A DNA stretch of 59,060 nt from a virus. The notes beneath the pieces were generated by a model. It worked only from the letters and a program-made list of their open reading frames with translations. It was not told the origin of the DNA and made no database searches. Position numbers and translations under genes: made by a program. The number at the start of each line of letters is the position of its first letter. Position 1 is the first letter of the stretch. This document shows, piece after piece, positions 1-59,060 of this stretch. The stretch covers positions 1 through 59,060 of IMG/VR virus record IMGVR_UViG_3300045996_002405, one strand, 5' to 3'.

Positions 1-127
1 AACGCGTGGACGGCCGGGCTCAACGCCACCGTCGCGGCCGCCGCGGCGATCGTCAGCTGGGCGATCGGCCTACCTGGGCAGATCACCGGCGCGGTGCAGG
101 GCCTCGCCGGCCAGCTCTCGGCGTGGG
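1..127. repeat. Terminal direct repeat, identical to 58934-59060
   Basis: The first 127 bases are identical to the last 127. A length of 127 is a common assembler k-mer, so this looks like the overlap of a circular contig. It also coincides with one unit of a 132-bp tandem repeat in the tape-measure gene, which would explain the break point. It is not evidence for a physical packaged terminal repeat. Confidence 0.85.
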
Positions 128-723
128 GGCGCAACGCGTGGAACTCGGCGTACCAGGGCACCGTCGGCGCGGTCGGTGAGCTGATCAGCTACGTCAGCGG
201 CATCGGTGGCCGGATCGTCTCGGCGGTCGGGGACCTCGGCGGCCGGCTCGTCGCGGCGGGGCGCGCGATCATCTCCGGACTGCTGTCGGGGATCAGGCAG
301 GGCGCGCAGGAGGTCTTCGACTTCGTCAGCGGGATCGGCGACCGGATCGCGTCGCTGAAGGGACCGTTGCCCTACGACAAGGTTCTGTTGATCCCGAACG
401 GCAAGGCGCTGATGACCGGGCTCGACGTCGGTCTGCGTCGCGGCTGGCCGCAGGTCGAGGCGACCCTGCGCCGGATGACCGCCGACCTGCCGTCCACGGT
501 CCCGGTCCGCCTGGCGGGCAAGCGACCGGCGCCGCAGCTGCAGCGCGCCCCGATGACCCGTAACGGCGTCACGCTCACCCCGCAGCAGGTGCCGCGCTCG
601 ACGACCACGATCGACAACAGCCGGACGATCACCGCGACGATCCCGATCACGACGCGCGCCGAGAACCCGCTGATCGTCGCGCGTCGCGCGGCCGACGAGC
701 TGGCACTACTGGGACAGGGGTAG
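1..723 (+). CDS. Tape measure protein, C-terminal part (continues from 59060)
   Basis: This is the last 240 residues of the tail tape measure protein, which sets tail length. The frame is open from base 1 and is the same frame that leaves the window at 59060. The first residues are one copy of a 44-residue unit (NAWTAGLNATV...IGLPGQITGAVQGLAGQLSAW), followed by a diverged unit and a glycine-rich, alternately hydrophobic helix. A C-terminal domain starts near base 370 (PLPYDKVLLIPNGKALM). The next gene starts 3 bases after the stop. The protein is incomplete here only because the circular contig was cut inside the repeat; joined, it is about 1,037 residues. The number of repeat units is uncertain. 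Confidence 0.88.
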   Translation, partial: NAWTAGLNATVAAAAAIVSWAIGLPGQITGAVQGLAGQLSAWGRNAWNSAYQGTVGAVGELISYVSGIGGRIVSAVGDLGGRLVAAGRAIISGLLSGIRQGAQEVFDFVSGIGDRIASLKGPLPYDKVLLIPNGKALMTGLDVGLRRGWPQVEATLRRMTADLPSTVPVRLAGKRPAPQLQRAPMTRNGVTLTPQQVPRSTTTIDNSRTITATIPITTRAENPLIVARRAADELALLGQG

Positions 724-725
724 CG

Positions 726-2108
726 ATGGCCTACTTCGGGTGGCTCTCGTTCGCGGGGACCGAGCTGATCAACAACGAGCGTGCGTCGACGTACGCCGCG
801 CTCGCGGGGATCGACCTGCGTTGCGACGTCCCCGACCTGGCCGCGTCGCTCGGTGACGACCCCTACGTCGACCCGGTCACCGACGACGCCGCGTGGATCG
901 ACCCGAGCCTGCCCGAGTCCGGCCGGTTCTACGGCGTGGCCGGACTGGAGTTCGTGGGGCTGCAGCGCAGCACCAGCGCGCGGTCCTGGTCGGAACTGCT
1001 CGGCGACGGCGGCGTGCCGGGCGGATCACGACGCGCCTCGATCGAGTTCGAGGTACGGGCGGTGATGGTCGGCGTCGACGAGCCCGCGATGAGCTACGGC
1101 CTGGCGTGGCTGGACGCCGCGCTGCGCGGGTCCTCGTGCACGACCTCGTGCGAGGGCGACGAGCTGTGCCTGTACGCGGCGCGGCCGACGCGGCCGCGGC
1201 TGCTGGTGCCCGGTGACGGTGAGTGCGTCGACACCGGCGGCGATCCCGATACGACGTGGGATCCGCTGCTGGGCAACGACGTCGCGCCAGGCGGTGACGC
1301 CCTGGTGCGCAACCTGTACCGGGTCGCGACGATCGAGGGCCCGGAGGTGACCGCGCGGCGGTTCGTGCCCGGCGGGGCGATCTGGAACGTTCGCTGGCTC
1401 GTCCGGGTCGGTACGCCCTGGCTGTTCAGCTCCCCCCGTCTGGTGGCTCGACGTGAGGGCTCGGGCACGAACCCGGCGTTTTACACGGACACGGTCCCCG
1501 ACTACGACCCGTGGTCCTGGCGCGACGCGTGTCCGGACACCGTGTCGTGTCTGGACGAGGACCCGTGGTGCACGGTGCCGGTCCTGCCGCCGCTGACCGC
1601 ACCGGCGCCACCCGACCCCTGCTTCCCCAACGACCCGCGCAACAACCCGCCGGACGAGCCGACGCGGCACCGGTTCAGCGCCGGCCGGATCGTGTTCGCG
1701 ATCCCGCGCGGCACCGGCGGCGACTGGTTCGACAAGGTGCCGGTGATCAGGTTGTTCAGCGGCAACCTGCCCGCGCAGCGGATCATCGTGCGCTGGTACG
1801 ACAACCCGCGCGCCGAGGTCTGCGGCGGCGGGCTGGACCCGTGCAACTCCTGCGCGGAGATCAATCTGGTGTGGCTGCCGCGCTCGTCACTGCTGACCCT
1901 CGACGGCCGCGTGCAGGCCGCGACGGTCGACTGCCCCGGCGGGGTGATCCAGGAACCCCGGCTCTACGGCCCGTCCGGCGGGCCGCTGACCTGGCCGGTG
2001 TTCGAGTGCAGTGCGCCGCTGTGCTGCGAGGTGATCATGGATTCGGCCACCGTCGCCGAGAACTCCTGGATCGACGTGAGCATGGTTCAGAGGCAGGGGA
2101 TCGCATGA
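726..2108 (+). CDS. Minor tail protein (distal-tail type)
   Basis: 460 residues, ATG, starting 3 bases after the tape-measure stop with a purine-rich CAGGGG upstream. Its place immediately after the tape measure is where siphophages encode the distal tail or first minor tail protein. The sequence has a central proline-rich stretch (about residues 290-320) and many cysteines, in line with a surface-exposed virion protein. I see no enzymatic motif. It overlaps the next gene by ATGA. The function is inferred from position; I do not recognise the fold from sequence alone. Confidence 0.75.
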   Translation: MAYFGWLSFAGTELINNERASTYAALAGIDLRCDVPDLAASLGDDPYVDPVTDDAAWIDPSLPESGRFYGVAGLEFVGLQRSTSARSWSELLGDGGVPGGSRRASIEFEVRAVMVGVDEPAMSYGLAWLDAALRGSSCTTSCEGDELCLYAARPTRPRLLVPGDGECVDTGGDPDTTWDPLLGNDVAPGGDALVRNLYRVATIEGPEVTARRFVPGGAIWNVRWLVRVGTPWLFSSPRLVARREGSGTNPAFYTDTVPDYDPWSWRDACPDTVSCLDEDPWCTVPVLPPLTAPAPPDPCFPNDPRNNPPDEPTRHRFSAGRIVFAIPRGTGGDWFDKVPVIRLFSGNLPAQRIIVRWYDNPRAEVCGGGLDPCNSCAEINLVWLPRSSLLTLDGRVQAATVDCPGGVIQEPRLYGPSGGPLTWPVFECSAPLCCEVIMDSATVAENSWIDVSMVQRQGIA

Positions 2109-3247
2109 GCGCCGTCGAGCGGCTGGGGTGCGCGGAGGACTACCGCGCGGTGATCAAGTTCCGGGGTGGTCGCACCGTGTGGACGCCCGTGCGCGGCCTG
2201 GCGGCCGTGGCGTGGGGACGACGCCGCGACGACTGGTCCGAAGCGACGATCGACGTGGCGAAGGTGGACGCGGGCGGGGACTGCTGCGCGAAGCTGGGCG
2301 ACACGCGCACGTGGGGGCACGAGCTGGCGCTGTACCGCGGCGACGAGCAGGAACCGTGCTGGGAAGGGCCGATCGTCGACAAGGTGGAGCGGCGCGCCTC
2401 GTTCTCCTTCGCGGCCCGCGACGTGGCGTTCTGGCTCGACCGGACGCCGGTGGAGTACGACTACTTCTGGCCGGATCCGACCGACACCGGGCAGATCATC
2501 CGGACGCTGATCACCGACGCGTTCGAGGTCGACGATCCGGGCCTGGTCGAGTGGATGGACGTGCGCGACACCGGCCGCATGTCCACCACCGACCGGCTGT
2601 GGGGCTGGTCCCAGCCGCTCGGCGAGGTGATCCGCGAGCTGATCGGCGTCGGTGTCGACCTGTTCACGGTCGGGCGTCGGCTGTACGTGATCAGCGACCG
2701 CACGCAGCTCGACGAGGGCGCTCCCTACCGGCTGGACGCGGCGCACTTCCTCGACGAGCTGCAGGTACGTGAACACGGCCTGGATGCCGCGATGCTGGGC
2801 ATCGCCGTCGGCGGGCAGCCGCTGGACGGCGAGGGGCAGCCGATCCAGGACGTCGCGCCGGTGCTCGGGTCGCAGGGTGGCCCGAACGACGGCTACGACC
2901 CGTTCTACGGGCGCGTCACCCGCTGGACGTCCTCCCCGAACACCGTCGCGCAGTCGGTCGCCGACGGGCTGGCCAGCGCGGTCTACCACGCGGGCCAGCC
3001 GCCACCGGTCGACCTGGTGGTGCCAGACGGTGCGCGGCTGTCCCCGACGGCGCCGGTCAGCATGGGGCAGCTCGTGCCCGGCAGGAAGTTCCACGTGGCG
3101 CTCGGCGACGAGTACTGCACGCGGGTCGACGCGCTGTTCCGGCTGCACGAGGTCGACGTGACGTGGACCCGCCAGCAGGACGAGGCGAGCGAGTCGGTCG
3201 CGGTGTCGCTGTCCAGCTCGGGAACGGCCGCCGGGGTCGTGCCGTGA
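2105..3247 (+). CDS. Minor tail protein (baseplate hub type)
   Basis: 380 residues. The ATG overlaps the previous stop (ATGA) and its own stop overlaps the next GTG (GTGA), so the run is translationally coupled. Early residues (EDYRAVIKFRGGRTVW, WEGPIVDKVERRASFSFAARDVAFWL) and a later TVAQSVADGLAS segment are typical of the second protein after the tape measure in actinophages, which builds the tail-tip hub. No peptidase or lysozyme motif is visible. The role is inferred from gene order. Confidence 0.7.
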   Translation: MSAVERLGCAEDYRAVIKFRGGRTVWTPVRGLAAVAWGRRRDDWSEATIDVAKVDAGGDCCAKLGDTRTWGHELALYRGDEQEPCWEGPIVDKVERRASFSFAARDVAFWLDRTPVEYDYFWPDPTDTGQIIRTLITDAFEVDDPGLVEWMDVRDTGRMSTTDRLWGWSQPLGEVIRELIGVGVDLFTVGRRLYVISDRTQLDEGAPYRLDAAHFLDELQVREHGLDAAMLGIAVGGQPLDGEGQPIQDVAPVLGSQGGPNDGYDPFYGRVTRWTSSPNTVAQSVADGLASAVYHAGQPPPVDLVVPDGARLSPTAPVSMGQLVPGRKFHVALGDEYCTRVDALFRLHEVDVTWTRQQDEASESVAVSLSSSGTAAGVVP

Positions 3248-3501
3248 AGCACCGGGGCGCGGGATCGTCGCGCCGTCCCGCCGCCGCGGCTGCGCGCGCG
3301 TCCGGGCAGGCCGCCGCGGCGGTCGGTCGACGTCCCGCGTCGAGTCCGTCGCCGCTCGGCCACCAGGTACCGACCGTCGCGGCCGCGCCGACGGTGCAGG
3401 TCGGGAACTGGCAGCTCGTGCAGGGAGACGCGGGCGACCTGCTCGCGGTGTGGCTACCAACGGGGGAGACGCGCACGATCGCGCTCCCTCCGCAGAACTG
3501 A
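3244..3501 (+). CDS. Small tail-operon protein
   Basis: 85 residues from a GTG that overlaps the previous stop. The first half is low-complexity Ala/Arg/Pro. The second half (VGNWQLVQGDAGDLLAVWLPTG) looks like a small beta-rich module. It sits between two minor tail genes with tight spacing, so it is probably a tail-tip or assembly component. No family recognised. Confidence 0.6.
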   Translation: MKHRGAGSSRRPAAAAARASGQAAAAVGRRPASSPSPLGHQVPTVAAAPTVQVGNWQLVQGDAGDLLAVWLPTGETRTIALPPQN

Positions 3502-3512
3502 GGGAGGAACAC

Positions 3513-5504
3513 ATGCCGCGGTGCGGATGTGGTGACCGGTGCTCGTGCGTGCTGCAGGACGGTCTCGGGGTCGACGTCACCGGCACCGGTGACCCGAACA
3601 ACCCCTACGTCGTCGAGTTCGACGGCTCCGAGGTCGTCGCGCAGGGCCTCACGTGGGACAGCAGCGTGCGCAAGCTCTCGGCGAAGTTGGCGCCCGGCGG
3701 CGGGTTGGAGTTCGACGCCGGCGGCGCGATCCGCAGCACCGTCACCGGCGGTGGTGAGGAGGTCGGCTGGACCACGATCGCCGACCTCGAAGCGCGGGGA
3801 GCCAACGTGGTGATCGGACACGCGGGCGCGGGCTACCTGGTCAAGCCGGAGACGGCGCGACGCAGCTACGAGTACGGCCAGCAAATCGGCGTGGACGCCA
3901 TGCACGTCCCCGTGCGGATGCTGATGGACGGAACGCCTGTGGTGCACTCCGACGAGACGCTGGGACGCACGCACGGGGAGCCGTGGAACGCGGCGGCGTG
4001 GCAGGCGATCCACGTCCAGGAGATCGACGGGCACCGCTGGGGAATCGTGCCGATGCTCTCCGGGCTCGACAGCCCCTATCTGCGCAACCAGCCGGACGGC
4101 AACACCGACCCGACGATCGAGTTCAACGCCGCGGCGTGGGCGGACAACGCGAAGTGGCAGACCCGGTCGCCGAGCTTCGGGTTCCTCGGGAACCGGGAGC
4201 AGCCGCAGTACGGCGGGACGTTCCTGGCGGACGTGTTCCGCGACGTCGGCGGTCGAACACCGTTGATCATCGACCTGCGCTGGCCGGCGCGCACCGGCGG
4301 CAACGGGGCGTTCGTGCGCTCGACACCGGCCTGGCGCACCGACCTGTTCCTGCGCAACACGCTCTCCATGATCCAAAGGTTCGGGCTGTCGTCCTACGTG
4401 GTCGTCACCTCCGACCAGATCACGATCCCCGCGCAGGTCGTCGGGCAGACCGTCAACGTGCTGGACTACTTCTCGTCGGCGGGGATCCGAGTCGGCCCGC
4501 AGATGACGTCCGCGAACGTCAGCACCTACCCGCCCAGCTCCTGGCCCGCGACGTGGAGCTGGGCGTTCTTCCCGACGACGATCAGCGACGCCACGATCGC
4601 CACCTATGCCGCGCTCACGCCCGGCGGGAACCCGCTGCGGCGGGTGTTGCTGCAGGTCCAGCGACAGACCGTGTGGCGCGACCGGATCACCACGCCGGGC
4701 CTGCTCGGCGGCACGAGCGCTGACCCGGTCTACGCGTACGGCCTGGTCGGCGGCACGCACCCGCTGTCCGGGCTCGGGTACCGACGCAACTGGTCGGACT
4801 GGGGACAGGCCACCGTGCAGCACGGGTTGATCCCACCGGCCGAGGGCGCGACGAGGGTGTCGCCGTACCTGCGCGGCCTGCACGAACCCGGCGTGGACCG
4901 CACCCTGTTCGGGCCGCAGATGGTGCCGGTCGTGTCCGGCACGGGCTATCACGTGCTGCAGGGCCGTCTCGGTCCGCTGCCGGTCCCCACCGACGTGAGC
5001 TTCGACTTCGTGCTGGGCATGGACGAGTTCGAGTCGCCGCGGGTCGGCGGCTGGCTCGGGTTCACCTTCGGCCGCGTCGACGACTCCCAGTTCACCGACT
5101 GGAACCCGGCGCCGGGGGCGAACGCGGCCGCGCAGAGCGGGTACCTGTTCCTGATGAACGGGCTCAACACCGCGACGGACGCCGTGAACCCGAACCTCTA
5201 CCTCTACGGCTACCAGGGCAGCGCGGTCGTCACGATCGGCTCGGCGCGGACCCTCACACCCGTGGCGGCCGGCGCGGGCAAGCGGTTCCGGATCGGGGTT
5301 AACAACAAGGGCCTCCGGATCTCGGCGGTGCAGGGCGACGGATCCCTGGTGACGCTGATCGAGTCCCGGACCGACCTGGCCAAGGCGCACCGCGGCCCGT
5401 ACATGCACCTCGGACGCCGCAGCCAGACATCGGCGGGCTGGTACGGATGGTGTGAGGGATTCACGTGGACCGCGTTCGCCGGCGCGGTCGACGGCCCGCA
5501 GTAG
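3513..5504 (+). CDS. Minor tail protein with GDPD-like domain
   Basis: 663 residues; ATG preceded by GGGAGGA. The N-terminus (MPRCGCGDRCSC) is cysteine-rich. Residues about 100-330 follow the order of a glycerophosphodiester phosphodiesterase barrel: GHAGAG...PETARRSYEYGQQIG, DGTPVVHSDETLGRTHG, and further beta strands such as PLIIDLRWPA. The remaining 250 residues form a separate beta-rich, probably host-facing domain. In true GDPD enzymes the start reads HRG, followed by an ExD metal site and HD. Here these read HAG, MHVPV and HSD, so activity is doubtful. The protein may bind a glycerophosphate polymer such as teichoic acid rather than cut it. The fold assignment is by motif order only. 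Confidence 0.7.
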   Translation: MPRCGCGDRCSCVLQDGLGVDVTGTGDPNNPYVVEFDGSEVVAQGLTWDSSVRKLSAKLAPGGGLEFDAGGAIRSTVTGGGEEVGWTTIADLEARGANVVIGHAGAGYLVKPETARRSYEYGQQIGVDAMHVPVRMLMDGTPVVHSDETLGRTHGEPWNAAAWQAIHVQEIDGHRWGIVPMLSGLDSPYLRNQPDGNTDPTIEFNAAAWADNAKWQTRSPSFGFLGNREQPQYGGTFLADVFRDVGGRTPLIIDLRWPARTGGNGAFVRSTPAWRTDLFLRNTLSMIQRFGLSSYVVVTSDQITIPAQVVGQTVNVLDYFSSAGIRVGPQMTSANVSTYPPSSWPATWSWAFFPTTISDATIATYAALTPGGNPLRRVLLQVQRQTVWRDRITTPGLLGGTSADPVYAYGLVGGTHPLSGLGYRRNWSDWGQATVQHGLIPPAEGATRVSPYLRGLHEPGVDRTLFGPQMVPVVSGTGYHVLQGRLGPLPVPTDVSFDFVLGMDEFESPRVGGWLGFTFGRVDDSQFTDWNPAPGANAAAQSGYLFLMNGLNTATDAVNPNLYLYGYQGSAVVTIGSARTLTPVAAGAGKRFRIGVNNKGLRISAVQGDGSLVTLIESRTDLAKAHRGPYMHLGRRSQTSAGWYGWCEGFTWTAFAGAVDGPQ

Positions 5505-5525
5505 TCGATCACCTAGGAGGAGCCC

Positions 5526-6080
5526 GTGCCCCACCCGTCCCCGAGCCCCGATGCACCGGGCACCTACGGCCCGTTCCGCCTGCAGCTGCGGATCGGCACA
5601 CCGCCGGACTACGAAGAGCAGTGGCTGCCCGGTGGCGGGCTACCCGGATCGATGGTGTCGGAAGTCCAGGTCGGGATCGCCGCAGCTCTGGACGCACAGC
5701 CCGCCGCCGCCGAGGTGACCGTGACGACGACCAACCCGGCCACCGGTGGATCGTCGGCGGTGACGTCGACGGTGCAGGTCGGCAGCGACCAGGCGTTCCG
5801 GGGCACACCGGACATGGCGTGGCCGCCACCGGCCGAGGGACCGGACGTGCAGCTCTGGACGGCGCAGGTCTGGTGCTACGCGGAGAACCCGCCGTCGGCC
5901 ACGCCGCTCGATTTCGCGGTCGTCGCGCGCGAGTGGGCGTCGCGGGTGGCGACCCTGGTCACCGAGTCCGGCGCTGAGTGCACGCTGCAGGTGGTCGGCG
6001 TGTGGACGTCGTCGGGGGACACCTGGTGGCCGCTGGACGCGGGCTATCCGGACAACGGGCACACCGTCGTCGTCGCGTAG
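5526..6080 (+). CDS. Tail-operon protein, last gene of the structural run
   Basis: 184 residues from a GTG with a near-perfect ribosome-binding site, AGGAGGAG, 5 bases upstream. It is mostly beta-prone, with a threonine/serine-rich centre and repeated tryptophans near the C-terminus (WTSSGDTWWPLDAGYPDNG). It is the last gene before a strong terminator, so it belongs to the tail transcript. No family recognised; possibly a tail fibre or receptor-side accessory. Confidence 0.6.
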   Translation: MPHPSPSPDAPGTYGPFRLQLRIGTPPDYEEQWLPGGGLPGSMVSEVQVGIAAALDAQPAAAEVTVTTTNPATGGSSAVTSTVQVGSDQAFRGTPDMAWPPPAEGPDVQLWTAQVWCYAENPPSATPLDFAVVAREWASRVATLVTESGAECTLQVVGVWTSSGDTWWPLDAGYPDNGHTVVVA

Positions 6081-6095
6081 CGGGTCGACACAGGA

Positions 6096-6130
6096 CGAGC
6101 CCCCGGTGAGCACTGCTCACCGGGGGCTCG
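6096..6130. terminator. Bidirectional terminator between tail operon and minus-strand cluster
   Basis: A perfect 16-bp stem (6096-6111 and 6115-6130) with a 3-base loop lies between converging genes ending at 6080 (+) and 6147 (-). It can act for both strands. Confidence 0.85.
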
Positions 6131-6146
6131 TGGTCTGTCCGGCCGG

Positions 6147-6599
6147 TCAGTCGATCTTGTCACCCGGTGTCCGCCGCGGCTTCCTGGCTGCGACTTTGCG
6201 GCGACGCGCCCGCTCCGCAGCGATCCCCTCCGCTCGACCGGCGGCGAGCCCGGCGCGGTACGTCCGGTCGAGCAGGGACGCGATCACGACGACCGTCACG
6301 CGTTCCCAGTCCGACAACCAGCGCAGGATGCGATCCTCCCGCGGGGTCGTCTCGACCCCGTGCAGGGCCTCGCGCATCAGCGCTTCCGCCCGCGCGTTGG
6401 TGCGCGTGCGCCAGGTGTCGACCGGTTCGTACCTGCCGTCGACGATGCGCTGTTCGTCCAGCGGGTCGCGCGGTCCGTAGTACGCACGATCAGCGTCGGT
6501 CCCGTCCGGCCGGTAGCGCAGCGGCTCCGCGTCGATCGGCCGGTGGATCGTCACGCCGTGCTCGTCGACCACCGGCGGCCGCGTCGGTCGCCTGCTCAC
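6147..6599 (-). CDS. Hypothetical protein with basic C-terminus
   Basis: 150 residues from a GTG whose sequence overlaps the stop of the upstream gene (GTGA). The middle is helical (WLSDWERVTVVVIASLLDRTYRAG) and the last 25 residues are strongly basic (ERARRRKVAARKPRR), suggesting nucleic-acid contact. It is the last gene of the integrase-containing run. I do not recognise the family. Confidence 0.65.
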   Translation of the reverse strand: MSRRPTRPPVVDEHGVTIHRPIDAEPLRYRPDGTDADRAYYGPRDPLDEQRIVDGRYEPVDTWRTRTNARAEALMREALHGVETTPREDRILRWLSDWERVTVVVIASLLDRTYRAGLAAGRAEGIAAERARRRKVAARKPRRTPGDKID

Positions 6600-7213
6600 T
6601 GCGAACCCGCCGGCGTCGACTGCGGAAGCCGGCGCGCAGCCCGGCGGGGAGCCGCCCACGTGTCGAAGCGGCTTCCCCCGACACCTTCGGGCAGCTCGCG
6701 CCACGTCTGCCAGTCCTCGACCTCCGCCAGGTACCGGGCGCACCCCGGAGCGTGCCCCCGCTCGGCGTCGTCGGGGTGCCGCTCGTACGGCCCGAAGTCC
6801 GTCACCCCGCGGCCACACGTGCTGCAGCGCCACCTCGTGTGGGCACGGTCGAAGGTGCCCTGCTGCATCGGGGACGTGACGAACTCGTAGGCCGCTTCGG
6901 CGAACGACCTGTCGTCCGGCTCGTGGTCCAGGAGGAGTTGTCCGATCTCGTGCCAGCCCCACCCGTCACCGCGAGCGCGGTCGACCACGCTGCCGAACTG
7001 CAGGCGCACCTCGTTGCGCAGCAGCCGCAGCGCGGAGATCGCCGCGGCGGTGTGCGGGACGCTGACGGTGGACGCTGCGCCCTCGAAGATCGGGCGCGTC
7101 TCGAAGCCTTCCTGGCCGTGCTCGCGGTGAACGATGCTCGCCACGCCCCGATCGATCGCCTGTCGCGCACGGAAGTCGGGATCGTCGTAGCTCGCGAAGT
7201 CGCTCGTACTCAT
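6596..7213 (-). CDS. Hypothetical protein with Cys-rich zinc-like site
   Basis: 205 residues, ATG, with GAAGGAGAGG upstream and a CCCCACCACCACC motif further up. A helical N-terminal half is followed by CSTCGRG...C, a likely zinc site of the CxxC type at about residues 133-160. It is directly downstream of the integrase gene and coupled to the next gene. Function unknown; a DNA-binding accessory is a guess from the zinc site. Confidence 0.65.
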   Translation of the reverse strand: MSTSDFASYDDPDFRARQAIDRGVASIVHREHGQEGFETRPIFEGAASTVSVPHTAAAISALRLLRNEVRLQFGSVVDRARGDGWGWHEIGQLLLDHEPDDRSFAEAAYEFVTSPMQQGTFDRAHTRWRCSTCGRGVTDFGPYERHPDDAERGHAPGCARYLAEVEDWQTWRELPEGVGGSRFDTWAAPRRAARRLPQSTPAGSQ

Positions 7214-7231
7214 CGCTGCTGCCTCTCCTTC

Positions 7232-7244
7232 GGTGGTGGTGGGG
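7232..7244 (-). promoter_or_regulatory. Copy of start-associated motif CCCCACCACC
   Basis: Read on the minus strand, this is CCCCACCACCACC, 18 bases before the ATG at 7213. It is one of at least seven near-identical copies, nearly all just upstream of start codons in the non-structural regions. Confidence 0.55.
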
Positions 7245-7247
7245 TGC

Positions 7248-8408
7248 TCAAGGCGTGCGGTCGGCGAACTGCCGGCCGATGACGGTCGACGGGCTGCCCG
7301 CGTAGCTGCCGCGACGGCGGCCGTAGCGGACGGTCGTGGTGATGCTCGCGTGCCCGAACTGCCGCTGGATCTCGGGCAGCGGCACCCCAGCGCGGTCCGC
7401 GGCGTCGCGGAGGCTGTGGCGCAGCACGTGCGGGGTGACGGTGTGCGGCTCCTCGATGCCGGCGATCTGAGCCAGGTGGCCGATCAGGGCGTCGATGCCC
7501 TGGCGGCTCATCCTCGCGCCGGTGCGGGTGTAGAACGCCGGAGCGGAGCGGCCGCCGACGTCGCCGACGCGGGCCAGCGCTGCCCGGTCGCCGCGGCGGT
7601 CGGTCTCCCAGTACTCGACCAGCGCCGACCAGGCCCAGTCGTTGACCGCGACGGCGTGGACGTGGTCGCCCTTGACGCGCAGCCGCGCGATCCGTTGTCC
7701 GACGTCGATGCGGAAGTCGTCGCGGTTCAACGCGACCGCTTCGGACACGCGGCATCCGACGGTCGCCATGAACCGCGTAACCGCCCGCGCGCGGGGACGC
7801 AGGTCGAGCGGCGTGAACTGGTCGCCCGCGTCGACGAACGCGTTCAGCTCGTCGGCCGACAGCGACCGGGTCGGGGACACGGTGGGCACCTGCAGTTCGG
7901 CGCGACGCCGGTTGATCACGACCGGTGTGCAGTCGATCCGCTCGGCTACCGTCACGGCGTGCTCGTAGAACATCTCCACGGCGGTGAGGGCGTTCGCGCG
8001 CGACGCCGTCGACAGCGGTCGGCCGCGGTTCTTCCCCCGCGTCTGGGGCATCGTCGCCAGCAGCTCCAGCCAGTGCACGACCACCCGCCGACCGGCGTCG
8101 TAGGGGTGCAGGCCCAGACCGCGGCACAGCGTGAACCAAGACGCGCCGTTGAGCATGTCCGGCACCCGCTGGGACCGGTCGGGTCGGTCGAGCGCGACCG
8201 GATCCCACCAGGCGCCGAGAGCGTTCGCGTAGGTGAGGCGCGTCCGGTGCGACGTGTAACCCGACAGCCACTCGTCGGTGTCCGCGCGGAGCGCGACCCA
8301 GTCGGGGTCGCGCTCCGTCCACGTGCGCGCGTCGGCCGAGCCGGTCGCGGTCTGCTGCGGCGGGATGATCAGCTGCCCGGTCATCGCGGGCAGCACCAGC
8401 TTGGTCAC
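7248..8408 (-). CDS. int: Tyrosine-type phage integrase
   Basis: 386 residues from a GTG that overlaps the preceding stop. It catalyses site-specific recombination between phage and host attachment sites. The C-terminal catalytic domain shows the expected order: GCRVSEAVAL (first Arg, about residue 220), TPHVLRHSLRDAA (HxxR, about 325-331), FGHASITTTVRYG (His/Tyr, about 352-363). A SAM-like helical core-binding domain (LTYANALGAWW, LTAVEMFYEHAV) precedes it. The enzyme marks the phage as temperate. The excisionase candidate is far away at 26661. No attP could be identified. Confidence 0.93.
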   Translation of the reverse strand: MTKLVLPAMTGQLIIPPQQTATGSADARTWTERDPDWVALRADTDEWLSGYTSHRTRLTYANALGAWWDPVALDRPDRSQRVPDMLNGASWFTLCRGLGLHPYDAGRRVVVHWLELLATMPQTRGKNRGRPLSTASRANALTAVEMFYEHAVTVAERIDCTPVVINRRRAELQVPTVSPTRSLSADELNAFVDAGDQFTPLDLRPRARAVTRFMATVGCRVSEAVALNRDDFRIDVGQRIARLRVKGDHVHAVAVNDWAWSALVEYWETDRRGDRAALARVGDVGGRSAPAFYTRTGARMSRQGIDALIGHLAQIAGIEEPHTVTPHVLRHSLRDAADRAGVPLPEIQRQFGHASITTTVRYGRRRGSYAGSPSTVIGRQFADRTP

Positions 8409-9337
8409 GCCCGCACCTCCTTGGTGCCGTACTCGACCACGTGCCAGCCGGACTGCCGGTGACGCCGCACGGTGTCGCCGGAGAAGGCGTAGGCCTCCAC
8501 CGGCCACACCGCCGCCGTGCTGGTCTTGATCCGCACCGCGAAGCCGCGGCGGTCGACGTGCGGGGGAACCAGGTCGCGGGGCAGGTCGGCGACGGGCACG
8601 ACACTTCCGCCGGACCACTTGGCGATCAGCTGGGCATTGCTGTCGGTCAGCCGCACGCAGTCCCCGCCGAGCAGACCGATCGAGCGGCACTCTTCAAGGT
8701 CCCACGACACCCGGCACGAGTGGCGCCCGATGTCGGCTTCGTTGAGCTCGGGCGGTCCCTGGTCGATGCGGAAGCGCACACCGTGCAAGGCCAGCGCTTC
8801 GGCGAGCGTCCCGGCTTCGTGCTCCGTGATCCAGCGGCCATGTTGGGCCGCCAGGTGCAGCGCGCCCTTCACGTAGCGCAGCTCTTCGTGCAGGTCGATC
8901 GTCATGCGGGGCTCGGGGTCGTTGGCGGACGTCGGATGCTCCACCACCCGGTGATTCGCACCGATCAGACGCAGCGCGTGCACGTACTCCTGAACGTGCG
9001 CCTTGGTGGTGCGGACACGGACGCCGTCGGCGTCTATCAGCTGGCAGAAGTGGTGGGGGGGCGTCCGACCCCAGGGGTACGGCGGCAGCTCGTCGACCTC
9101 GTCCGCCGTCAGCAGCGCGGCGTGCGGGCCTCGAACGAGGTCGAGGCGCACGCTGCCGTCCCGGACCTCGACGGTGTCCAGCCGCCAGCCGCGCACCGCG
9201 AGCAGGTCACCGACCTCGTCGGCCAGCCATGCGGGAAACGGGTCGCCGACCGGGGCCGCGTCCGCGTGCTCCGCTTCCGGCGTGGGGAGCGCGGTGCGCC
9301 GTCCCAGATCGCACAGGAGCCTCTTCCAGACGCTCAC
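8405..9337 (-). CDS. Hypothetical protein upstream of integrase
   Basis: 310 residues, GTG start; its stop overlaps the integrase start. Mixed alpha/beta sequence with repeated short strands (VRGWRLDTVEVRDGSVRLDLV, GGDCVRLTDSNAQLIAKW). No catalytic motif or membrane segment is evident. Co-transcription with the integrase suggests a lysogeny or establishment role, but that is inference from position. Confidence 0.65.
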   Translation of the reverse strand: MSVWKRLLCDLGRRTALPTPEAEHADAAPVGDPFPAWLADEVGDLLAVRGWRLDTVEVRDGSVRLDLVRGPHAALLTADEVDELPPYPWGRTPPHHFCQLIDADGVRVRTTKAHVQEYVHALRLIGANHRVVEHPTSANDPEPRMTIDLHEELRYVKGALHLAAQHGRWITEHEAGTLAEALALHGVRFRIDQGPPELNEADIGRHSCRVSWDLEECRSIGLLGGDCVRLTDSNAQLIAKWSGGSVVPVADLPRDLVPPHVDRRGFAVRIKTSTAAVWPVEAYAFSGDTVRRHRQSGWHVVEYGTKEVRA

Positions 9338-9379
9338 GCTGTCTTCTCCGTCTTCTCCAGTTCGTCGGGCAGAACTGCC

Positions 9380-9970
9380 TCACGCATCGTCCCCACCGCC
9401 CGGACACGCGCCGTGGTCGTCGAAGGGGCAGTGCTGATGGTGCTGGCGCAGCGCTCCCACGTACACCCTGCTCGCCTCTTCGTCGAGGCCGATCGTCCCG
9501 CGCAGGTATCGCCGATACGCGGCGTCCAGGTCGGCGGCCGCCGCCACCTGCAGAACGTTGCCCACGTGGCTCATCGCCCCGCACGGCGACCACTGCCACT
9601 CGGCGACGCCGGGGATCTCGCACCGCAGGAACCCCCGCAGCGTGCGACGGGCGATGCCCGGTGTCACCTGCAGCCGGCCGAGCGCCCGGACATCGATGTC
9701 CGGGCGCTCGGCGCGCAGGTCCTGCACCGTGACGAGCGCGTGTTCGCGGCCGACCGCTGGCACCAGCTGCGCGAGCAGCGCGGCGTCGTAGGCGGCGCGG
9801 GTCGCGTGCTCGGTCAGGGCGCGGGTGTAGGAGCCGACCTCGTCGGGGGTCAGGACGAGTGCGAAGTCGCGGCCGACCTGGATCGTCGTGCGGTAAACGC
9901 CGTCCGCCGTCGGGTCGGTGGTGACCCAGACCCGACGATCGTCCGGAAGATCCGGCGTGGTCGTGCTCAC
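9380..9970 (-). CDS. Hypothetical protein with C-terminal Cys/His cluster
   Basis: 196 residues from GTG 9970 (GTGA overlap with the upstream gene). N-terminal beta segment (RRVWVTTDPTADGVYRTTIQVG), then helices (SYTRALTEHATRAAYDAALLAQLV), then a cysteine/histidine end (HQHCPFDDHGACPGG) that may bind zinc. There is a 42-base gap to the next gene. Not recognised. Confidence 0.62.
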   Translation of the reverse strand: MSTTTPDLPDDRRVWVTTDPTADGVYRTTIQVGRDFALVLTPDEVGSYTRALTEHATRAAYDAALLAQLVPAVGREHALVTVQDLRAERPDIDVRALGRLQVTPGIARRTLRGFLRCEIPGVAEWQWSPCGAMSHVGNVLQVAAAADLDAAYRRYLRGTIGLDEEASRVYVGALRQHHQHCPFDDHGACPGGGDDA

Positions 9971-10293
9971 CGCGTCACCTCGGCAGGGCAGGGCAGCGGC
10001 GTGAGCTCGTCGCCCTGCAGATCGAAGTCGTCGACCTCCTGGTTCAGCGCGGCCGATACAGCGTCGGCGGGCAGCGCGACGAACCTGAACGAGTACGGCT
10101 CGCCCGGCATCCCGCACGTGACGTCGTACCCGGTGATCGGGTCGCCGCGGCCGTCCTGCACGGGGGAGACCTCGACGATGCGCCACTGATCGGTGTCGTC
10201 GATCGGCAACATCGAGTCCCGTATCCCCCCCGGACCGCCGAGCAGGATCACCCCCGCCGCGACCACGGCACCGGCTACCACGCGGCCGCTCAT
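9967..10293 (-). CDS. Small exported or membrane-anchored protein
   Basis: 108 residues, ATG overlapping the previous stop. Residues about 3-22 (GRVVAGAVVAAGVILLGG) form a hydrophobic signal or anchor segment. The rest is hydrophilic with two cysteines (VTCGMPG, LPCPAE) that could form a disulphide outside the cell. A surface protein expressed from the prophage is possible. Family not recognised. Confidence 0.62.
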   Translation of the reverse strand: MSGRVVAGAVVAAGVILLGGPGGIRDSMLPIDDTDQWRIVEVSPVQDGRGDPITGYDVTCGMPGEPYSFRFVALPADAVSAALNQEVDDFDLQGDELTPLPCPAEVTR

Positions 10294-10952
10294 CGCTGCA
10301 CCGCCGGCGCGGTGTCGGTGAGGCCCAGCGCGGAGTCGGACACCATCGACAGGCGCCGGACCGCTTCCGGCCACGTCAGCCCGCCCTCGATCGGCGGCGC
10401 GTCGGCGTCCGGCGAGATGGCGTAGGACCACGTGACCCGCAGCCGGTCGTCGGTGATCGTCGGCCACAGCTCACCGGCCCAGCGGCCGCGCGCCTCACCG
10501 GTGTACGGCGGCCGCGCCCCGCCCGCGGTGAGCAGCACGCACCCCCGGTCGTGATCCGGCCACGCCGAGCGGTACCTGCCGTCCGCCGTGGTCAGCACGG
10601 CACCGCCCCCGCCCATCACCACGGTGCAGCTCACCGACCCCTCGTGGTACTGCTGCTCGTCCTGCGGCACCAGCAGCCACGCCTCGGCATTGCGCCGCGC
10701 GGCCGTGATGTTCGATCCCAGTTCCGGGCCCAGCGGGTAGGCGACGTGCTGCGCCTCGGCCCAGTCGTCGTCGGTCAGGTGCGGGTGCTCCCGGAAGTGC
10801 CACCCGGGGTAGGTGCGGCCGAGCTCGCGCGCCCACCGGGCGCTGACCTTGACGAGCTGGTGCAGGCGGTCACCGTGGCGCACCGCGCCGTACCGGCCTT
10901 CGGCCGTGGGCGTCCACCGCAGAAGGCTGCCGAACCACCGCCTGCCGCTCAT
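10290..10952 (-). CDS. Hypothetical protein
   Basis: 220 residues, ATG; overlaps both neighbours by 4 bases. Tryptophan-rich with glycine loops (TVVMGGGGAVLTT, GRWAGELWPTITDDRLRVTW). Hydrophilic, no membrane segment and no recognised motif. Part of the coupled minus-strand run 9967-11658. Confidence 0.62.
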   Translation of the reverse strand: MSGRRWFGSLLRWTPTAEGRYGAVRHGDRLHQLVKVSARWARELGRTYPGWHFREHPHLTDDDWAEAQHVAYPLGPELGSNITAARRNAEAWLLVPQDEQQYHEGSVSCTVVMGGGGAVLTTADGRYRSAWPDHDRGCVLLTAGGARPPYTGEARGRWAGELWPTITDDRLRVTWSYAISPDADAPPIEGGLTWPEAVRRLSMVSDSALGLTDTAPAVQR

Positions 10953-11215
10953 GAGCTGAACTCCTCGGTGGACGGAACCGCGGGGCGGGGGAGCGCGGCC
11001 GTGCGGACGCGGTCGAGCAGTGTCACGGCGGCGGCGTGAGCGTCCTCGTGCGACGGCGTGCCGCCGGTGGTCGTGAGGTACATGTGCGGGTTGGGGATCT
11101 CGCCTGCCAGGGGGGGCACGCTCGTCCAGGTCATGAACTCAGGTCCTTCCGATGGGGTGTGGTGGGCGGGCACGGACTCGTCGGCCTGCAACCAGGTTTC
11201 GATCAGCTTGATCAC
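10949..11215 (-). CDS. Small hypothetical protein
   Basis: 88 residues from GTG 11215, chosen because it overlaps the upstream stop by four bases (GTGA). An internal ATG at about 11134 is an alternative. N-terminal helix (IKLIETWLQADES), then a region with AHAAAVTLLDRVRTAAL. Not recognised. Confidence 0.55.
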   Translation of the reverse strand: MIKLIETWLQADESVPAHHTPSEGPEFMTWTSVPPLAGEIPNPHMYLTTTGGTPSHEDAHAAAVTLLDRVRTAALPRPAVPSTEEFSS

Positions 11216-11658
11216 GACGTCGTTTCCGTGACGGGCTGCCCGGCCTGCGCGTCGGCAACCTGAGCTAGGGCGCGCATCAGGGTCGTGGACGCCGTCGCCG
11301 GTTGGGCCAGCACCACGCGAGCGACCTGCCGCAGCAACCGCTGATGCACATCGTGCGATGCCTTGCTGAGCTCGACGAGGTGAGAGGCCAGCTCGACCCG
11401 GTTGGCCAGCTGCTCACGGTCGGGCGCGACGGTGACGCGGCGGCGCAGGACGAGGTCTAGCGCATCGACGCGGCTGCCCGCCTGGTCGAGCGCGGGCAGG
11501 TGCAGACCGAGCACGCCGGCGTCGACGAGCGCGGCGAACAGGTCCAGGACGTCGGCGGCAGCGGCGATCAGCTCGTCGCTGTGCAGGGTCGAGTCGCGGA
11601 CGAGCTTGGCGGTCTTCTGGTACTGCACCGCGTCGGTGTGGCCTGGGTCGAACGGCAT
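11212..11658 (-). CDS. Hypothetical helical protein
   Basis: 148 residues, ATG. Almost wholly alpha-helical (VLDLFAALVDAGVLGL, ELASHLVELSKASHDVHQRLLRQVA), like a small four-helix-bundle phage protein. First gene of a coupled run going down to 9967. The upstream region carries the CCCCACCACCAG motif. Function unknown. Confidence 0.62.
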   Translation of the reverse strand: MPFDPGHTDAVQYQKTAKLVRDSTLHSDELIAAAADVLDLFAALVDAGVLGLHLPALDQAGSRVDALDLVLRRRVTVAPDREQLANRVELASHLVELSKASHDVHQRLLRQVARVVLAQPATASTTLMRALAQVADAQAGQPVTETTS

Positions 11659-11673
11659 GGGAGGAGTCCCTGT

Positions 11674-11685
11674 CTGGTGGTGGGG
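11674..11685 (-). promoter_or_regulatory. Copy of start-associated motif CCCCACCACCAG
   Basis: On the minus strand, CCCCACCACCAG lies 15 bases upstream of the ATG at 11658 and is followed by a weak purine stretch. Same motif as at 19973, 25571, 28592 and 30184. Confidence 0.55.
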
Positions 11686-11761
11686 TGTGCAGTGGTGATC
11701 AGTGCTGATCAGTCATCAGCCGCGGCGAGCAGCGCGAGGTGCTCGCGCTGCTCGCCGTCCA

Positions 11762-12568
11762 TCAGGAGACCTGCTCGGAGCTGGTCTGGCCGTACTCGGC
11801 ACGCAGGTCGGCGATGAGCTGCGCGCGGTCCGGCGTCAGCGGGTGCACGTAGATCACGCGGCGGCCCTTCTCCAGTGCGTCGATGTTGACGCTCCACACC
11901 AGTCCGGCGACCTCGTCGACGTGGATCTCCCGACCGGTCCGGTCGTCCGGGCCGAGCGGGACGGCGACAGCGCCGTCAGCGACGGCGTCGGCGCTGTTGC
12001 TGTCCGGCCGGTACGTCGAGTCAGAGCTGAACTCCTGGTGGACGCGCGTGCGGAGCTGTTCGCGCCGCTTGCGGGTGTCGAACTCGTTGCGACGCCGGTC
12101 GTTCTCGGCGTCGACGTCGTCCTGCGTCGCAGCGCGGACACGCGCGATGTAGAGGTAGCCGCGGTCTTCGCCGACGCCGTAGGTCAGCCCGTCCTCGTCG
12201 TAGTACTCGCGGATGACCTCGACGGGCACGACGAGCCCGGAACGGTCGCCGTTGAGTTCGTCGCGCTGGCGGAGGGTCGTGAAGGTCGGGTTGCTGGCAG
12301 GCTGCCAGCGTGCGCTGACGACGCGGCCGACGATGAGCGGCGAGATCCGCGGGTTGCGGAGGTCGCCGGATCCTCGGGTCACGATCACCTCGTCGTCCCC
12401 GGTGCGTGTGCGGAGGGCGTGAACGGGGTCGGTGGTCGAGGACTTGCCGGCCGACGTGGCGGAGCCCCGGATCTCGGTGACCGACGACACGGTGCAGGGG
12501 GTTCCGTCGGCGTAGCGACCGACCGCGACGTCGACGTCCGGGTCCGGGTTCTGCGGGGGTATTGGCAT
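11762..12568 (-). CDS. Hypothetical protein under a start-codon hairpin
   Basis: 268 residues from ATG 12568. The frame is open further upstream to 12737, but codons there have low third-position GC, unlike the rest of the gene, so that stretch is judged regulatory. An ATG at 12577 is an alternative. The protein is hydrophilic with a long charged helix (DDVDAENDRRRNEFDTRKRREQLRTR). The start codon lies in the arm of a perfect 16-bp inverted repeat. A possible -10 (CATAAT) 7 bases before the ATG would give a leaderless message. Family not recognised. Confidence 0.62.
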   Translation of the reverse strand: MPIPPQNPDPDVDVAVGRYADGTPCTVSSVTEIRGSATSAGKSSTTDPVHALRTRTGDDEVIVTRGSGDLRNPRISPLIVGRVVSARWQPASNPTFTTLRQRDELNGDRSGLVVPVEVIREYYDEDGLTYGVGEDRGYLYIARVRAATQDDVDAENDRRRNEFDTRKRREQLRTRVHQEFSSDSTYRPDSNSADAVADGAVAVPLGPDDRTGREIHVDEVAGLVWSVNIDALEKGRRVIYVHPLTPDRAQLIADLRAEYGQTSSEQVS

Positions 12569-12592
12569 AACACGCATTATGCCAATACCCCC
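12555..12592. promoter_or_regulatory. Perfect 16-bp inverted repeat over a start codon
   Basis: Arms GGGGGTATTGGCATAA (12555-12570) and TTATGCCAATACCCCC (12577-12592) with a 6-base loop. The ATG at 12568 lies inside one arm. It could be a dimeric repressor operator or an RNA hairpin hiding the start. Confidence 0.75.
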
Positions 12593-12905
12593 TAGTTTTT
12601 CTACAAGCTCTAGGGTTCGTCCGTTTCGGTGATGTCCGGACACTTCCCGCATTTCTGCTGGCAATCGGCAGATCAGCTCGACCAACCCTGCGACCAGTTC
12701 ACGAACTGCTCGCACGTCCTGCTGATCACCAACCATGCGGTCTGGACGTGAAACGGCCCCGCCGGTCGGCTGCGGGGGGTGCAGTCGACCGGCGGGGCCG
12801 TTGGGGTGCCGCTCGGCTCCCGGGGGGAGGAACCGCTGCGCTCGCACGGTAGAGCTGTCGGCGGCCGCGCCGGATACACGTCCGACCGGACGTCACCCGA
12901 TCGAG
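12569..12905. other. Intergenic regulatory region
   Basis: About 340 bases without a convincing gene. It holds the hairpin at 12555-12592, a half-site CTAGGGTT (12610-12617), the palindrome TGTCCGGACA near 12635 and a terminator at 12755-12801. Local composition is less GC-rich than the genes. Confidence 0.6.
12755..12801 (-). terminator. Terminator below gene 12906-13304
   Basis: 15-bp perfect stem (12755-12769 and 12787-12801) with a G-rich loop. It follows the stop at 12906 for minus-strand transcripts. Confidence 0.75.
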
Positions 12906-13304
12906 TTACGCGAACAGCGCGAACTGCCCGCCCTCGTCGCGCGCGGGCTGCTCGGTGAGGACCCGGTGCCGGTTCGGGTGGCACGTGCACGGACACCGGT
13001 AGCGGCACACCCGGTCGGCGAGCCACACCCGCACCGTCGATCCGCGAGCGTGCCGCGGCTTCGTGTCGCCCGGGTAACTCACGACGACGGTCCCGGACCG
13101 ATCGCACAGGTACGTCTCGCACGTGGGCATCAGCGCGCCGGTGCACCGGCCGTGCTGCGTGCCCGAGCAGTGACCGGTCGGGCCGGCCTGGCACGCGCAC
13201 GTCGTCGCGGCCTGCGGCACGTCGTGGTGCACCTGGCGCTGTCGAGGCGTCCAGGCGTTCTCGCGAATCCAGGCGGCGCGCTCGTCGTCGAACGGCGGGC
13301 TCAC
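12906..13304 (-). CDS. Cysteine-rich hypothetical protein
   Basis: 132 residues from the GTG at 13304, which overlaps the upstream stop (GTGA); GTG 13307 is in tandem. Twelve cysteines and several histidines in pairs (TTCACQAG, YRCPCTCHPNRH) indicate one or two zinc sites or a disulphide-rich fold. Not a recognised family. Last gene of the run starting at 14204. Confidence 0.62.
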   Translation of the reverse strand: MSPPFDDERAAWIRENAWTPRQRQVHHDVPQAATTCACQAGPTGHCSGTQHGRCTGALMPTCETYLCDRSGTVVVSYPGDTKPRHARGSTVRVWLADRVCRYRCPCTCHPNRHRVLTEQPARDEGGQFALFA

Positions 13305-13564
13305 CACGGGCCGACGCTGAACCGCTCGCGCTCGTCACCGTCGCGGCCGATGACCATCTCCGCCTTGTCGACCTCGACGGTGACGGTCTCGCCGAGCACG
13401 ACGACGGCGTTGCGGTCGACCAGCTCGACGATCACGACGTCGGACCCGGGGTCGTCGGGCTCGCGTGCGGTGACCCACTCGGACACGGCGTTGATCCAGC
13501 CGATCACGGCGTCGCGGTTGAGCAGGGTCAAGGTGATCTGGTTGTCGGTCTGCGGTTCGGACAC
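13301..13564 (-). CDS. Small hypothetical protein
   Basis: 87 residues from a GTG with CTAGGAGAT upstream, a good ribosome-binding site. Alternating strands (SDVVIVELVDRNAVVVLGETVTVEV) suggest a compact beta domain. Coupled to 12906-13304. Not recognised. Confidence 0.62.
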   Translation of the reverse strand: MSEPQTDNQITLTLLNRDAVIGWINAVSEWVTAREPDDPGSDVVIVELVDRNAVVVLGETVTVEVDKAEMVIGRDGDERERFSVGPW

Positions 13565-13572
13565 GGGATCTC

Positions 13573-13944
13573 CTAGGGGATGAGGTCGGTCAGGGCGATC
13601 TGGTCGGGGTCGAAGTCGGCTGGCCGCGGCTCGCGGCCGGTGGTGCAGTCCGGGCACCAGAAGCGGCGCCGGTGCTCTTCCACGTGCCAGCCGGACGAGC
13701 GCGCGAGCGCGGCCGCGGCGGACCAGGACGGGCAGTGCGCGGCGACGAGGTCGACCAGGTGTCCGCACGCGACGCAGGCGGCGCTCACGCACCGCTCGTT
13801 CGCACGGGACACCTGGCGGCCCGTCGCCGCGGCGGCGGCACGGGTCGAGTGGTGCTGGCCCGCTGCGATCCAGCACCGCTCGCCGACGGCGTACGGGTAG
13901 TCGGTCAGCGCCGGTACCGCCTGTCGATCCAGCGGGTGATCCAC
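13573..13944 (-). CDS. Putative zinc-binding small protein
   Basis: 123 residues if started at GTG 13944, which overlaps the upstream gene by 40 bases; the true start may be later. Cysteine pairs CVSAACVACG and WCPDCTTG point to a zinc ribbon. Good third-position GC supports coding. Function unknown. Confidence 0.5.
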   Translation of the reverse strand: MDHPLDRQAVPALTDYPYAVGERCWIAAGQHHSTRAAAAATGRQVSRANERCVSAACVACGHLVDLVAAHCPSWSAAAALARSSGWHVEEHRRRFWCPDCTTGREPRPADFDPDQIALTDLIP

Positions 13945-14204
13945 TGCGCGGGGTCGCCGTGCCGGTGGCTGATCGCGTCGAGCACCGTTGGATCTCCCTC
14001 CTGGAACCAGGCCGACAGGTCGTCGAGCACCGAGACGGGGTCCTGCTCACGGCGGGTCAGCTCGGACAGCTGGACGGCCAACAGCTCGAAGCTGGGGGAG
14101 GCGATCACGGGATCGGCCAGGACGCGTGGCAGGGAGTCGTCCACAAAGCGGACGGCGTTCTGCACCTGCTGCTCTCGGAGGCGCTGCTGCTCATGGGTGG
14201 GCAC
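13905..14204 (-). CDS. Small helical hypothetical protein
   Basis: 99 residues from GTG 14204. Helical and charged (QQRLREQQVQNAVRFVDDSLPRVLAD, ELLAVQLSELTRREQDPV). First gene of a four-gene minus-strand run that follows a block of terminators. No family recognised. Confidence 0.58.
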   Translation of the reverse strand: MPTHEQQRLREQQVQNAVRFVDDSLPRVLADPVIASPSFELLAVQLSELTRREQDPVSVLDDLSAWFQEGDPTVLDAISHRHGDPAQWITRWIDRRYRR

Positions 14205-14501
14205 GGGGCTCCTTCGCGCTGGTGAGGAGATGATGAGCGCGAGCCCCGACCAGCGGCGGGAGGTCTGCCGGTCGGGGCTCGCTGGTTGGTCACCGCGCGT
14301 TGAGGGAGTCGCGCGGTGACCTGGCTGGGGGCGCGGAGAGCGACGGCGGTCGGGGTCACAGGACCGCCGTCGCCCTCTCGCTGGCAGGGCCGGTCGCGCG
14401 CCGGGGGGCTGGGGGGGGAGCCCGCCCGGTCGGGGGCCGCGCTGACCGGCCGTGGTCGGACCGGTCGGGTCGGGGGAAGGAGACACCCGACCCGACCGGG
14501 G
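14205..14501 (-). other. Terminator-rich spacer, four hairpins
   Basis: About 300 bases with no gene. It holds four strong inverted repeats: 14239-14282 (13-bp arms), 14288-14321 (12-bp), 14340-14373 (12-bp) and 14461-14499 (14-bp). The last one directly follows the stop at 14502. This is unusually heavy insulation between the two minus-strand runs. Confidence 0.7.
14461..14499 (-). terminator. Terminator after gene 14502-14933
   Basis: Perfect 14-bp stem, CCGGTCGGGTCGGG (14461-14474) against 14486-14499, starting 2 bases past the stop codon. Confidence 0.75.
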
Positions 14502-14933
14502 TCAGCTGGCCCGCAGCTGGTGCCAACCGGTCGGGTGCCGGTCGCCGTCGCACAGGCCGATGGTGTCGCCCTGCACACCGCAGGTGAGGCAGGCGAAGTC
14601 GACGTCGGGGTCGGTGCAGCCGTCGAGGGTCGCGACGCGGTGCAGGGCGCCGGTGAAGTGCTCGACGTCCTCGAACGTGGCGGTCACGCCGTCGGGGAGC
14701 GTGGACGTGCTCCACAGCAGGCCGCAGAGGGTCAGCACGTCGTCGAACTGCCGCGCCTGGATCGGGGCGTCGGTGAAGCGGGTCCGCGTCCAGCCCGCAC
14801 CGGCGAACCAGATCAGGTCGTCGTTGCCGGGGACCAGACGGACGTCCGTGACCAGCCGCAGGACGTCGCCGATCACGACCTGTGAGCCGCGCCGGACGTC
14901 CGCGGTGGTGACGATCCGCATCGTGTCGCTCAT
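14502..14933 (-). CDS. Hypothetical protein with CxxC site
   Basis: 143 residues, ATG. Single-gene unit between its own promoter and terminator. The sequence is beta-rich early (GSQVVIGDVLRLVTDVRLVPG) with a CLTCGVQGD...CDGDRH cluster near the end that may bind zinc. Regulated by the AACCCTAGGGTT promoter just upstream, shared with several other minus-strand genes. Not recognised. Confidence 0.65.
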   Translation of the reverse strand: MSDTMRIVTTADVRRGSQVVIGDVLRLVTDVRLVPGNDDLIWFAGAGWTRTRFTDAPIQARQFDDVLTLCGLLWSTSTLPDGVTATFEDVEHFTGALHRVATLDGCTDPDVDFACLTCGVQGDTIGLCDGDRHPTGWHQLRAS

Positions 14934-14972
14934 CCCAACCCCTTAACCCTAGACTTTCTACCAACACAACTA

Positions 14973-15001
14973 ACCCTAGGGTTTACAGGGGAACGGGTCA
15001 A
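14973..15001 (-). promoter_or_regulatory. Promoter TTGACC-N17-TAGGGT with AACCCTAGGGTT palindrome
   Basis: On the minus strand, -35 TTGACC (14996-15001), a 17-base spacer, and -10 TAGGGT (14973-14978) inside the palindrome AACCCTAGGGTT (14972-14983). A second half-site (TCTAGGGTTAA on the minus strand) lies about 25 bases further downstream. It drives gene 14502-14933. Confidence 0.75.
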
Positions 15002-15049
15002 GCCCCTTCGTGTGATCGGCCAGACTTCCCCTGGTATCCCCACTAACGG

Positions 15050-15055
15050 TAGGGT
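15050..15055 (+). promoter_or_regulatory. -10 box TAGGGT of a leaderless plus-strand promoter
   Basis: TAGGGT sits 7 bases before the ATG at 15063, so transcription would start at or next to the start codon. The -35 is weak. The site AACGGTAGGGTT is a relaxed version of the shared palindrome, divergent from the promoter at 14973. Confidence 0.55.
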
Positions 15056-15062
15056 TAGGCGT

Positions 15063-15374
15063 ATGACTGATGCGCCGAACGATGAGTCGCTGGTGTTCCG
15101 GTTCCAGCCGCCGGCTGACCGCGAACAGACCCCTGACCTGCGCAGGGCGAGCCAGCTCAACGCCGACGAGCTGCGGCGCGTCCTCGGCGGCCGGCTCGAA
15201 CGCGCGACGCATCGCAACGAGCCGACGCAAATCTGGAAGCACGGCGAGGAAGTGGCGGTGCTGGTCGGGACCGAGTGGTTCTGGGAGGCGAACGAGCTGA
15301 TGCGGCGTGCCGGACGACCTCACGCGCACACGGAGTTCGACCCCCTGCCCCGACGGGAGTCCCCGCGCACGTAG
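15063..15374 (+). CDS. Phd/YefM-like antitoxin or regulator, orphan
   Basis: 103 residues, ATG. Residues about 35-85 (LNADELRRVLGGRLERA...QIWKHGEEVAVLVGTEWF) match the Phd/YefM pattern: an N-terminal operator-binding part, then a strand reading 'GxxVAVLV' and a following helix. No toxin gene adjoins it. It is the only plus-strand gene in a 15-kb minus-strand cluster, has its own apparently leaderless promoter, and is followed by two very strong terminators. It may neutralise a host toxin, or act as the regulator of the AACCCTAGGGTT sites. Both roles are inference. Confidence 0.65.
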   Translation: MTDAPNDESLVFRFQPPADREQTPDLRRASQLNADELRRVLGGRLERATHRNEPTQIWKHGEEVAVLVGTEWFWEANELMRRAGRPHAHTEFDPLPRRESPRT

Positions 15375-15389
15375 CGCGACCTCGGCCAC

Positions 15390-15444
15390 CGGCGCACGAC
15401 GAAGCCCCCGGACCACCACGGTCCGGGGGCTTCGTCGTGCGCCG
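15390..15444. terminator. Very long perfect terminator hairpin
   Basis: 25-bp perfect arms (15390-15414 and 15420-15444) around a 5-base loop, between converging genes. Bidirectional. Confidence 0.85.
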
Positions 15445-15463
15445 GGCGCTCGTCGACGACGCA

Positions 15464-15497
15464 CGAGCCCCCGGCACCACGTGGTGCCGGGGGCTCG
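15464..15497. terminator. Second terminator, 34-bp perfect palindrome
   Basis: 17-bp arms with no loop bases (15464-15480 and 15481-15497), directly after the first hairpin. It is well placed for the minus-strand gene ending at 15511 as well. Confidence 0.8.
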
Positions 15498-15510
15498 AGA
15501 TCCGGGCCGC

Positions 15511-15738
15511 TCAGTCGAACAGGTCGCGCAACTGCTGCTGCTCGTCGACGTGGTCCAGCACCAGACCGACGCGCTCGCGCAGCTGGGGTGCGCGCGGCGG
15601 GGTGTAGCAGCCTTCCACACCGGCGACGTGCGACTGCATCACCGGGCGCCACCCGGCGTCGTAGGAGTCGCGATACCACCGCGCGAGCATCTCGACGTCG
15701 TCGGCCGACAGCGTGCGCAGCGCACGTGAGCGGTTCAC
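15511..15738 (-). CDS. Small hypothetical protein
   Basis: 75 residues, GTG overlapping the upstream stop. Helical (LSADDVEMLARWYRDSYDAG, LRERVGLVLDHVDEQQQLRDLF). Last gene of the run started at 16824. Not recognised. Confidence 0.6.
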   Translation of the reverse strand: MNRSRALRTLSADDVEMLARWYRDSYDAGWRPVMQSHVAGVEGCYTPPRAPQLRERVGLVLDHVDEQQQLRDLFD

Positions 15739-16190
15739 GGCTGCACCTTCCTGATCTGCGCGGCCGCCATGTTGGCCGCGCGGGCGCGTGCGTCCCGGCT
15801 GGCGAACTCGGTGCTCGTCAGGTGCGGGGCGACCTGGATGCGCTGCACCAGGACGTCGGCGTGCCCTCCCTCGGGGGAGAGCATCACCCAGCGCAGGTCG
15901 ATCACCGGGGGCTGCAGCGGCATGTCGGTCTCCGCCGAGGCCCACCGGTCGAGGGCGAACAGCGCGGCGTCGGACTGCTCGTCGAACTCGCGGCCGAGGT
16001 CGTAGACGTTGGGCACGGCGTAGTAGCGGCGGATCAGCTTCGAGCCGACAGCGATGAGACCGAGCACGGTTTCCCCCGTGGACATGGTGCGGGCGCGGTC
16101 CGCGCCCGCTGGACTTTGAGCGGTGGACTGCCGAGCGGGTGCACAGCACGCGCAGTGCGCGCCGTGCACCCTGGCGACGGGCTGGGTCAT
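15735..16190 (-). CDS. Hypothetical protein
   Basis: 151 residues from ATG 16190, chosen for its ATGA overlap with the upstream stop; an internal ATG at 16085 gives 116 residues. The N-terminus has ARVHGAHCACCAPA. The remainder includes strands (VIDLRWVMLSPEGGHADVLVQRIQVAPHL) and a C-terminal alanine/arginine helix. Not recognised. Confidence 0.6.
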   Translation of the reverse strand: MTQPVARVHGAHCACCAPARQSTAQSPAGADRARTMSTGETVLGLIAVGSKLIRRYYAVPNVYDLGREFDEQSDAALFALDRWASAETDMPLQPPVIDLRWVMLSPEGGHADVLVQRIQVAPHLTSTEFASRDARARAANMAAAQIRKVQP

Positions 16191-16513
16191 CGGGTCAGCA
16201 GCGCCGTGGTGGCGCACTCGACGGCCGCGGGGATGGACAGGTCGGCCAGCGTCACGCCGGACTCGATCTCGCTGGTGAGGGTCCAGGTCAGGACGTCGTC
16301 GCGGCCGTCGACCGGCTGGCTGACCAGGCACCAGCGGTGCTCGTTGCGCTCGGTGGTCAGGACGAGGGCGGAGCCGGGGACGTCGTGCCGGGCGACCCAC
16401 GTCGCGCCGAGCACGGTCACCGTGTAGTCCACCTGCGCGCCGGTGTGGTCGACGGCGTCGGGGCCGGTGCGCACGACTGCGGGGTTCGGGCGGGGGACGG
16501 TCAGCTGGGACAT
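16187..16513 (-). CDS. Hypothetical beta-rich protein
   Basis: 108 residues, ATG. Repeated strands (DYTVTVLGATWVARHD, ALVLTTERNEHRWCLVSQ, VLTWTLTSEIESG) suggest a small beta sandwich. There is a 50-base gap to the upstream gene. Function unknown. Confidence 0.62.
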   Translation of the reverse strand: MSQLTVPRPNPAVVRTGPDAVDHTGAQVDYTVTVLGATWVARHDVPGSALVLTTERNEHRWCLVSQPVDGRDDVLTWTLTSEIESGVTLADLSIPAAVECATTALLTR

Positions 16514-16563
16514 GTGGCGTTCCTTCGAGGTCGTGTTCTTCGGGGTCAGGGCGGTCGGGGTGG

Positions 16564-16824
16564 TCAGCGGCCGAACTTCGGGGCGGCGGTCAGGGTGCGG
16601 CGGGCGCGGTCCTGGCGACCGGCGCTCACGGCGTCCTCGACGCGGTAGAGCGTCAGCAGTGCGGTGTCGTGGTCGAGGGCCGCGCGGGCGAGCGCGATCA
16701 GCGCGGCCCGGTCAGCGCCGTCGAACTGCTCGACGAGGTCGGGGACCTGAACGCAGGTGGCCCGGATCCACGCGATGATCTTCCGTTCGGTCGCGCGGAC
16801 GGGGTGCGGGTAGTTGGTCTTCAC
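16564..16824 (-). CDS. Small helical hypothetical protein
   Basis: 86 residues, GTG start, with TTAGGAGGGCG upstream as ribosome-binding site. Two or three helices (ATERKIIAWIRATCVQVPDLVEQF, RAALIALARAALDHDTALLTLY). First gene after the promoter at 16857. Not recognised. Confidence 0.62.
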   Translation of the reverse strand: MKTNYPHPVRATERKIIAWIRATCVQVPDLVEQFDGADRAALIALARAALDHDTALLTLYRVEDAVSAGRQDRARRTLTAAPKFGR

Positions 16825-16856
16825 CGGTCGCCCTCCTAACTCTGGTATCGCTAGTA

Positions 16857-16885
16857 ACCCTAGGGCTAGATGGGGTGGAAATCAA
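16857..16885 (-). promoter_or_regulatory. Promoter TTGATT-N17-TAGGGT
   Basis: On the minus strand, -35 TTGATT (16880-16885), 17-base spacer, -10 TAGGGT (16857-16862) within AACCCTAGGGCT. It drives the run 16824 to 15511. Confidence 0.72.
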
Positions 16886-16917
16886 CCGGGTTGGTGAAGT
16901 TCTTGCAGGCCAGAGAG

Positions 16918-17388
16918 CTAGGCGAGCAGCGCGAGACTCTTCGCGGCTTGCTTCTGGTAGCCGATTCCCGGCGCCGCTTCGTAGACGTCGTGGGTTACGA
17001 CCCATGACGTCTCGACGCGCTCGGCCGCGTCCGCCAGGCGCACGCGGTACGCGGCGGGCAGGAAGCACCAGACCTCGACCAGCTCGCGGCCGCCGGTGAC
17101 GTCGGCGAGCTGGTCGGCGAGCTGGTCGATGTCGATCGAGCACGCGTCGCGCATCGTGACGTCGTAGGGGTCGACGACCTGGTCGAGGTCGAGCAGGCCG
17201 TACCGGGCCGACAGGATCATGACGCGGGTCGGACCGCTGGTCGCGGCCGCTTCGGCGACGACGTCGCGGAGGACCTGGCGGAACGCGCTCCCGGTGTAGA
17301 GGTCGCGCGCGGGGGCGGCCGCGGCGAGCTTGGCACCGCCGCAGGGGACGACGAAGACGTTCAGCCGCTCGTCCTGGTCCTGGTGCAC
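16918..17388 (-). CDS. DUF6884/YaaA-like protein
   Basis: 156 residues from GTG 17388 with GGGGGG upstream. The pattern VPCGGAKLAAAAPARDLYTGSAFRQVL...VMILSARYGLLDLDQVVDPYDVTM matches the DUF6884 family, a relative of YaaA, found in actinobacteria and their phages and mostly uncharacterised. Conserved Cys (PCGG), Tyr/Gly (SARYGLL) and Pro-Tyr-Asp (PYD) are present, so it looks intact. Single-gene unit behind a promoter carrying AAACCCTAGGGTTT. The molecular role is unknown. Confidence 0.72.
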   Translation of the reverse strand: MHQDQDERLNVFVVPCGGAKLAAAAPARDLYTGSAFRQVLRDVVAEAAATSGPTRVMILSARYGLLDLDQVVDPYDVTMRDACSIDIDQLADQLADVTGGRELVEVWCFLPAAYRVRLADAAERVETSWVVTHDVYEAAPGIGYQKQAAKSLALLA

Positions 17389-17423
17389 GGTGCCCCCCTG
17401 GTGTGATGCCCTACCAACACCAC

Positions 17424-17437
17424 AAACCCTAGGGTTT
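17424..17437 (-). promoter_or_regulatory. Perfect palindrome AAACCCTAGGGTTT (promoter/operator)
   Basis: 14-bp perfect palindrome with -10-like TAGGGT on the minus strand. The following GTGGTGTTGGTAGGGC is shared base for base with the site at 21448. No good -35 is seen here. Confidence 0.65.
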
Positions 17438-17460
17438 GTACGGCTATGTCGGTAGACGCC

Positions 17461-17492
17461 GAACGGGGCGTACCGGCCGGTACGCCCCGTTC
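17461..17492. terminator. 32-bp perfect palindromic terminator
   Basis: GAACGGGGCGTACCGG (17461-17476) against 17477-17492 with no loop bases. It lies between the stop at 17509 (minus) and the promoter of 17388. Confidence 0.75.
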
Positions 17493-17508
17493 GACCAGGG
17501 GGAGAGGG

Positions 17509-17856
17509 TCAGGCGGACAGCTGGAAAAGCACGGCCTGGTCGCCCGGTTCCGGTGTCGCCGGCGTGCTCGCGCGGGCGACGACGTGGTTGCGGCACGCGG
17601 GCCGGCGGCAGGAGATCTCGTCGGACGTCTCGTGCAGCCGGCCGAAGTCCCAGCCGGAGACCCCGACCCGGCACGCGGGCACCATGACGTCGACGCCGAG
17701 GAAGGTCGCCGGGATCACGGCGTGCACGCGGCCGCGGGGACCGACGCGCCCGTTGCGGCCGCCGCGGAACCGCCGCACGAACTCTTCGCTCACCCCGTGC
17801 AGGAACGTGCGTGCGCTCACCAGGGTCAGCGGGTCCGTGTGCGCTGTAGCGCTCAT
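17509..17856 (-). CDS. Hypothetical protein
   Basis: 115 residues, ATG; weak ribosome-binding site, so the start is uncertain. Arg-rich centre (FVRRFRGGRNGRVGPRGR), then hydrophobic strands (VHAVIPATFLGVDVMVPACRVGVSG) and SCRRPACRN. The upstream region contains TGTCCGGACATTGACC. Not recognised. Confidence 0.55.
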   Translation of the reverse strand: MSATAHTDPLTLVSARTFLHGVSEEFVRRFRGGRNGRVGPRGRVHAVIPATFLGVDVMVPACRVGVSGWDFGRLHETSDEISCRRPACRNHVVARASTPATPEPGDQAVLFQLSA

Positions 17857-17920
17857 GGCGTCAGTGTGGCAGGTCGCCCAGCTGCTCACTTGCGTCGTTC
17901 GGGTCAATGTCCGGACACAA

Positions 17921-17956
17921 GTGGTCCCCCTCACACGGACGCGTGAGGGGGACCAC
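17921..17956 (-). terminator. Terminator after gene 17976-18731
   Basis: 14-bp arms GTGGTCCCCCTCAC (17921-17934) and 17943-17956 with an 8-base loop, just past the stop of the minus-strand gene. Confidence 0.78.
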
Positions 17957-17975
17957 CGTGGTGCTGCTCGGGGAG

Positions 17976-18731
17976 CTACTCCGGTGATGGTGCGCCTTGG
18001 TTGAGCGCGGGTGCGCCCTGGTCCAGCAGGTCGTGCCACTGGGCCAGCTCGTGCTGCCAACCGGCCCCGTCTCCGGGGTCGTCGCCGCCGAGACCGAACG
18101 TCACGCCCAGCGCCATGACGAGCGTGGTGGCGATCTGCTGGTGGTGTGCGGCCAGCTGCAGATGACGGTCACCGCGACGAGCCGCGGCGCGGCGTTCGCG
18201 GTCGGACCGCTGCGCGCCGGCGGGCAGCACGACCTCGGCTTCGGCGTAGAGATTCGCCGCGCACGCCGCATGCATCTCGGCGGTCCGCACGTGGTCGGCG
18301 CCGCTGCGTTGACCGGCATCGAGCCGCCAGGTGCACAGTTTCCGCAGCCGTGCGTACTTCGTGCGGGTGCTGTGGCCGTCCCACAGCGCGGCGGGGTGTC
18401 CGGGGTCGACGGTGGGCACGTGGCCGAACACGGTCGCGGCCTGCTCGGCGGGGATGTGCCAGCTCATCTGTCCGACGAGGTTGTTCGTCACGTAGAGCAC
18501 GACGAACCCCGGCCAGCGCGGGTCGTTGTCGCAGAGCACCGCGTGCGAGTCGGGGTCGACGGTCAGCCACTCCAGAACGCGGGAGCGCTCTTCGTACACG
18601 GCGTCGAGCGCGGGCCGAACGGTCTCCCGGTGCAGGATGGTCGCCCACTCACGGGCGACGTCCGCGTACGGCCGGTCGGGGATGCCCTCGGCCAGCAGCT
18701 CGGCCAGTCGGGCGCTCAGGGTGTCGATCAC
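17976..18731 (-). CDS. Hypothetical protein
   Basis: 251 residues, GTG overlapping the upstream stop. N-terminal helices (LSARLAELLAEG, YADVAREWATILHRETVRPALDAVYEERSRVLEWL), a strand-rich middle (GFVVLYVTNNLVGQMSW), and a C-terminal helix that may be a weak membrane segment (TTLVMALGVTFGLGG). Not recognised. Confidence 0.6.
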   Translation of the reverse strand: MIDTLSARLAELLAEGIPDRPYADVAREWATILHRETVRPALDAVYEERSRVLEWLTVDPDSHAVLCDNDPRWPGFVVLYVTNNLVGQMSWHIPAEQAATVFGHVPTVDPGHPAALWDGHSTRTKYARLRKLCTWRLDAGQRSGADHVRTAEMHAACAANLYAEAEVVLPAGAQRSDRERRAAARRGDRHLQLAAHHQQIATTLVMALGVTFGLGGDDPGDGAGWQHELAQWHDLLDQGAPALNQGAPSPE

Positions 18732-19096
18732 GTGTTCGTCGCCTTCCTGCTCTCGTCGGCCAGCCGTGCGGCTTCGCGCCGGAAGTCGGCGGCCATCGCG
18801 TCGCCGGACGCGATCAGCGCGCCGAGGTACTGCAGAACCTCGGTCGCGTCGACGTTCGTCGGTATCCGGCGGGTGGTGCTCCAGTCCGCGGCGCTCTGCG
18901 GGGTCGAGGGCAGCGGCCCGAGGTCGTCGATCTGATCGCGCAGCTCGATCAGACCGGTCGCGAACGTCGTCCACCAGGTCGCGGCGCGGGCGGCGTCTTC
19001 CTCTCCGCGCACGAGCGCGTGACGGACGGCGTGCTCGGTGCGCACATCGGGGTCGGGGTGCCAGCTGGGTCGGTCGTGCTCGGTGGTGGTGCTCAT
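18728..19096 (-). CDS. Small hypothetical protein
   Basis: 122 residues, ATG with TCAGGAGGATG upstream. Helical (ARAATWWTTFATGLIELRDQIDDLG, ATEVLQYLGALIASGDAMAADFRREAARLADES). First gene of the two-gene unit driven by the nested palindrome promoter at 19119. Not recognised. Confidence 0.62.
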   Translation of the reverse strand: MSTTTEHDRPSWHPDPDVRTEHAVRHALVRGEEDAARAATWWTTFATGLIELRDQIDDLGPLPSTPQSAADWSTTRRIPTNVDATEVLQYLGALIASGDAMAADFRREAARLADESRKATNT

Positions 19097-19103
19097 GTCG
19101 GGG

Positions 19104-19355
19104 TCATCCTCCTGAGACGGACATTGCTCCCATAACCCTAGTAAAACTAGGTTTAGGGGAGCAATGTCCGGACACTCGGCGTTCGGGTGAATCAGGCCGA
19201 TTCGCGCAGTACCGGCGCGGTGTGGACGGTGCCCAGGAGCTCGTCGTCAGTTCGCGGAGCGCGTCCAGCCAGTCGTCGGCCTGGTCCACGGTCGGCAGCA
19301 GCAATGGGCTATACGCCGGACGGGTGACCCCGACGCTCTCGGCGTCGACGACCAC
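19104..19355 (-). CDS. Doubtful small protein overlapping a promoter
   Basis: 83 residues from GTG 19355, without an evident ribosome-binding site. The first 50 residues look protein-like (LPTVDQADDWLDALRELTTS), but the last 30 are read through the nested palindrome at 19119-19169. It may be a decayed or C-terminally extended gene. Confidence 0.35.
   Translation of the reverse strand: MVVDAESVGVTRPAYSPLLLPTVDQADDWLDALRELTTSSWAPSTPRRYCANRPDSPERRVSGHCSPKPSFTRVMGAMSVSGG
19119..19169 (-). promoter_or_regulatory. Nested palindromic promoter/operator
   Basis: 13-bp arms GGACATTGCTCCC (19119-19131) and 19157-19169 enclose a second dyad CCTAGT-aaa-ACTAGG (19137-19151). The minus strand reads TTGCTC-N18-TAGGGT, a promoter for 19096. 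The palindrome TGTCCGGACA overlaps the far end. Confidence 0.72.
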
Positions 19356-19373
19356 CCGTCCGACCAGCGCAGA

Positions 19374-19961
19374 TCAGGGCGTCAGGATCCCACCGCAGGT
19401 CCGGCACAGCACCCGGTCGAGCGGGTCTCCGGCCGGCGTCACGTGTCCGCACGCACTGCACACCCACTCCCCGCGCCAGTCGTCCCACAGCCCGTAGTCG
19501 GTGGGCAGGAAGCGCGTCCAGAGGTGTTCGGCCGTGACCGGGTCGACGACGATTCGGCGCACCGCGTCCCAGCGGCGCCGGGCGACGGGGTCGGTGATGT
19601 CGCTCATCCACTCCCGCACGCGCGAGTAGTGCGGTTCCGCCAGCTCGCCGTCTTCCATCGCGCGCGTGGCCCGCATCGTGCAGTCGGCTTCGTCCAGCGC
19701 CGCCGCCGTGACGAGCCGACCCGCGGCTACCTGCAGCCGCTCGGTCACGGCCCGGTCGCCGCGACGCTCGGCGCTCATCCGCGCGGTCACCAGCGCGAGC
19801 GCGAGCACGCTGTTCGCCGACAGCACGCCGGAGCCCTCGGCGGCCAGGTGCTCGGCGTAGCGCACGGCCTGGTCCAGCTGCTCGACTGCGACGGCCGCAG
19901 TCAGCATGCGGACCGCGTCCAGGGTGTAGCTGTCGAGTTCGTAGTGGTCGTGTCCGTACAT
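19374..19961 (-). CDS. Hypothetical protein with C-terminal zinc ribbon
   Basis: 195 residues from ATG 19961, chosen because the start-associated motif and AGGACGGGA lie just upstream; the open frame continues further but with poor codons. Mostly helical (VRMLTAAVAVEQLDQAVRYAEHLA, SVLALALVTARMSAERRGD), ending in WVCSACGHVTPAGDPLDRVLCRTCGGIL, a clear CxxC...CxxC zinc ribbon at residues about 160-190. Probably a nucleic-acid or protein-interaction factor. Family not named. Confidence 0.68.
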   Translation of the reverse strand: MYGHDHYELDSYTLDAVRMLTAAVAVEQLDQAVRYAEHLAAEGSGVLSANSVLALALVTARMSAERRGDRAVTERLQVAAGRLVTAAALDEADCTMRATRAMEDGELAEPHYSRVREWMSDITDPVARRRWDAVRRIVVDPVTAEHLWTRFLPTDYGLWDDWRGEWVCSACGHVTPAGDPLDRVLCRTCGGILTP

Positions 19962-19972
19962 GGCAGTCCCGT

Positions 19973-19985
19973 CCTGGTGGTGGGG
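19973..19985 (-). promoter_or_regulatory. Copy of start-associated motif CCCCACCACCAGG
   Basis: Exact CCCCACCACCAGG on the minus strand, 11 bases upstream of the ATG at 19961 and immediately after the terminator at 19990. Confidence 0.6.
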
Positions 19986-19989
19986 GAGT

Positions 19990-20022
19990 GCGCGCCCGCA
20001 CCGGCGATCGGTGCGGGCGCGC
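19990..20022. terminator. Terminator after gene 20033-21415
   Basis: 14-bp arms GCGCGCCCGCACCG (19990-20003) and 20009-20022 with a 5-base loop, just past the stop at 20033. Confidence 0.8.
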
Positions 20023-20032
20023 GGTGGTGGGG

Positions 20033-21415
20033 TCACGACGCCTTGCGGCGTCCCTTGCCGCGGCCCGGGTAGTACTGCGAGACGCACAGCACCTCACCGA
20101 GCACGGTGAACACCGCGCGGTCGGACTCGTCCTCGATCGTGACGAGGTAGCGCACGCGGCACCACGGGCACGTTGCCGGTGCCACCTGACCGGCCGTCAT
20201 CGGCAGGGTCAGGAAGTGATCGCAGCACGGCGACAGCGTGCGGAGCTTGCCGCGGCTGGTGTCGGTGTAGCGGTAGATCACACGCGTCGGTTCCAGCTGG
20301 TCGGCCGTCACCTGCACGTCCGGACCCAGCTCCGCGAGCGCCGGTCCGTCGAACGACCTGGGATCGAAGTCAGGTTCGAGGTCGGCCAGCAGAGCACGGT
20401 CCCGCTCGGCCTGCTCCGCGTGCTGCAGGTGCCGGGCGAACCGTGCGCGGCCGTCCTCGACCGGCGCGTCCTCGACCGGCGCGTCCTCGCGCTGGACGAG
20501 GTCGACCGCCACGGGCGCGGACTCCTCCGCCGTTGCCTGGTCGTCGGAGGGCTGCTCGGGCTGGACGAGGACGAGGGGCGCGGGCGCGGACTCCTCTGCC
20601 GAAGCGTCGTCGTCGTCCTGGTCGGCGCTCGGCTCGTCGTCGACGTCCTGGTTCTCGTCATCGAGGTGCGACGCGTCGACGTCCTCGACGGGCTCGGTCT
20701 CCAGTTCGGCGACCTCGTCGACGTCGGCCTGGTCCTGGTCGAGCGACAGCTGCTCGGGCTCGTCGACCTCGACCGGCGCCGGAGCGTCGACGGTCTGGTC
20801 GTCCTCGACGACCGTCGCGGCACCCGCGCCCAGCTTGCGCTCGAACTTCTCCCACTGAGCCTCGGTCAGCTCGCGAGGGGTGGTCACACGGACGCCGACG
20901 CTGGTCGTGTCGACCAGGCCCGGCCAGCCGTCGAGGGACGCGGCCAGCTGCTCGGGCGTGGTGTCGGAGCCCTGCGGCAGGTTGGCGCTGGTGAGGTAGA
21001 TCGTGCCGACGATCCGGGTCCGGGCGTTCAGGCCGGGGCCGGAGATGCCGAGCACGGTGCGGACGGCGGAGGTGACGACGCTGGTCGTCGGGAAGCGGAC
21101 GGGAGAGGTGACGGCGGTCATGTCCTCGACCTTTCCAGGGGTGGGAGCGGGGCAGTCCAGGGCGGTGCAGGGCAGAAACTCGGTGAACTCGGCGAACTCG
21201 GCCGGGGTGTCGCCGGGTTCCATGCAGTCGGCCCACGTGGCGGCCAGCAGCGCGGCGGCCGCGGCGTCGTGTCCCAGTTGCGCGTCGACCTCGACCGGGA
21301 ACACGACCTCTGCGCAGAACGCCTCGTGTCGCACGTCCTGGCACGACGTGCGGTGCACCCGTCGGTTGCCGTCGACGCTGTGGATCACCGTGTACGTCGC
21401 CTTGAAGCCCGCCAC
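20033..21415 (-). CDS. Large hypothetical protein with acidic linker and zinc ribbon
   Basis: 460 residues from GTG 21415, preceded by GAGGGAG and the TAGGGT promoter; an upstream GTG (21562) would read through that promoter. The N-terminal part has a Cys pattern (HRTSCQDV, FCAEV). Residues about 95-195 look folded. Residues about 200-320 are a very acidic, low-complexity linker (many Asp/Glu/Val). The C-terminus carries a zinc ribbon (LSPCCDHFLTL...ATCPWCRVRYLV). A scaffold between nucleic acid and a partner is conceivable; not recognised. Confidence 0.65.
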   Translation of the reverse strand: MAGFKATYTVIHSVDGNRRVHRTSCQDVRHEAFCAEVVFPVEVDAQLGHDAAAAALLAATWADCMEPGDTPAEFAEFTEFLPCTALDCPAPTPGKVEDMTAVTSPVRFPTTSVVTSAVRTVLGISGPGLNARTRIVGTIYLTSANLPQGSDTTPEQLAASLDGWPGLVDTTSVGVRVTTPRELTEAQWEKFERKLGAGAATVVEDDQTVDAPAPVEVDEPEQLSLDQDQADVDEVAELETEPVEDVDASHLDDENQDVDDEPSADQDDDDASAEESAPAPLVLVQPEQPSDDQATAEESAPVAVDLVQREDAPVEDAPVEDGRARFARHLQHAEQAERDRALLADLEPDFDPRSFDGPALAELGPDVQVTADQLEPTRVIYRYTDTSRGKLRTLSPCCDHFLTLPMTAGQVAPATCPWCRVRYLVTIEDESDRAVFTVLGEVLCVSQYYPGRGKGRRKAS

Positions 21416-21807
21416 TGTCACTCCCTCGTTTGCCCTACCAACACCACAAACCCTAGGGCTACTAGGGGAGATGTGCAACGCCGGATCTTGTGGGCGCGCC
21501 CACGTTTTCGCAGGTGGCCGCCGGTACGCCGAACGGCGTCGTCCGCGCCGGGTAGCATCCACGCCGCTGGTCAGCTTCGTCCCTTACCTGGTGGTGGGGT
21601 CATCGGCGACACGGCACGAACGACCCTCACGGCGCGCGGCGACGTGGGGGTCGTTCGCGTTCCGGCCGGCTGGAAGCCGCAGAAGTGCTGCGCGGACACG
21701 CCGACCGCCCGATCACGTGTGCGAAACGCAGACGTGGTGTACGGTGCGCATGTCGATCACGGCGCTGGTCCTGCAACGAGCTGACCAGCCCAAACTAGGG
21801 AGGGCAC
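21416..21807. other. Divergent promoter region before the replication genes
   Basis: About 390 bases without a gene. It holds the minus promoter at 21450-21478 and an isolated start-associated motif at 21587-21599 (minus orientation) with no convincing gene behind it. On the plus strand, TGTACGGT near 21740 is a candidate extended -10 for gene 21808. Confidence 0.5.
21450..21478 (-). promoter_or_regulatory. Promoter TTGCAC-N17-TAGGGT
   Basis: On the minus strand, -35 TTGCAC (21473-21478), 17-base spacer, -10 TAGGGT (21450-21455) inside AAACCCTAGGGCT. It drives 20033-21415. Confidence 0.75.
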
Positions 21808-22113
21808 GTGTCCGTGCAGCGATTGCGGAAGTACTGCGAGGGCAGCGCGGCGGCCGACCCGCAGGTGAGTCTCGCGGCGAAGGGCGTCTGGCTCACCCTG
21901 GCCCGCCACGCCGACGCGCAGGGGCGGGTCTTCCTGTCGATCCGTGCGATCGCCGCCGAGACGGCGTCGGGGATCCGGTCGGTGCAGACCGCGCTCGACG
22001 AGCTGATCAGGATCGGGTACCTCACGCGCTACCTGCGTCATCAGGGCGTGCGCGGGTCGGTGTCGACGCTGCACCTGCACTCCCACCCGCAGCCCGGACG
22101 ACGCGCTTCCTGA
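21808..22113 (+). CDS. Small winged-helix DNA-binding protein
   Basis: 101 residues from a GTG with AGGGAGGGC upstream. It has the pattern of the N-terminal domain of phage and plasmid replication initiators: AAKGVWLTLARHADAQGRVFLSIRAIAAETASGIRSVQTALDELIRIGYLTRY, i.e. a winged helix with recognition helix near residues 52-65 and a wing after GYLTR. It resembles the first 90 residues of the next gene. It may regulate that gene or assist at the origin. Confidence 0.72.
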   Translation: MSVQRLRKYCEGSAAADPQVSLAAKGVWLTLARHADAQGRVFLSIRAIAAETASGIRSVQTALDELIRIGYLTRYLRHQGVRGSVSTLHLHSHPQPGRRAS

Positions 22114-22453
22114 CCCCCAACGACGAGCGTTACAGCAGGTAACGCAAGGTCCCCCGTACGAGTGATGTTCTCGCTAAATCGCGTGGAATTTTCGCGTCCC
22201 GGTGCGAGGGTCGACGAGCAAGTACCGCCGTCGACGTGACCCCGTGACCCCAAACGGAAGCGCCCGACACCCTGTCGGGTGTCGGGCGCTTCCACGTAGT
22301 TCGGTCGAGATCCCAGCTTGTTACTTGGCGGTACGCGCTGGGGTGTCGGCTTCTCCTCCGCTGAACGAACTGACCCCGTGAGGCTACCGCGACCGCCGGA
22401 CATAGTCCGCCGGTAGATCGGGTGCACTAGCTCACGGCACGGAAGGACCCACC
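22114..22453 (+). other. Intergenic region between the two winged-helix genes
   Basis: 340 bases. Contains a terminator (22256-22293) and, after it, a near-palindrome CCGCCGGAC-ata-GTCCGCCGG near 22400, close to the expected promoter of the initiator gene. No gene or known RNA seen. Confidence 0.5.
22256..22293 (+). terminator. Terminator after gene 21808
   Basis: Perfect 16-bp arms GGAAGCGCCCGACACC (22256-22271) and 22278-22293, 6-base loop. Confidence 0.8.
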
Positions 22454-22498
22454 GTGCAGAACACGACCGTCCCCACCCAGCTCCGGGGGACACGATGA
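22454..22498 (+). CDS. 14-residue leader peptide coupled to the initiator gene
   Basis: GTG 22454, preceded by GGAAGGA at good spacing, reads 14 codons (MQNTTVPTQLRGTR) and stops in ATGA, overlapping the initiator ATG at 22495. The initiator has no strong ribosome-binding site of its own, so its translation would depend on reading this leader. Found by reading the frame; not proven to be translated. Confidence 0.5.
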   Translation: MQNTTVPTQLRGTR

Positions 22499-23661
22499 GC
22501 CATCTCGTGCAGGACTGGGCCGAGGAGGTATCCGTGGCCGACGTCTACGAGCGCGTGCTGCTCATGTCGCTCGCGCAGCGCGCGTCGCCGGACGGTACCG
22601 GCTGCTACCCCGCTGTTGCCACGCTCGCCCGAGCATCGATGTCGAGCACGCGCACGATCCAGCGTCGGCTCACGCAGCTCGCGGAACGAGGGATCATCCG
22701 GCTCGGGGACCAGGCGAAGGTCTCCTACCTCCCGGCGGGCAAGCGTCCGACGGTGTGGGACCTGATGGTCCCCTACGACTGGTACTCGGCCGCGCAGATG
22801 GAGAAGGTCCAGCTGTGGCGCGCGGAGAACAACCTGCCCCCGCTGCGACCCGAGGACCGCCCGCCGCTGCCCCCGGTCGAACCCGCGCGCAAGCGGCGTT
22901 CGGACTCGGGCAAGTCGCGCCCGAGGAAGCGCACTGCTGAAACCACCGCTGACCAGCAGGAAGGCGATGTGACGCGACTACTAGTCACCCCTGTTGACAG
23001 CCCGTCCGACCCTGTGGACAACCCCCAGGGTGGGGTGACTAGTAGTCCGGCAGGGGTGACTAGTAGTCCTGAACTGACGCGACTCGTAGTCACCCAAACC
23101 CGTAAAGAACTAACCCGTCCTGTGAATCCGTCCTTTTCTACTGCTCCGGTGGGCACGGTCCCCCCCACCGGTACGGAAGTTGACGCGCGAGCGGGGGAGG
23201 GGACGACCTCCGGACACGACGACGAGCGGCACGACCTGCTCGACGTCGAGTCCACCCGGCGCCTGCAGGCCGGGGCGCTGCTGCGGTCCCTGCCGATGCC
23301 GCCCGCAGCAGCCCCGCCGACGCTCGACGAGAAAGCCGCGCTCGTCGAGCTGGTGCTGCAGCTGTGGGCCGCCGGGGCTTCGACGGTGGAGATCCGCAAG
23401 GACCTGAGCCGCGACCTCTCCGGAGTCCGCTACGCCGGACGCATCTGGATCACACGGCTCGGTGTGCTGCTCGAACACGTGCGGGCCCGGGCCGCGGCGC
23501 GGGCTGCGACCCCGCCGCTGTGCGGGCAGTGCGAGGGCAGGCCGAACGAGGGGGTCGCATCCCGGACCGTGTGGCTCGACGACCAGCACGAGCGGTTCGC
23601 GCTGTGCCCGCGCTGCCACCCGGCGGGGTTGCAGCAGGTCGTCTCAATCGGCGCTCACTGA
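22495..23661 (+). CDS. Replication initiator-like winged-helix protein with internal origin
   Basis: 388 residues, ATG overlapping the leader stop. Residues about 15-75 form a winged helix (VYERVLLMSLAQRASPDGTGCYPAVATLARASMSSTRTIQRRLTQLAERGIIRL). Residues 120-250 are a low-complexity linker rich in Thr/Ser/Pro whose DNA contains four iterons and a DnaA box. Residues about 265-340 are a second helical domain (LVELVLQLWAAGASTVEIRKDLS). The end has a zinc site (LCGQCEG...LCPRCHP). The layout resembles lambda-O-type initiators, which bind iterons inside their own gene. No helicase or polymerase gene is seen, so it would recruit host enzymes. Confidence 0.75.
   Translation: MSHLVQDWAEEVSVADVYERVLLMSLAQRASPDGTGCYPAVATLARASMSSTRTIQRRLTQLAERGIIRLGDQAKVSYLPAGKRPTVWDLMVPYDWYSAAQMEKVQLWRAENNLPPLRPEDRPPLPPVEPARKRRSDSGKSRPRKRTAETTADQQEGDVTRLLVTPVDSPSDPVDNPQGGVTSSPAGVTSSPELTRLVVTQTRKELTRPVNPSFSTAPVGTVPPTGTEVDARAGEGTTSGHDDERHDLLDVESTRRLQAGALLRSLPMPPAAAPPTLDEKAALVELVLQLWAAGASTVEIRKDLSRDLSGVRYAGRIWITRLGVLLEHVRARAAARAATPPLCGQCEGRPNEGVASRTVWLDDQHERFALCPRCHPAGLQQVVSIGAH
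22976..23145. other. Putative replication origin: four iterons, DnaA box, AT-richer stretch
   Basis: Iterons GGGGTGACTAGTAGTC at 23032-23047 and 23053-23068 (direct), inverted copies at 22976-22991 (exact) and 23081-23095 (two mismatches). Between them TGTGGACAA (23013-23021) is an exact inverted TTGTCCACA DnaA box. Bases 23096-23145 are clearly less GC-rich than the surroundings and could be the unwinding element. The symmetric layout is inside the initiator gene. Confidence 0.75.
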
Positions 23662-23685
23662 CGTCCAGGAGCGCTCAGGACACGA

Positions 23686-23728
23686 CAGAGCCCCCGCCCG
23701 GGTCCGGTGACCTTCGGCGGGGGCTCTG
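23686..23728. terminator. Terminator between converging genes
   Basis: 13-bp arms CAGAGCCCCCGCC (23686-23698) and 23716-23728; it serves the initiator gene (+) and gene 23754-24089 (-). Confidence 0.8.
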
Positions 23729-23753
23729 GAGACGCAGGGGGCTGATCATCCGG

Positions 23754-24089
23754 CTAGTCGCTGGCGGCGACTCCGTAGGCCAGGAGCGCGGTCACGGGGA
23801 AGGCCAGCGCGAACCACGTCGACAGGACGCCGAGCGCGACGAGCACGATCACGGCGGCCCCGGTGGCGATCACCGCGAGGATCAGCCGGAAGCGCACCGC
23901 GTGGTCGAGTCGACGCAGCTCCGGCACGCGATCGGCGTAGTCGATCTTCGCGCCGGTCAGCGCGTCGATCCGGGCCTGCAGGGCGTGCCACTGCTCGCCG
24001 CGGTAGGTGACGTGCGCCTGGTCGCGACGCAGCGCGCGCAGCTGCTCGTCGAGGTCCGAGGTGTGCTGGTCGAAACGGTCGATCGACAT
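23754..24089 (-). CDS. Small membrane protein with coiled N-terminus
   Basis: 111 residues, ATG with GTAGGAGGCCACC upstream. Residues 1-65 are a charged helix (LDEQLRALRRDQAHVTYRGEQWHALQARIDAL), followed by two membrane segments (FRLILAVIATGAAVIVLVALGVL and WFALAFPVTALLAYGVA). Single minus-strand gene between plus-strand units; a prophage-expressed membrane factor is possible. Not recognised. Confidence 0.65.
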   Translation of the reverse strand: MSIDRFDQHTSDLDEQLRALRRDQAHVTYRGEQWHALQARIDALTGAKIDYADRVPELRRLDHAVRFRLILAVIATGAAVIVLVALGVLSTWFALAFPVTALLAYGVAASD

Positions 24090-24177
24090 GGTGGCCTCCT
24101 ACGGCGACGAGCCAGCGTATCGCGCGCCGGCGACGGTCCGGGGTGGTGATTCACCCGGTCGGTCGGTCGTGTCGGGG

Positions 24178-24206
24178 TTGTCCCTGCACAGCCCTAGCCC
24201 TAGGGT
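24178..24206 (+). promoter_or_regulatory. Promoter TTGTCC-N17-TAGGGT
   Basis: -35 TTGTCC (24178-24183), 17-base spacer, -10 TAGGGT (24201-24206) inside CCCTAGCCCTAGGGTT. The same promoter class as in the minus-strand cluster, here driving the plus-strand unit 24303-25530. Confidence 0.72.
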
Positions 24207-24302
24207 TGCTCGGGTCAGTAGGGCTACAGAGCGGGTCGACCCGGTGGGCCGTAGGAAGCGACCGGGTCGACCCGAGCCCCCGCCGTAGACGGGAGAACAC
24301 CA

Positions 24303-24416
24303 GTGTCCACCACCTACCAGGGACCGAACGACCTCGACCCGCGCGAGCCGGCCGAGTCCGACGCCGCCGTCGGCTGGACCGAGATCGTCGCCAGCGGCGT
24401 CGGCGGCCAGCAGTGA
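24303..24416 (+). CDS. 37-residue peptide
   Basis: GTG 24303 with GGGAGAACACC upstream; 37 residues, acidic (NDLDPREPAESDAAVGWTEIV). Its stop overlaps the next GTG (GTGA), a coupling typical of real genes in this window. First gene after the promoter at 24178. Function unknown. Confidence 0.55.
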   Translation: MSTTYQGPNDLDPREPAESDAAVGWTEIVASGVGGQQ

Positions 24417-24928
24417 GCGACCAGCACGTCGGCCAGGACGTCGACGAGCCCGACGACGCCGTTCGTCAGCCACTGCCGTGGGACGTCGCCGAGCTGAACC
24501 GCGCCCACTACGACGAGCAGGCCCGCCAGGAGGACCAGGTGCACTCGAAGGCCGCGCTCCTGCTCGTCGGCTTCGGCGTGCTCGGCGCGGTCGGCGGGGA
24601 CAAGCTGCTCGACCTCGCCGCGGCACCGACCGCGCGCTGGTGGCAGCTCGCACCGCTGGGCGTCGCGGCCGTGCTGGGCGTGCTCGCGCTGATCGTGCTG
24701 CTGCTGCGCGTGCTGCGCCCGAAGTTCGGACCGCACGCGTTCACCGCGGCCGAGGACCAGGACGACGTCGACGCGGCCGCGTACTGGCACCGGATGACCG
24801 GGATCCTGCGACCCGCGAACCGGCGCCGCTACGACGGCCTGCGCGTGGCGATCGACCTGCTCGTCGCGACGCTCGTCGTCGGGACCGTCGCGGTCGTCCT
24901 GCTCGTCGTCCCGGCCGCAGCGGCATGA
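24413..24928 (+). CDS. Membrane protein resembling a Pycsar effector TM domain
   Basis: 171 residues, GTG. After a hydrophilic N-terminus comes EDQVHSKAALLLVGFGVLGAVGG (charged residue then Lys-Ala at the start of TM1), TM2 (LAPLGVAAVLGVLALIVLLLRVLRP), a charged cytoplasmic stretch ending in NRRRYDGLR, and TM3 (VAIDLLVATLVVGTVAVVLLVV). This order resembles PycTM/DUF5706 effector domains that depolarise membranes. No cyclase gene adjoins it, so it may act in exclusion, sense a host nucleotide signal, or be something else. The family call is tentative. Confidence 0.5.
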   Translation: MSDQHVGQDVDEPDDAVRQPLPWDVAELNRAHYDEQARQEDQVHSKAALLLVGFGVLGAVGGDKLLDLAAAPTARWWQLAPLGVAAVLGVLALIVLLLRVLRPKFGPHAFTAAEDQDDVDAAAYWHRMTGILRPANRRRYDGLRVAIDLLVATLVVGTVAVVLLVVPAAAA

Positions 24929-25530
24929 TCCAACCGGACACCACCACCACCGACAGGACCCCGCCACCGATGACCACAGAGGACATGCTCACCGCTTACC
25001 TGCAGCTGGCCAACGACGCCGTCGCCGAGCTGCAGCAGCTCCCCGTCGGCACCGAGCGCTACGACGCCGGGGCGAACACCGTGATCGTGTCGTTCACGGT
25101 GACCGCGCTGCTCGCCGAGCTCCACGCGATCGACCCCGACCGCGCCGACGCCCTGGCCAGCCGGATCGTCGACGCCCTGACCAACGCCGACACCGTCACC
25201 GACCTCGTCGTCCGCTGGTCCCGCTCGCTCAACGACGGGCAGCCGTTCACGCTGGCCGAGGTCGAGCACGCCGACGACGGCGAGACCGACCCGGTCGTCG
25301 ACACGCGATCCGACGAGCAGGCCCAGCGCGCCGAGTGGTCGCGCATGGTCCACCTGCTCAACACGCTCGCCGCGCAGAACCGGCCGCGCGCCGACGAGCT
25401 GTGGCGCCAGGTCAACGACCCGAACCACCCGCTCACCGCAGCGCAGGTGATCGCCGAGATCGAGGCGCTGCTGCGCCACGTCGCGTCGAGCACGCCCTAC
25501 CAGCCGCCGCAGCGCGGGCCGCAACACTGA
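24925..25530 (+). CDS. Hypothetical helical protein
   Basis: 201 residues; ATG overlaps the previous stop (ATGA), though an internal ATG at 24970 is possible. Helical and acidic (MLTAYLQLANDAVAELQQL, ADALASRIVDALTNADTVTDLVVRWSRSL, AAQVIAEIEALLRHVA). Last gene before the terminator at 25533. Not recognised. Confidence 0.62.
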   Translation: MIQPDTTTTDRTPPPMTTEDMLTAYLQLANDAVAELQQLPVGTERYDAGANTVIVSFTVTALLAELHAIDPDRADALASRIVDALTNADTVTDLVVRWSRSLNDGQPFTLAEVEHADDGETDPVVDTRSDEQAQRAEWSRMVHLLNTLAAQNRPRADELWRQVNDPNHPLTAAQVIAEIEALLRHVASSTPYQPPQRGPQH

Positions 25531-25532
25531 CC

Positions 25533-25565
25533 ACCGGCCCGGTCCACCGCGCGGACCGGGCCGGT
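25533..25565 (+). terminator. Terminator after gene 24925-25530
   Basis: Perfect 13-bp arms ACCGGCCCGGTCC (25533-25545) and 25553-25565, 7-base loop. Confidence 0.8.
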
Positions 25566-25570
25566 TCCAT

Positions 25571-25583
25571 CCCCACCACCAGG
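25571..25583 (+). promoter_or_regulatory. Copy of start-associated motif CCCCACCACCAGG
   Basis: Exact motif 12 bases before GTG 25596, followed by AACGAGGAA as ribosome-binding site. Confidence 0.6.
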
Positions 25584-25595
25584 AACGAGGAACCC

Positions 25596-26321
25596 GTGAA
25601 CGACGAGCACCAGTTCGAGCCGGTCACGCTCGACGAGCTGTACCGGCTGGCCAACGACACCCCGCGCGAGATCCTGACTGCGGCCGCGGCCGCAGTCGAG
25701 GACCTGCAGCAGGACGCCCAGACGTGGCCGAACGTCGCGGCCGCGCTCACCCTGTACGGCGAGCTGATCGCCGGGCACGGACGCACCATCGCGGCCGCGC
25801 TCGCCGACTACGCCGAGCACAACCCCACCCCGGCTCCCGCACCCGATGGTCGGGTGTCGGTGCTGCTGATCGGACGCGAGCAGCACCAACGACTCTGGTC
25901 GGAGGCGGCGGAGGCGACGAGGTCGCGCAACGGCGGCCAGCTCGCGGCCCCCACGGCCGAGGACTACCGGAACGCGTTCGAGATCGAGCACGGTCGCCCC
26001 GACGTCGACGTGCTCGTCGAGCTGCTCGACAAGCACGACCACGTTCGTCCCGTGCTCGTGATCCAGCACGTTCCCGGCGCACCCGACCAGCGCTTGCAGG
26101 TGCAGATCGGCGGGTGGACCAAGGACGCGCATTACGACCGGATCGAGGCCCTGCTGTCCGATCGGGGGATCGAGGCCGGCCCGCCCGCCTACTGGGCACC
26201 GGTCCCGGGTCAGCACCGGTTCCTCTCGATCGCCGCCGGCGGGCAGCCCGGGCTGTTCGACCACTTCGGCCGCGCCGTCGAGCTGGTCGACCCCGGTGTC
26301 GACCTGCACCGCGGCGACTGA
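25596..26321 (+). CDS. Hypothetical protein
   Basis: 241 residues, GTG. N-terminal helices (TLDELYRLANDTPREILTAAAAAVEDLQQD), then an alpha/beta part (GRVSVLLIGREQHQRLW, DVDVLVELLDKHDHVRPVLVIQHVPG, LQVQIGGWTKDAHYDRIEALLSDRG). Stand-alone unit between two terminators with its own start-associated motif. Function unknown. Confidence 0.65.
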   Translation: MNDEHQFEPVTLDELYRLANDTPREILTAAAAAVEDLQQDAQTWPNVAAALTLYGELIAGHGRTIAAALADYAEHNPTPAPAPDGRVSVLLIGREQHQRLWSEAAEATRSRNGGQLAAPTAEDYRNAFEIEHGRPDVDVLVELLDKHDHVRPVLVIQHVPGAPDQRLQVQIGGWTKDAHYDRIEALLSDRGIEAGPPAYWAPVPGQHRFLSIAAGGQPGLFDHFGRAVELVDPGVDLHRGD

Positions 26322-26335
26322 CCCGCACGACCCAG

Positions 26336-26384
26336 CAGACGGCAGCAGGTCCTCACCGTTTTGGTGAGGGCCTGCTGCCGTCTG
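26336..26384. terminator. Long bidirectional terminator
   Basis: 22-bp arms (26336-26357 and 26363-26384) with a single wobble, loop GTTTT. Converging genes end at 26321 (+) and 26388 (-). Confidence 0.85.
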
Positions 26385-26387
26385 GGA

Positions 26388-26609
26388 CTACTTCGCGACG
26401 ATCCGCCGACCGCCACGCGGTCGGAGCGTCACACCTGCCTCGCGCAGCAGTCGGTGCACGGTGCCGTAGGACCGGCCCACGTGCGCGGCGATGGACCGCA
26501 GCGACTCGTCGTTGGCGTAGCGGTGTCGAACCTCCGCCGACAGCTCGTCGCGCTGGACGGTGGACATGCGACGACGTCTGGGCCCGCTCGATCCGGTGGT
26601 CTGTCCCAC
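26388..26609 (-). CDS. Small helix-turn-helix protein
   Basis: 73 residues from GTG 26609, chosen for GGAGG at 8 bases; an ATG at 26567 gives 59. After a basic N-terminus comes a homeodomain-like fold: DELSAEVRHRYANDESLRSIAAHVGRSYGTVHRLLREAGVTLRPRGG, typical of small actinobacterial regulators that resemble resolvase C-terminal domains. Recognition helix about residues 42-55. It follows the excisionase-like gene on the same strand and is probably under the same operator. Confidence 0.75.
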   Translation of the reverse strand: MGQTTGSSGPRRRRMSTVQRDELSAEVRHRYANDESLRSIAAHVGRSYGTVHRLLREAGVTLRPRGGRRIVAK

Positions 26610-26660
26610 GTCTGTTCCTCCGATCGGTTGCCCCGATGGTGGCCCAACCGGCCGCACTGA

Positions 26661-26930
26661 TCAACCGGGCTCGTGGTCGGGTGGTCGCGCCGCGGCCGGT
26701 GGTGTCACCTGGTACCCGAGGGCGCGCAGCTTCCGCACGGCGCACGCGACGTGCTGGTCGTCGACGCAGCGGCAGTCGGGCGACGGCTCGTCGGGAAAGA
26801 CCACGATCTCTCGTCGTCCCCTCGGGGACTGCTCGGCTCGGACGGGGAGACGGCCGCGGTGGTACCAGCGGTTCGCGGTCGGGTAGGACACGCCACGTCG
26901 GCGTGCCCACTCGGCGAGCGGGATCGGCAT
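26661..26930 (-). CDS. Excisionase/MerR-like DNA-binding protein
   Basis: 89 residues, ATG. IPLAEWARRRGVSYPTANRWYHRGRLPVRAEQ...REIVV is the MerR/Xis-type winged helix that reads 'WA...GVSY.TA.RW...G.LP'. Such proteins direct phage excision or act as small repressors. C-terminal Cys pair (DCRCVDD...C). Its promoter overlaps the palindrome at 26936-26959, so it is likely autoregulated. The pairing with the integrase at 7248 is inferred. Confidence 0.72.
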   Translation of the reverse strand: MPIPLAEWARRRGVSYPTANRWYHRGRLPVRAEQSPRGRREIVVFPDEPSPDCRCVDDQHVACAVRKLRALGYQVTPPAAARPPDHEPG

Positions 26931-26935
26931 CGGCC

Positions 26936-26959
26936 GATCTTCTCACGAGTGAGAAGATC
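26936..26959. promoter_or_regulatory. Perfect 24-bp palindromic operator between divergent genes
   Basis: Arms GATCTTCTCAC and GTGAGAAGATC around GA. It starts 5 bases before the minus ATG (26930). Overlapping -10 boxes lie just beyond: TAGCAT on the minus strand (26960-26965) and TAGCCT on the plus strand (26964-26969). A candidate genetic switch. Confidence 0.8.
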
Positions 26960-27006
26960 ATGCTAGCCTCGGCTCAGCCGTGTACGGCCATGAGAGGACG
27001 GACCAG

Positions 27007-28461
27007 GTGGACCAGCGCACCGATCAGCCGGACGACGATCTGCCACCGGCAGACGTCGTCGCCCAGCTCGGGTGGTCAGCGCGCCGGCAGCTCGGTCGGG
27101 AGATCACCGCTCGCCAGCGCGAGCGGACCAGGACGATCGCCGACGACGAGCGCCGGAAGCGCCGCGACAACGCCGAGACCGACAAGCGCAAACGCGCCGA
27201 CGACAAGCGCAAGCGCAGGCAGGACGCCCGCAACGCAGCCGAAGCGGGCACCGACGGGGGGTCGCTGATCGCGCGACACCGCGCCCTCGCGATCACCGTG
27301 CTCACGATCGCCCTGTCGCTGTCGACGGCGATCCCCTCCCAGATCAAGTGGCTCAACGCCGCCCCGAGGAACCTGGGCCTGGCCGCGTGGACCCTCGGCC
27401 TGCTCGTCGAGCTGCTGGGGTGGCTCGGGGCGTTCCTGTACCTCGACGCCGTCAAGCGCGGGAAGTCGGAGCAGGGACGCGTCTACCGACTGACGACGTG
27501 GTTCTTCGCAGCCGTCGCCGCGCTGATGAACTTCGCGCACGGATTCGAGACGTCGTGGATCGTCGGCGTCGGGCTCGCGATCGCCTCCCTGATGGGTGTC
27601 GGCGCGTTTGAGCTGTACATGCACAAGAAACGGAACCTGAAAATCGGTCTCAGTCCCGCTGAAATGCGGGTGATCTGGCTGCGCCAGGTGAGGTTCCGCA
27701 AGGTGGTTCGTGAGCAGAACCGGCTCCGCGCCGTGTACGGAGCAGGCCCGACCGACGAGGTGCTGTGGCGCATGGCGTGGCTGCGCAAGGAAGGCACGCC
27801 GACCGTTCCGGTGCCGCTCGCTTCGCCGGTGATCACGGCGTTCTTTGCCAGCGCGACGAGCGACGCGAACACCGCGAACACGAAGTCCGGACAATCGTCG
27901 GACGTCGCTCCGGTCGACCTGCACGCCGAGCCGAGTTCGTCGACGGCCGTCGACGGCGGTTCGCTGGCCGTGGCCGAGCGCGAACAGGGCGACCACGACG
28001 GCGAACAGGTCATCGAACTCGCGATCGACTGGAGCCAGGTGAACGACCTCGGATCCCTCGTCGAGCGCTACTGGCCCGAGGTCACCGGAGCCCCCGGCGA
28101 ACCTCCGGCGAACAGCGACCAGGCGCACGCGAACGGCGACCCGGAGCAGACCGACATCCTGCCCGTGATCGGCGCGAACGACGCGAACACTGACGCGAAC
28201 ACCGACGGCGAACAGACGCCCGACCCGTACGCCGCGATCCCGGCGGACCAGGACGAGACGGTCGCCGCGGCGACCCGACTCCGCCGCTACTTCGCCCGGG
28301 TGCACGAACTCGGCGTGCCCGCCGACCACATCGCGCCGCGGCGGGGCGAACTGGCTTGCGGAACCTCCCTGCGGTACGCGCAGATCGCGTACCGCACCTG
28401 GTACCACGAACTCACCGCGAACAGCCCTGCGAAAACCGGACACGAACAGGTCGAGTCGTGA
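27007..28461 (+). CDS. DUF2637 membrane protein (AICE/plasmid spread type)
   Basis: 484 residues from GTG 27007, chosen for GAGAGGACGG upstream; GTG 26980 lacks such a site. A charged N-terminus (residues 30-85, Arg/Lys/Asp repeats) precedes four membrane segments (about 90-220): ALAITVLTIALSLSTAIPSQIKW, LGLAAWTLGLLVELLGWLGAFLYL, TTWFFAAVAALMNFAHG, IVGVGLAIASLMGVGAFEL. This is the DUF2637 pattern known from Streptomyces plasmids and integrative elements. The cytoplasmic half is acidic with Asn/Ala repeats and ends in a helical domain that reads like a HTH (LACGTSLRYAQIAYRTWYHEL). First gene of the transfer-like module. Confidence 0.75.
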   Translation: MDQRTDQPDDDLPPADVVAQLGWSARRQLGREITARQRERTRTIADDERRKRRDNAETDKRKRADDKRKRRQDARNAAEAGTDGGSLIARHRALAITVLTIALSLSTAIPSQIKWLNAAPRNLGLAAWTLGLLVELLGWLGAFLYLDAVKRGKSEQGRVYRLTTWFFAAVAALMNFAHGFETSWIVGVGLAIASLMGVGAFELYMHKKRNLKIGLSPAEMRVIWLRQVRFRKVVREQNRLRAVYGAGPTDEVLWRMAWLRKEGTPTVPVPLASPVITAFFASATSDANTANTKSGQSSDVAPVDLHAEPSSSTAVDGGSLAVAEREQGDHDGEQVIELAIDWSQVNDLGSLVERYWPEVTGAPGEPPANSDQAHANGDPEQTDILPVIGANDANTDANTDGEQTPDPYAAIPADQDETVAAATRLRRYFARVHELGVPADHIAPRRGELACGTSLRYAQIAYRTWYHELTANSPAKTGHEQVES

Positions 28462-28498
28462 CCCGCTGAATGCACAAGTGACCGAATAGCTCGACGAT

Positions 28499-28530
28499 CT
28501 GGCGAACACCGTTCGCGCGGTGTTCGCCAG
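28499..28530 (+). terminator. Terminator after DUF2637 gene
   Basis: Perfect 13-bp arms CTGGCGAACACCG (28499-28511) and 28518-28530, 6-base loop. Confidence 0.78.
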
Positions 28531-28591
28531 ATGTGGCCGAGGTCGAGGTTTGCGCCCGGAAGAACACGCCGGACGCATTCCGGGGCTCGGA

Positions 28592-28604
28592 CCCCACCAC
28601 CAGG
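28592..28604 (+). promoter_or_regulatory. Copy of start-associated motif CCCCACCACCAGG
   Basis: Exact motif followed by AAAGAAGGA and ATG 28616. Confidence 0.6.
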
Positions 28605-28615
28605 AAAGAAGGATC

Positions 28616-30160
28616 ATGAGCGACACCACAGAGGAGAAGACACCAACCACCGACGCCCCTGCCGAAACCCCCGCCGAGACAACCCCGCAAACCAGCACCG
28701 ACCCCGCTGTTGTGACGACCCCGGACACGAACGCGACCGAGGTCAAGAATTCCACTCCCGCACCCGAGATCCCCGAGACCGGGGTTTCGTCGCTCGCCGT
28801 GGCCGGATCCACCGTCGGCGCTCTCGGAGTGTTCGGCGCGACCGCGCTCGGCGCTGCGACCGGCCCGCTCGGACTCGCGATCGGCGCCGGTGTCGTGGTC
28901 GCCGGTGTCGGGGCGGGGATGCTGCGAGCGCGTCGAGCCGCCACCGACGGCCACCGCGCACGTGGTGAGGGGCGACGCGGCAGGACCAGGACGGGACGCG
29001 GGTCGGGCTCGCGACGTCGAGCACGGGTGACCGGGGTCGGCGGCACCGGCAAGCGCGCCTCAGCGCTCCGCAGGGCCGCATCGGCACGCAGGGGTGCAGC
29101 GGGGGCCGCGAAGCGGTCTGCGGGCCGTACGGGGGCCACGAAGCGTCCGCTCGGCGCGACGCCGAAACGGCACGTCGGCACCCGGACCCCGACGCGCGGC
29201 AAGTCGCTCGCGCAGACCCTCGGCCGCAGTCCGGCCGCGCGCAAGAGCACCGGACGCGCACCCGGACGCGGCGGAAAGTCGCTGCTCAGCGGCGGTAAGA
29301 GCGGTTCCGGTAGCCGTCGCAAGAACACCAGCGGCCCGAAGAACAACCGCAGCAAGAGCGGCAAGGGCAGCAGCAAGGGCACCGGCGGACGGATCCGGTC
29401 GCTGCTCGGCGGGTCCAACGGTCCTGGTCGCACGAAGCGGTCCAAGGGCAAGGACCACCGGTCGAAGGGCAAGGGCTCCGGCTCCGGCCGCAAGGACAAG
29501 CGGTCGAAGAGCAGGCGCACCCCGCGCCGCTGGTGGCGCTGGATCGCCGGGATCGGCAAGTACTCCGGCGGTCAGCTGCGCCGGGTCGGCTGGTGGCTGT
29601 GGGGACCGAAGAGCAAGCCGGCCCCGAAACCCCTCATCGCCGAGGACAGCGCGCCGGCCGAACCCGCGAAGAAGCCGAAGAAGCCGAAGGGCGCACCCCG
29701 CGTCGACCCCGACGGCGAGACGCCCCGCAAGCGCCCCACCAGCAGCAACCCGCCACGCGGCATCAGCACAGCAGGAGGATCGGACATGGCGAACATCAAA
29801 GACGACTTTTTCGCAGGATCGCGCGACGCCCTGCAGGCCGACTTCGCGCGACTGCGCAACGTCTTCCAGGACGTCGACCGGGGCGGGTGGAGCGACACGA
29901 AGGACGCGATGCGCAGCTTGGCGGCCCTGTTCGAGCAGCTCGGGCTGTCCGGCCGCGTGTTCGCCGACGACAACGACGAGCGCGGCGGCTACGTCGGCGG
30001 GTTCGCCGAGGTCGTGCGCGAGCTGTCGGGACACTCGCTCGGCATCGGGGACCGCTGCCACGAAGCGCTCGACGTCGTGCGCACCGGGCAGAAGGAACTC
30101 GTCGAGTACGCGGAGGACGGCCGCGGCGGCCGCTTCGACCAGAGCACGAACAACGACTGA
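28616..30160 (+). CDS. Spd-like basic membrane-associated protein
   Basis: 514 residues, ATG with AAGAAGGA upstream. Order: Thr/Pro/Glu-rich N-terminus (1-55); hydrophobic hairpin at about 60-105 (LAVAGSTVGALGVFGATALGA...LGLAIGAGVVVAGVGAGML); a 250-residue Lys/Arg/Gly/Ser tract (KSGKGSSKGTGG, RTKRSKGKDHRSKGKG) that must bind nucleic acid or the cell envelope; and a folded C-terminal domain (about 395-514) with helices (RDALQADFARLRNVFQDVDRG, VVRELSGHSLGIGDRCHEALDVV). Its place between DUF2637 and the TraB-like ATPase fits the Spd proteins of actinomycete transfer modules. The assignment rests on context. Confidence 0.6.
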   Translation: MSDTTEEKTPTTDAPAETPAETTPQTSTDPAVVTTPDTNATEVKNSTPAPEIPETGVSSLAVAGSTVGALGVFGATALGAATGPLGLAIGAGVVVAGVGAGMLRARRAATDGHRARGEGRRGRTRTGRGSGSRRRARVTGVGGTGKRASALRRAASARRGAAGAAKRSAGRTGATKRPLGATPKRHVGTRTPTRGKSLAQTLGRSPAARKSTGRAPGRGGKSLLSGGKSGSGSRRKNTSGPKNNRSKSGKGSSKGTGGRIRSLLGGSNGPGRTKRSKGKDHRSKGKGSGSGRKDKRSKSRRTPRRWWRWIAGIGKYSGGQLRRVGWWLWGPKSKPAPKPLIAEDSAPAEPAKKPKKPKGAPRVDPDGETPRKRPTSSNPPRGISTAGGSDMANIKDDFFAGSRDALQADFARLRNVFQDVDRGGWSDTKDAMRSLAALFEQLGLSGRVFADDNDERGGYVGGFAEVVRELSGHSLGIGDRCHEALDVVRTGQKELVEYAEDGRGGRFDQSTNND

Positions 30161-30183
30161 CCCCTGCACGACCTGCTGACTGA

Positions 30184-30196
30184 CCCCACCACCAGG
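30184..30196 (+). promoter_or_regulatory. Copy of start-associated motif CCCCACCACCAGG
   Basis: Exact motif 12 bases before ATG 30209; the following GGAGAA serves as ribosome-binding site. Confidence 0.6.
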
Positions 30197-30208
30197 GAGA
30201 ACACGCCC

Positions 30209-32560
30209 ATGAGCACCACCCAGCAGGGGAGGTCGTCCCCCCGGTCGCTGCTCGCGACCATGTCGACCACGAAGTTCCGGCACGGCAGCTGGTTCACACC
30301 GGTGCTGGTGTCGATCTGGCTCTACGTCGCGGCCTGTCTGCTCGTGCAGATCGAGCCGATCACCGCGCAGCCCTGGCTCTACGTCGGCGTGCCGGCGGGG
30401 CTCGCGGTGCTGATCGGGCCGTTCGCGACGTTCGTGCACGTCCAGGCCGAGCCCGACACCACCTGGCGGACCGCGACCCGAGCCGGTCAGTACGCACTGC
30501 TCGTCGCCGCAGCGGCCGGCGGGTGGCTGCTGTACTCGATCCTCACCACCCCCCCCGCCGCCTTCCCCGCGTCCGGCCTGTGGGCGCTGGTGTGCGCGAC
30601 GATCGTCGTCGGCCCCTGGTACGGCCTGCTGCGGCGCGCGAAGCGCACGCTCGTGCAGCAGGCGCACGAACAGCGCGTCGAGGCCGTGCGCGTCGAGCAG
30701 CAGCGCCGCGCGATGGAGTACCAGTCCGATTGGACGGCGATCCTCGCGGCCGCCGGGTATCCGGGGATGACGGTGATCGACAAGCTGGGCACGCGCTCGG
30801 GCTACCGGTTGACCATGACGCTGAACCCCGAGCGGAACCAGACCTATGACCAGCTCAAACAGGCCGAGAAGTCGATTGCGACCGCGGCGTCGCACCGTCT
30901 GCGCCACCAGGGCGTGAGGATCGGCACCAGGGCGATCCGGGTTGAGGAGTGCCCCGACGCCGACACGGTCATGATCCACGTCCGCACGACCGACGTGCTC
31001 ACGGTGACCATGTCGGTCCCCGACGTCGGCAAGCCGCTCGACGTCGCCGACGGACTGGAAATCGGCCTGTACGAGGACGGGCAACCGATCATCATGCCCG
31101 TGGTCGGCGTGCACACCGAGGTCGTCGGCATGTCCGGATCCGGAAAGTCCGGACTCGCGCGGACCATCTTCACGCGGCTGTCGCAGTGCTGGAACGCCGT
31201 GATCTGGTGCGGCGCCAGCTCGAAGCTCTTCCCACTGGTCGGCCCGTGGTGCGACGCCTGGTGGTCCAACCCGCGCACCGCCGACAACCCTGACGGCATC
31301 GGCGGATCGATCTTCGACTGGATCGCAGGTCAGAGCCCCGACGAGGTCCGGCAGATGCTCGCGTCCGCGTACGAGCTGATCGACCTGCGCTCGAAGATCA
31401 AGCGCGTCGGCGACAACCTGGAGCCGACAGCGGAGAACCCGCTGGTCTTCGTCGCGCTCGAAGAGTCGATGACGATCCTCGTCGACCGGACGAAGATCCT
31501 CTGTCACGACGGCGTGATGCGGACCGCGTCCGAGCTGGTGCGGCTGATCACGCAGCTGGGCCGGTCCGAACTGGTCCACCTGTGCCGCTTCGACCAGTAC
31601 GGCCTGATGGACAGCGCCGGTGCCGAGGGCAACAAGATCCGACGCAACACGCGCAACCGCATCTGCTTGAAGACGATGTCGAGCAGCGACAGCACCGCCG
31701 TGCTCGGCAGCAGCGCTCCGGACACCACGAAGCTGACCAACAATTGCATGTATGTGTCGCTCGGTGAGGAAGTCGTACGACCGGTTCTCGGCAAGGCGTA
31801 CTTCTCCGAAGCGGATCCGGAGAAGGCCCGGAAGTTGGGAATCCTGTCCGTAGCGGAAATTGCAGCAGCGCATGACGAATTCCGTTTCGAGCTGTCCCCG
31901 AAGTGGACGCGTCGTCTCGGGCGTCGCTACCAGGATCGCTGGACCAAGCCGAGGATCGCGGAACTGCTGCAGTACAAGCGCGGCGAGATCGACGGCGACG
32001 AGGAAACCGAGGGCGCACGCGTCGCGGTGATGACAGCTCCCGAGCCGGACACCCATCGTGAGGAGAACCCCACCGTGAACGAATCGCAGCCTCGACCTGA
32101 CAGTGAGAACGCGTTCGGGGCACCGCCGAACCTGGCCGACGCCATGCGCCGGGGAATGCAGAAGAAGCAGAAGCCCCCGACGAAGCCGGACAGCGACAAG
32201 CCGTCGACCGGCGATGCCGGATCGGTCGACTGGGACACCGAACTGCGGAAGCTGCTCGGCGCGGACCCGGTGGAACAGGCCGCGCCGAGCCTGATCAACC
32301 GGCTGACCGGACTGATGCTCGCCGGCGAATTCGGCACGATCGACGATTCGACGTTCATCGAGCAGGGCCGCGCGGCGGAGTTGTTGGGCTATCCCACCGT
32401 CGCGGCCCTGGTGCGGGAGATGGCCGCGGCTCCGATCAACCTGTCGGTCCAGCGCGCCGCCGAGACCAAGATCCCGAGCAGGCCCCGCGGCTGGTGGGCA
32501 ACCGACGTGTTCAACGCCGCGGCCCGGATCGACCAGGAGGGCGTCGACGGGCAGGAGTAA
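30209..32560 (+). CDS. TraB/FtsK-type DNA translocase
   Basis: 783 residues, ATG with GGGAGAA upstream. Four N-terminal membrane segments (about 28-50, 53-77, 92-112, 120-142) anchor it. A motor domain follows, with Walker A GMSGSGKSG at about 307-315 and Walker B-like LVFVALEES at about 414-422. The remainder includes an FtsK/SpoIIIE-like core (TASELVRLITQLGRSELVHL). After an Asp/Lys/Pro linker, the last 110 residues are a small helical domain (LINRLTGLMLAGEFGTIDD...RAAELLGYPTVAALVREMA), which could be the DNA-reading domain. In Streptomyces elements such proteins move double-stranded DNA between hyphae and read 8-bp repeats next to the gene; a repeat cluster follows here. Confidence 0.78.
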   Translation: MSTTQQGRSSPRSLLATMSTTKFRHGSWFTPVLVSIWLYVAACLLVQIEPITAQPWLYVGVPAGLAVLIGPFATFVHVQAEPDTTWRTATRAGQYALLVAAAAGGWLLYSILTTPPAAFPASGLWALVCATIVVGPWYGLLRRAKRTLVQQAHEQRVEAVRVEQQRRAMEYQSDWTAILAAAGYPGMTVIDKLGTRSGYRLTMTLNPERNQTYDQLKQAEKSIATAASHRLRHQGVRIGTRAIRVEECPDADTVMIHVRTTDVLTVTMSVPDVGKPLDVADGLEIGLYEDGQPIIMPVVGVHTEVVGMSGSGKSGLARTIFTRLSQCWNAVIWCGASSKLFPLVGPWCDAWWSNPRTADNPDGIGGSIFDWIAGQSPDEVRQMLASAYELIDLRSKIKRVGDNLEPTAENPLVFVALEESMTILVDRTKILCHDGVMRTASELVRLITQLGRSELVHLCRFDQYGLMDSAGAEGNKIRRNTRNRICLKTMSSSDSTAVLGSSAPDTTKLTNNCMYVSLGEEVVRPVLGKAYFSEADPEKARKLGILSVAEIAAAHDEFRFELSPKWTRRLGRRYQDRWTKPRIAELLQYKRGEIDGDEETEGARVAVMTAPEPDTHREENPTVNESQPRPDSENAFGAPPNLADAMRRGMQKKQKPPTKPDSDKPSTGDAGSVDWDTELRKLLGADPVEQAAPSLINRLTGLMLAGEFGTIDDSTFIEQGRAAELLGYPTVAALVREMAAAPINLSVQRAAETKIPSRPRGWWATDVFNAAARIDQEGVDGQE

Positions 32561-32581
32561 CTCGGTACCGTCACTCTCCGG

Positions 32582-32613
32582 CGACGCCCCTCGGTCACGA
32601 TCGGGGGGCGTCG
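32582..32613 (+). terminator. Terminator after the translocase gene
   Basis: 12-bp arms (32582-32593 and 32602-32613) with one wobble pair, 22 bases past the stop. Confidence 0.75.
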
Positions 32614-32631
32614 TGCTGTCCGGGGCGCGAC

Positions 32632-32864
32632 GGTCCACGTGGACCGGTCCACGGTCCGCGTGGCGGTCCTCACCCGCTGTGGACCGGTCCGCGGACCGCG
32701 CCGAGGACCATGGACCGCCACCCGTGGACCTGGGGTCTGACCAGCACGGACGTCCTGGTCCACGGTAGCGGTCCACGCGCCGGACAGGCCCGCCGCAGGC
32801 CCTGCGGACCCCGGATCGGCGGCAGAGGAGGGGTGTGTGCGGCGGTGTGCTCCGGGCGTGGACC
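32632..32864. repeat. Cluster of 8-bp repeats GGTCCACG / CGTGGACC
   Basis: Exact or one-base variants in both orientations: palindrome GGTCCACGTGGACC (32632-32645); 32646-32653; GGTCCGCG 32653-32660; GTGGACC 32679-32685; palindrome GGTCCGCGGACC (32686-32697); GTGGACC 32724-32730; 32757-32764; 32770-32777; CGTGGACC 32857-32864. A candidate recognition locus (clt or parS type) for the adjacent TraB-like or ParB-like protein. Confidence 0.7.
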
Positions 32865-32968
32865 GGACCACACAGACCTACTCCACACGGCGCACCCGGT
32901 TGACGACTGTGCGTGAGGCTTTGCGTCGTTCGTCACCACCACTGGATCACGGTGTAACACTCTGAGTC

Positions 32969-33574
32969 ATGACGCCGCCGCGCCCCCTGCAGATGACGCA
33001 CAAGATCGTCCCGATCGACGAGGTCACCGCGTTCCCCGGCAACGCCCGGCTCGGCGACCAAGCCGGCATCGGCGAGTCGCTCGATGCGCACGGGCAGTTC
33101 GACCCGCTGATCGTGCAGGCGAGCACCGGTCACATCATCGCCGGGAACAACACCTGGGCCGCGATGAAACAACAGGGCGCGACCGAGGTCGCGATCTCGC
33201 TCGTCGACGTCGACGACGACACCGCGCGGAAGATGAACCTCGTACACAACCGGCTCAACGACAAAGCGCGGTACGACGACCGGCTGCTGCTGGAAATGCT
33301 CGCCGACCTCGACGACCTCGACGGCACCGGCTACGACGCCGACGACATCGACGCCCTCGAAGAATCGTTGCGCACCGCCGACCTAGACGAGCTGGCCGAC
33401 GAGATCGGCGACCCCGGACGCGACGACGGCTGGCCCTCGATCAACGTCCGGGTGCCGCACGTGGTCATGGCCGCCTGGAAATCACACGTCGACACCCACA
33501 GCGGCGACGACGCACAGGCAATGGCCGGACTGCTGGGAATCGATTGGGACCAGGTAGATTCGGCCGATCGATGA
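32969..33574 (+). CDS. ParB-like domain protein of the DNA-modification cassette
   Basis: 201 residues, ATG; no ribosome-binding site, but a -10 (TAACAC) 8 bases upstream suggests leaderless expression; a second ATG at 32993 is possible. Residues 9-100 follow the ParB/sulfiredoxin fold: HKIVPIDEVTAFPGNARLGDQAGIGESLDAHGQFDPLIVQ...GHIIAGNNTWAAMKQQG. The C-terminal part is acidic with no clear helix-turn-helix. Its stop overlaps the DpdA start, tying it to DNA modification. Orphan ParB-like proteins occur beside DpdA genes in some actinophages. It may guide site choice, or instead bind the GGTCCACG repeats. Confidence 0.78.
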   Translation: MTPPRPLQMTHKIVPIDEVTAFPGNARLGDQAGIGESLDAHGQFDPLIVQASTGHIIAGNNTWAAMKQQGATEVAISLVDVDDDTARKMNLVHNRLNDKARYDDRLLLEMLADLDDLDGTGYDADDIDALEESLRTADLDELADEIGDPGRDDGWPSINVRVPHVVMAAWKSHVDTHSGDDAQAMAGLLGIDWDQVDSADR

Positions 33575-34512
33575 CGACCCGCATCGACACACCGGTCGAC
33601 ACCCTCGTCTCGTACCACTACTTCCGGCGCGACGAGGTGATGCGAGCCCTCACCGGCACGAAGAAACTCCGGCTGATCGCGGACTCGGGCGCGTTCTCCG
33701 CGTTCAGCCAGGGCGCGGAAATCGCCCTGGACGAGTACGCCCAGTGGTGCCGCACCTGGTCGGACCACCTGTGCTGGACCGCGAGCTTGGACGTGTTCGG
33801 CAACCCGCGCGCCAGCTATGCGAACTGGCGGACCCTGCTCGACGAGCACGGCCTGCGCACCGTCCCGACGATCCACATCGGCACCGACCCGACTTGGCTC
33901 GACACCTACGCCGACGCCGGCGTGGACTTCGTCGGGCTCGGAGGCATGGTCGGCCGCGGAACCGGGGTGATCCGCTGGGTCGTGCACGTGCTGCGCTACG
34001 CACGCGACCGGCACCCCGCGATGCGGTTCCACGGGTGGGGCGTCACCGCGCCGACCATGCTCGACCGCGTCCCGCTCTACAGCGCCGACAGCAGCGGCCT
34101 GGTCAACCAGGCGTGCCGCTTCGGGTCGCTGCGGCTCTACGACCCGCGCACCCGCACGCACCGGACGTTCCGCCTCGACGGCCGCACCCCGCACCAGCAC
34201 CGGCGCCTGCTGTCCGAGGTCTACGGCGTCTCGGCCGCGCAGGTCGCCACCAGCCACGCGAGCAACCGCGCCCAGATCATCCAGCTGTGCGCCGCGGCGA
34301 CCCAGCTCTACGCGGCCGACCTGCAGCGGCGGCACCGCGTCACCGCGCCGTCGTGGGGCATCAACCACGCCGCGCCCTCGATGCCGGGCGACGCACTCAC
34401 CGGTCCCCGCGTCCACATGGTGTCCGCGCAGCCGAAGGACTTCCCACGGCTGCTCGGGCTCGACCCGCACCAGCTCCTCCCGACCCCTACTCGAAGGACG
34501 GCCCAACGGTGA
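33571..34512 (+). CDS. dpdA: DpdA-like 7-deazaguanine DNA transglycosylase
   Basis: 313 residues, ATG overlapping the previous stop. It would exchange guanine in DNA for a 7-deazaguanine base. It shows the TGT-barrel signatures: ADSGAFSAFSQG (compare DSGGF in tRNA-guanine transglycosylases) at about residues 35-46, SLDVFGNP at about 74-81, TVPTIHIG, and FVGLGGMVGRG at about 124-134. I do not see the CxCxxC zinc site of the tRNA enzymes, consistent with a diverged DNA-acting branch. It is followed directly by the preQ0 genes. The substrate is inferred from that context. Confidence 0.82.
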   Translation: MTTRIDTPVDTLVSYHYFRRDEVMRALTGTKKLRLIADSGAFSAFSQGAEIALDEYAQWCRTWSDHLCWTASLDVFGNPRASYANWRTLLDEHGLRTVPTIHIGTDPTWLDTYADAGVDFVGLGGMVGRGTGVIRWVVHVLRYARDRHPAMRFHGWGVTAPTMLDRVPLYSADSSGLVNQACRFGSLRLYDPRTRTHRTFRLDGRTPHQHRRLLSEVYGVSAAQVATSHASNRAQIIQLCAAATQLYAADLQRRHRVTAPSWGINHAAPSMPGDALTGPRVHMVSAQPKDFPRLLGLDPHQLLPTPTRRTAQR

Positions 34513-35243
34513 CCCACCAACCCCCGCCGCTCGACGGCGACCGCTCGTACCTCGTCCTGCTCTCCGGCGGACTCGACTCGACCGTGCTCACGACCGACCT
34601 GCTCGTCTCCGGCGCGACCGTGCAGGCCGTGTCGATCCACTACGGCCAGCGGCACGAGCGCGAACTGATCGCCGCGGCGGCCGTCGCGGCGCACCTGCAG
34701 GTGCCCTACTCGCCGATCGAGCTGCTGGCGCTCGGCTCCCACCTGACCTCGTCGCTCACCGGCGCCGCACCGGTGCCCCACGGCCACTACGCCGACGCGA
34801 ACATGTCCAGCACGGTCGTCCCCAACCGCAACGCGATCATGCTCATGGTCGCCGCCGGGATCGCCGCGGCGCGCGGCCTCGACGCCGTGGTCACCGCCGT
34901 GCACGCCGGTGACCACCCGGTGTACCCCGACTGCCGGCCCGAGTTCGTCGCGGCCGCGAACACCGCGGCGCTGCTGGGCACCGGCGGGCAGGTGGAAATC
35001 CACGCGCCGTACGCCCGGATCACCAAGGAGCAGATCGTGCAGCGCGGCGCGCGCGTCGTCGCACCGTTCGCGCTGACGTGGTCCTGCTACCAGGGTGGTG
35101 ACACCCACTGCGGACGGTGCGGCACGTGCGTTGAGCGCGCCGAGGCGTTCGCGGCCGCCGGCGTGCAGGACCCCACGACCTACCTTGACCCGGACTTCTG
35201 GCGCACCGCCACCGAGCGCCAGGCCGCCGAGGTGACCTCATGA
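34509..35243 (+). CDS. queC: 7-cyano-7-deazaguanine (preQ0) synthase
   Basis: 244 residues from GTG overlapping the DpdA stop. ATP-dependent conversion of carboxydeazaguanine to preQ0. PP-loop VLLSGGLDSTVL at about residues 16-27; VVPNRNAIMLMVAAGIA; HAGDHPVYPDCRPEF; C-terminal zinc cysteines SCYQGGDTHCGRCGTCVERAEAF. All expected motifs are present and length is normal (about 220-245). Confidence 0.93.
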   Translation: MTHQPPPLDGDRSYLVLLSGGLDSTVLTTDLLVSGATVQAVSIHYGQRHERELIAAAAVAAHLQVPYSPIELLALGSHLTSSLTGAAPVPHGHYADANMSSTVVPNRNAIMLMVAAGIAAARGLDAVVTAVHAGDHPVYPDCRPEFVAAANTAALLGTGGQVEIHAPYARITKEQIVQRGARVVAPFALTWSCYQGGDTHCGRCGTCVERAEAFAAAGVQDPTTYLDPDFWRTATERQAAEVTS

Positions 35244-35731
35244 CGCGCGGCTTCCCGCACGGCGCGGCCCCGGGCCCGATCCCCGGCGGGTGCGCTGTCA
35301 CCGTGCGGCACAACTTCGAGGCCGCGCACCGGCTGCCCGCGCTCGGCGGCAAGTGCGTCTCGCTGCACGGCCACTCATGGTGGCTCGACGCGACCTTCGG
35401 CACGCCCGCCGACGACCCGTCGAACCCGCCGATCGACTTCGGGCAGGTCAAGAGCGCCGTGCGGCACTGGGTCGACAAGCACCTGGACCACGCGACGCTG
35501 ATTGGGGAATCCGACCCGCTGCTGCCCGCGCTCACCGCCGAGGGCTGCAAGGTCTACCGCTTCGGCCACGACTACCACGCCCGCGACCTGGCGTGGCCCA
35601 CGGTCGAAGCCGTCGCGGTGCTGGCATACCGCACTCTGCGCGTGATCGCCGCGACGCTGCACCCCGACCTGACCCTGCTGCGCGTGCGGGTGCAGGAAAC
35701 CCACACCAACGCCGTCGAGGTGCCGTCGTGA
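35240..35731 (+). CDS. queD: 6-carboxytetrahydropterin synthase
   Basis: 163 residues, ATG overlapping the QueC stop. Converts dihydroneopterin triphosphate to carboxytetrahydropterin. Zinc-binding histidines in NFEAAHRLP and LHGHSWW, catalytic Cys in GGKCVSLHGH, PTVEAVAVL, and C-terminal VRVQETHTNAVEV are all present. Second step of preQ0 synthesis after FolE. Confidence 0.92.
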   Translation: MTRGFPHGAAPGPIPGGCAVTVRHNFEAAHRLPALGGKCVSLHGHSWWLDATFGTPADDPSNPPIDFGQVKSAVRHWVDKHLDHATLIGESDPLLPALTAEGCKVYRFGHDYHARDLAWPTVEAVAVLAYRTLRVIAATLHPDLTLLRVRVQETHTNAVEVPS

Positions 35732-36531
35732 TGCGGCCGGTCGTCACCGGGCACGGCCTGGCTTGGCTGCGCGCCACCGACGCCGACGCCCGCGCGCTGC
35801 CCCCGCTGTCCGACCGGGCGACCCTGCCGCTCGCGGAGGTGTTCGGCCCGACCTGGCAGGGCGAGGGACCGCACACCGGCGTTCCGGCCCGGTTCGTCCG
35901 GCTCGGGCACTGCAACCTCTCGTGCGGCGCGGACGGCGGCACGATGCGGTGCGACACCCCGCAGACGTGGGACCACGACCGGTTCAACGTCGGCGCCGAG
36001 TGTCCGGACACCACGACGCGGGAGATCGTCGAGCGCGCTGCGGCGATCCCGGCAGCGATCACCGTTCTGACCGGCGGTGAGCCGCTGCTGCACCACCGCA
36101 GACCCGCTTTCGCCGCGCTGCTGGCGCACCTGGCCACGCTCGGTCCCGTGCACGTCGAGACCAACGGCACGATCCCACCCGCCCCCGAGCACGACTACGT
36201 GATCGCGCACTACTCGGTCAGCCCGAAGCTGACCAACACCGGCGACCCTCACCGGCGCCGCATCCGCCGCGGCGCACTCGTCGATTTCAACGACCGGCGC
36301 TCGGCGATCTTCAAGTTCGTCTGTGCCAACACGGCCGACGTCGACGAGGTGCACGACCTCGTCACCGACTGCGGACTGGACCCCGACCGAGTGTGGATCA
36401 TGCCCGAGGGCATCACCGCCGACGACGTGCTGGCCACCCACCGACTCATCGCCGACGACGTGCTGCGTCTCGGCTACCGGACCACGACACGGCTGCACAC
36501 GCTGCTGTGGGGAAGCGAGCGCGGACGATGA
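35731..36531 (+). CDS. queE: 7-carboxy-7-deazaguanine synthase (radical SAM)
   Basis: 266 residues, ATG overlapping the QueD stop. Radical-SAM ring contraction to carboxydeazaguanine. EVFGPTWQGEGPHTGVPARFVRLGHCNLSC, then a third cysteine (MRCDT) eight residues on; the spacing C-x3-C-x8-C differs from the usual CxxxCxxC but resembles long-insert QueE forms. TVLTGGEPLLH (SAM/GGE motif), HVETNGTIPP and SVSPKL are also present. The operon position makes the call secure. Confidence 0.88.
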   Translation: MRPVVTGHGLAWLRATDADARALPPLSDRATLPLAEVFGPTWQGEGPHTGVPARFVRLGHCNLSCGADGGTMRCDTPQTWDHDRFNVGAECPDTTTREIVERAAAIPAAITVLTGGEPLLHHRRPAFAALLAHLATLGPVHVETNGTIPPAPEHDYVIAHYSVSPKLTNTGDPHRRRIRRGALVDFNDRRSAIFKFVCANTADVDEVHDLVTDCGLDPDRVWIMPEGITADDVLATHRLIADDVLRLGYRTTTRLHTLLWGSERGR

Positions 36532-37154
36532 CCACCACCGCCCAGCCCGACCAGCTCGTCGACGGGCACCAGGCCGACGACGTCGACGAGGTGCTGCGCC
36601 GCGCGCACGACGGCGTCCGCGCTCTGCTGCAGCTGGCGGGGGAGGACCCCGACCGCGAGGGACTGCGCCGCACGCCGGCACGCGTCGTCGCCGCGCTGCA
36701 GGACATGACCAGCGCCCCCGGCGACCCCGCCGCGCTGCTGGGCGTGCAGTTCGAGCACGTCGACGCCGGCGGGGAGGTCGTGCAGCTCGGCCCGATCAGC
36801 TTCACCAGCACGTGCGAGCACCACCTGCTCCCCTTCACCGGCCACGTCTGGATCGCCTACCAGCCCACCGACCGGGTCGTCGGCCTGTCCAAACTCGCGC
36901 GCCTGGTCGAGCACCACGCGCGCCGCTTGCAGATCCAGGAGCGGATGACCCAGCAGCTCGTCGACGACCTCGTGACCCACCTGGCACCGGCGGGCGCGGC
37001 CGTCACCGTCCGCGCGACGCACACGTGCATGGCGCTGCGCGGCATCCGCAAACCCGGTGCCGTGATGGACACCGCCGCCCGGCGGGGGGTGTTCCGCACC
37101 GACCCGACGATCCACGCCCAGCACGCGCAGTTCGTGCAGACGCAACGACCCTGA
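36528..37154 (+). CDS. folE: GTP cyclohydrolase I
   Basis: 208 residues, ATG overlapping the QueE stop. First committed step: GTP to dihydroneopterin triphosphate. Zinc ligands and signatures TSTCEHHLLPFTGHVWIAY (about 93-111), VVGLSKLARLVEHHARRLQIQERMT, THTCMALRGIRKPG (about 164-177) are complete. Having its own FolE makes the phage independent of host pterin supply. Last gene of the coupled cassette. Confidence 0.94.
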   Translation: MTTTAQPDQLVDGHQADDVDEVLRRAHDGVRALLQLAGEDPDREGLRRTPARVVAALQDMTSAPGDPAALLGVQFEHVDAGGEVVQLGPISFTSTCEHHLLPFTGHVWIAYQPTDRVVGLSKLARLVEHHARRLQIQERMTQQLVDDLVTHLAPAGAAVTVRATHTCMALRGIRKPGAVMDTAARRGVFRTDPTIHAQHAQFVQTQRP

Positions 37155-37250
37155 TGTGATCATGATCTGACCAGCCCACCAGGACACACCAGTGACCCCA
37201 CCACCACGGCCCCGCACCACCCGAACACGAGCACCACGGGGAGGCGTCGC

Positions 37251-37844
37251 GTGACCTTTCGCGATCTCGAACTGGCCCCCGACCTCGATCCGTGGGAGCA
37301 GCAGCCCCACGAATCCAACGCCGCCCACGCGAAGTTCAGGCTCTACCTGAACCAGCCACCGTCGAAACGCTCCGCCCGCAAGGTGGCAGAAAGTGTTCAA
37401 AAATCACTGCAGGTGATCAACCGTCAGCGTGTGGCGCACCTGTGGGACGAGCGCGTGCGCGCCTACGACGCCGACCAGCAGCTACGCCACCAGCACGAGA
37501 TCGAAGAACGCGTCGTCAAGCTGGCCACGACGCAGATCGCCGTGTCGTCGGCGATGCTGTCCGTCGTCGCCGGATCCGTCGCGGCGATCGGCCGCGGCGA
37601 GCAACCGAAGCTGGCGCCGCTCGTCGCGACCCGCTGGGTCGACGCGTCGATCAAGCTGTCGAAGGCGGCGCGCGACGTCCCGGAGCTGCGCCTGCAGCTG
37701 GTCGCCGAGCACGAGCACAGCGGAACCCTCGACCTGCAGATCCCGGAGCTGGACGGACTCACCGACGAGGAGGCGCGCGAGCGGGTCGGCGACATGCTGA
37801 CCTCGGTCGCCCGGCTCGACGAGTACCGCTCCCGCGCCGGTTGA
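37251..37844 (+). CDS. terS: Terminase small subunit-like protein
   Basis: 197 residues from GTG 37251 with GGGGAGG upstream. It lies immediately before the large terminase (4-base gap). N-terminal SNAAHAKFRLYLNQPPSKRSARKVAESVQKSLQVINRQRVAHLWDERV is typical of the DNA-binding part of actinophage small terminases. The rest is helical, for oligomerisation. A 20-codon frame from GTG 37192 overlaps its start as GTGA and might be a leader peptide. Confidence 0.78.
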   Translation: MTFRDLELAPDLDPWEQQPHESNAAHAKFRLYLNQPPSKRSARKVAESVQKSLQVINRQRVAHLWDERVRAYDADQQLRHQHEIEERVVKLATTQIAVSSAMLSVVAGSVAAIGRGEQPKLAPLVATRWVDASIKLSKAARDVPELRLQLVAEHEHSGTLDLQIPELDGLTDEEARERVGDMLTSVARLDEYRSRAG

Positions 37845-37848
37845 CGCG

Positions 37849-39447
37849 GTGGGGCGACGTCTGGCGCTGTCGCGCCGCGATCAGGCCCGTCTCGCCGACG
37901 CTGCGAGACGGGCCGACCGCGCCCTGCTGGAACACCCCGCGCTCATGGCCTACTGCCTCGACACCGCGTGGCAGACCAGGGTGCACACCGAACGGATCTC
38001 CCGCGCGCTGGCCGAGCTGCGCGACGGCACCCTGCAGCGGCTGATGATCTTCACCCCGCCGCAGATCGGGAAGAGCACGTTGGCCGTCGAGTGGTTCGTG
38101 TTCTGGTGGTTGTGCAACCACCAGGCCGCGCGGGTGGTGATCGGCTCCTACGGCAAGGACCTGGCCACCCGGCGCGGCCGCCGGATCCGCGCGCTCGTGC
38201 GCCGCTACGGGCACCGGTGGGACCTGCAGCTGGAGCAGGGCGCGTCCTCGGTCACCGAGTGGTCGCTGACCACCGGCGGAGGGGTGAAATCCGTCGGTGT
38301 CGGGTCCGGCGTCACCGGCTCGCCGGGCGACCTGATCGTGATCGACGACCCGCACAAGAGCCGCGCCGACGCCGAGTCGCTAGTCGCCCGCGACACCGTC
38401 GCTGCCTGGTACTCCGCGGACATGTTCACCCGGCGCTCACCCCGCGCGCCGATCGTGATCATCCAGACGCGCTGGCACCACGACGACCTGTCCGGCCGTC
38501 TGCTGGCGCAGGAGGGCGACGACCGGCACGGCGGGCGGTGGCGGGTGCTGCGGATGCCCGCCTACGCCGACAAGGCCGACGACCCGCTGGGCCGCGACCT
38601 CGGCGCGCCCCTGTCGCATCCGCGCATCCCCGAGCACGACCGCCAGGCGCTCGTCGCGCACTGGGAGGAAGCCCGCGCGGCCGTGACCGTGCGGGACTGG
38701 TTCGCCCTCTACATGGCCGACCCGAAGCCGATCGTCGGGGTGCTCGTCGACGAGGCGCTGCTGCGCGCACGCCGGCACCACCCGATGCCGGTCGGCAGCA
38801 CCAAGTCCGCTGTCGGGGTCGACCCGTCCGGTGGCGGCCGCGACCAGGCCGGAGTGATCGGCGGGCACCTGGGCGAGGACGGGCGGCTGTACTTCACCCA
38901 CGACCGGTCGATCACCGGGCCGTCGACCCTGTGGGGGATCGAGGCGGCGATTCTCGCGGCCGAGATCGACGCCGAGCTGGTCGTGATCGAGAAGAACTAC
39001 GGCGGTGACCAGGTCGCGGTCGTCGTGCGGTCGGCGTGGGACGCGGCGCAGCGGATGAGCCGCGGGGAGCGGCTGACCGGGTACGACGAGCTGATGCACG
39101 ACCGGTGCCTGGCGCTGGCGGCCCAGTTCGAGCGGATGATCCCGGAGATCCGGACCCGGTCGGTGAAGAAGAACAAGGTGCTCAAAGCCGAGCCGGTCGG
39201 CCAGCAGTGGAAGGACGACCGCATCCGCACCGGCGATTACCTGCCCGAGCTGGAACAGGAGTGGACGACGTGGAGACCCACCGACAAGAAGTCGCCCGGC
39301 CGGATCGACGCGTCGTGCATCCTGGCTTACGAGGTGCTCCCGATCCCCGGCGCCGAGCAGATCGTGTCGAGCCCCGCCGGGGTGAAGCGCTCCCAGATCC
39401 GGCCCGACGCCGGTCGTCCCCGGATCCAGCGCGCACGGCGCGGCTGA
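37849..39447 (+). CDS. terL: Terminase large subunit
   Basis: 532 residues, GTG. ATP-driven DNA packaging and cutting. Walker A variant FTPPQIGKST at about 67-76; Walker B LIVIDDPH at about 163-170; ATPase coupling VIIQTRWHHDDLSG. C-terminal RNase H-like nuclease acids: VGVDPSGGGRD (about 322-332), VVIEKNYGGD (about 378-387) and RIDAS (about 485). Complete. Stop overlaps the next ATG. Confidence 0.94.
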   Translation: MGRRLALSRRDQARLADAARRADRALLEHPALMAYCLDTAWQTRVHTERISRALAELRDGTLQRLMIFTPPQIGKSTLAVEWFVFWWLCNHQAARVVIGSYGKDLATRRGRRIRALVRRYGHRWDLQLEQGASSVTEWSLTTGGGVKSVGVGSGVTGSPGDLIVIDDPHKSRADAESLVARDTVAAWYSADMFTRRSPRAPIVIIQTRWHHDDLSGRLLAQEGDDRHGGRWRVLRMPAYADKADDPLGRDLGAPLSHPRIPEHDRQALVAHWEEARAAVTVRDWFALYMADPKPIVGVLVDEALLRARRHHPMPVGSTKSAVGVDPSGGGRDQAGVIGGHLGEDGRLYFTHDRSITGPSTLWGIEAAILAAEIDAELVVIEKNYGGDQVAVVVRSAWDAAQRMSRGERLTGYDELMHDRCLALAAQFERMIPEIRTRSVKKNKVLKAEPVGQQWKDDRIRTGDYLPELEQEWTTWRPTDKKSPGRIDASCILAYEVLPIPGAEQIVSSPAGVKRSQIRPDAGRPRIQRARRG

Positions 39448-39908
39448 TGTTCCGCCGTTCGGTGGCTCGCCGTGCTTACTCTGTGATCGTGACCAGCCTC
39501 CTTCACCTCCTTCGACTGACGGGCCTCACCGCCCGGGTGACCCGACTGATCGTCAGCGACACGATCACCGCTCCCGCACGCGAACACGTGATCAAGCTCC
39601 TCACCTACGACAAGAACCAGCGCGCGGCGATCCGGAAGCACGAGCGGGACCGTGCGGCCGCGATCACCGAGGGAACCCCACCCGACGCGCTGCCGAAGCT
39701 CCGGCTCCCCGCTCCGACGTCAGCCGCGGCGGCCGCGGTCCGGACGCGGATCGCCGAGCTGATCACCTGCCGGTGGTGCGCCGGCGTCTGGGTCGCCGCG
39801 GCCGTCGTGCTCTCCGCACGGCTGGCCGGACACCGGCGTGCCTGGCAGCACGTCGCGGACGCCGCGACAGCGGCCTACCTGACCGGGTTCGTCGCGGGAC
39901 ACGAGTAG
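39447..39908 (+). CDS. DUF1360-like membrane protein
   Basis: 153 residues from ATG 39447 (TGATG overlap with terL); GTG 39489 is an alternative start. RLTGLTARVTRLIVSDTITAPAREHV, then ITCRWCAGVWVAAAVVLSARL and a second weak membrane helix (AATAAYLTGFVAG), matches DUF1360, common beside terminase in actinophages. Role unknown. Confidence 0.75.
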   Translation: MFRRSVARRAYSVIVTSLLHLLRLTGLTARVTRLIVSDTITAPAREHVIKLLTYDKNQRAAIRKHERDRAAAITEGTPPDALPKLRLPAPTSAAAAAVRTRIAELITCRWCAGVWVAAAVVLSARLAGHRRAWQHVADAATAAYLTGFVAGHE

Positions 39909-39917
39909 GGGGGACGC

Positions 39918-41846
39918 ATGGGGTTGGACTTCCGCCGCCCGGTCACCGCGGCGCACACCCGCGAGGGCGTTGACGAGAGCACGCAGAAGCGGCGGTCGGT
40001 GACGATCGCCAGCGCGTCGCTGGTGCGCCCGTCCGGCGGGCCGCGCCGCAGCAGGCCGCGGCAGGCGTGGCAGGACGAGGCGTGGCGCTACCGGCGCACC
40101 GTGCCCGAGCTCGGCTTCGCGATCCGCTGGCTGTCCAAGGGGCTGTCGCGCTGCAATCTGTTCGTCGGGGAGCAGATTCCCGGCACCGGTGACGCGGTGC
40201 CGGTCGACCACGCGCCGCGCCTGGCGCTCGACGTGCTCGCCCGGTTGCACGGCGGGCCGTCCGGGCAGAAGGAGATGCTGCGGCGCATGGCGGTGCACCT
40301 GTCGGTGCCCGGTGAGACCTGGCTGGTGGGCATCGACCCCGGCGCCGACGGCAACAGCTCCGGCGACGACGTGCGCTGGGTGACCGCGTCGGACCGGGAG
40401 TGGCGGCAGAGCGGGGACAGCGGCACGCTGCTCGACCCCGAGGACGGCCACCCGATCAAGATCGACCTTGCGGCGGAGACCAGCGGCGCGCAGGTCGTGC
40501 GGCTGTGGCAGCCCGACGACGAGAAGGGTTGGCTCGCGTCGAGCGCGCTGCAATCGTGCCTCGACGTCCTCGGCGTGATCGAGGGTCTGCACCGGCGGAT
40601 CAAGGTGGACATCGACTCGCGGCTGGCCGGTGCGGGCATCCTGATCGTCCCCACCAGCGCGACGATCCCGAACCCGCGATCGTCGGAGGGCGGCGACGTC
40701 GCGCCGCTGCACGAAGACCCGTTCGTCGACGCGCTGATGCAGGGGATGCTCCTGCCGATCCAGGACCCCGACGACGTGTCCGCGCTCGTGCCCCTGGTCG
40801 TCAAGGTCCCGATCGAGGCGATCGACAAGATCAAGCACATCTCGTTCGCGACGGAGTTCGACAAGAACCTGGCGAGCAACCTGCAGAACGAACTCAAGCG
40901 CTTCGCCATCGGCGCGGACCTACCCGCCGAGATCGTCACCGGTGGACTCGCCGAGGCGAACCACTGGTCGGGCTGGCTGATCGACGAGGTCGGCGTCAAA
41001 TTGTTCGTCGCCCCGCTGGGGGGAACGATCTGCGACGCGCTGACGCAGCAGATCCTCTGGCCCGCTCTGCGCGCCGCGGGGGAGCGTGATCCCGAGCGCT
41101 GGGTGATCGGACTGGACACCAGCGAACTCGACCAGCGGCCGAACAAGGCCACGGAGGCGGCGGAGCTGCACTCGCGCGGCAAGCTGGCCGACGTGGCGCT
41201 GCTGCGTGAGTCCGGTTTCGGGCCCGAGGACATGCCCGACGACACCGAGCGGCAGCGGTGGCTGCTGGAGCGGCTGGTGCTCGCGCACCCGCAGTACCTC
41301 CCGTACGTGGCGCCGCTGCTCGACCTGCCGCAGATCAGGATCATCGAGATCCCGGAGGACACCCCGCCGGCGATCGAGCCCAGCGACGGCGACTCTCCGG
41401 ACAGCAGCCGTCCGGAGATCCCCGAGCAACAGTCCGGTCCCCCGGCGCTGTCGACGAGCGCCGCGGCAGTCCTGCGCGGTGATGAGCAGGTCGTGCGGTG
41501 GATGGTCACCGCTGTGGAGAGCGCTGTCGTGCGGGCGCTGGAAGTGGCGGGGAAGAAGCTGCTCGGCTCCGGCGGTCGAGGGGACCGGCACCGCTCCGCC
41601 CCCGGCCGGCAGGTTCCGGCTTGGAACGTGCACACGACGGTGCCTCGACCGATCGAGGACGCCGACGTCGATCGGCTGCTGGCCGGTGCGTGGACGACCC
41701 TCGACGCGGTGATGCCGGACCAGCCGTGCATCCGGGTCGCGGCCGACACCTACTGCCGCGCGCTGCTCATGTCGGGCAAGCCTCACAGCCGTGATGGGCT
41801 GGTCGAGGTGCTGCAGTACGCGGGGTGCCTGACCGAAGCGGCGTGA
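39918..41846 (+). CDS. Portal protein
   Basis: 642 residues, ATG after AGGGGGGACGC. Dodecameric portal through which DNA enters the head. Order: N-terminal ELGFAIRWLSKGLSRCNLFVGE, wing beta region, long clip/stem helices (SCLDVLGVIEGLHRRIKVDIDSRLAGAGILIVP), LASNLQNELKRFAIGADLPAEIVTGGLAEANHWSGWLIDE, and a disordered C-terminus. Placed directly after terminase, with length and pattern typical of actinophage portals. Confidence 0.9.
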   Translation: MGLDFRRPVTAAHTREGVDESTQKRRSVTIASASLVRPSGGPRRSRPRQAWQDEAWRYRRTVPELGFAIRWLSKGLSRCNLFVGEQIPGTGDAVPVDHAPRLALDVLARLHGGPSGQKEMLRRMAVHLSVPGETWLVGIDPGADGNSSGDDVRWVTASDREWRQSGDSGTLLDPEDGHPIKIDLAAETSGAQVVRLWQPDDEKGWLASSALQSCLDVLGVIEGLHRRIKVDIDSRLAGAGILIVPTSATIPNPRSSEGGDVAPLHEDPFVDALMQGMLLPIQDPDDVSALVPLVVKVPIEAIDKIKHISFATEFDKNLASNLQNELKRFAIGADLPAEIVTGGLAEANHWSGWLIDEVGVKLFVAPLGGTICDALTQQILWPALRAAGERDPERWVIGLDTSELDQRPNKATEAAELHSRGKLADVALLRESGFGPEDMPDDTERQRWLLERLVLAHPQYLPYVAPLLDLPQIRIIEIPEDTPPAIEPSDGDSPDSSRPEIPEQQSGPPALSTSAAAVLRGDEQVVRWMVTAVESAVVRALEVAGKKLLGSGGRGDRHRSAPGRQVPAWNVHTTVPRPIEDADVDRLLAGAWTTLDAVMPDQPCIRVAADTYCRALLMSGKPHSRDGLVEVLQYAGCLTEAA

Positions 41847-41893
41847 CCGGCGTGGTGGGTGCTCGTCGCCGGACATCACCCTGTCGGCGGATA

Positions 41894-41928
41894 CCCCACC
41901 AATCCTAGTAACCCTAGGGTTGGTGGGG
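41894..41928. promoter_or_regulatory. Extended palindrome CCCCACCAA...AACCCTAGGGTT...TTGGTGGGG
   Basis: 9-bp arms CCCCACCAA (41894-41902) and TTGGTGGGG (41920-41928) enclose the operator palindrome AACCCTAGGGTT (41910-41921). The same operator as in the early cluster, here between portal and gene 41961; it may be promoter, operator and/or hairpin. Confidence 0.65.
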
Positions 41929-41960
41929 TCAGGACGTGAACGACCGGAAGGACCACCACC

Positions 41961-42152
41961 GTGACGCACATGAACCCCGAGCTGGGACGCCCCACCTCCG
42001 AGCTGCTCGCGGATCAGGCGGCCACCAGGGCCGAGCGCACCGGCCGCGTCGCGCGCGGCTACGACGTCGAGGACCAGAACGCCCGGCTCCGGAACCTGAA
42101 CCAGGCGCTCCAGTCCAAGCCCGCGAACGACAAGGCATTCCGCAACAGGTAG
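41961..42152 (+). CDS. Small hypothetical protein in head operon
   Basis: 63 residues from GTG 41961, with GGAAGGACCACCACC upstream. Hydrophilic, helical C-terminal half (VEDQNARLRNLNQALQSKPANDKAF). It lies between an operator and a terminator, so it is expressed separately from the portal. Not recognised. Confidence 0.6.
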   Translation: MTHMNPELGRPTSELLADQAATRAERTGRVARGYDVEDQNARLRNLNQALQSKPANDKAFRNR

Positions 42153-42162
42153 CACCAGCAGA

Positions 42163-42198
42163 CGAAGAGCCCCGCACCGGCAGGTGCGGGGCTCTTCG
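42163..42198. terminator. Bidirectional terminator
   Basis: Perfect 16-bp arms CGAAGAGCCCCGCACC (42163-42178) and 42183-42198, 4-base loop; serves 41961-42152 (+) and 42213-42512 (-). Confidence 0.85.
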
Positions 42199-42212
42199 CG
42201 TTCGTCGACCTT

Positions 42213-42512
42213 CTACGCGTCGACTTCGGCTGCGCGCTCGCGGGCGGGGTGCGCCGCGTACCCGAGGGTCTGCCGCTGCGTCTCGCCGTACCCCGGACGA
42301 CGGGTGCACGGACGCCCGACCGGCGCCCAGCACTTCGGGCAGCGCACGGTCTGCGCGCGCCGGTACCGCTGCTCGCGGTCGGTGATCGAGAGCGTCGTCT
42401 GCCCACCGGTGCTCTCGCCGATCGGCAGGGCGACCGGGCCGGTCCGCCGCGGCGCGCGACGCGGGCGCAGCGCGTGCTCTTCGCTCTCGCGCCGGCCGTA
42501 CTGGATTGCCAC
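42213..42512 (-). CDS. Small zinc-finger protein (moron-like insert)
   Basis: 99 residues, GTG with GGAGGG upstream. VRCPKCWAPVGRPCTRRPG...H is the actinobacterial 'CPxC...PGxxC...H' zinc-finger signature, found in small DNA-associated proteins. It is on the opposite strand to the structural operon, with its own terminator and an AT-richer upstream region, the usual arrangement of a moron expressed from the prophage. Confidence 0.72.
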   Translation of the reverse strand: MAIQYGRRESEEHALRPRRAPRRTGPVALPIGESTGGQTTLSITDREQRYRRAQTVRCPKCWAPVGRPCTRRPGYGETQRQTLGYAAHPARERAAEVDA

Positions 42513-42711
42513 CGTCGAGCCCTCCGTTCCGTGTCACAGGTGTGTGGTCTGCGTCAAGTGTGCAGGTCAGCACCGACAATGTCCCCCCTAAAACTGGCAA
42601 CCCCAGGGTTTGCGCAGCTAGACCCCGGTGGCGACGCCGGCGAGCTCGTCGACCTCGACCGAGATCCGTGGTCATCACGGCGGTCCCGTCTACCCTGATC
42701 AGCAGTCGTCG

Positions 42712-42757
42712 CCGATCTGGCTGTGGGCCGGGCGCTACCCCGACAGGAGTGCGCCCG
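42712..42757 (+). promoter_or_regulatory. Structured 5' leader, copy 1 (before MuF/protease gene)
   Basis: Conserved CCGATCTGGC and GGGCCGGG block. CTGGC (42717-42721) can pair with GCCGG (42727-42731). Alternatively CGGGCGC (42729-42735) pairs with GCGCCCG (42751-42757), putting the ribosome-binding site ACAGGAG in a 15-base loop one base from the ATG. A TACCCT -10-like box lies upstream at 42691. Confidence 0.7.
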
Positions 42758-42758
42758 C

Positions 42759-45245
42759 ATGACCCTCCCCGCCGCGTGGCAGACCCAGCTCGACGCGTTC
42801 ACCGCCCGCGTCGACGACGCCGAGGTCGTCGTGTTCGACACGACACTGGCCGCGATGAGCGAGTACCTGCGGCTCGTGCGCGCCGCGGTGCTCGGCGGCC
42901 GCACCATCACCGCGGCCGCCGACGACGAGGTGCCACCGGAGCAGCTGCCCCCGAACCTCGACGCGTTCCCCCCGCCGGAGGTGTGGGCACAGCTGCTCGC
43001 CGACGGGCTGCTGGCCACCCTGGAAGCGGTGTGGGGAGAGGCGTTCGCGGCCATCGCGCGGATCGCCCCGATCGCGGTGACGCCCTACCGCGCCACGTTC
43101 GTCACCGAGGTCACCGACCGCCTCTCGCGCAACCTGTGGCCCGACGGTGTCTTCGAGGAGTGCCGCTACGAGCTGCAGGAGGGGATCGACGCAGGGGAGT
43201 CGATCAACCAGCTGCGCGACCGGCTCGGCCTGGTCCTCGGGATCGATGCGCCGTCACGCGCGGTCCGCGCGCAGATCAACGAGCACAAGCGCCGCGGTGA
43301 ACCGGTCCCCGGCGAGCTGTACGCGCAGCTGCGCGAGGCAGACCGCACCTGGCACTACTTCGCGCGCCGCATCGCCCGGACCGAAACGCTCATGGCCAGC
43401 AACGGCGGCACTCACGCGGCTGCCGTCGCCAGCGTCGACCTGCTGGGCGAGCAGCGCTGGAAGGTCTGGTACGCCACCAGCGACAACCGCGTGCGCGACG
43501 CTCACTGGCTCGCGCACGGCCAGGTGCGCGACGTGCGCGAGAAGTTCGACGTCATGGGGGAGGGGCTGGACCACCCCGGCGACCCGCTCGGCAGCGCCGC
43601 GAACGTCATCCAGTGCCGCTGCACCGAGCTGATCTTGACCACGCAGGACGAAGCCGACGAGCAGGCCGCGCGCTACGACGCCGAGCTGCCGCACCGCACC
43701 GACCCGGAAGGGGAACCGCTCGTGCCGACACCGAAGGCCACCGGCCGCAGGAGCACCACCGCCGCGGCGGTCGACGACGTCGACCCCGCCGAGCAGACCA
43801 CGCAGACCACGCAGACCCCGCTGTACTGGGAAGGGCCTCTCATGGCCCTCGACCACGCCACCGGTGACGGCAGGCTGATGGAGACGCCCAAGGACGGCAT
43901 CGTCGCGACGAACCACCCCTGGCTGTCCTGGCAGCGAGCATCGGCCTACGGCCACGACGGCAAGGTCGGTGTCGGGCGGCCCGAGCGGCTGTGGATCGCG
44001 CCGGCCGCGCTGGACGGGCAGCAGGTGCCGCACCTGTGGGGCGGCGGCACGTTCGACCCGACCGACGCCGACGCCGACACCTTCGTCGCGAAGCTGGCCG
44101 CCGGGTACGCCGGCACCGTGTCGGTCGACCTCGACCAGGCGGTCGGCGAGACGCGCTGGTTCGACCCCGAGGGCAACCAGGTCGACGAGCCCACCGAGGA
44201 CGAGTGGTGGGACTGGGCCGAGGGACAGGACATCGGCAAGGAACCCCTCGCCGTGTTCCCGCAGTGGCGGTTCGCCGGTGTCACCGGCGTGCAAGACCCG
44301 GCGTTCCACACCGGCTGGATCCAGCTCGTCAGCACGCCCTCGTCGACGGCCGACGTGTGGACCCTCGACATGACCAGCTTCACCGGGGCCCAGGCGATCA
44401 CCGCGTCGGCCGGGTCGCTGACGTGGTGCGAGCAGGTCGCCGCGCGAGCCCCCGAACAGCCGCCGGCGGCCTGGTTCCAGGATCCGCGGCTCACCGGGTG
44501 GAGCAAGCTCCGCGTGACCGATGAGGGCCGCGTGTACGGACACATCGCGCCGTGGGGCGCCGAGCACGCTTCGATCCCCGGCATGTACGTCCCCGCCGAC
44601 CCGCACGGCGGCTCCTACCCCCGGTGGCACCATCACCCGGTGCACTGCTCGGACGGGTCGGTCGTGCTGACCGGGCCGATCAGCACCGGCGGCCACGCCG
44701 ACACCGACGAGTGGACCACCCTCACGCAGGCCCAGGCGCACTACGACCGGCCCGAGTTCGTCGGGGCCGACGTCGTGGTCGGGGAGGACGCTCACGGCAT
44801 CTGGTGCTCCGGGTCGCTGCGGCCCGGCGTCACGCCGCTGCAGGTGCTCTTCCTCTCCCGCTACAGCCAGTCCGGCGACTGGCGCAACGGCGAACTGATC
44901 GCGTCGTGCGCGGTGTCCGTCCCCGCGTTCGACGCGCCGCACGACCCGAGCGTCGTCGCGCTGGCCGCGTCAGCCGGTCCTCACCGGCCCGTGCTGGCGT
45001 CGGCGCGCACCCGGTGCCGGATCGACGAGCACGGCCGGGTCGCCGCGCTCGTCGCCGCCGGCGTGCCGCGAGGACGAGCGCGGCGGACCGACCGAGCGGC
45101 CGCCGCGCTGCCCGCGACCGCCGGGTTCGACCTCATGCGCCAGCTGCGCCAGGCGCAGCGCACCGACCACCAGGTCGCGGCCGCGGCTCGCCGGATCGTC
45201 GGTGCCGGGGTCGAGGCTGCTCGTCACCGCGTCATCGGAAACTAG
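42759..45245 (+). CDS. MuF-like head protein fused to capsid maturation protease
   Basis: 828 residues from ATG 42759. Residues about 1-300 are a MuF-like minor head domain (RRIARTETLMASNGGTHAAAV at about 204-224, WYATSDNRVRDAHWLAHGQ). After a Thr-rich linker, residues about 354-560 look like a prohead serine protease (PLYWEGPLMALDHATGDGRLM, GHDGKVGVGRPERLW, GTVSVDLDQAV with the likely nucleophile serine near 453). The remaining 270 residues contain another folded region (DEGRVYGHIAPWG...HPVHCSDGSVVLTGPI) and a basic tail. Fusions of these two functions are known in some actinophages. Expressed behind structured leader copy 1. Confidence 0.8.
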   Translation: MTLPAAWQTQLDAFTARVDDAEVVVFDTTLAAMSEYLRLVRAAVLGGRTITAAADDEVPPEQLPPNLDAFPPPEVWAQLLADGLLATLEAVWGEAFAAIARIAPIAVTPYRATFVTEVTDRLSRNLWPDGVFEECRYELQEGIDAGESINQLRDRLGLVLGIDAPSRAVRAQINEHKRRGEPVPGELYAQLREADRTWHYFARRIARTETLMASNGGTHAAAVASVDLLGEQRWKVWYATSDNRVRDAHWLAHGQVRDVREKFDVMGEGLDHPGDPLGSAANVIQCRCTELILTTQDEADEQAARYDAELPHRTDPEGEPLVPTPKATGRRSTTAAAVDDVDPAEQTTQTTQTPLYWEGPLMALDHATGDGRLMETPKDGIVATNHPWLSWQRASAYGHDGKVGVGRPERLWIAPAALDGQQVPHLWGGGTFDPTDADADTFVAKLAAGYAGTVSVDLDQAVGETRWFDPEGNQVDEPTEDEWWDWAEGQDIGKEPLAVFPQWRFAGVTGVQDPAFHTGWIQLVSTPSSTADVWTLDMTSFTGAQAITASAGSLTWCEQVAARAPEQPPAAWFQDPRLTGWSKLRVTDEGRVYGHIAPWGAEHASIPGMYVPADPHGGSYPRWHHHPVHCSDGSVVLTGPISTGGHADTDEWTTLTQAQAHYDRPEFVGADVVVGEDAHGIWCSGSLRPGVTPLQVLFLSRYSQSGDWRNGELIASCAVSVPAFDAPHDPSVVALAASAGPHRPVLASARTRCRIDEHGRVAALVAAGVPRGRARRTDRAAAALPATAGFDLMRQLRQAQRTDHQVAAAARRIVGAGVEAARHRVIGN

Positions 45246-45257
45246 GGAGTACCGAAA

Positions 45258-45668
45258 ATGTGTTGCGGACAGACCCCCCGAACCTCTCCGACGCTGCTCG
45301 CGGCCGCCGTACCGGCCGGTACCCGCGACGACGGACAGTGGCGCGTGACCTACCCCAACGGCCGCGAAAGGCTGTTCGACGCCGAGTGGCAGGCCAAGGC
45401 GTCGCAGGCGGTCGCGGGCGGCACCGTCGAGCGCGTCGAGCAGCCCGCGGCGGAGGAGACGACCGCCGCGGCGGAGGTCGACGGCGGCGCGTCGACGTCG
45501 ACGACCGAGGGCGACCAGGTCGCCGACGCGGCCACGCGGACGCTCGCCACGTCCTCGACGACGACCGAGCAGCAGTCCGCGCCGGACAAGTCCGCTGGCA
45601 AGCGTCCGCGCGGCCGCACCTCGACGACGCGCAAGCGCGGCCCGCGCAAGCCCCCGGCGACCAGCTGA
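45258..45668 (+). CDS. Small protein with disordered basic tail
   Basis: 136 residues, ATG with AGGGAG upstream, 12 bases after the protease gene. Folded N-terminus (RDDGQWRVTYPNGRERLFDAEWQAKASQAVAGG), then an acidic Thr/Glu-rich stretch and a Lys/Arg tail (KRPRGRTSTTRKRGPRKP). Could be a scaffold or head accessory. A strong terminator follows. Confidence 0.65.
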   Translation: MCCGQTPRTSPTLLAAAVPAGTRDDGQWRVTYPNGRERLFDAEWQAKASQAVAGGTVERVEQPAAEETTAAAEVDGGASTSTTEGDQVADAATRTLATSSTTTEQQSAPDKSAGKRPRGRTSTTRKRGPRKPPATS

Positions 45669-45691
45669 TCGTCAGCTATTCTTCGAGCTGA

Positions 45692-45738
45692 TCGCCCCCC
45701 GTGACCTCGCCAGGAGTCCCCGGGGTCACGGGGGGCGA
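45692..45738 (+). terminator. Terminator between protease and capsid units
   Basis: 15-bp perfect arms TCGCCCCCCGTGACC (45692-45706) and 45724-45738. It separates the protease transcript from the capsid leader. Confidence 0.72.
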
Positions 45739-45745
45739 CACCGCA

Positions 45746-45806
45746 CCGATCTGGCTGTGGGCCGGGTGCACGTCCGTACATCACGACGTGCACTAGGAGT
45801 GCCCCG
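45746..45806 (+). promoter_or_regulatory. Structured 5' leader, copy 2 (before capsid gene)
   Basis: Same conserved CCGATCTGGC/GGGCCGGG block. CTGGC (45751-45755) can pair with GCCGG (45761-45765). Here CGGG (45763-45766) can pair with CCCG (45803-45806), one base before the ATG. The enclosed region has its own 9-bp stem GTGCACGTC (45766-45774) with 45785-45793, sharing one base with that outer pairing. Confidence 0.65.
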
Positions 45807-45807
45807 C

Positions 45808-47802
45808 ATGAATTTCCTCGACGAGCTGATCGACGCCGTCTGCGCATCCGAGCTGGTGGGCGACGAGCTGGTCGCATCCGTGCGCCAGCTCATCCAGGCC
45901 AACCAGGACGGCGACACACCCGCCGACCTGGCCGAGCTGGAGCAGGCCGCGGTCGCCGCGTTCCAGCAGCGCTACAACGACGGCGAGTACGACCCCGTCG
46001 ACGCGCCGGTCCTGATCGGCCTGGACGCCGTCACCGGCGCCGTGCGCGCCGAACTCGCGGAGCAGCAGACCCAGCAGGACGCGCTCGACGCGCAGCTGCA
46101 GGGGCTCGCCGACCGCGTGCTGTCCCCGGACGCCGAGGGGGACGACGACAGCGGGGACGACGACCAGGTCGACCCCGACGACGACCCCGACGACGACCAG
46201 GTCGACGGAACTGGCAGCGACGGTGACGACGCCCCGACCGCGCCGCCGGCCGAGTCCGCGCTGCAGCCCGCGTCGCGACGCCGCGCGCCGATGACCTCGC
46301 GCGCCACCCAGCAGCACCGCCTGGACCGCAACGGCGGCCGCAAGCGCACCGGCGCACCGGCGACCGGCGGCCGCGGGGCGCTGCGTCGGATGAGCATCAC
46401 CGCCGCGGCGGACGTCCCCAACACCCCGACCGGCTCGTCGCTGACCCTGCGCCAGCTCGCGGAAGCCAGCATCCGAAAGTTCGGCCAGATGCCGATCGGC
46501 ACGAAGAACGCCTACGTCCGCAGCTCGCTCGCGGTCGTGCGACGGGAGACCGACGCGTCCCTGGTGGCATCCGGTGGCCGCGACGACGTCGAGCTGGTCG
46601 ACCGGATCGCCAACGAACGCAACTTGCCCGGCGGGTCGCTGCTCGCGGCGCACCGGCGCGCGGTCACCGCCGCGGCGTCGACCGGCACGTTCACCTACGG
46701 CGGGATGTGGTGCGCGCCGTCGGAGACGGACTACACGCTGTGCCCGCAGCTGGCCACCGAATCGGGGATGCTCGACCTCCCCACGATGACCGTGACGCAC
46801 GGCGGGCTCCGCTACCCGGTCACCAACGAGTACCCCGACCTCGGGTACGACCAGTACTTTCGCGAGTACGACGAGAACCACGTGTTCGACCCCGAGGACC
46901 CCGACTCGTTGAAGCCCTGCATCTCCGGGTTCTGCCCGGAGTGGGACGAGGTCCGGTTGAAGGCCCGCCCGCTGTGCATCATGGGCGACATTTTGAAGGA
47001 CCGGGCGTGGCCCGAGCTGGTCGAGCGGTTCATGTCCGACGTGATGATCAAGAACGCGCACTGGATGAACGCGAACTACCTCGCGTACATCGCGTCGCGG
47101 TCGGACCAGGTCGCCTCGTTCTCCGCGCAGACCGGCCAGTTCGGCATCGGCAGCGCGTCGTTCGCGATCGCCGACCGGATCGGCCTGCTCGTCACCTGGT
47201 TCCGCAACCTGTACCGGATGGACCCCGGCGCCACCCTGGAAGGTGTGGCGCCGATGTGGCTGCTCGACCTGTTGAAGGCCGACATCGCCAAGCGGAGCAA
47301 CCGCAACAGCACGGCCGTGTCGACCGCCGAGGTCGACCAGGTCTTCACCGAGCGCGGCGCGCGGATGCAGTGGGTCTACGACTGGCAGTCCGACGCGCTG
47401 GGCGCGGCGAAGGTGTCCGTCCCCAACCCGGACGCCGGACAGCCCGGTCAGCCCGCGACGCTGCAGAGGTGGATGCCGCCGGCGACGTGGCCGACCTCGG
47501 CGACGCTGATGTTCTACCCGGCGGGGAGCTGGGTCCTGGGCCAGCAGGACATCATCACCCTCGACGCGGTGTACGACTCGACGAACCTGCGGCAGAACAT
47601 CTTCACCAGGCTGTTCACCGAGGACGCGTACCTGCTGCTGAACCGCTGCGGCCGCTCGTTCAAGATCACCGTGACCGACCTGTGCGCGAACGGCGCGCTC
47701 GGTCCGTTCCGCGACGCGTGCCCGCCCGCGCTGCCCGCCGTCCCCGGCGCGACCGAGGACGCGCCGCTGTTCACCAGTGAAGTCGCGGCGGCCACGCCGT
47801 GA
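45808..47802 (+). CDS. Major capsid protein with N-terminal scaffold-like region
   Basis: 664 residues from ATG 45808 with TAGGAG upstream. The first 160 residues are helical then strongly acidic (DDDSGDDDQVDPDDDPDDD), like an internal scaffold/delta domain removed by the protease. The rest fits a large HK97-fold capsid: an N-arm, DRIANERNLPGGSLLAAHRRA, spine-helix-like stretches, ARMQWVYDWQSDALG, SATLMFYPAGSWVLGQQDIITLDAVYDSTNL. Its place after the protease and before tail genes supports the call. Confidence 0.85.
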   Translation: MNFLDELIDAVCASELVGDELVASVRQLIQANQDGDTPADLAELEQAAVAAFQQRYNDGEYDPVDAPVLIGLDAVTGAVRAELAEQQTQQDALDAQLQGLADRVLSPDAEGDDDSGDDDQVDPDDDPDDDQVDGTGSDGDDAPTAPPAESALQPASRRRAPMTSRATQQHRLDRNGGRKRTGAPATGGRGALRRMSITAAADVPNTPTGSSLTLRQLAEASIRKFGQMPIGTKNAYVRSSLAVVRRETDASLVASGGRDDVELVDRIANERNLPGGSLLAAHRRAVTAAASTGTFTYGGMWCAPSETDYTLCPQLATESGMLDLPTMTVTHGGLRYPVTNEYPDLGYDQYFREYDENHVFDPEDPDSLKPCISGFCPEWDEVRLKARPLCIMGDILKDRAWPELVERFMSDVMIKNAHWMNANYLAYIASRSDQVASFSAQTGQFGIGSASFAIADRIGLLVTWFRNLYRMDPGATLEGVAPMWLLDLLKADIAKRSNRNSTAVSTAEVDQVFTERGARMQWVYDWQSDALGAAKVSVPNPDAGQPGQPATLQRWMPPATWPTSATLMFYPAGSWVLGQQDIITLDAVYDSTNLRQNIFTRLFTEDAYLLLNRCGRSFKITVTDLCANGALGPFRDACPPALPAVPGATEDAPLFTSEVAAATP

Positions 47803-48695
47803 CCTCGTCGCTCGCCCCCCGCGTCCGCGTTCCCGCGGCCGCGGGGGGCGCTCCCACCCGCCACGGCCTGTTCGGCGCGGCGAACCTCGTCGAGGGCCTG
47901 GACGATCACGCGCTGCACGGCGTCGAGTACGACGCGCTGTGCGGCGTGCCGGTCGACCTGTGGCCGATGCCGTGTCCGGGTAGCGCGATCCCACCCGCCT
48001 ACCAGAACGTCACCAAGGACCCGCGACGCTCGCTGGCCGGGGTCTACGCCGACCCGTTCGCGGTGTACGCGGCCGAGGACTGCAGCGCCGTCGGCCGCCA
48101 GCTCGACGAGGCTCGGACGCAGCTGCGCACGCGCCTGACCCTCGGCGAGCAGGCCACCGTCGAGCGCACGGTGTGGACCGGGGAGGTCGGCAACACACCA
48201 GCGCTGACGGTCGGCGCGACCGTGCTGCGCGGCGGTGACGCCGTCCAGCTCCCCGACGCTCTGGGCCTGCTCGAACTGTGGCTGGCCACCGTCACGGGCG
48301 CGACGGGCACCATCCACGCCCCGCGCTGGCTCGCTCCGCGGCTGGCGATGGACTCCTGGCTGAACACCTCCGGAGCGCGGGCCACGACTCCGCTCGGGAC
48401 GACGTGGGCGCTGGGCACCGGCTACCCCGGCACGCCGCCGATCACCGACCCCGTCACCGTCGACGACGGCGCGCTGTGGCTGTTCGCGACCCCGCCGGTC
48501 ACCGTGCGCCGCTCCGGGATCGTCGAGCCCGCCGACTGGCAGAGCGGCTCGTTCACCACGCGCACGAACGGCGCGTATCTGCTGGCCGAGCGCGTGTACG
48601 TCGTCGACTGGCCGTGCAACAGCGCGGCCGTGAAAACCACCCTCACCCGCGCGGACTACGTCGCGCCCGAACCACCCGAGGAGCCGCTGCCGTGA
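47799..48695 (+). CDS. Virion protein after capsid, possibly a second HK97-like capsid or cement protein
   Basis: 298 residues, GTG overlapping the capsid stop. Segments RTQLRTRLTLGEQATVERTVWTG, GLLELWLATVTGATGTIHAPRWLAPRLA, and TPLGTTWALGTGYPGTPP resemble the E-loop/spine/A-domain order of HK97-fold proteins. It could be a pentamer-type capsid subunit, as annotated in some actinophages, or a head-completion protein. Direct coupling to the capsid gene implies a stoichiometric role. Tentative. Confidence 0.6.
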   Translation: MTSSLAPRVRVPAAAGGAPTRHGLFGAANLVEGLDDHALHGVEYDALCGVPVDLWPMPCPGSAIPPAYQNVTKDPRRSLAGVYADPFAVYAAEDCSAVGRQLDEARTQLRTRLTLGEQATVERTVWTGEVGNTPALTVGATVLRGGDAVQLPDALGLLELWLATVTGATGTIHAPRWLAPRLAMDSWLNTSGARATTPLGTTWALGTGYPGTPPITDPVTVDDGALWLFATPPVTVRRSGIVEPADWQSGSFTTRTNGAYLLAERVYVVDWPCNSAAVKTTLTRADYVAPEPPEEPLP

Positions 48696-49684
48696 CCGCA
48701 CCCGCACCCGTGCTGGAACCGTCCGCTCTCTGCGTGAGCTACATCGGCGCTCGACGAGGTCGTGTGACCCTCGTCGACCGGTGTGGCCGCGTGCAGTACG
48801 GCCCGAAGTCGATGGCCAGCTTCAAGGGCTTCACCGAGGTCGAGATTTCCCCCGAGGTCGAAGAAGGTGAGGACTACTCGCAGCGCGACATCGACGGCGA
48901 GTGGTGCGTGGTCGGCAAGGGGGAAGACTCCGTCAAGTGGTGGTCGGTGAAGATCACTTTCTGCAAGGTCGACGCCGACGTCTTCCACATGATGAACCGC
49001 GCGTGGCGGCTCAACCTGAACGCGCAGGGCAAGACCAGCGGCGTCCGGATGGGCCAGAAGATCAGCAACGACCTGGGTTTCGCACTGGAGCTGTGGCCGA
49101 AGCTGGCCGAGGGCGGCGGGGGCGTGTGCGACGACGAGGACGCGCCGGCCGACGTCGACCCGTCCGGGTACCTGCTGCTGCCGTGGTGCGTGAGCATGGC
49201 CCCGGACAGCTGGAACCTGGCCAACGGTGTGGCCACGTTCGCGCTGAACGCCCGCACCCGCGCCGGTTCGCGGTGGGGTGTCGGCCCCTACGACGTCGTG
49301 CGCCAGGTGGACGGCACGCCCGGACCGCTGCTCGTCCCGATCGACTCCGGCCGGACCGGTACCGACCCCGACCTGGTCATCACCGACGTGGTCGACGTCG
49401 CCCCGCCGCCGGTGATGTGCGGCGCACAGCCGCTGTCCAACCCGCTCGGTCCGGCGTTCACCGTCGAGACCGTCGACGGGCAGCCGCTGCAGCGCGAGTT
49501 CACCCCACCCGCCACCGGCGGCCCGTACTCCCTCGACCCCGGCGACGGCTCCGCCGCGGTGACCCTGCCGACCGCCGGGCTGGTCCACACCTACGCGGCC
49601 GCGGGCGTCTACGCCCCGTCGGTCTACCCGACCGCCACACCGGGCCGCGTCACCTTCCAGCTCGTCGAGGTGACCGCGACGTGA
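48692..49684 (+). CDS. Major tail protein with C-terminal PKD-like domain
   Basis: 330 residues, GTG overlapping the previous stop. Residues 15-235 have a tail-tube-like beta pattern (VTLVDRCGRVQYGPKSMASFKGFTEVEISPEVEEGEDYSQRD...). The last 80 residues contain SLDPGDGSAAVTLPTAGLVHTYAAAGVYAPSVYPTA, the PKD/Ig-like signature seen as a surface decoration of tail tubes. Function by pattern and gene order. Confidence 0.72.
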   Translation: MTAPAPVLEPSALCVSYIGARRGRVTLVDRCGRVQYGPKSMASFKGFTEVEISPEVEEGEDYSQRDIDGEWCVVGKGEDSVKWWSVKITFCKVDADVFHMMNRAWRLNLNAQGKTSGVRMGQKISNDLGFALELWPKLAEGGGGVCDDEDAPADVDPSGYLLLPWCVSMAPDSWNLANGVATFALNARTRAGSRWGVGPYDVVRQVDGTPGPLLVPIDSGRTGTDPDLVITDVVDVAPPPVMCGAQPLSNPLGPAFTVETVDGQPLQREFTPPATGGPYSLDPGDGSAAVTLPTAGLVHTYAAAGVYAPSVYPTATPGRVTFQLVEVTAT

Positions 49685-50085
49685 TGACCCGCCGGCCGGT
49701 CGCTGCAGTGCCCGCGCACGCCGTGCGGACGCTGCAGCGCGTCATGTCCGTGATCTGGACGGTCGCGGGGATCGCGCTGACCTGCGTCGTGCTCGGATCG
49801 CCGCTGACCGCGTTCGATCCGCCGGTGCGGGTGCTGGTGGGGTCGCTGTGCATCGTCAGCGTGGCGGTCATGCCGCTGCGCGCCCTGGCTCCGGAGCTGC
49901 GGATCTTCGCGTCGTGGCCGCTGCAGTTGATCGGCGGGTGCTCTGTCGCCGCGTCGGTGATGAGCCTGTTCAACGCGGCCGACACGACGTGGAGCGTCGC
50001 GCGCGTCGGCTGGGCGCTGCTGCTCCTCTCCCTCGCCGCGGTTGCGTACCTGCACCAGGTGGGGGAGCGGGTGTTTCTGAGGTGA
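49684..50085 (+). CDS. Membrane protein, lysis-cassette candidate
   Basis: 133 residues, ATG overlapping the previous stop. Four hydrophobic segments (SVIWTVAGIALTCVVLGSPL, VLVGSLCIVSVAVMPLRAL, WPLQLIGGCSVAASVMSLF, VGWALLLLSLAAVAYL). Two further membrane proteins and the endolysin follow, so it is probably a holin or anti-holin-type protein. Confidence 0.65.
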   Translation: MTRRPVAAVPAHAVRTLQRVMSVIWTVAGIALTCVVLGSPLTAFDPPVRVLVGSLCIVSVAVMPLRALAPELRIFASWPLQLIGGCSVAASVMSLFNAADTTWSVARVGWALLLLSLAAVAYLHQVGERVFLR

Positions 50086-50237
50086 CCAAGCTCGTCGAAT
50101 CGCTGATCAGTGCCGGTGTGGGCGTCGTGGCGTCCCTGCTGGTGACCTACCTGCAGCACCGGCTCACGCAGCGGTTGAAGCGTCACACCCCGCCGTCGAT
50201 CGAGATCGTTCCGCCTCCCCCGAAGGACGAGCCGTGA
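50082..50237 (+). CDS. 51-residue single-span membrane protein
   Basis: GTG overlapping the previous stop; LVESLISAGVGVVASLLVTYLQHRL is one membrane helix, followed by a basic then proline-rich tail. Member of the coupled membrane trio before the endolysin. Confidence 0.6.
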   Translation: MTKLVESLISAGVGVVASLLVTYLQHRLTQRLKRHTPPSIEIVPPPPKDEP

Positions 50238-50545
50238 CCGAGTACACCGTGATTCCCGACCCCGACCCCGACCCGACCACCCCCCGCGCGGGGCCGCTGC
50301 GCAGCGAACCGGTGGTGGTCAGCAACTCGATCGCGCTGATCGTGATCGTGCTCGCCACGCTGCTGCCGCAGCTCGGCGTCAACCTGCCCGCGGCCTGGGA
50401 CTGGCTCCTGGGCGCGCTCGTCGCCGGTGGCTCGCTCACCGGCGCGACGGTCGTCGCCCGCCGCCTGGCGACACCGGTCGTCGACCCGCGCGACAACACC
50501 GGTCGCCGCCTGGTCCCCGATCAGTCCCCCCGATCGGGAGCGTGA
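50234..50545 (+). CDS. Holin-like protein
   Basis: 103 residues, GTG overlapping the previous stop. Two membrane helices (SIALIVIVLATLLPQLGVNL and WLLGALVAGGSLTGATVVA) with an acidic/proline N-terminus and charged C-terminus, ending 3 bases before the endolysin. Best holin candidate. Confidence 0.68.
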   Translation: MTEYTVIPDPDPDPTTPRAGPLRSEPVVVSNSIALIVIVLATLLPQLGVNLPAAWDWLLGALVAGGSLTGATVVARRLATPVVDPRDNTGRRLVPDQSPRSGA

Positions 50546-50548
50546 GCC

Positions 50549-51628
50549 GTGGAGACCAGAGGGATCGACGTCTTCCGGATCTACCAGCAGGTGCGCGACT
50601 GGCAGGCCGTGCGGGCATCCGGCGTCACCTACTGCTGGGCGAAGGCCACCAACGGAACCCGGATCGCGTTCGGCAACGACGCAGCCCGCACGCCGGCGCC
50701 AGCGGATCCGACGATCGAGGGAGCACGCAGCGCCGGGATCGCCCCCGGCGTTTACGGCTACGCGCTGCCCGGTGACCCGATCGCGCAGGCCGACGTCCTG
50801 GCGAACGAAGCACTCCGGCTCCGCTGCGTCGGCCCCGGAACGCTCCCGCCCGCCCTCGACCTCGAAGAGCCCGGCACGAAGTCGGCGGACTTCGCGGTCA
50901 GGTTCTTGCGTCGACTGCAGGAGCGCACCGGCCAGCAGCGCGTCGCGATCTACATGAGCGCGTCGTGGGCCGCCGAGCTGCGTCCAGACACCTGGAACGT
51001 GCCCGGTCTGATCATCTGGATCGCCTCCTACGGCCCGAACAACGGCGGCCGGCACCCGATCCCCTACTACTCCGGCCGGACCGACGTGCACCAGTTCACG
51101 TCGGTGGGGCTGGGCCTGGTGCGGGGCATCACCTCGTCGGGGCTCGACGTCAACGACGCCGAGATCCCGCTGCACGTCCTACTCGGAGAGGAAGACGACG
51201 ACATGCCGATCACCGATGACGACGTGGCCAAGATCGCCCGTGCGACGGTGGACCAGCTGTGGTTCCGCACGCCGGTCGCTGGCCCGCACGGCGACAACCC
51301 CGGCAACGTCAACGACCACGTGTACTGGGACAACCAGAACATCTGGAAGATCCCCGGCATCGCGGACAAGATCGACGCGATCGGGGAGGTCCTCGCGCAG
51401 CTGGCCGAGCGCGACGACCAGGTCGTGCTGAGCCCCGAGCAGTTCGAGGCGCTGCGCGCTCAGGTCGGATCGTCGATCACCGACCAGCTCGACGACCAGC
51501 TGATCGACCTGGCCGAGCGCCTGGCGGGTCGGGACCGGGCAGCGATCGAGCAGGCGTTGCGCGAGTTCTACGGCCGCGCGGTCGTCACGCCGACGCCGGT
51601 CGGTGACCTCGTCGAGCAGGCGACCTGA
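50549..51628 (+). CDS. Endolysin, GH25 muramidase
   Basis: 359 residues, GTG. Residues 1-210 match GH25 lysozymes: RGIDVFRIYQQVRDWQAVRASGVTYCWAKATNGT, catalytic-pair PALDLEEPG (D104, E106), VAIYMSASWAAEL, IIWIASYG, DVHQFTSVG. It cleaves the glycan of peptidoglycan. The C-terminal 140 residues (after LLGEEDDD) are helical and may oligomerise or bind the wall. No LysB esterase is seen in the window. Confidence 0.88.
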   Translation: METRGIDVFRIYQQVRDWQAVRASGVTYCWAKATNGTRIAFGNDAARTPAPADPTIEGARSAGIAPGVYGYALPGDPIAQADVLANEALRLRCVGPGTLPPALDLEEPGTKSADFAVRFLRRLQERTGQQRVAIYMSASWAAELRPDTWNVPGLIIWIASYGPNNGGRHPIPYYSGRTDVHQFTSVGLGLVRGITSSGLDVNDAEIPLHVLLGEEDDDMPITDDDVAKIARATVDQLWFRTPVAGPHGDNPGNVNDHVYWDNQNIWKIPGIADKIDAIGEVLAQLAERDDQVVLSPEQFEALRAQVGSSITDQLDDQLIDLAERLAGRDRAAIEQALREFYGRAVVTPTPVGDLVEQAT

Positions 51629-51631
51629 TCC

Positions 51632-52474
51632 GTGGCCCGCGCCTTCGCTCCCGACAACACCTGGGCCATGCCCGAGGGCGACGGGCCCTGTGCGACGTGG
51701 CCGCTCGCGGGCTGCTCCGAGTTCCCGGACGACGTCACGGCGTGGGACGAGCTGATGTACGTCTCCGTCGAGGTCGCGACGGAGCTGCTGTGGCGGCTGA
51801 CGGCCGGTCGGTACGGGCTCTGTGAGGAGACCGTGCGGCCGTGCCGTCGGGCACCGCGCGCGATGACCGGCGTCGCCGACGGCGCCGGATGGATGCCCGT
51901 GCTCGACGACGGGCGCTGGCTGAACCTCACGTGCGGGTGCCCGCGCGAGGTCCTGCGCACCGGGTGCGGCTGCGACGACGTCCCGCAGGTCCGACTTCCG
52001 GGGCCGGTGACGCTCGACGACGCGCACCCGATCACGGTCACCGTCGACGGCGTCGTGCTGCCGTCGACGGCTTGGCGGCTGGACGAGCCGGGCTGGCTGG
52101 TGCGCGTCGACGGGCAGCGCTGGCCACTGCGGCAGCGCCTCGACCAGCCGACGACCGCCGAGGGAACGTGGTCGATCACCTACTGGCGCGGCACGCCGGT
52201 CCCGATCGCGGGGCAGATGGCTACCGCTCGGTACGCGGCGGAGTGGTGGCGCAGTTGCACCGGGCAGGACTGCGCGCTGCCGAAGCGCGTGCAGACGATC
52301 TCCCGGCAGGGCGTCACGTACACGCTGATCGACCCGCGCGACTACCTCGACGCCGGCCGGACCGGTGTGTCGGCGGTCGATCAGTGGTTGGCGGCGGTCA
52401 ACCCCGACTCCCACCGCGAACCGTCGGCCGTGTACTCCCCGGACGCGGCCCGGTACCGGCAGGCGAGGTCGTGA
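51632..52474 (+). CDS. Head-to-tail adaptor-like protein
   Basis: 280 residues, GTG 3 bases after the endolysin. ELMYVSVEVATELLWRLTAGRYGLCEETVRPCRR is the N-terminal pattern of the actinophage head-tail adaptor that follows structural genes. The rest is beta-rich (PGPVTLDDAHPITVTVDGVVLPSTAWRLDEPGWLVRVDG). It would seal the portal and accept the tail. Confidence 0.72.
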   Translation: MARAFAPDNTWAMPEGDGPCATWPLAGCSEFPDDVTAWDELMYVSVEVATELLWRLTAGRYGLCEETVRPCRRAPRAMTGVADGAGWMPVLDDGRWLNLTCGCPREVLRTGCGCDDVPQVRLPGPVTLDDAHPITVTVDGVVLPSTAWRLDEPGWLVRVDGQRWPLRQRLDQPTTAEGTWSITYWRGTPVPIAGQMATARYAAEWWRSCTGQDCALPKRVQTISRQGVTYTLIDPRDYLDAGRTGVSAVDQWLAAVNPDSHREPSAVYSPDAARYRQARS

Positions 52475-53004
52475 CCACGCCCGCGCCGCAGAGCACCGAC
52501 CGCATGATCTGGCCGGTGCTCTCGGCACTGCGTGTGTGCGTCGGCGTCGAGCTGGCCAGGATCGGACGCCCGGTGTGCCGCTTCCCGCTCGTCTGGGGTG
52601 CGGATCGCCCACCGGCCGACGACTGCGACTGCAGGTGCGCCGACGGCGGGCAGGGCACGGCGTGGGGCCGCTGGGTCACCGCGGCGCAGACACCGTCACC
52701 GGCGGCGCGTGCGGACTGCTCAGGGGGCTCGTGGGGCGTGCAGGCCGAGTTCGGGGTGTACCGCTGCTATCCCGTGCTCGACGACGACCTGGCCGCCCCG
52801 GCGGAAGCGGTGGTCGACCTGGCCACGCGGGGGCTGCTCGACGACCTGGCCGCGCTGCGGCGCGCGATCCGCTGCTGCGCATATCTGGCCGACCACGACA
52901 TCGGCTGGTCGTTCGTCGCGGCCGCGCCGCTGGAACCCCGGGGAGGCTGCGCCGGTGCGGTGGTTCAGATCAGGTTCGACCGGACCGAGTGCAGATGCCC
53001 GTGA
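52471..53004 (+). CDS. Head-tail connector or tail terminator-like protein
   Basis: 177 residues, GTG overlapping the previous stop. Cysteine-rich centre (DDCDCRCADGGQG) with helices around AVVDLATRGLLDDLAALRRAIRCCAYLA and a final strand (GAVVQIRFDRTECRCP). The position suits a connector or tail-terminator. Ends at a terminator. Confidence 0.6.
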   Translation: MTTPAPQSTDRMIWPVLSALRVCVGVELARIGRPVCRFPLVWGADRPPADDCDCRCADGGQGTAWGRWVTAAQTPSPAARADCSGGSWGVQAEFGVYRCYPVLDDDLAAPAEAVVDLATRGLLDDLAALRRAIRCCAYLADHDIGWSFVAAAPLEPRGGCAGAVVQIRFDRTECRCP

Positions 53005-53011
53005 GGTCGAG

Positions 53012-53048
53012 GAGCCCCGCCCGGGGAACACGTGCCCGGGCGGGGCTC
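53012..53048 (+). terminator. Terminator after connector genes
   Basis: Perfect 14-bp arms GAGCCCCGCCCGGG (53012-53025) and 53035-53048. About 180 bases of non-coding DNA follow, probably holding a promoter I cannot pinpoint. Confidence 0.8.
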
Positions 53049-53230
53049 GACTCACACGGACCAGACCGCAGGAGCGTCTTAGCGTGACGGTGACCCCGTG
53101 GTGCTCGACTCCTTGGCTCCGCTGACCGCCCGACCACCCAGCTAAGGCGCGGGCGGGGCGGTGACTTTCACGGTCGGGATGGTCCGCCCGCACACCGTAG
53201 ACCAACGAAGATCACTAAAGTGAGGCCCAC

Positions 53231-53368
53231 ATGACGGACGACACGTCTACCGCTCATCCGGAGCAGCGCGCAGAGCCCTACGACGTCGACTGGCCGGTGT
53301 GCTACCGCGACCCGCACGACGGCCGCGCCTACCCGCCGGGCACGTGGCACTGGTCACCGAGGATCTGA
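53231..53368 (+). CDS. 45-residue protein
   Basis: ATG 53231 with GTGAGG upstream. Reads MTDDTSTAHPEQR...DVDWPVCYRDPHDGRAYPPGTWHW; aromatic C-terminus, no known motif. The next frame starts one base after its stop. Small genes of this kind are common among head-tail connector genes. Confidence 0.55.
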   Translation: MTDDTSTAHPEQRAEPYDVDWPVCYRDPHDGRAYPPGTWHWSPRI

Positions 53369-53369
53369 C

Positions 53370-53669
53370 GTGGTCACCCGACTGCGCGTGCGCGCGAACG
53401 CGACGATCGCCGGGATCGGCGAGCACGGGTCGCAGTGGTGGTGCGACGACAGCCCCACCGTGCGGCTTCTGGCCCGCACGCGGCAGCTGACGATCCTGGA
53501 CCAGGTCGACGACGAGGACGAGGGGGAGACCGGTGTCCCGAGCACGGATCGAGATCAACGAGTCGGCGGTGGCGGAGCTGCTGACGGGTCCGACGGGGCC
53601 GATCTTCCGGCAGGTGGAGAACTGGACCACCCGGACGACGACGCTGGCCAAGACGCGAACGCCGGTTGA
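53370..53669 (+). CDS. Connector-region protein, C-terminus uncertain
   Basis: 99 residues from GTG 53370. The first 54 residues look real (LRVRANATIAGIGEHGSQWWCDDSPTVRLLARTRQLTILDQVDDEDEG). The last 45 overlap the next gene in another frame and look like a shadow of it. Either the overlap is genuine or the true protein is shorter through an error I cannot detect. Confidence 0.5.
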   Translation: MVTRLRVRANATIAGIGEHGSQWWCDDSPTVRLLARTRQLTILDQVDDEDEGETGVPSTDRDQRVGGGGAADGSDGADLPAGGELDHPDDDAGQDANAG

Positions 53670-54033
53670 CGAGGGTCGGCTGCGCGCGTCGCTGCAGGGC
53701 ACGGTCCGGGTCGAGGGGCTGCGGGTCATCGGCCGCAGCGGCTCCGACGTCGAGTACGCCCGGTACGTCCACGACGGAACCGGGGTCTTCGGTCCGCGCG
53801 GGACGCCGATCGTGCCGGTCACCGCCAAGGCGCTGGTGTTCGAGCCCGGTCGGATGATGGGGCCGCTCCCGCGTGGTGTGCGCGGGCGGGTCACCGGCGC
53901 GGCACGCGGCGAAAACTCGAAGTGGGCCGGCCTGGTGGTGACGAAGTCCGTGAAGGGCAGCCCACCGAACCCGTTCCTGCTGTCCGCACTGGAAGACGTC
54001 GTGCCCTTCCCGGTCAACCGGCGGGGCGCGTAG
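53533..54033 (+). CDS. Tail completion protein (HK97 gp10-like)
   Basis: 166 residues from GTG with AGGGGGAGA upstream. ARIEINESAVAELLTGPTGPIFRQVENWTTRTTTLAKTRTPVDEGRLRASLQG...YARYVHDGTG is the HK97-gp10 family pattern (helix, 'P.d.G.L..S', then 'YA.yvh.Gt'). It joins the tail to the head-tail connector. Confidence 0.82.
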   Translation: MSRARIEINESAVAELLTGPTGPIFRQVENWTTRTTTLAKTRTPVDEGRLRASLQGTVRVEGLRVIGRSGSDVEYARYVHDGTGVFGPRGTPIVPVTAKALVFEPGRMMGPLPRGVRGRVTGAARGENSKWAGLVVTKSVKGSPPNPFLLSALEDVVPFPVNRRGA

Positions 54034-54036
54034 CGT

Positions 54037-54078
54037 CGCGAACGGCCCCCCTGGCTGCCCCCAGGAGGGCCGTTCGCG
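54037..54078 (+). terminator. Terminator before tail chaperone genes
   Basis: 18-bp arms (54037-54054 and 54061-54078) with one mismatch. A -10-like TACTCT lies 6 bases before ATG 54151, suggesting a separate, leaderless transcript for the next genes. Confidence 0.78.
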
Positions 54079-54150
54079 TTCTCGGCGGGTGACCACCTGG
54101 GGGAAGCGCTGCTCGACCGTTCTGGTGCTGCTCGGCCGTACTCTCCGGCC

Positions 54151-54903
54151 ATGACGCAGCGCATCGAATTCAGCAGCCCGGTCCGCAAGGCGCGCCAGGC
54201 GCGGCCGATCACCGTCGACCTGTACGGCAAGCACGAGATCGTGCTGCAGCGCCCGAAGGACGCCGTCCTGTTCTTCGCGTCCGTCGCCGGGGCCGACAAC
54301 GCCAGCAGCGGCGACCGGGCGGCCGCGATCATCCAGTTCGTCAACGGCGCGACGGAGCCGGTGCAGCAGCAGAAGTTCTGGCAGCTCGCGATCCGGGGTG
54401 AGCTGAACCTGCAGGCGACGGTCGACCTGATCACCGCGGCGACGACCCGCTGGCAGCACTGGGACGCGAAGAACACGGCCCCGATCCGGATCACGTGGAC
54501 CCCGTCGGCGGCCGAGTACGAGCCGGTCGAGGTGGTGAACGAGGACCTGGACCTGCACCTGGTGTGCACCCCGCCGACCGACCTGATCCTGACCTGCGTG
54601 GCCGCCAGCATGGCCAGCAGCGCGAGCGAGGCCGATCAGGCGTGGGGCATCGGCATGTTCCTCGACGCCGCGCTGTCGCCGGCCGACGGCATGGTCGTCT
54701 CCCAGCGGCTCCGGAGCCTGAACGGCGATCTCGAACTGGAGGACGTCGGCGAGATCGTCACGCGGCTGATCGACGTGTGGAAGCCGACGTCGAACCGCGA
54801 CGGACGGCGTGCCGCGCAGAAGAAGCCCGCGGCGTCCACCGCCCGCCGGCAGAGCGCCGGTCGCGGCACCGTGCGTCGCACCCCGGCGAAGCGAGCGCGG
54901 TGA
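54151..54903 (+). CDS. Tail assembly chaperone, first gene
   Basis: 250 residues, ATG. Sits before the tape measure, where siphophages encode the tail chaperones that coat it. TVDLYGKHEIVLQRPKDAVLFFASVAG..., a helical middle and a basic C-terminus (KKPAASTARRQSAGRGTVRR) fit. No clear -1 slippery heptamer was found near the end; instead it overlaps the next gene as GTGA. Confidence 0.7.
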   Translation: MTQRIEFSSPVRKARQARPITVDLYGKHEIVLQRPKDAVLFFASVAGADNASSGDRAAAIIQFVNGATEPVQQQKFWQLAIRGELNLQATVDLITAATTRWQHWDAKNTAPIRITWTPSAAEYEPVEVVNEDLDLHLVCTPPTDLILTCVAASMASSASEADQAWGIGMFLDAALSPADGMVVSQRLRSLNGDLELEDVGEIVTRLIDVWKPTSNRDGRRAAQKKPAASTARRQSAGRGTVRRTPAKRAR

Positions 54904-55556
54904 CCGGTCCGCTCCGTGCCAGCTCGACCGGCCTGCCCGCCGAGCTGCCGCTCACGGTCGTCGTCGACGGCGTCGAGATCGAGATACCCGACCTGCCCGC
55001 GCGGGTGTGGGTGGACGCGCTCACCCACGAACCGCCCGGATGCTGGTGGAAGCTCATCCCTGAACAGCTACACGACACCGACGCTGACCTGCTGATACAG
55101 CGGGTGCTCGACTCCGCCGACGCGTTCGACCTCGACGACCTCGAAGACCTCGCCGTCGAGGTGCTGACGGCCGTGCTGGGCTGCGACCTGTGGGCCGCGC
55201 GCCGGCTCGTGCTCAGTGCGTGGTCGAACTGGTTGCACTTCGACGGCTGGTGCGTCACCCGGGGACTCGACTCCCTGCTGACCGGGCACCCCGCGCGGAT
55301 CGTGTCCGCGGCCTGGGCGTGGCGGCTGTCGATGTGCCAGAAGAAATCCGAAGTGACGGCGCTGGAATCGGAGGTCTGGTCACCCGACCGGCCCGACCGC
55401 GCGTCCGGCCGGCCGCGCGACGCCGCGCCGGAGGGATGGGACGACCAGGCCGAGGGCGGCGCGTTCCTCGCGGCGATGGGACAACTCGGGTCCAGCCGTC
55501 GACGTCAAGCGCAGCAGGCCGCGCTCGCTGACCAGGAACCCGCAGAAGTGCGGTGA
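54900..55556 (+). CDS. Tail assembly chaperone, second gene
   Basis: 218 residues, GTG overlapping the previous stop. LPLTVVVDGVEIEIPDLPARVWVDALTHEPPGCWWKLIPEQL, then helices (LEDLAVEVLTAVLGCDLWAARRLVLSAWSNW) resembles the T-part of tail chaperones. It lies in the -1 frame relative to the first gene, and that frame stays open upstream, so a frameshift fusion is formally possible although coupling by overlap looks likelier. Confidence 0.65.
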   Translation: MTGPLRASSTGLPAELPLTVVVDGVEIEIPDLPARVWVDALTHEPPGCWWKLIPEQLHDTDADLLIQRVLDSADAFDLDDLEDLAVEVLTAVLGCDLWAARRLVLSAWSNWLHFDGWCVTRGLDSLLTGHPARIVSAAWAWRLSMCQKKSEVTALESEVWSPDRPDRASGRPRDAAPEGWDDQAEGGAFLAAMGQLGSSRRRQAQQAALADQEPAEVR

Positions 55557-55585
55557 TCCGTGTCGGTGGTGCGCGCTAGTCTGCC

Positions 55586-55667
55586 CCGGTCCCCGCTCAT
55601 GGGGGGTGCTCCGCAGGTCGAAGAAGTTCGGCCGCTGTAGTCGTCCCCGCGCAAGCGGGGCTTGCGT
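55586..55667 (+). ncRNA. crRNA-like unit: two degenerate type I-E-like repeats around a 26-bp spacer
   Basis: Repeat 1 (55586-55613) ends in GGGGGGTGCTCCG after a CCCCGC half-stem. Repeat 2 (55640-55667) begins GTCGTCCCCGCGCAAGCGGG. These are the conserved 3' end and 5' hairpin half of actinobacterial type I-E repeats. The spacer is 55614-55639. A -10 box TAGTCT (55577-55582) just upstream and a terminator (55736-55768) downstream would give a small RNA of about 170-180 bases. Only two imperfect repeats and a short spacer, so this is a hypothesis. Confidence 0.45.
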
Positions 55668-55735
55668 CGACCCCGTGTCGACGAGGATCGCAACTCTGTC
55701 TGTCACTCGGGCGAGGTCAGCACGGTCAGCACGAA

Positions 55736-55768
55736 GAAGCCCCGGCGAGCACGGCTCGCCGGGGCTTC
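55736..55768. terminator. Bidirectional terminator
   Basis: Perfect 15-bp arms GAAGCCCCGGCGAGC (55736-55750) and 55754-55768, 3-base loop, between the crRNA-like unit (+) and gene 55795 (-). Confidence 0.85.
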
Positions 55769-55794
55769 ACCCGTTTCGACAGGGCGCTGATCGG

Positions 55795-56097
55795 CTACGC
55801 GGATCCGGGGTCGTCGACGTCAACGGGCACGAGTTCGCGGAGCTGCACGACGAGCGGATCCAGCACGGCGAGCATCTGCGCGGCCACCGTGCCCGCGTCG
55901 CGCGCGAGCGACCCGAGGCGGACGAGCGTGGTTCCGATGAGCAGCTGCACCTCGTCGTCGGCACCGCTGCGGAGCAGCTCGCCGGTGAACGCGTGGCAGC
56001 GCGCGCAGTAGCCGAAGCGCACGTCTTCCGGGTGCGGGCTGCTCGTGCCGCACAGCGGGCACGCGAACGTCGTCGGCGTCTCCGGGTGCGCGGTCAC
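55795..56097 (-). CDS. Small zinc-ribbon protein (insert in structural region)
   Basis: 100 residues from GTG 56097, overlapping the stop of 56094-56348. FACPLCGTSSPHPEDVRFGYCARCHAF is a CxxC...CxxC zinc ribbon at residues about 10-38, followed by a helix-rich part (VQLLIGTTLVRLGSLARDAGTVAAQMLAVL). Minus-strand, so expressed apart from virion genes, probably in the prophage. Confidence 0.65.
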   Translation of the reverse strand: MTAHPETPTTFACPLCGTSSPHPEDVRFGYCARCHAFTGELLRSGADDEVQLLIGTTLVRLGSLARDAGTVAAQMLAVLDPLVVQLRELVPVDVDDPGSA

Positions 56098-56348
56098 AGG
56101 GCGTCCCAGCACGACCAGAGCGTCGAGTCCTCGACCCCGTGGACGAGCTGCACCGGCATTCCGAGCACGGTCGGCCTGGCGCTCAGGTAGGCGTCCCAGT
56201 CCAGCGGCACCGGTCGACCGGACTCCGCCAGGAGCCCGCCGACCTGCTGACGGGTCAGACGGATCGGGCCGTCGAACGGCGGTCGGTGCTGCTCGGCGCT
56301 GCGCTGCGTCAGGTGTCCCACAGCGGTGATCAGCATGTTCGTCAGCAC
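56094..56348 (-). CDS. Small hypothetical protein (insert)
   Basis: 84 residues from GTG 56348 after GAGAGGGGGGG; ATG 56336 is an alternative. Mixed sequence with IRLTRQQVGGLLAESGRPVPLDWDAYLSA. CCACCACCACC lies upstream, similar to the start-associated motif. Forms a two-gene minus-strand unit with 55795-56097. Not recognised. Confidence 0.58.
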   Translation of the reverse strand: MLTNMLITAVGHLTQRSAEQHRPPFDGPIRLTRQQVGGLLAESGRPVPLDWDAYLSARPTVLGMPVQLVHGVEDSTLWSCWDAL

Positions 56349-56491
56349 GGTCCCCCCCTCTCTGCGGTGGTGGTGGTCGTGTGCACGGTAGCTGTCCACT
56401 GCCGGACACAGCACGGGTTCGGATCATCCCCGCGCGCGGGACCAGGGCGTACGACCACCCGCGCTCTATGCTGGCCGTCGAGTAGCTGCTG

Positions 56492-56541
56492 CCGATCTGG
56501 CTCAGGGCCGGGCACACGATCCCGTAGGGGAGGTGTGCCCG
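56492..56541 (+). promoter_or_regulatory. Structured 5' leader, copy 3 (before tape measure)
   Basis: CCGATCTGGC and GGGCCGGG block again. CTGGC (56497-56501) with GCCGG (56507-56511); alternatively CGGGCACAC (56509-56517) with GTGTGCCCG (56533-56541), enclosing GTAGGGGAG in a 15-base loop, one base before TTG 56543. Compared with copy 1, both arms change together (GCGC to GCAC/GTGC), so pairing is kept. TATGCT at 56467 is a candidate -10. Confidence 0.72.
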
Positions 56542-56542
56542 C

Positions 56543-59060
56543 TTGAACATCGCCGAAGCGATCGTCGAGATCATCGCCGACGGCAAGCGCTTCACGGCGT
56601 CGTTCCGCAACCAGGTCGGCAAGGCCGGTGCGGAAGCGGGCCGGCAGTTCGACGCGGGCTTCGAGAAGGCCACCGCGCAGACCGGCGCGAAGGTCTCCCG
56701 CGACGTCAACGGCCGACTGCGCGACGAGCGCGGACGTTTCCTCTCCGGCGGTGCGCAGGCCGGCACGACGTGGGGTGACGCGTTCCGCAACGCGCTCGCG
56801 TTCAAGCTGGCCAGCGGGGCGATCAGCAAGATTTTCGCGCCGCTCAACGCGCTCGGCAGAGGACTCGGGCTCGCCGTGGCCGGAGCTGGCGCCGCGGCGG
56901 CCGCGGCGCAGCTGCTGACGTTCGTCGGCGTGGCCGGTCAGACCGCCGGCGTGCTGCTCGCGATCCCGGCGGCCGCGCTGGTGGGAGCGGCCGCGCTGTC
57001 GACGTTGCGCGTCGCGACCTCCGGCATGAGCGACGCGTTCGCCGCCGCGGCGTCCGGCGACCCGAAGAAGCTGGCCGAAGCGCTCAAACAGCTCTCACCG
57101 GCCGCGCGGTCGGTGGTGGGCGAGTTCGCCGAGCTGGTGCCGCAGCTCAACGCTGTGCGCACGGCCGTCCAGGACGCGTTCTTCGACCAGCTGCAGGGCC
57201 AGCTGACCGCCGTCGCGGCGAACCTCGCGGGGCCGGTTCAGAGCGGCATGGTCGGCACCGCCGCAGCCGCCGGAGCCGTCGCGCTCGGGATCGCGCGCAT
57301 CGCGCAGCAGGCAGAGACCGCGCAGCTCGTCAGCGGCGTGTTCGACACCGCCGCCGGATCGATCGCGAACCTCGAGCCGGGGCTGCTCGCGATCGTCACC
57401 GGGTTCCGCGACCTCGGCGGGGTCGCGCTGCCCCTGGTGGGGCAGCTGTCGCAGGGGATCGGCGGGCTTGCGGTCCAGTTCGGCACGTGGCTGTCCTCGA
57501 TCGCCGGCAGCGGCCAGGCGCTCACCTGGATCCAGACCGCCGTCGGCACGCTGCGTCAACTCGGCGACCTGCTCACGCAGGTCGGCGGCATCTTCGCGAC
57601 CATCTTCGGCGCCGCGCAGACCACCGGCGGCGGGCTGCTGGGCACGCTGACCGAGCTGTTGCGCGGCGTGAACGCGTTCCTCTCCTCCGGCGAGGGGCAG
57701 TCGGCGCTGCAGGCGGTTTTCCTCGCGCTGCAGGAGGTCGGCGGGGCGCTGGGGCCGGTGCTCGGGTCGCTGCTGAGCGCGCTCGGTCAGCTGGCCGGCC
57801 CGGCGGCCGCGCTGGCTGTGGCGCTCGGACCCGGCATCTCCGCGGCGCTGCGGGCACTGGGGCCGGCTATCGCAGCGCTGGGTCCTGGGCTCGAAGTCGT
57901 CGCGAAGGGGCTCGCCGACGCGCTGGCCAACCCCGACGTCGCCGCGGGGCTGCTGTCGCTGGGGCAGGGCCTCTCGGCGACGCTCGCGGCGCTGGGCCCG
58001 CTGATGCCCGTGCTCGGCCAGCTCGTCGCGGTGATCGGCAACGCTCTCGGGCGGTCGCTGCAGGTCGTCGCGCCGATCCTGCAGAAGGTCGCGGAGGCGC
58101 TGGCGTGGCTGCTCCCGCCGATCATCTCCCTGATCGACAAGGCGCAAGCGCTGGTCACGGCGTTCGTCGGCTGGGCCTACCTCGACGTGCTACCGGCGGT
58201 GCTGGGCCGCATCGGTGATGCCGCGGCCGCGGTCGGGCGATGGTTCGCCGGGCTGTGGGACACGCTGACCGGGTTCAGCTGGTCGGACGTGACCTCGGCG
58301 ATCGGCGACGCCGCTGCTGGCATCGGCGGTTTCTTCTCCGGGCTCGGCTCGACCGTGCTCGGCGCGTTGCGCGGTGTCGCGTCGGGTGTCGCGGACTGGG
58401 CCTCCGGGCTCGCGTCGTCGGCAGGTTCCGGCGTGTCCGACTTCGTGGGGTCGGTCGTCGACTGGTTCGCGGCGCTACCAGCCCGCATCGGTGCCGCGCT
58501 GGCCGCGCTGCCCGGTCAGCTGTGGCAGCTGCTCGTCAACGCGCTGACGTTCGCCGCGACGGCGGTCGGCTACGGCATCGGTGCCGTGCTGGCCGCGATC
58601 GTGCTGCTCCCGCAGCTGATCGCGAACGTCCTCGTCGGGCTCGGTCAGCTGCTCTGGAACGTGCTCACCGCGGCGTGGACGTACGCGACGACCGCCGTGG
58701 TGACCGGGCTCGCTGCGATCGTCACCTGGTCGATCGGCCTCCCGGCTCGGATCATCGCTGGTCTGCAGACCCTCGGTGAGCAGCTGTCGGCGTGGGCGTC
58801 GAACGCGTGGACGGCCGGGCTCAACGCCACCGTCGCGGCCGCCGCGGCGATCGTCAGCTGGGCGATCGGCCTACCTGGGCAGATCACCGGCGCGGTGCAG
58901 GGCCTCGCCGGCCAGCTCTCGGCGTGGGCGTCGAACGCGTGGACGGCCGGGCTCAACGCCACCGTCGCGGCCGCCGCGGCGATCGTCAGCTGGGCGATCG
59001 GCCTACCTGGGCAGATCACCGGCGCGGTGCAGGGCCTCGCCGGCCAGCTCTCGGCGTGGG
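56543..59060 (+). CDS. Tape measure protein, N-terminal part (continues at 1)
   Basis: 839 codons in the window, counting the repeated end, from TTG 56543 with AGGGGAGG upstream. Reads MNIAEAIVEIIADGKRFTASFRNQVGKAG, then long hydrophobic helices (KIFAPLNALGRGLGLAVAGAGAAAAAAQLLTFVGVAG), Gly/Ala/Leu-rich stretches and Leu/Gln repeats typical of tail rulers. From about residue 740, units ending in QLSAWASNAW repeat every 44 residues, two identical in DNA. The frame meets position 1 exactly when 58934-59060 is overlaid on 1-127. Its expression depends on the structured leader just upstream. Confidence 0.92.
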   Translation, partial: MNIAEAIVEIIADGKRFTASFRNQVGKAGAEAGRQFDAGFEKATAQTGAKVSRDVNGRLRDERGRFLSGGAQAGTTWGDAFRNALAFKLASGAISKIFAPLNALGRGLGLAVAGAGAAAAAAQLLTFVGVAGQTAGVLLAIPAAALVGAAALSTLRVATSGMSDAFAAAASGDPKKLAEALKQLSPAARSVVGEFAELVPQLNAVRTAVQDAFFDQLQGQLTAVAANLAGPVQSGMVGTAAAAGAVALGIARIAQQAETAQLVSGVFDTAAGSIANLEPGLLAIVTGFRDLGGVALPLVGQLSQGIGGLAVQFGTWLSSIAGSGQALTWIQTAVGTLRQLGDLLTQVGGIFATIFGAAQTTGGGLLGTLTELLRGVNAFLSSGEGQSALQAVFLALQEVGGALGPVLGSLLSALGQLAGPAAALAVALGPGISAALRALGPAIAALGPGLEVVAKGLADALANPDVAAGLLSLGQGLSATLAALGPLMPVLGQLVAVIGNALGRSLQVVAPILQKVAEALAWLLPPIISLIDKAQALVTAFVGWAYLDVLPAVLGRIGDAAAAVGRWFAGLWDTLTGFSWSDVTSAIGDAAAGIGGFFSGLGSTVLGALRGVASGVADWASGLASSAGSGVSDFVGSVVDWFAALPARIGAALAALPGQLWQLLVNALTFAATAVGYGIGAVLAAIVLLPQLIANVLVGLGQLLWNVLTAAWTYATTAVVTGLAAIVTWSIGLPARIIAGLQTLGEQLSAWASNAWTAGLNATVAAAAAIVSWAIGLPGQITGAVQGLAGQLSAWASNAWTAGLNATVAAAAAIVSWAIGLPGQITGAVQGLAGQLSAW
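58802..59060 (+). repeat. 132-bp tandem repeat in tape measure gene
   Basis: 58802-58933 and 58934-59060 (continuing at 1) are identical at every base compared, with identity extending about 15 bases upstream of each. Period 132 bp = 44 codons, so frame is kept. True copy number may be higher because identical units longer than the assembler word collapse. Confidence 0.85.

Follow-up and report, generated by a model that had tools for sequence, protein, structure and literature searches.

Why the same short sequence should stand ahead of three morphogenesis genes of one siphophage is the question raised by the IMG/VR record IMGVR_UViG_3300045996_002405, whose entire 59,060 bp were analysed and will be referred to as the window. 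The original prediction, made from the sequence alone, described this sequence as an RNA leader that hides the ribosome-binding site of the MuF/protease, capsid and tape-measure genes. The gene identities hold. The gene for a MuF-like/head maturation protease fusion lies at 42759..45245 (start ATG 42759), the major capsid gene (major head protein; phrog_777, 6e-109) at 45808..47802 and the tape-measure gene (phrog_305; start TTG 56543) at 56543..59059, running past the window end; all three are on the plus strand. Window positions 1-723 correspond to the C-terminal part of the tape measure, the record being cut within the tape-measure gene (56543-59060), and tape-measure coding repeats are common to both window ends. 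Since the tape measure is split over the two ends and the ends share repeats, a circularly permuted, nearly complete genome is probable. The phage is probably also temperate, as a phage integrase (phrog_1) is found at 7248-8408. By sequence reading alone, the proteins encoded at 33571-37154 resemble a DpdA-like transglycosylase, QueC, QueD, QueE and FolE, a putative set for 7-deazaguanine synthesis and DNA modification. No close relative of the window was found in the collections searched; its relatives, at approximately 30% protein identity, are the cluster B mycobacteriophages and several Gordonia phages. A single-protein search with the window capsid yielded no relatives, so that alignments were required to reach them.

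The predicted shared sequence is present ahead of all three genes. CCGATCTGGCNNNGGGCCGGG occurs exactly three times in the window, at 42712, 45746 and 56492, always on the plus strand like all leader features described below, and the same three sites alone were obtained when up to three mismatches were allowed (shuffles average 0.54). Scanning the window with a covariance model yielded 28.4, 28.1 and 24.1 bits for copies 1, 2 and 3, respectively, and 18.6 bits for the next match, which lies within coding sequence. Thus, the leader repeat is confirmed; the fold stressed originally is not its conserved core, which is instead a 15-nt hairpin, CTGGC-N5-GCCGG. This hairpin is located at 42717..42731 in copy 1 (CTGGC-TGTGG-GCCGG, arms 42717-42721 and 42727-42731), at 45751..45765 in copy 2 (CTGGC-TGTGG-GCCGG) and at 56497..56511 in copy 3 (CTGGC-TCAGG-GCCGG). 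The arms are constant, as had been claimed; the loop, said to vary between copies, is identical in copies 1 and 2 and differs in copy 3 only. A -10-like box precedes copy 1 (TACCCT, 42691..42696) by 20 nt and copy 3 (TATGCT, 56467..56472) by 24 nt. For copy 2, sequence reading identifies the box TATTCT at 45677..45682, and an extra hairpin, the 14-bp perfect inverted repeat CGCCCCCCGTGACC / GGTCACGGGGGGCG (45693..45737), intervenes before the element. Without this repeat the gap between box and element would be approximately 23 nt, as in the other copies, and for this reason the capsid-gene leader seems to carry an inserted hairpin; a box at the usual distance from copy 2 is obtained only when the insertion is skipped.

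The element is not confined to the window phage. It was found in tens of distantly related actinophages and prophages of Gordonia, Rhodococcus, Nocardia, Tsukamurella, Micromonospora and Streptomyces as well as in cluster B mycobacteriophages, and the capsids of these relatives share only approximately 30% identity with the window capsid. The core CTGGC-NNN-GGGCCGG is present in the capsid-gene leaders of Heathcliff, SynergyX, Glass, Evaa, Axumite, Twister6, Lilbeanie, GTE6, Phinally, DoctorFroggo, Bizzy and Geodirt, and the capsid-gene leaders of other annotated relatives contain related forms of it. Microbacterium genomes carry forms reading ATGGCGGYTCGGGCC, one per genome and ahead of the capsid gene, which were excluded from the model. 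Relatives were collected via capsid alignments (80, 80 and 79 virus loci plus 22 loci from bacterial genomes, 4.08 Mb in total), and matches were counted as distinct contexts. On the strand that encodes the structural genes, 109 matches to CTGGCN4GGCCGG were detected; the opposite strand gave 6 and the reversed control 18. A TANNNT box that ends 8-29 nt before the element accompanied 91 of the 109 forward matches (83%) compared to 2% of random positions, and most of the remaining 18 resemble coding sequence. In nine whole actinobacterial host genomes (~63 Mb), the combination of box and element occurred 17 times and the reversed control not at all. No bacterial genome with such matches has them on more than one contig, and wherever prophage coordinates are known they fall inside or close to the prophage. 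An exact motif scan of IMG/VR gave 61 raw matches, of which the one in Lilbeanie (position 5118) turned out to be coding sequence.

The genes downstream of the element are structural and lysis genes. In Lilbeanie they are annotated as capsid, major tail protein and endolysin, in Twister6 as capsid, major tail, tape measure and endolysin, and in GTE6 as capsid, Orf23 (a structural protein in the major-tail position) and lysin; in metagenomic phages, the downstream proteins read as protease, capsid, major tail, tape measure, amidase, lysin-B-like and tail proteins. Because the genes that follow are capsid, tail, tape-measure and lysis genes, and because a single genome can contain up to eight copies (G017), we conclude from the sequences that the cassette marks separate late transcription units. 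In most relatives (loci L155-L168), a strong terminator-like hairpin occupies the junction of the capsid gene with its downstream neighbour. Late genes may accordingly be separated by terminators in the relatives, an arrangement that would fit an antitermination element.

The order of the cassette is a -10-like TANNNT box, a gap of 13-28 nt (mode 15-17, counted from the box end), the 15-nt hairpin, a further 21-57 nt (median 36) and the start codon. No clear -35 was visible in the aligned leaders, only a weak TT near -27 and GGG ahead of the box. Housekeeping promoters start transcription approximately 7 nt past the -10 box. If transcription starts just after the box, the hairpin would begin within approximately 20 nt of the 5′ end and would thus be the first structure in the late mRNA. 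That the promoter-plus-leader cassette itself is real can be regarded as virtually certain.

Evidence for pairing was obtained from an alignment of 51 distinct sequences, with locus L271 included and L383 left out. The five stem pairs are formed in 94.1% of the cells of this alignment, whereas slid registers reach at most 55%, and none of 500 shuffles attained the observed covariation score. At the loop-closing position, 44 sequences have C-G, 7 have U-A and none has a broken pair; the second pair (2-14) is U-G in 40, C-G in 7 and U-A in one; two stem pairs are invariant; and the outermost pair (1-15) is broken in 12 of 51, often as C.A. The exchange of C-G for U-A arose more than once, since it is also seen with other loops and unbulged stems in L271 and in L383, a G017 copy whose sister copies keep C-G. 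Fifteen leaders of the cluster B type, which belong to a larger set and are represented in the 51 by a subset, contain a one-base bulge between pairs 3 and 4. This bulge was placed after the pairing had been seen, which biases these rows toward the stem. Nevertheless, an independent MAFFT alignment opened the gap in the cluster-B-type rows at the same place, and the isolated bulged hairpins are predicted to fold as drawn. The element always follows the orientation of its gene and its distance to the box varies over more than one helical turn, which fits an RNA better than a DNA site. Altogether, the 15-nt element quite probably acts as an RNA hairpin.

The loops are mostly of the types TNNGG, CNNGG and TNTGT. 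Among the 21 genomes or loci with at least two copies, the four loop bases are identical in 30 of 45 within-genome pairs (permutation mean 5.9, maximum 15). Twister6 (CGAG), Lilbeanie (CTGG) and GTE6 (TAGG) each keep one loop constant, and all three infect Gordonia terrae. Since phages of one host differ in their loops, a host protein reading the loop would be no explanation, whereas a phage protein or gene conversion would be. The pattern suggests that the loop is read by a phage-encoded partner; it could also stem from gene conversion instead of a cognate protein. Comparing the gene content of ten carriers for a candidate trans-acting factor, we found structural genes, the terminase and a small membrane protein (phrog_781) to be common to all. 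The phrog_781 family, encoded at 39537-39908 in the window, is present in 10 of 10 carriers and 2 of 4 non-carriers. A search of 20 further window proteins against PHROGs gave no match named antiterminator. The Streptomyces variant CTGGCGGTAGGCCGG includes GGCGGTAG, as does the enterobacterial ops site, and because of this ops-like sequence a NusG/RfaH-like factor was sought; PF02357 was absent from 21 carrier genomes, while control genomes were positive. The Streptomyces phages phiSAJS1 and Mischief19 (L073, positions 3643 and 12740; L169, position 481) carry the variant CTGGCGGTAGGCCG, likewise with GGCGGTAG inside.

Does the leader hide the ribosome-binding site, as originally proposed, and release it through two mutually exclusive folds? 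The stems in question do exist. In copy 1, CGGGCGC (42729-42735) and GCGCCCG (42751-42757) form 7 bp around a 15-nt loop containing AGGAG and end one base before ATG 42759; in copy 3, CGGGCACAC (56509-56517) and GTGTGCCCG (56533-56541) form 9 bp around a loop of the same length, ending one base before TTG 56543. The paired changes between the arms of both copies were confirmed by sequence, as was the competing 5-bp stem CTGGC/GCCGG, which has CGG in common with the enclosing stem. Copy 2 is without a simple enclosing stem and instead contains a 9-bp hairpin, GTGCACGTC / GACGTGCAC (45766..45793, arms 45766-45774 and 45785-45793), 5′ of its Shine-Dalgarno sequence. Compared to dinucleotide shuffles, copy 3 folds clearly more stably (z -4.0), whereas copies 1 and 2 are no better than shuffles (z of approximately -1.2). 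Similar but short stems are found in some relatives (L313 at 14075, several copies in L292), the mean anchored-stem score of 91 leaders slightly exceeds that of leaders with swapped 3′ ends (11.0 compared to 10.13 ± 0.19), and the 3′ arm of the hairpin is pairable downstream slightly more often than in shuffles (0.80 versus 0.74, p = 0.003). However, most relatives lack the enclosing stem, and pairing of their Shine-Dalgarno sequences shows no excess over shuffled leaders (0.523 versus 0.502, p = 0.63). Homologous leaders thus keep the 15-nt hairpin with compensatory changes but mostly not the stem around the ribosome-binding site. When copies 1 and 3 were constrained to form the 15-nt hairpin, the enclosing stem became shorter, but the Shine-Dalgarno sequence was still not freed in the predicted fold; a simple either/or switch is therefore unsupported by the energy calculation. 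With anchored-stem scores near the control and Shine-Dalgarno pairing at the level of shuffles, occlusion of the ribosome-binding site was ruled out as the general function. As the Shine-Dalgarno sequence is not additionally paired in relatives and the forced hairpin does not free it, such hiding may at most be a local addition in the window phage. What survives of the riboregulator or operator reading is a shared late-gene leader element, probably an RNA structure; that it works mainly by hiding and releasing the ribosome-binding site we consider improbable.

Further explanations have to be weighed against an RNA mark read by a phage factor. The element might be a DNA site, an operator or activator approximately 10-30 bp past the late promoter start, whose imperfect inverted repeat is bound by a phage transcription factor. 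A short inverted repeat beside a promoter-like box with such poorly defined -35 sequences would suit a site of this kind, and a palindromic DNA site would also give covarying symmetric positions. Nevertheless, the use of one orientation only and the range of box spacings argue against it, the pair 2-14 (T/G) is asymmetric as DNA but paired as RNA, and one-nucleotide insertions are confined to the 5′ arm, so that we regard the DNA site as unlikely. Slightly less likely still is a passive structure, an mRNA stabiliser or ribosome standby site depending on host machinery only. Its position at the inferred 5′ end of the late mRNAs would suit this role, as late mRNAs are highly expressed and the hosts have 5′-end-dependent RNases; G3, G4, C12 and C13, however, are nearly invariant, far beyond the needs of a stable stem, and phages sharing a host each keep one loop, which differs from phage to phage. 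Chance repeats are practically out of the question: high G+C content does produce frequent short inverted repeats, and single matches in coding sequence such as the one in Lilbeanie do occur, but the strand bias of 109:6, the reversed control, the frequency of the promoter box and the restriction to prophages in ~63 Mb of host DNA refute this explanation.

The reading that we favour, giving it about even credence, is that of a recognition hairpin in the leader which marks late transcripts and is read by a phage factor. The promoter-plus-leader cassette would serve the late genes of a large actinophage family. Transcription would start just past the TANNNT box, placing the hairpin at the head of the late mRNA, and a phage-encoded factor would read the loop and thereby tag the late transcripts, resulting in processive antitermination, translation or 5′-end protection. 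In window copies 1 and 3, the stem around the ribosome-binding site, which shares three bases with the hairpin, would possibly add another layer. Among these outcomes we lean to a recognition site on the nascent late transcript resembling nut/boxB, because the element is located at the 5′ end and away from the ribosome site, and because up to eight separate units each have a copy in front, although this analogy has a minority share of our confidence. Somewhat more tentatively, a boxB-like actinophage regulon can be envisaged, in which late expression is switched on by a phage RNA-binding factor that recognises a phage-specific loop, without cross-activation between phages sharing a host.

In the literature searched, we found no account of how the late genes for capsid, tail and lysis are activated in these actinophages. 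The element marks late genes across a very large family including the cluster B mycobacteriophages and easily grown Gordonia phages. As it involves few copies of one 15-base site with a loop that is exchangeable between phages of the same host, the late-gene question becomes directly testable. The element is also an aid for annotators locating late promoters, and control of the late genes in these viruses may depend on it as a tag.

The original statement that no such family has been described agrees with the sources available: Rfam gave no match in the window at the gathering score, and no earlier description was found in the open-licence main text of PubMed Central, while subscription papers or supplementary figures could hold one. 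Several known elements are similar in part. The SAS of cluster K mycobacteriophages is a 13-bp motif, GGGATAGGAGCCC, that constitutes the ribosome-binding site, with 3-7 bp between it and the start codon (PMC3203893). SAS and ESAS, found in clusters K and EF (Microbacterium), are intergenic, precede non-structural genes nearly always in one orientation and have inverted repeats nearby; ESAS is a 17-bp inverted repeat for which the authors saw little support for RNA pairing (PMC3203893, PMC7302621). Like SAS, the element described here is a short, repeated intergenic actinophage motif of nearly constant orientation before several genes, but it has a different sequence, ends 21-57 nt before the start codon, contains no Shine-Dalgarno sequence and precedes capsid, protease, tail and lysin genes; in contrast to ESAS, its 5-bp stem covaries, with compensatory changes at the loop-closing pair. 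The intergenic repeats of Microbacterium clusters EC (consensus TAGaCTCTaGGTgTaAgC) and EG (GATCAACCNNGGTTGATC), with EI described as EC-like, mostly accompany non-structural genes (PMC7302621). Like the element, these repeats recur on the same side of start codons among related phages, but the EC and EG sequences are unrelated to it. RfaH/ops differs in that the carriers are without a NusG-like protein (PF02357, 21 genomes). In the MS2/R17 coat-protein operator a single base bulges out two pairs below the loop, and the cluster-B-type variants show the same feature; the element, however, has a five-base loop, is mostly unbulged, is distant from the start codon and occurs in DNA phages. Phage leader RNAs that serve as recognition sites include lambda boxB (N antitermination) and the HK022 put RNA; boxB is a 15-nt hairpin with a 5-bp stem and a 5-nt loop, and its loop differences between phages match each phage's own protein. 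In contrast to lambda nut/boxB, the element lacks a GNRA-like purine loop, is located before late rather than early genes in 1-8 copies, and is found without a NusG-like gene. Nevertheless, judged by geometry alone, it has the same design as boxB, a 15-nt hairpin with a 5-bp stem and a 5-nt loop in the leader of a phage transcript.
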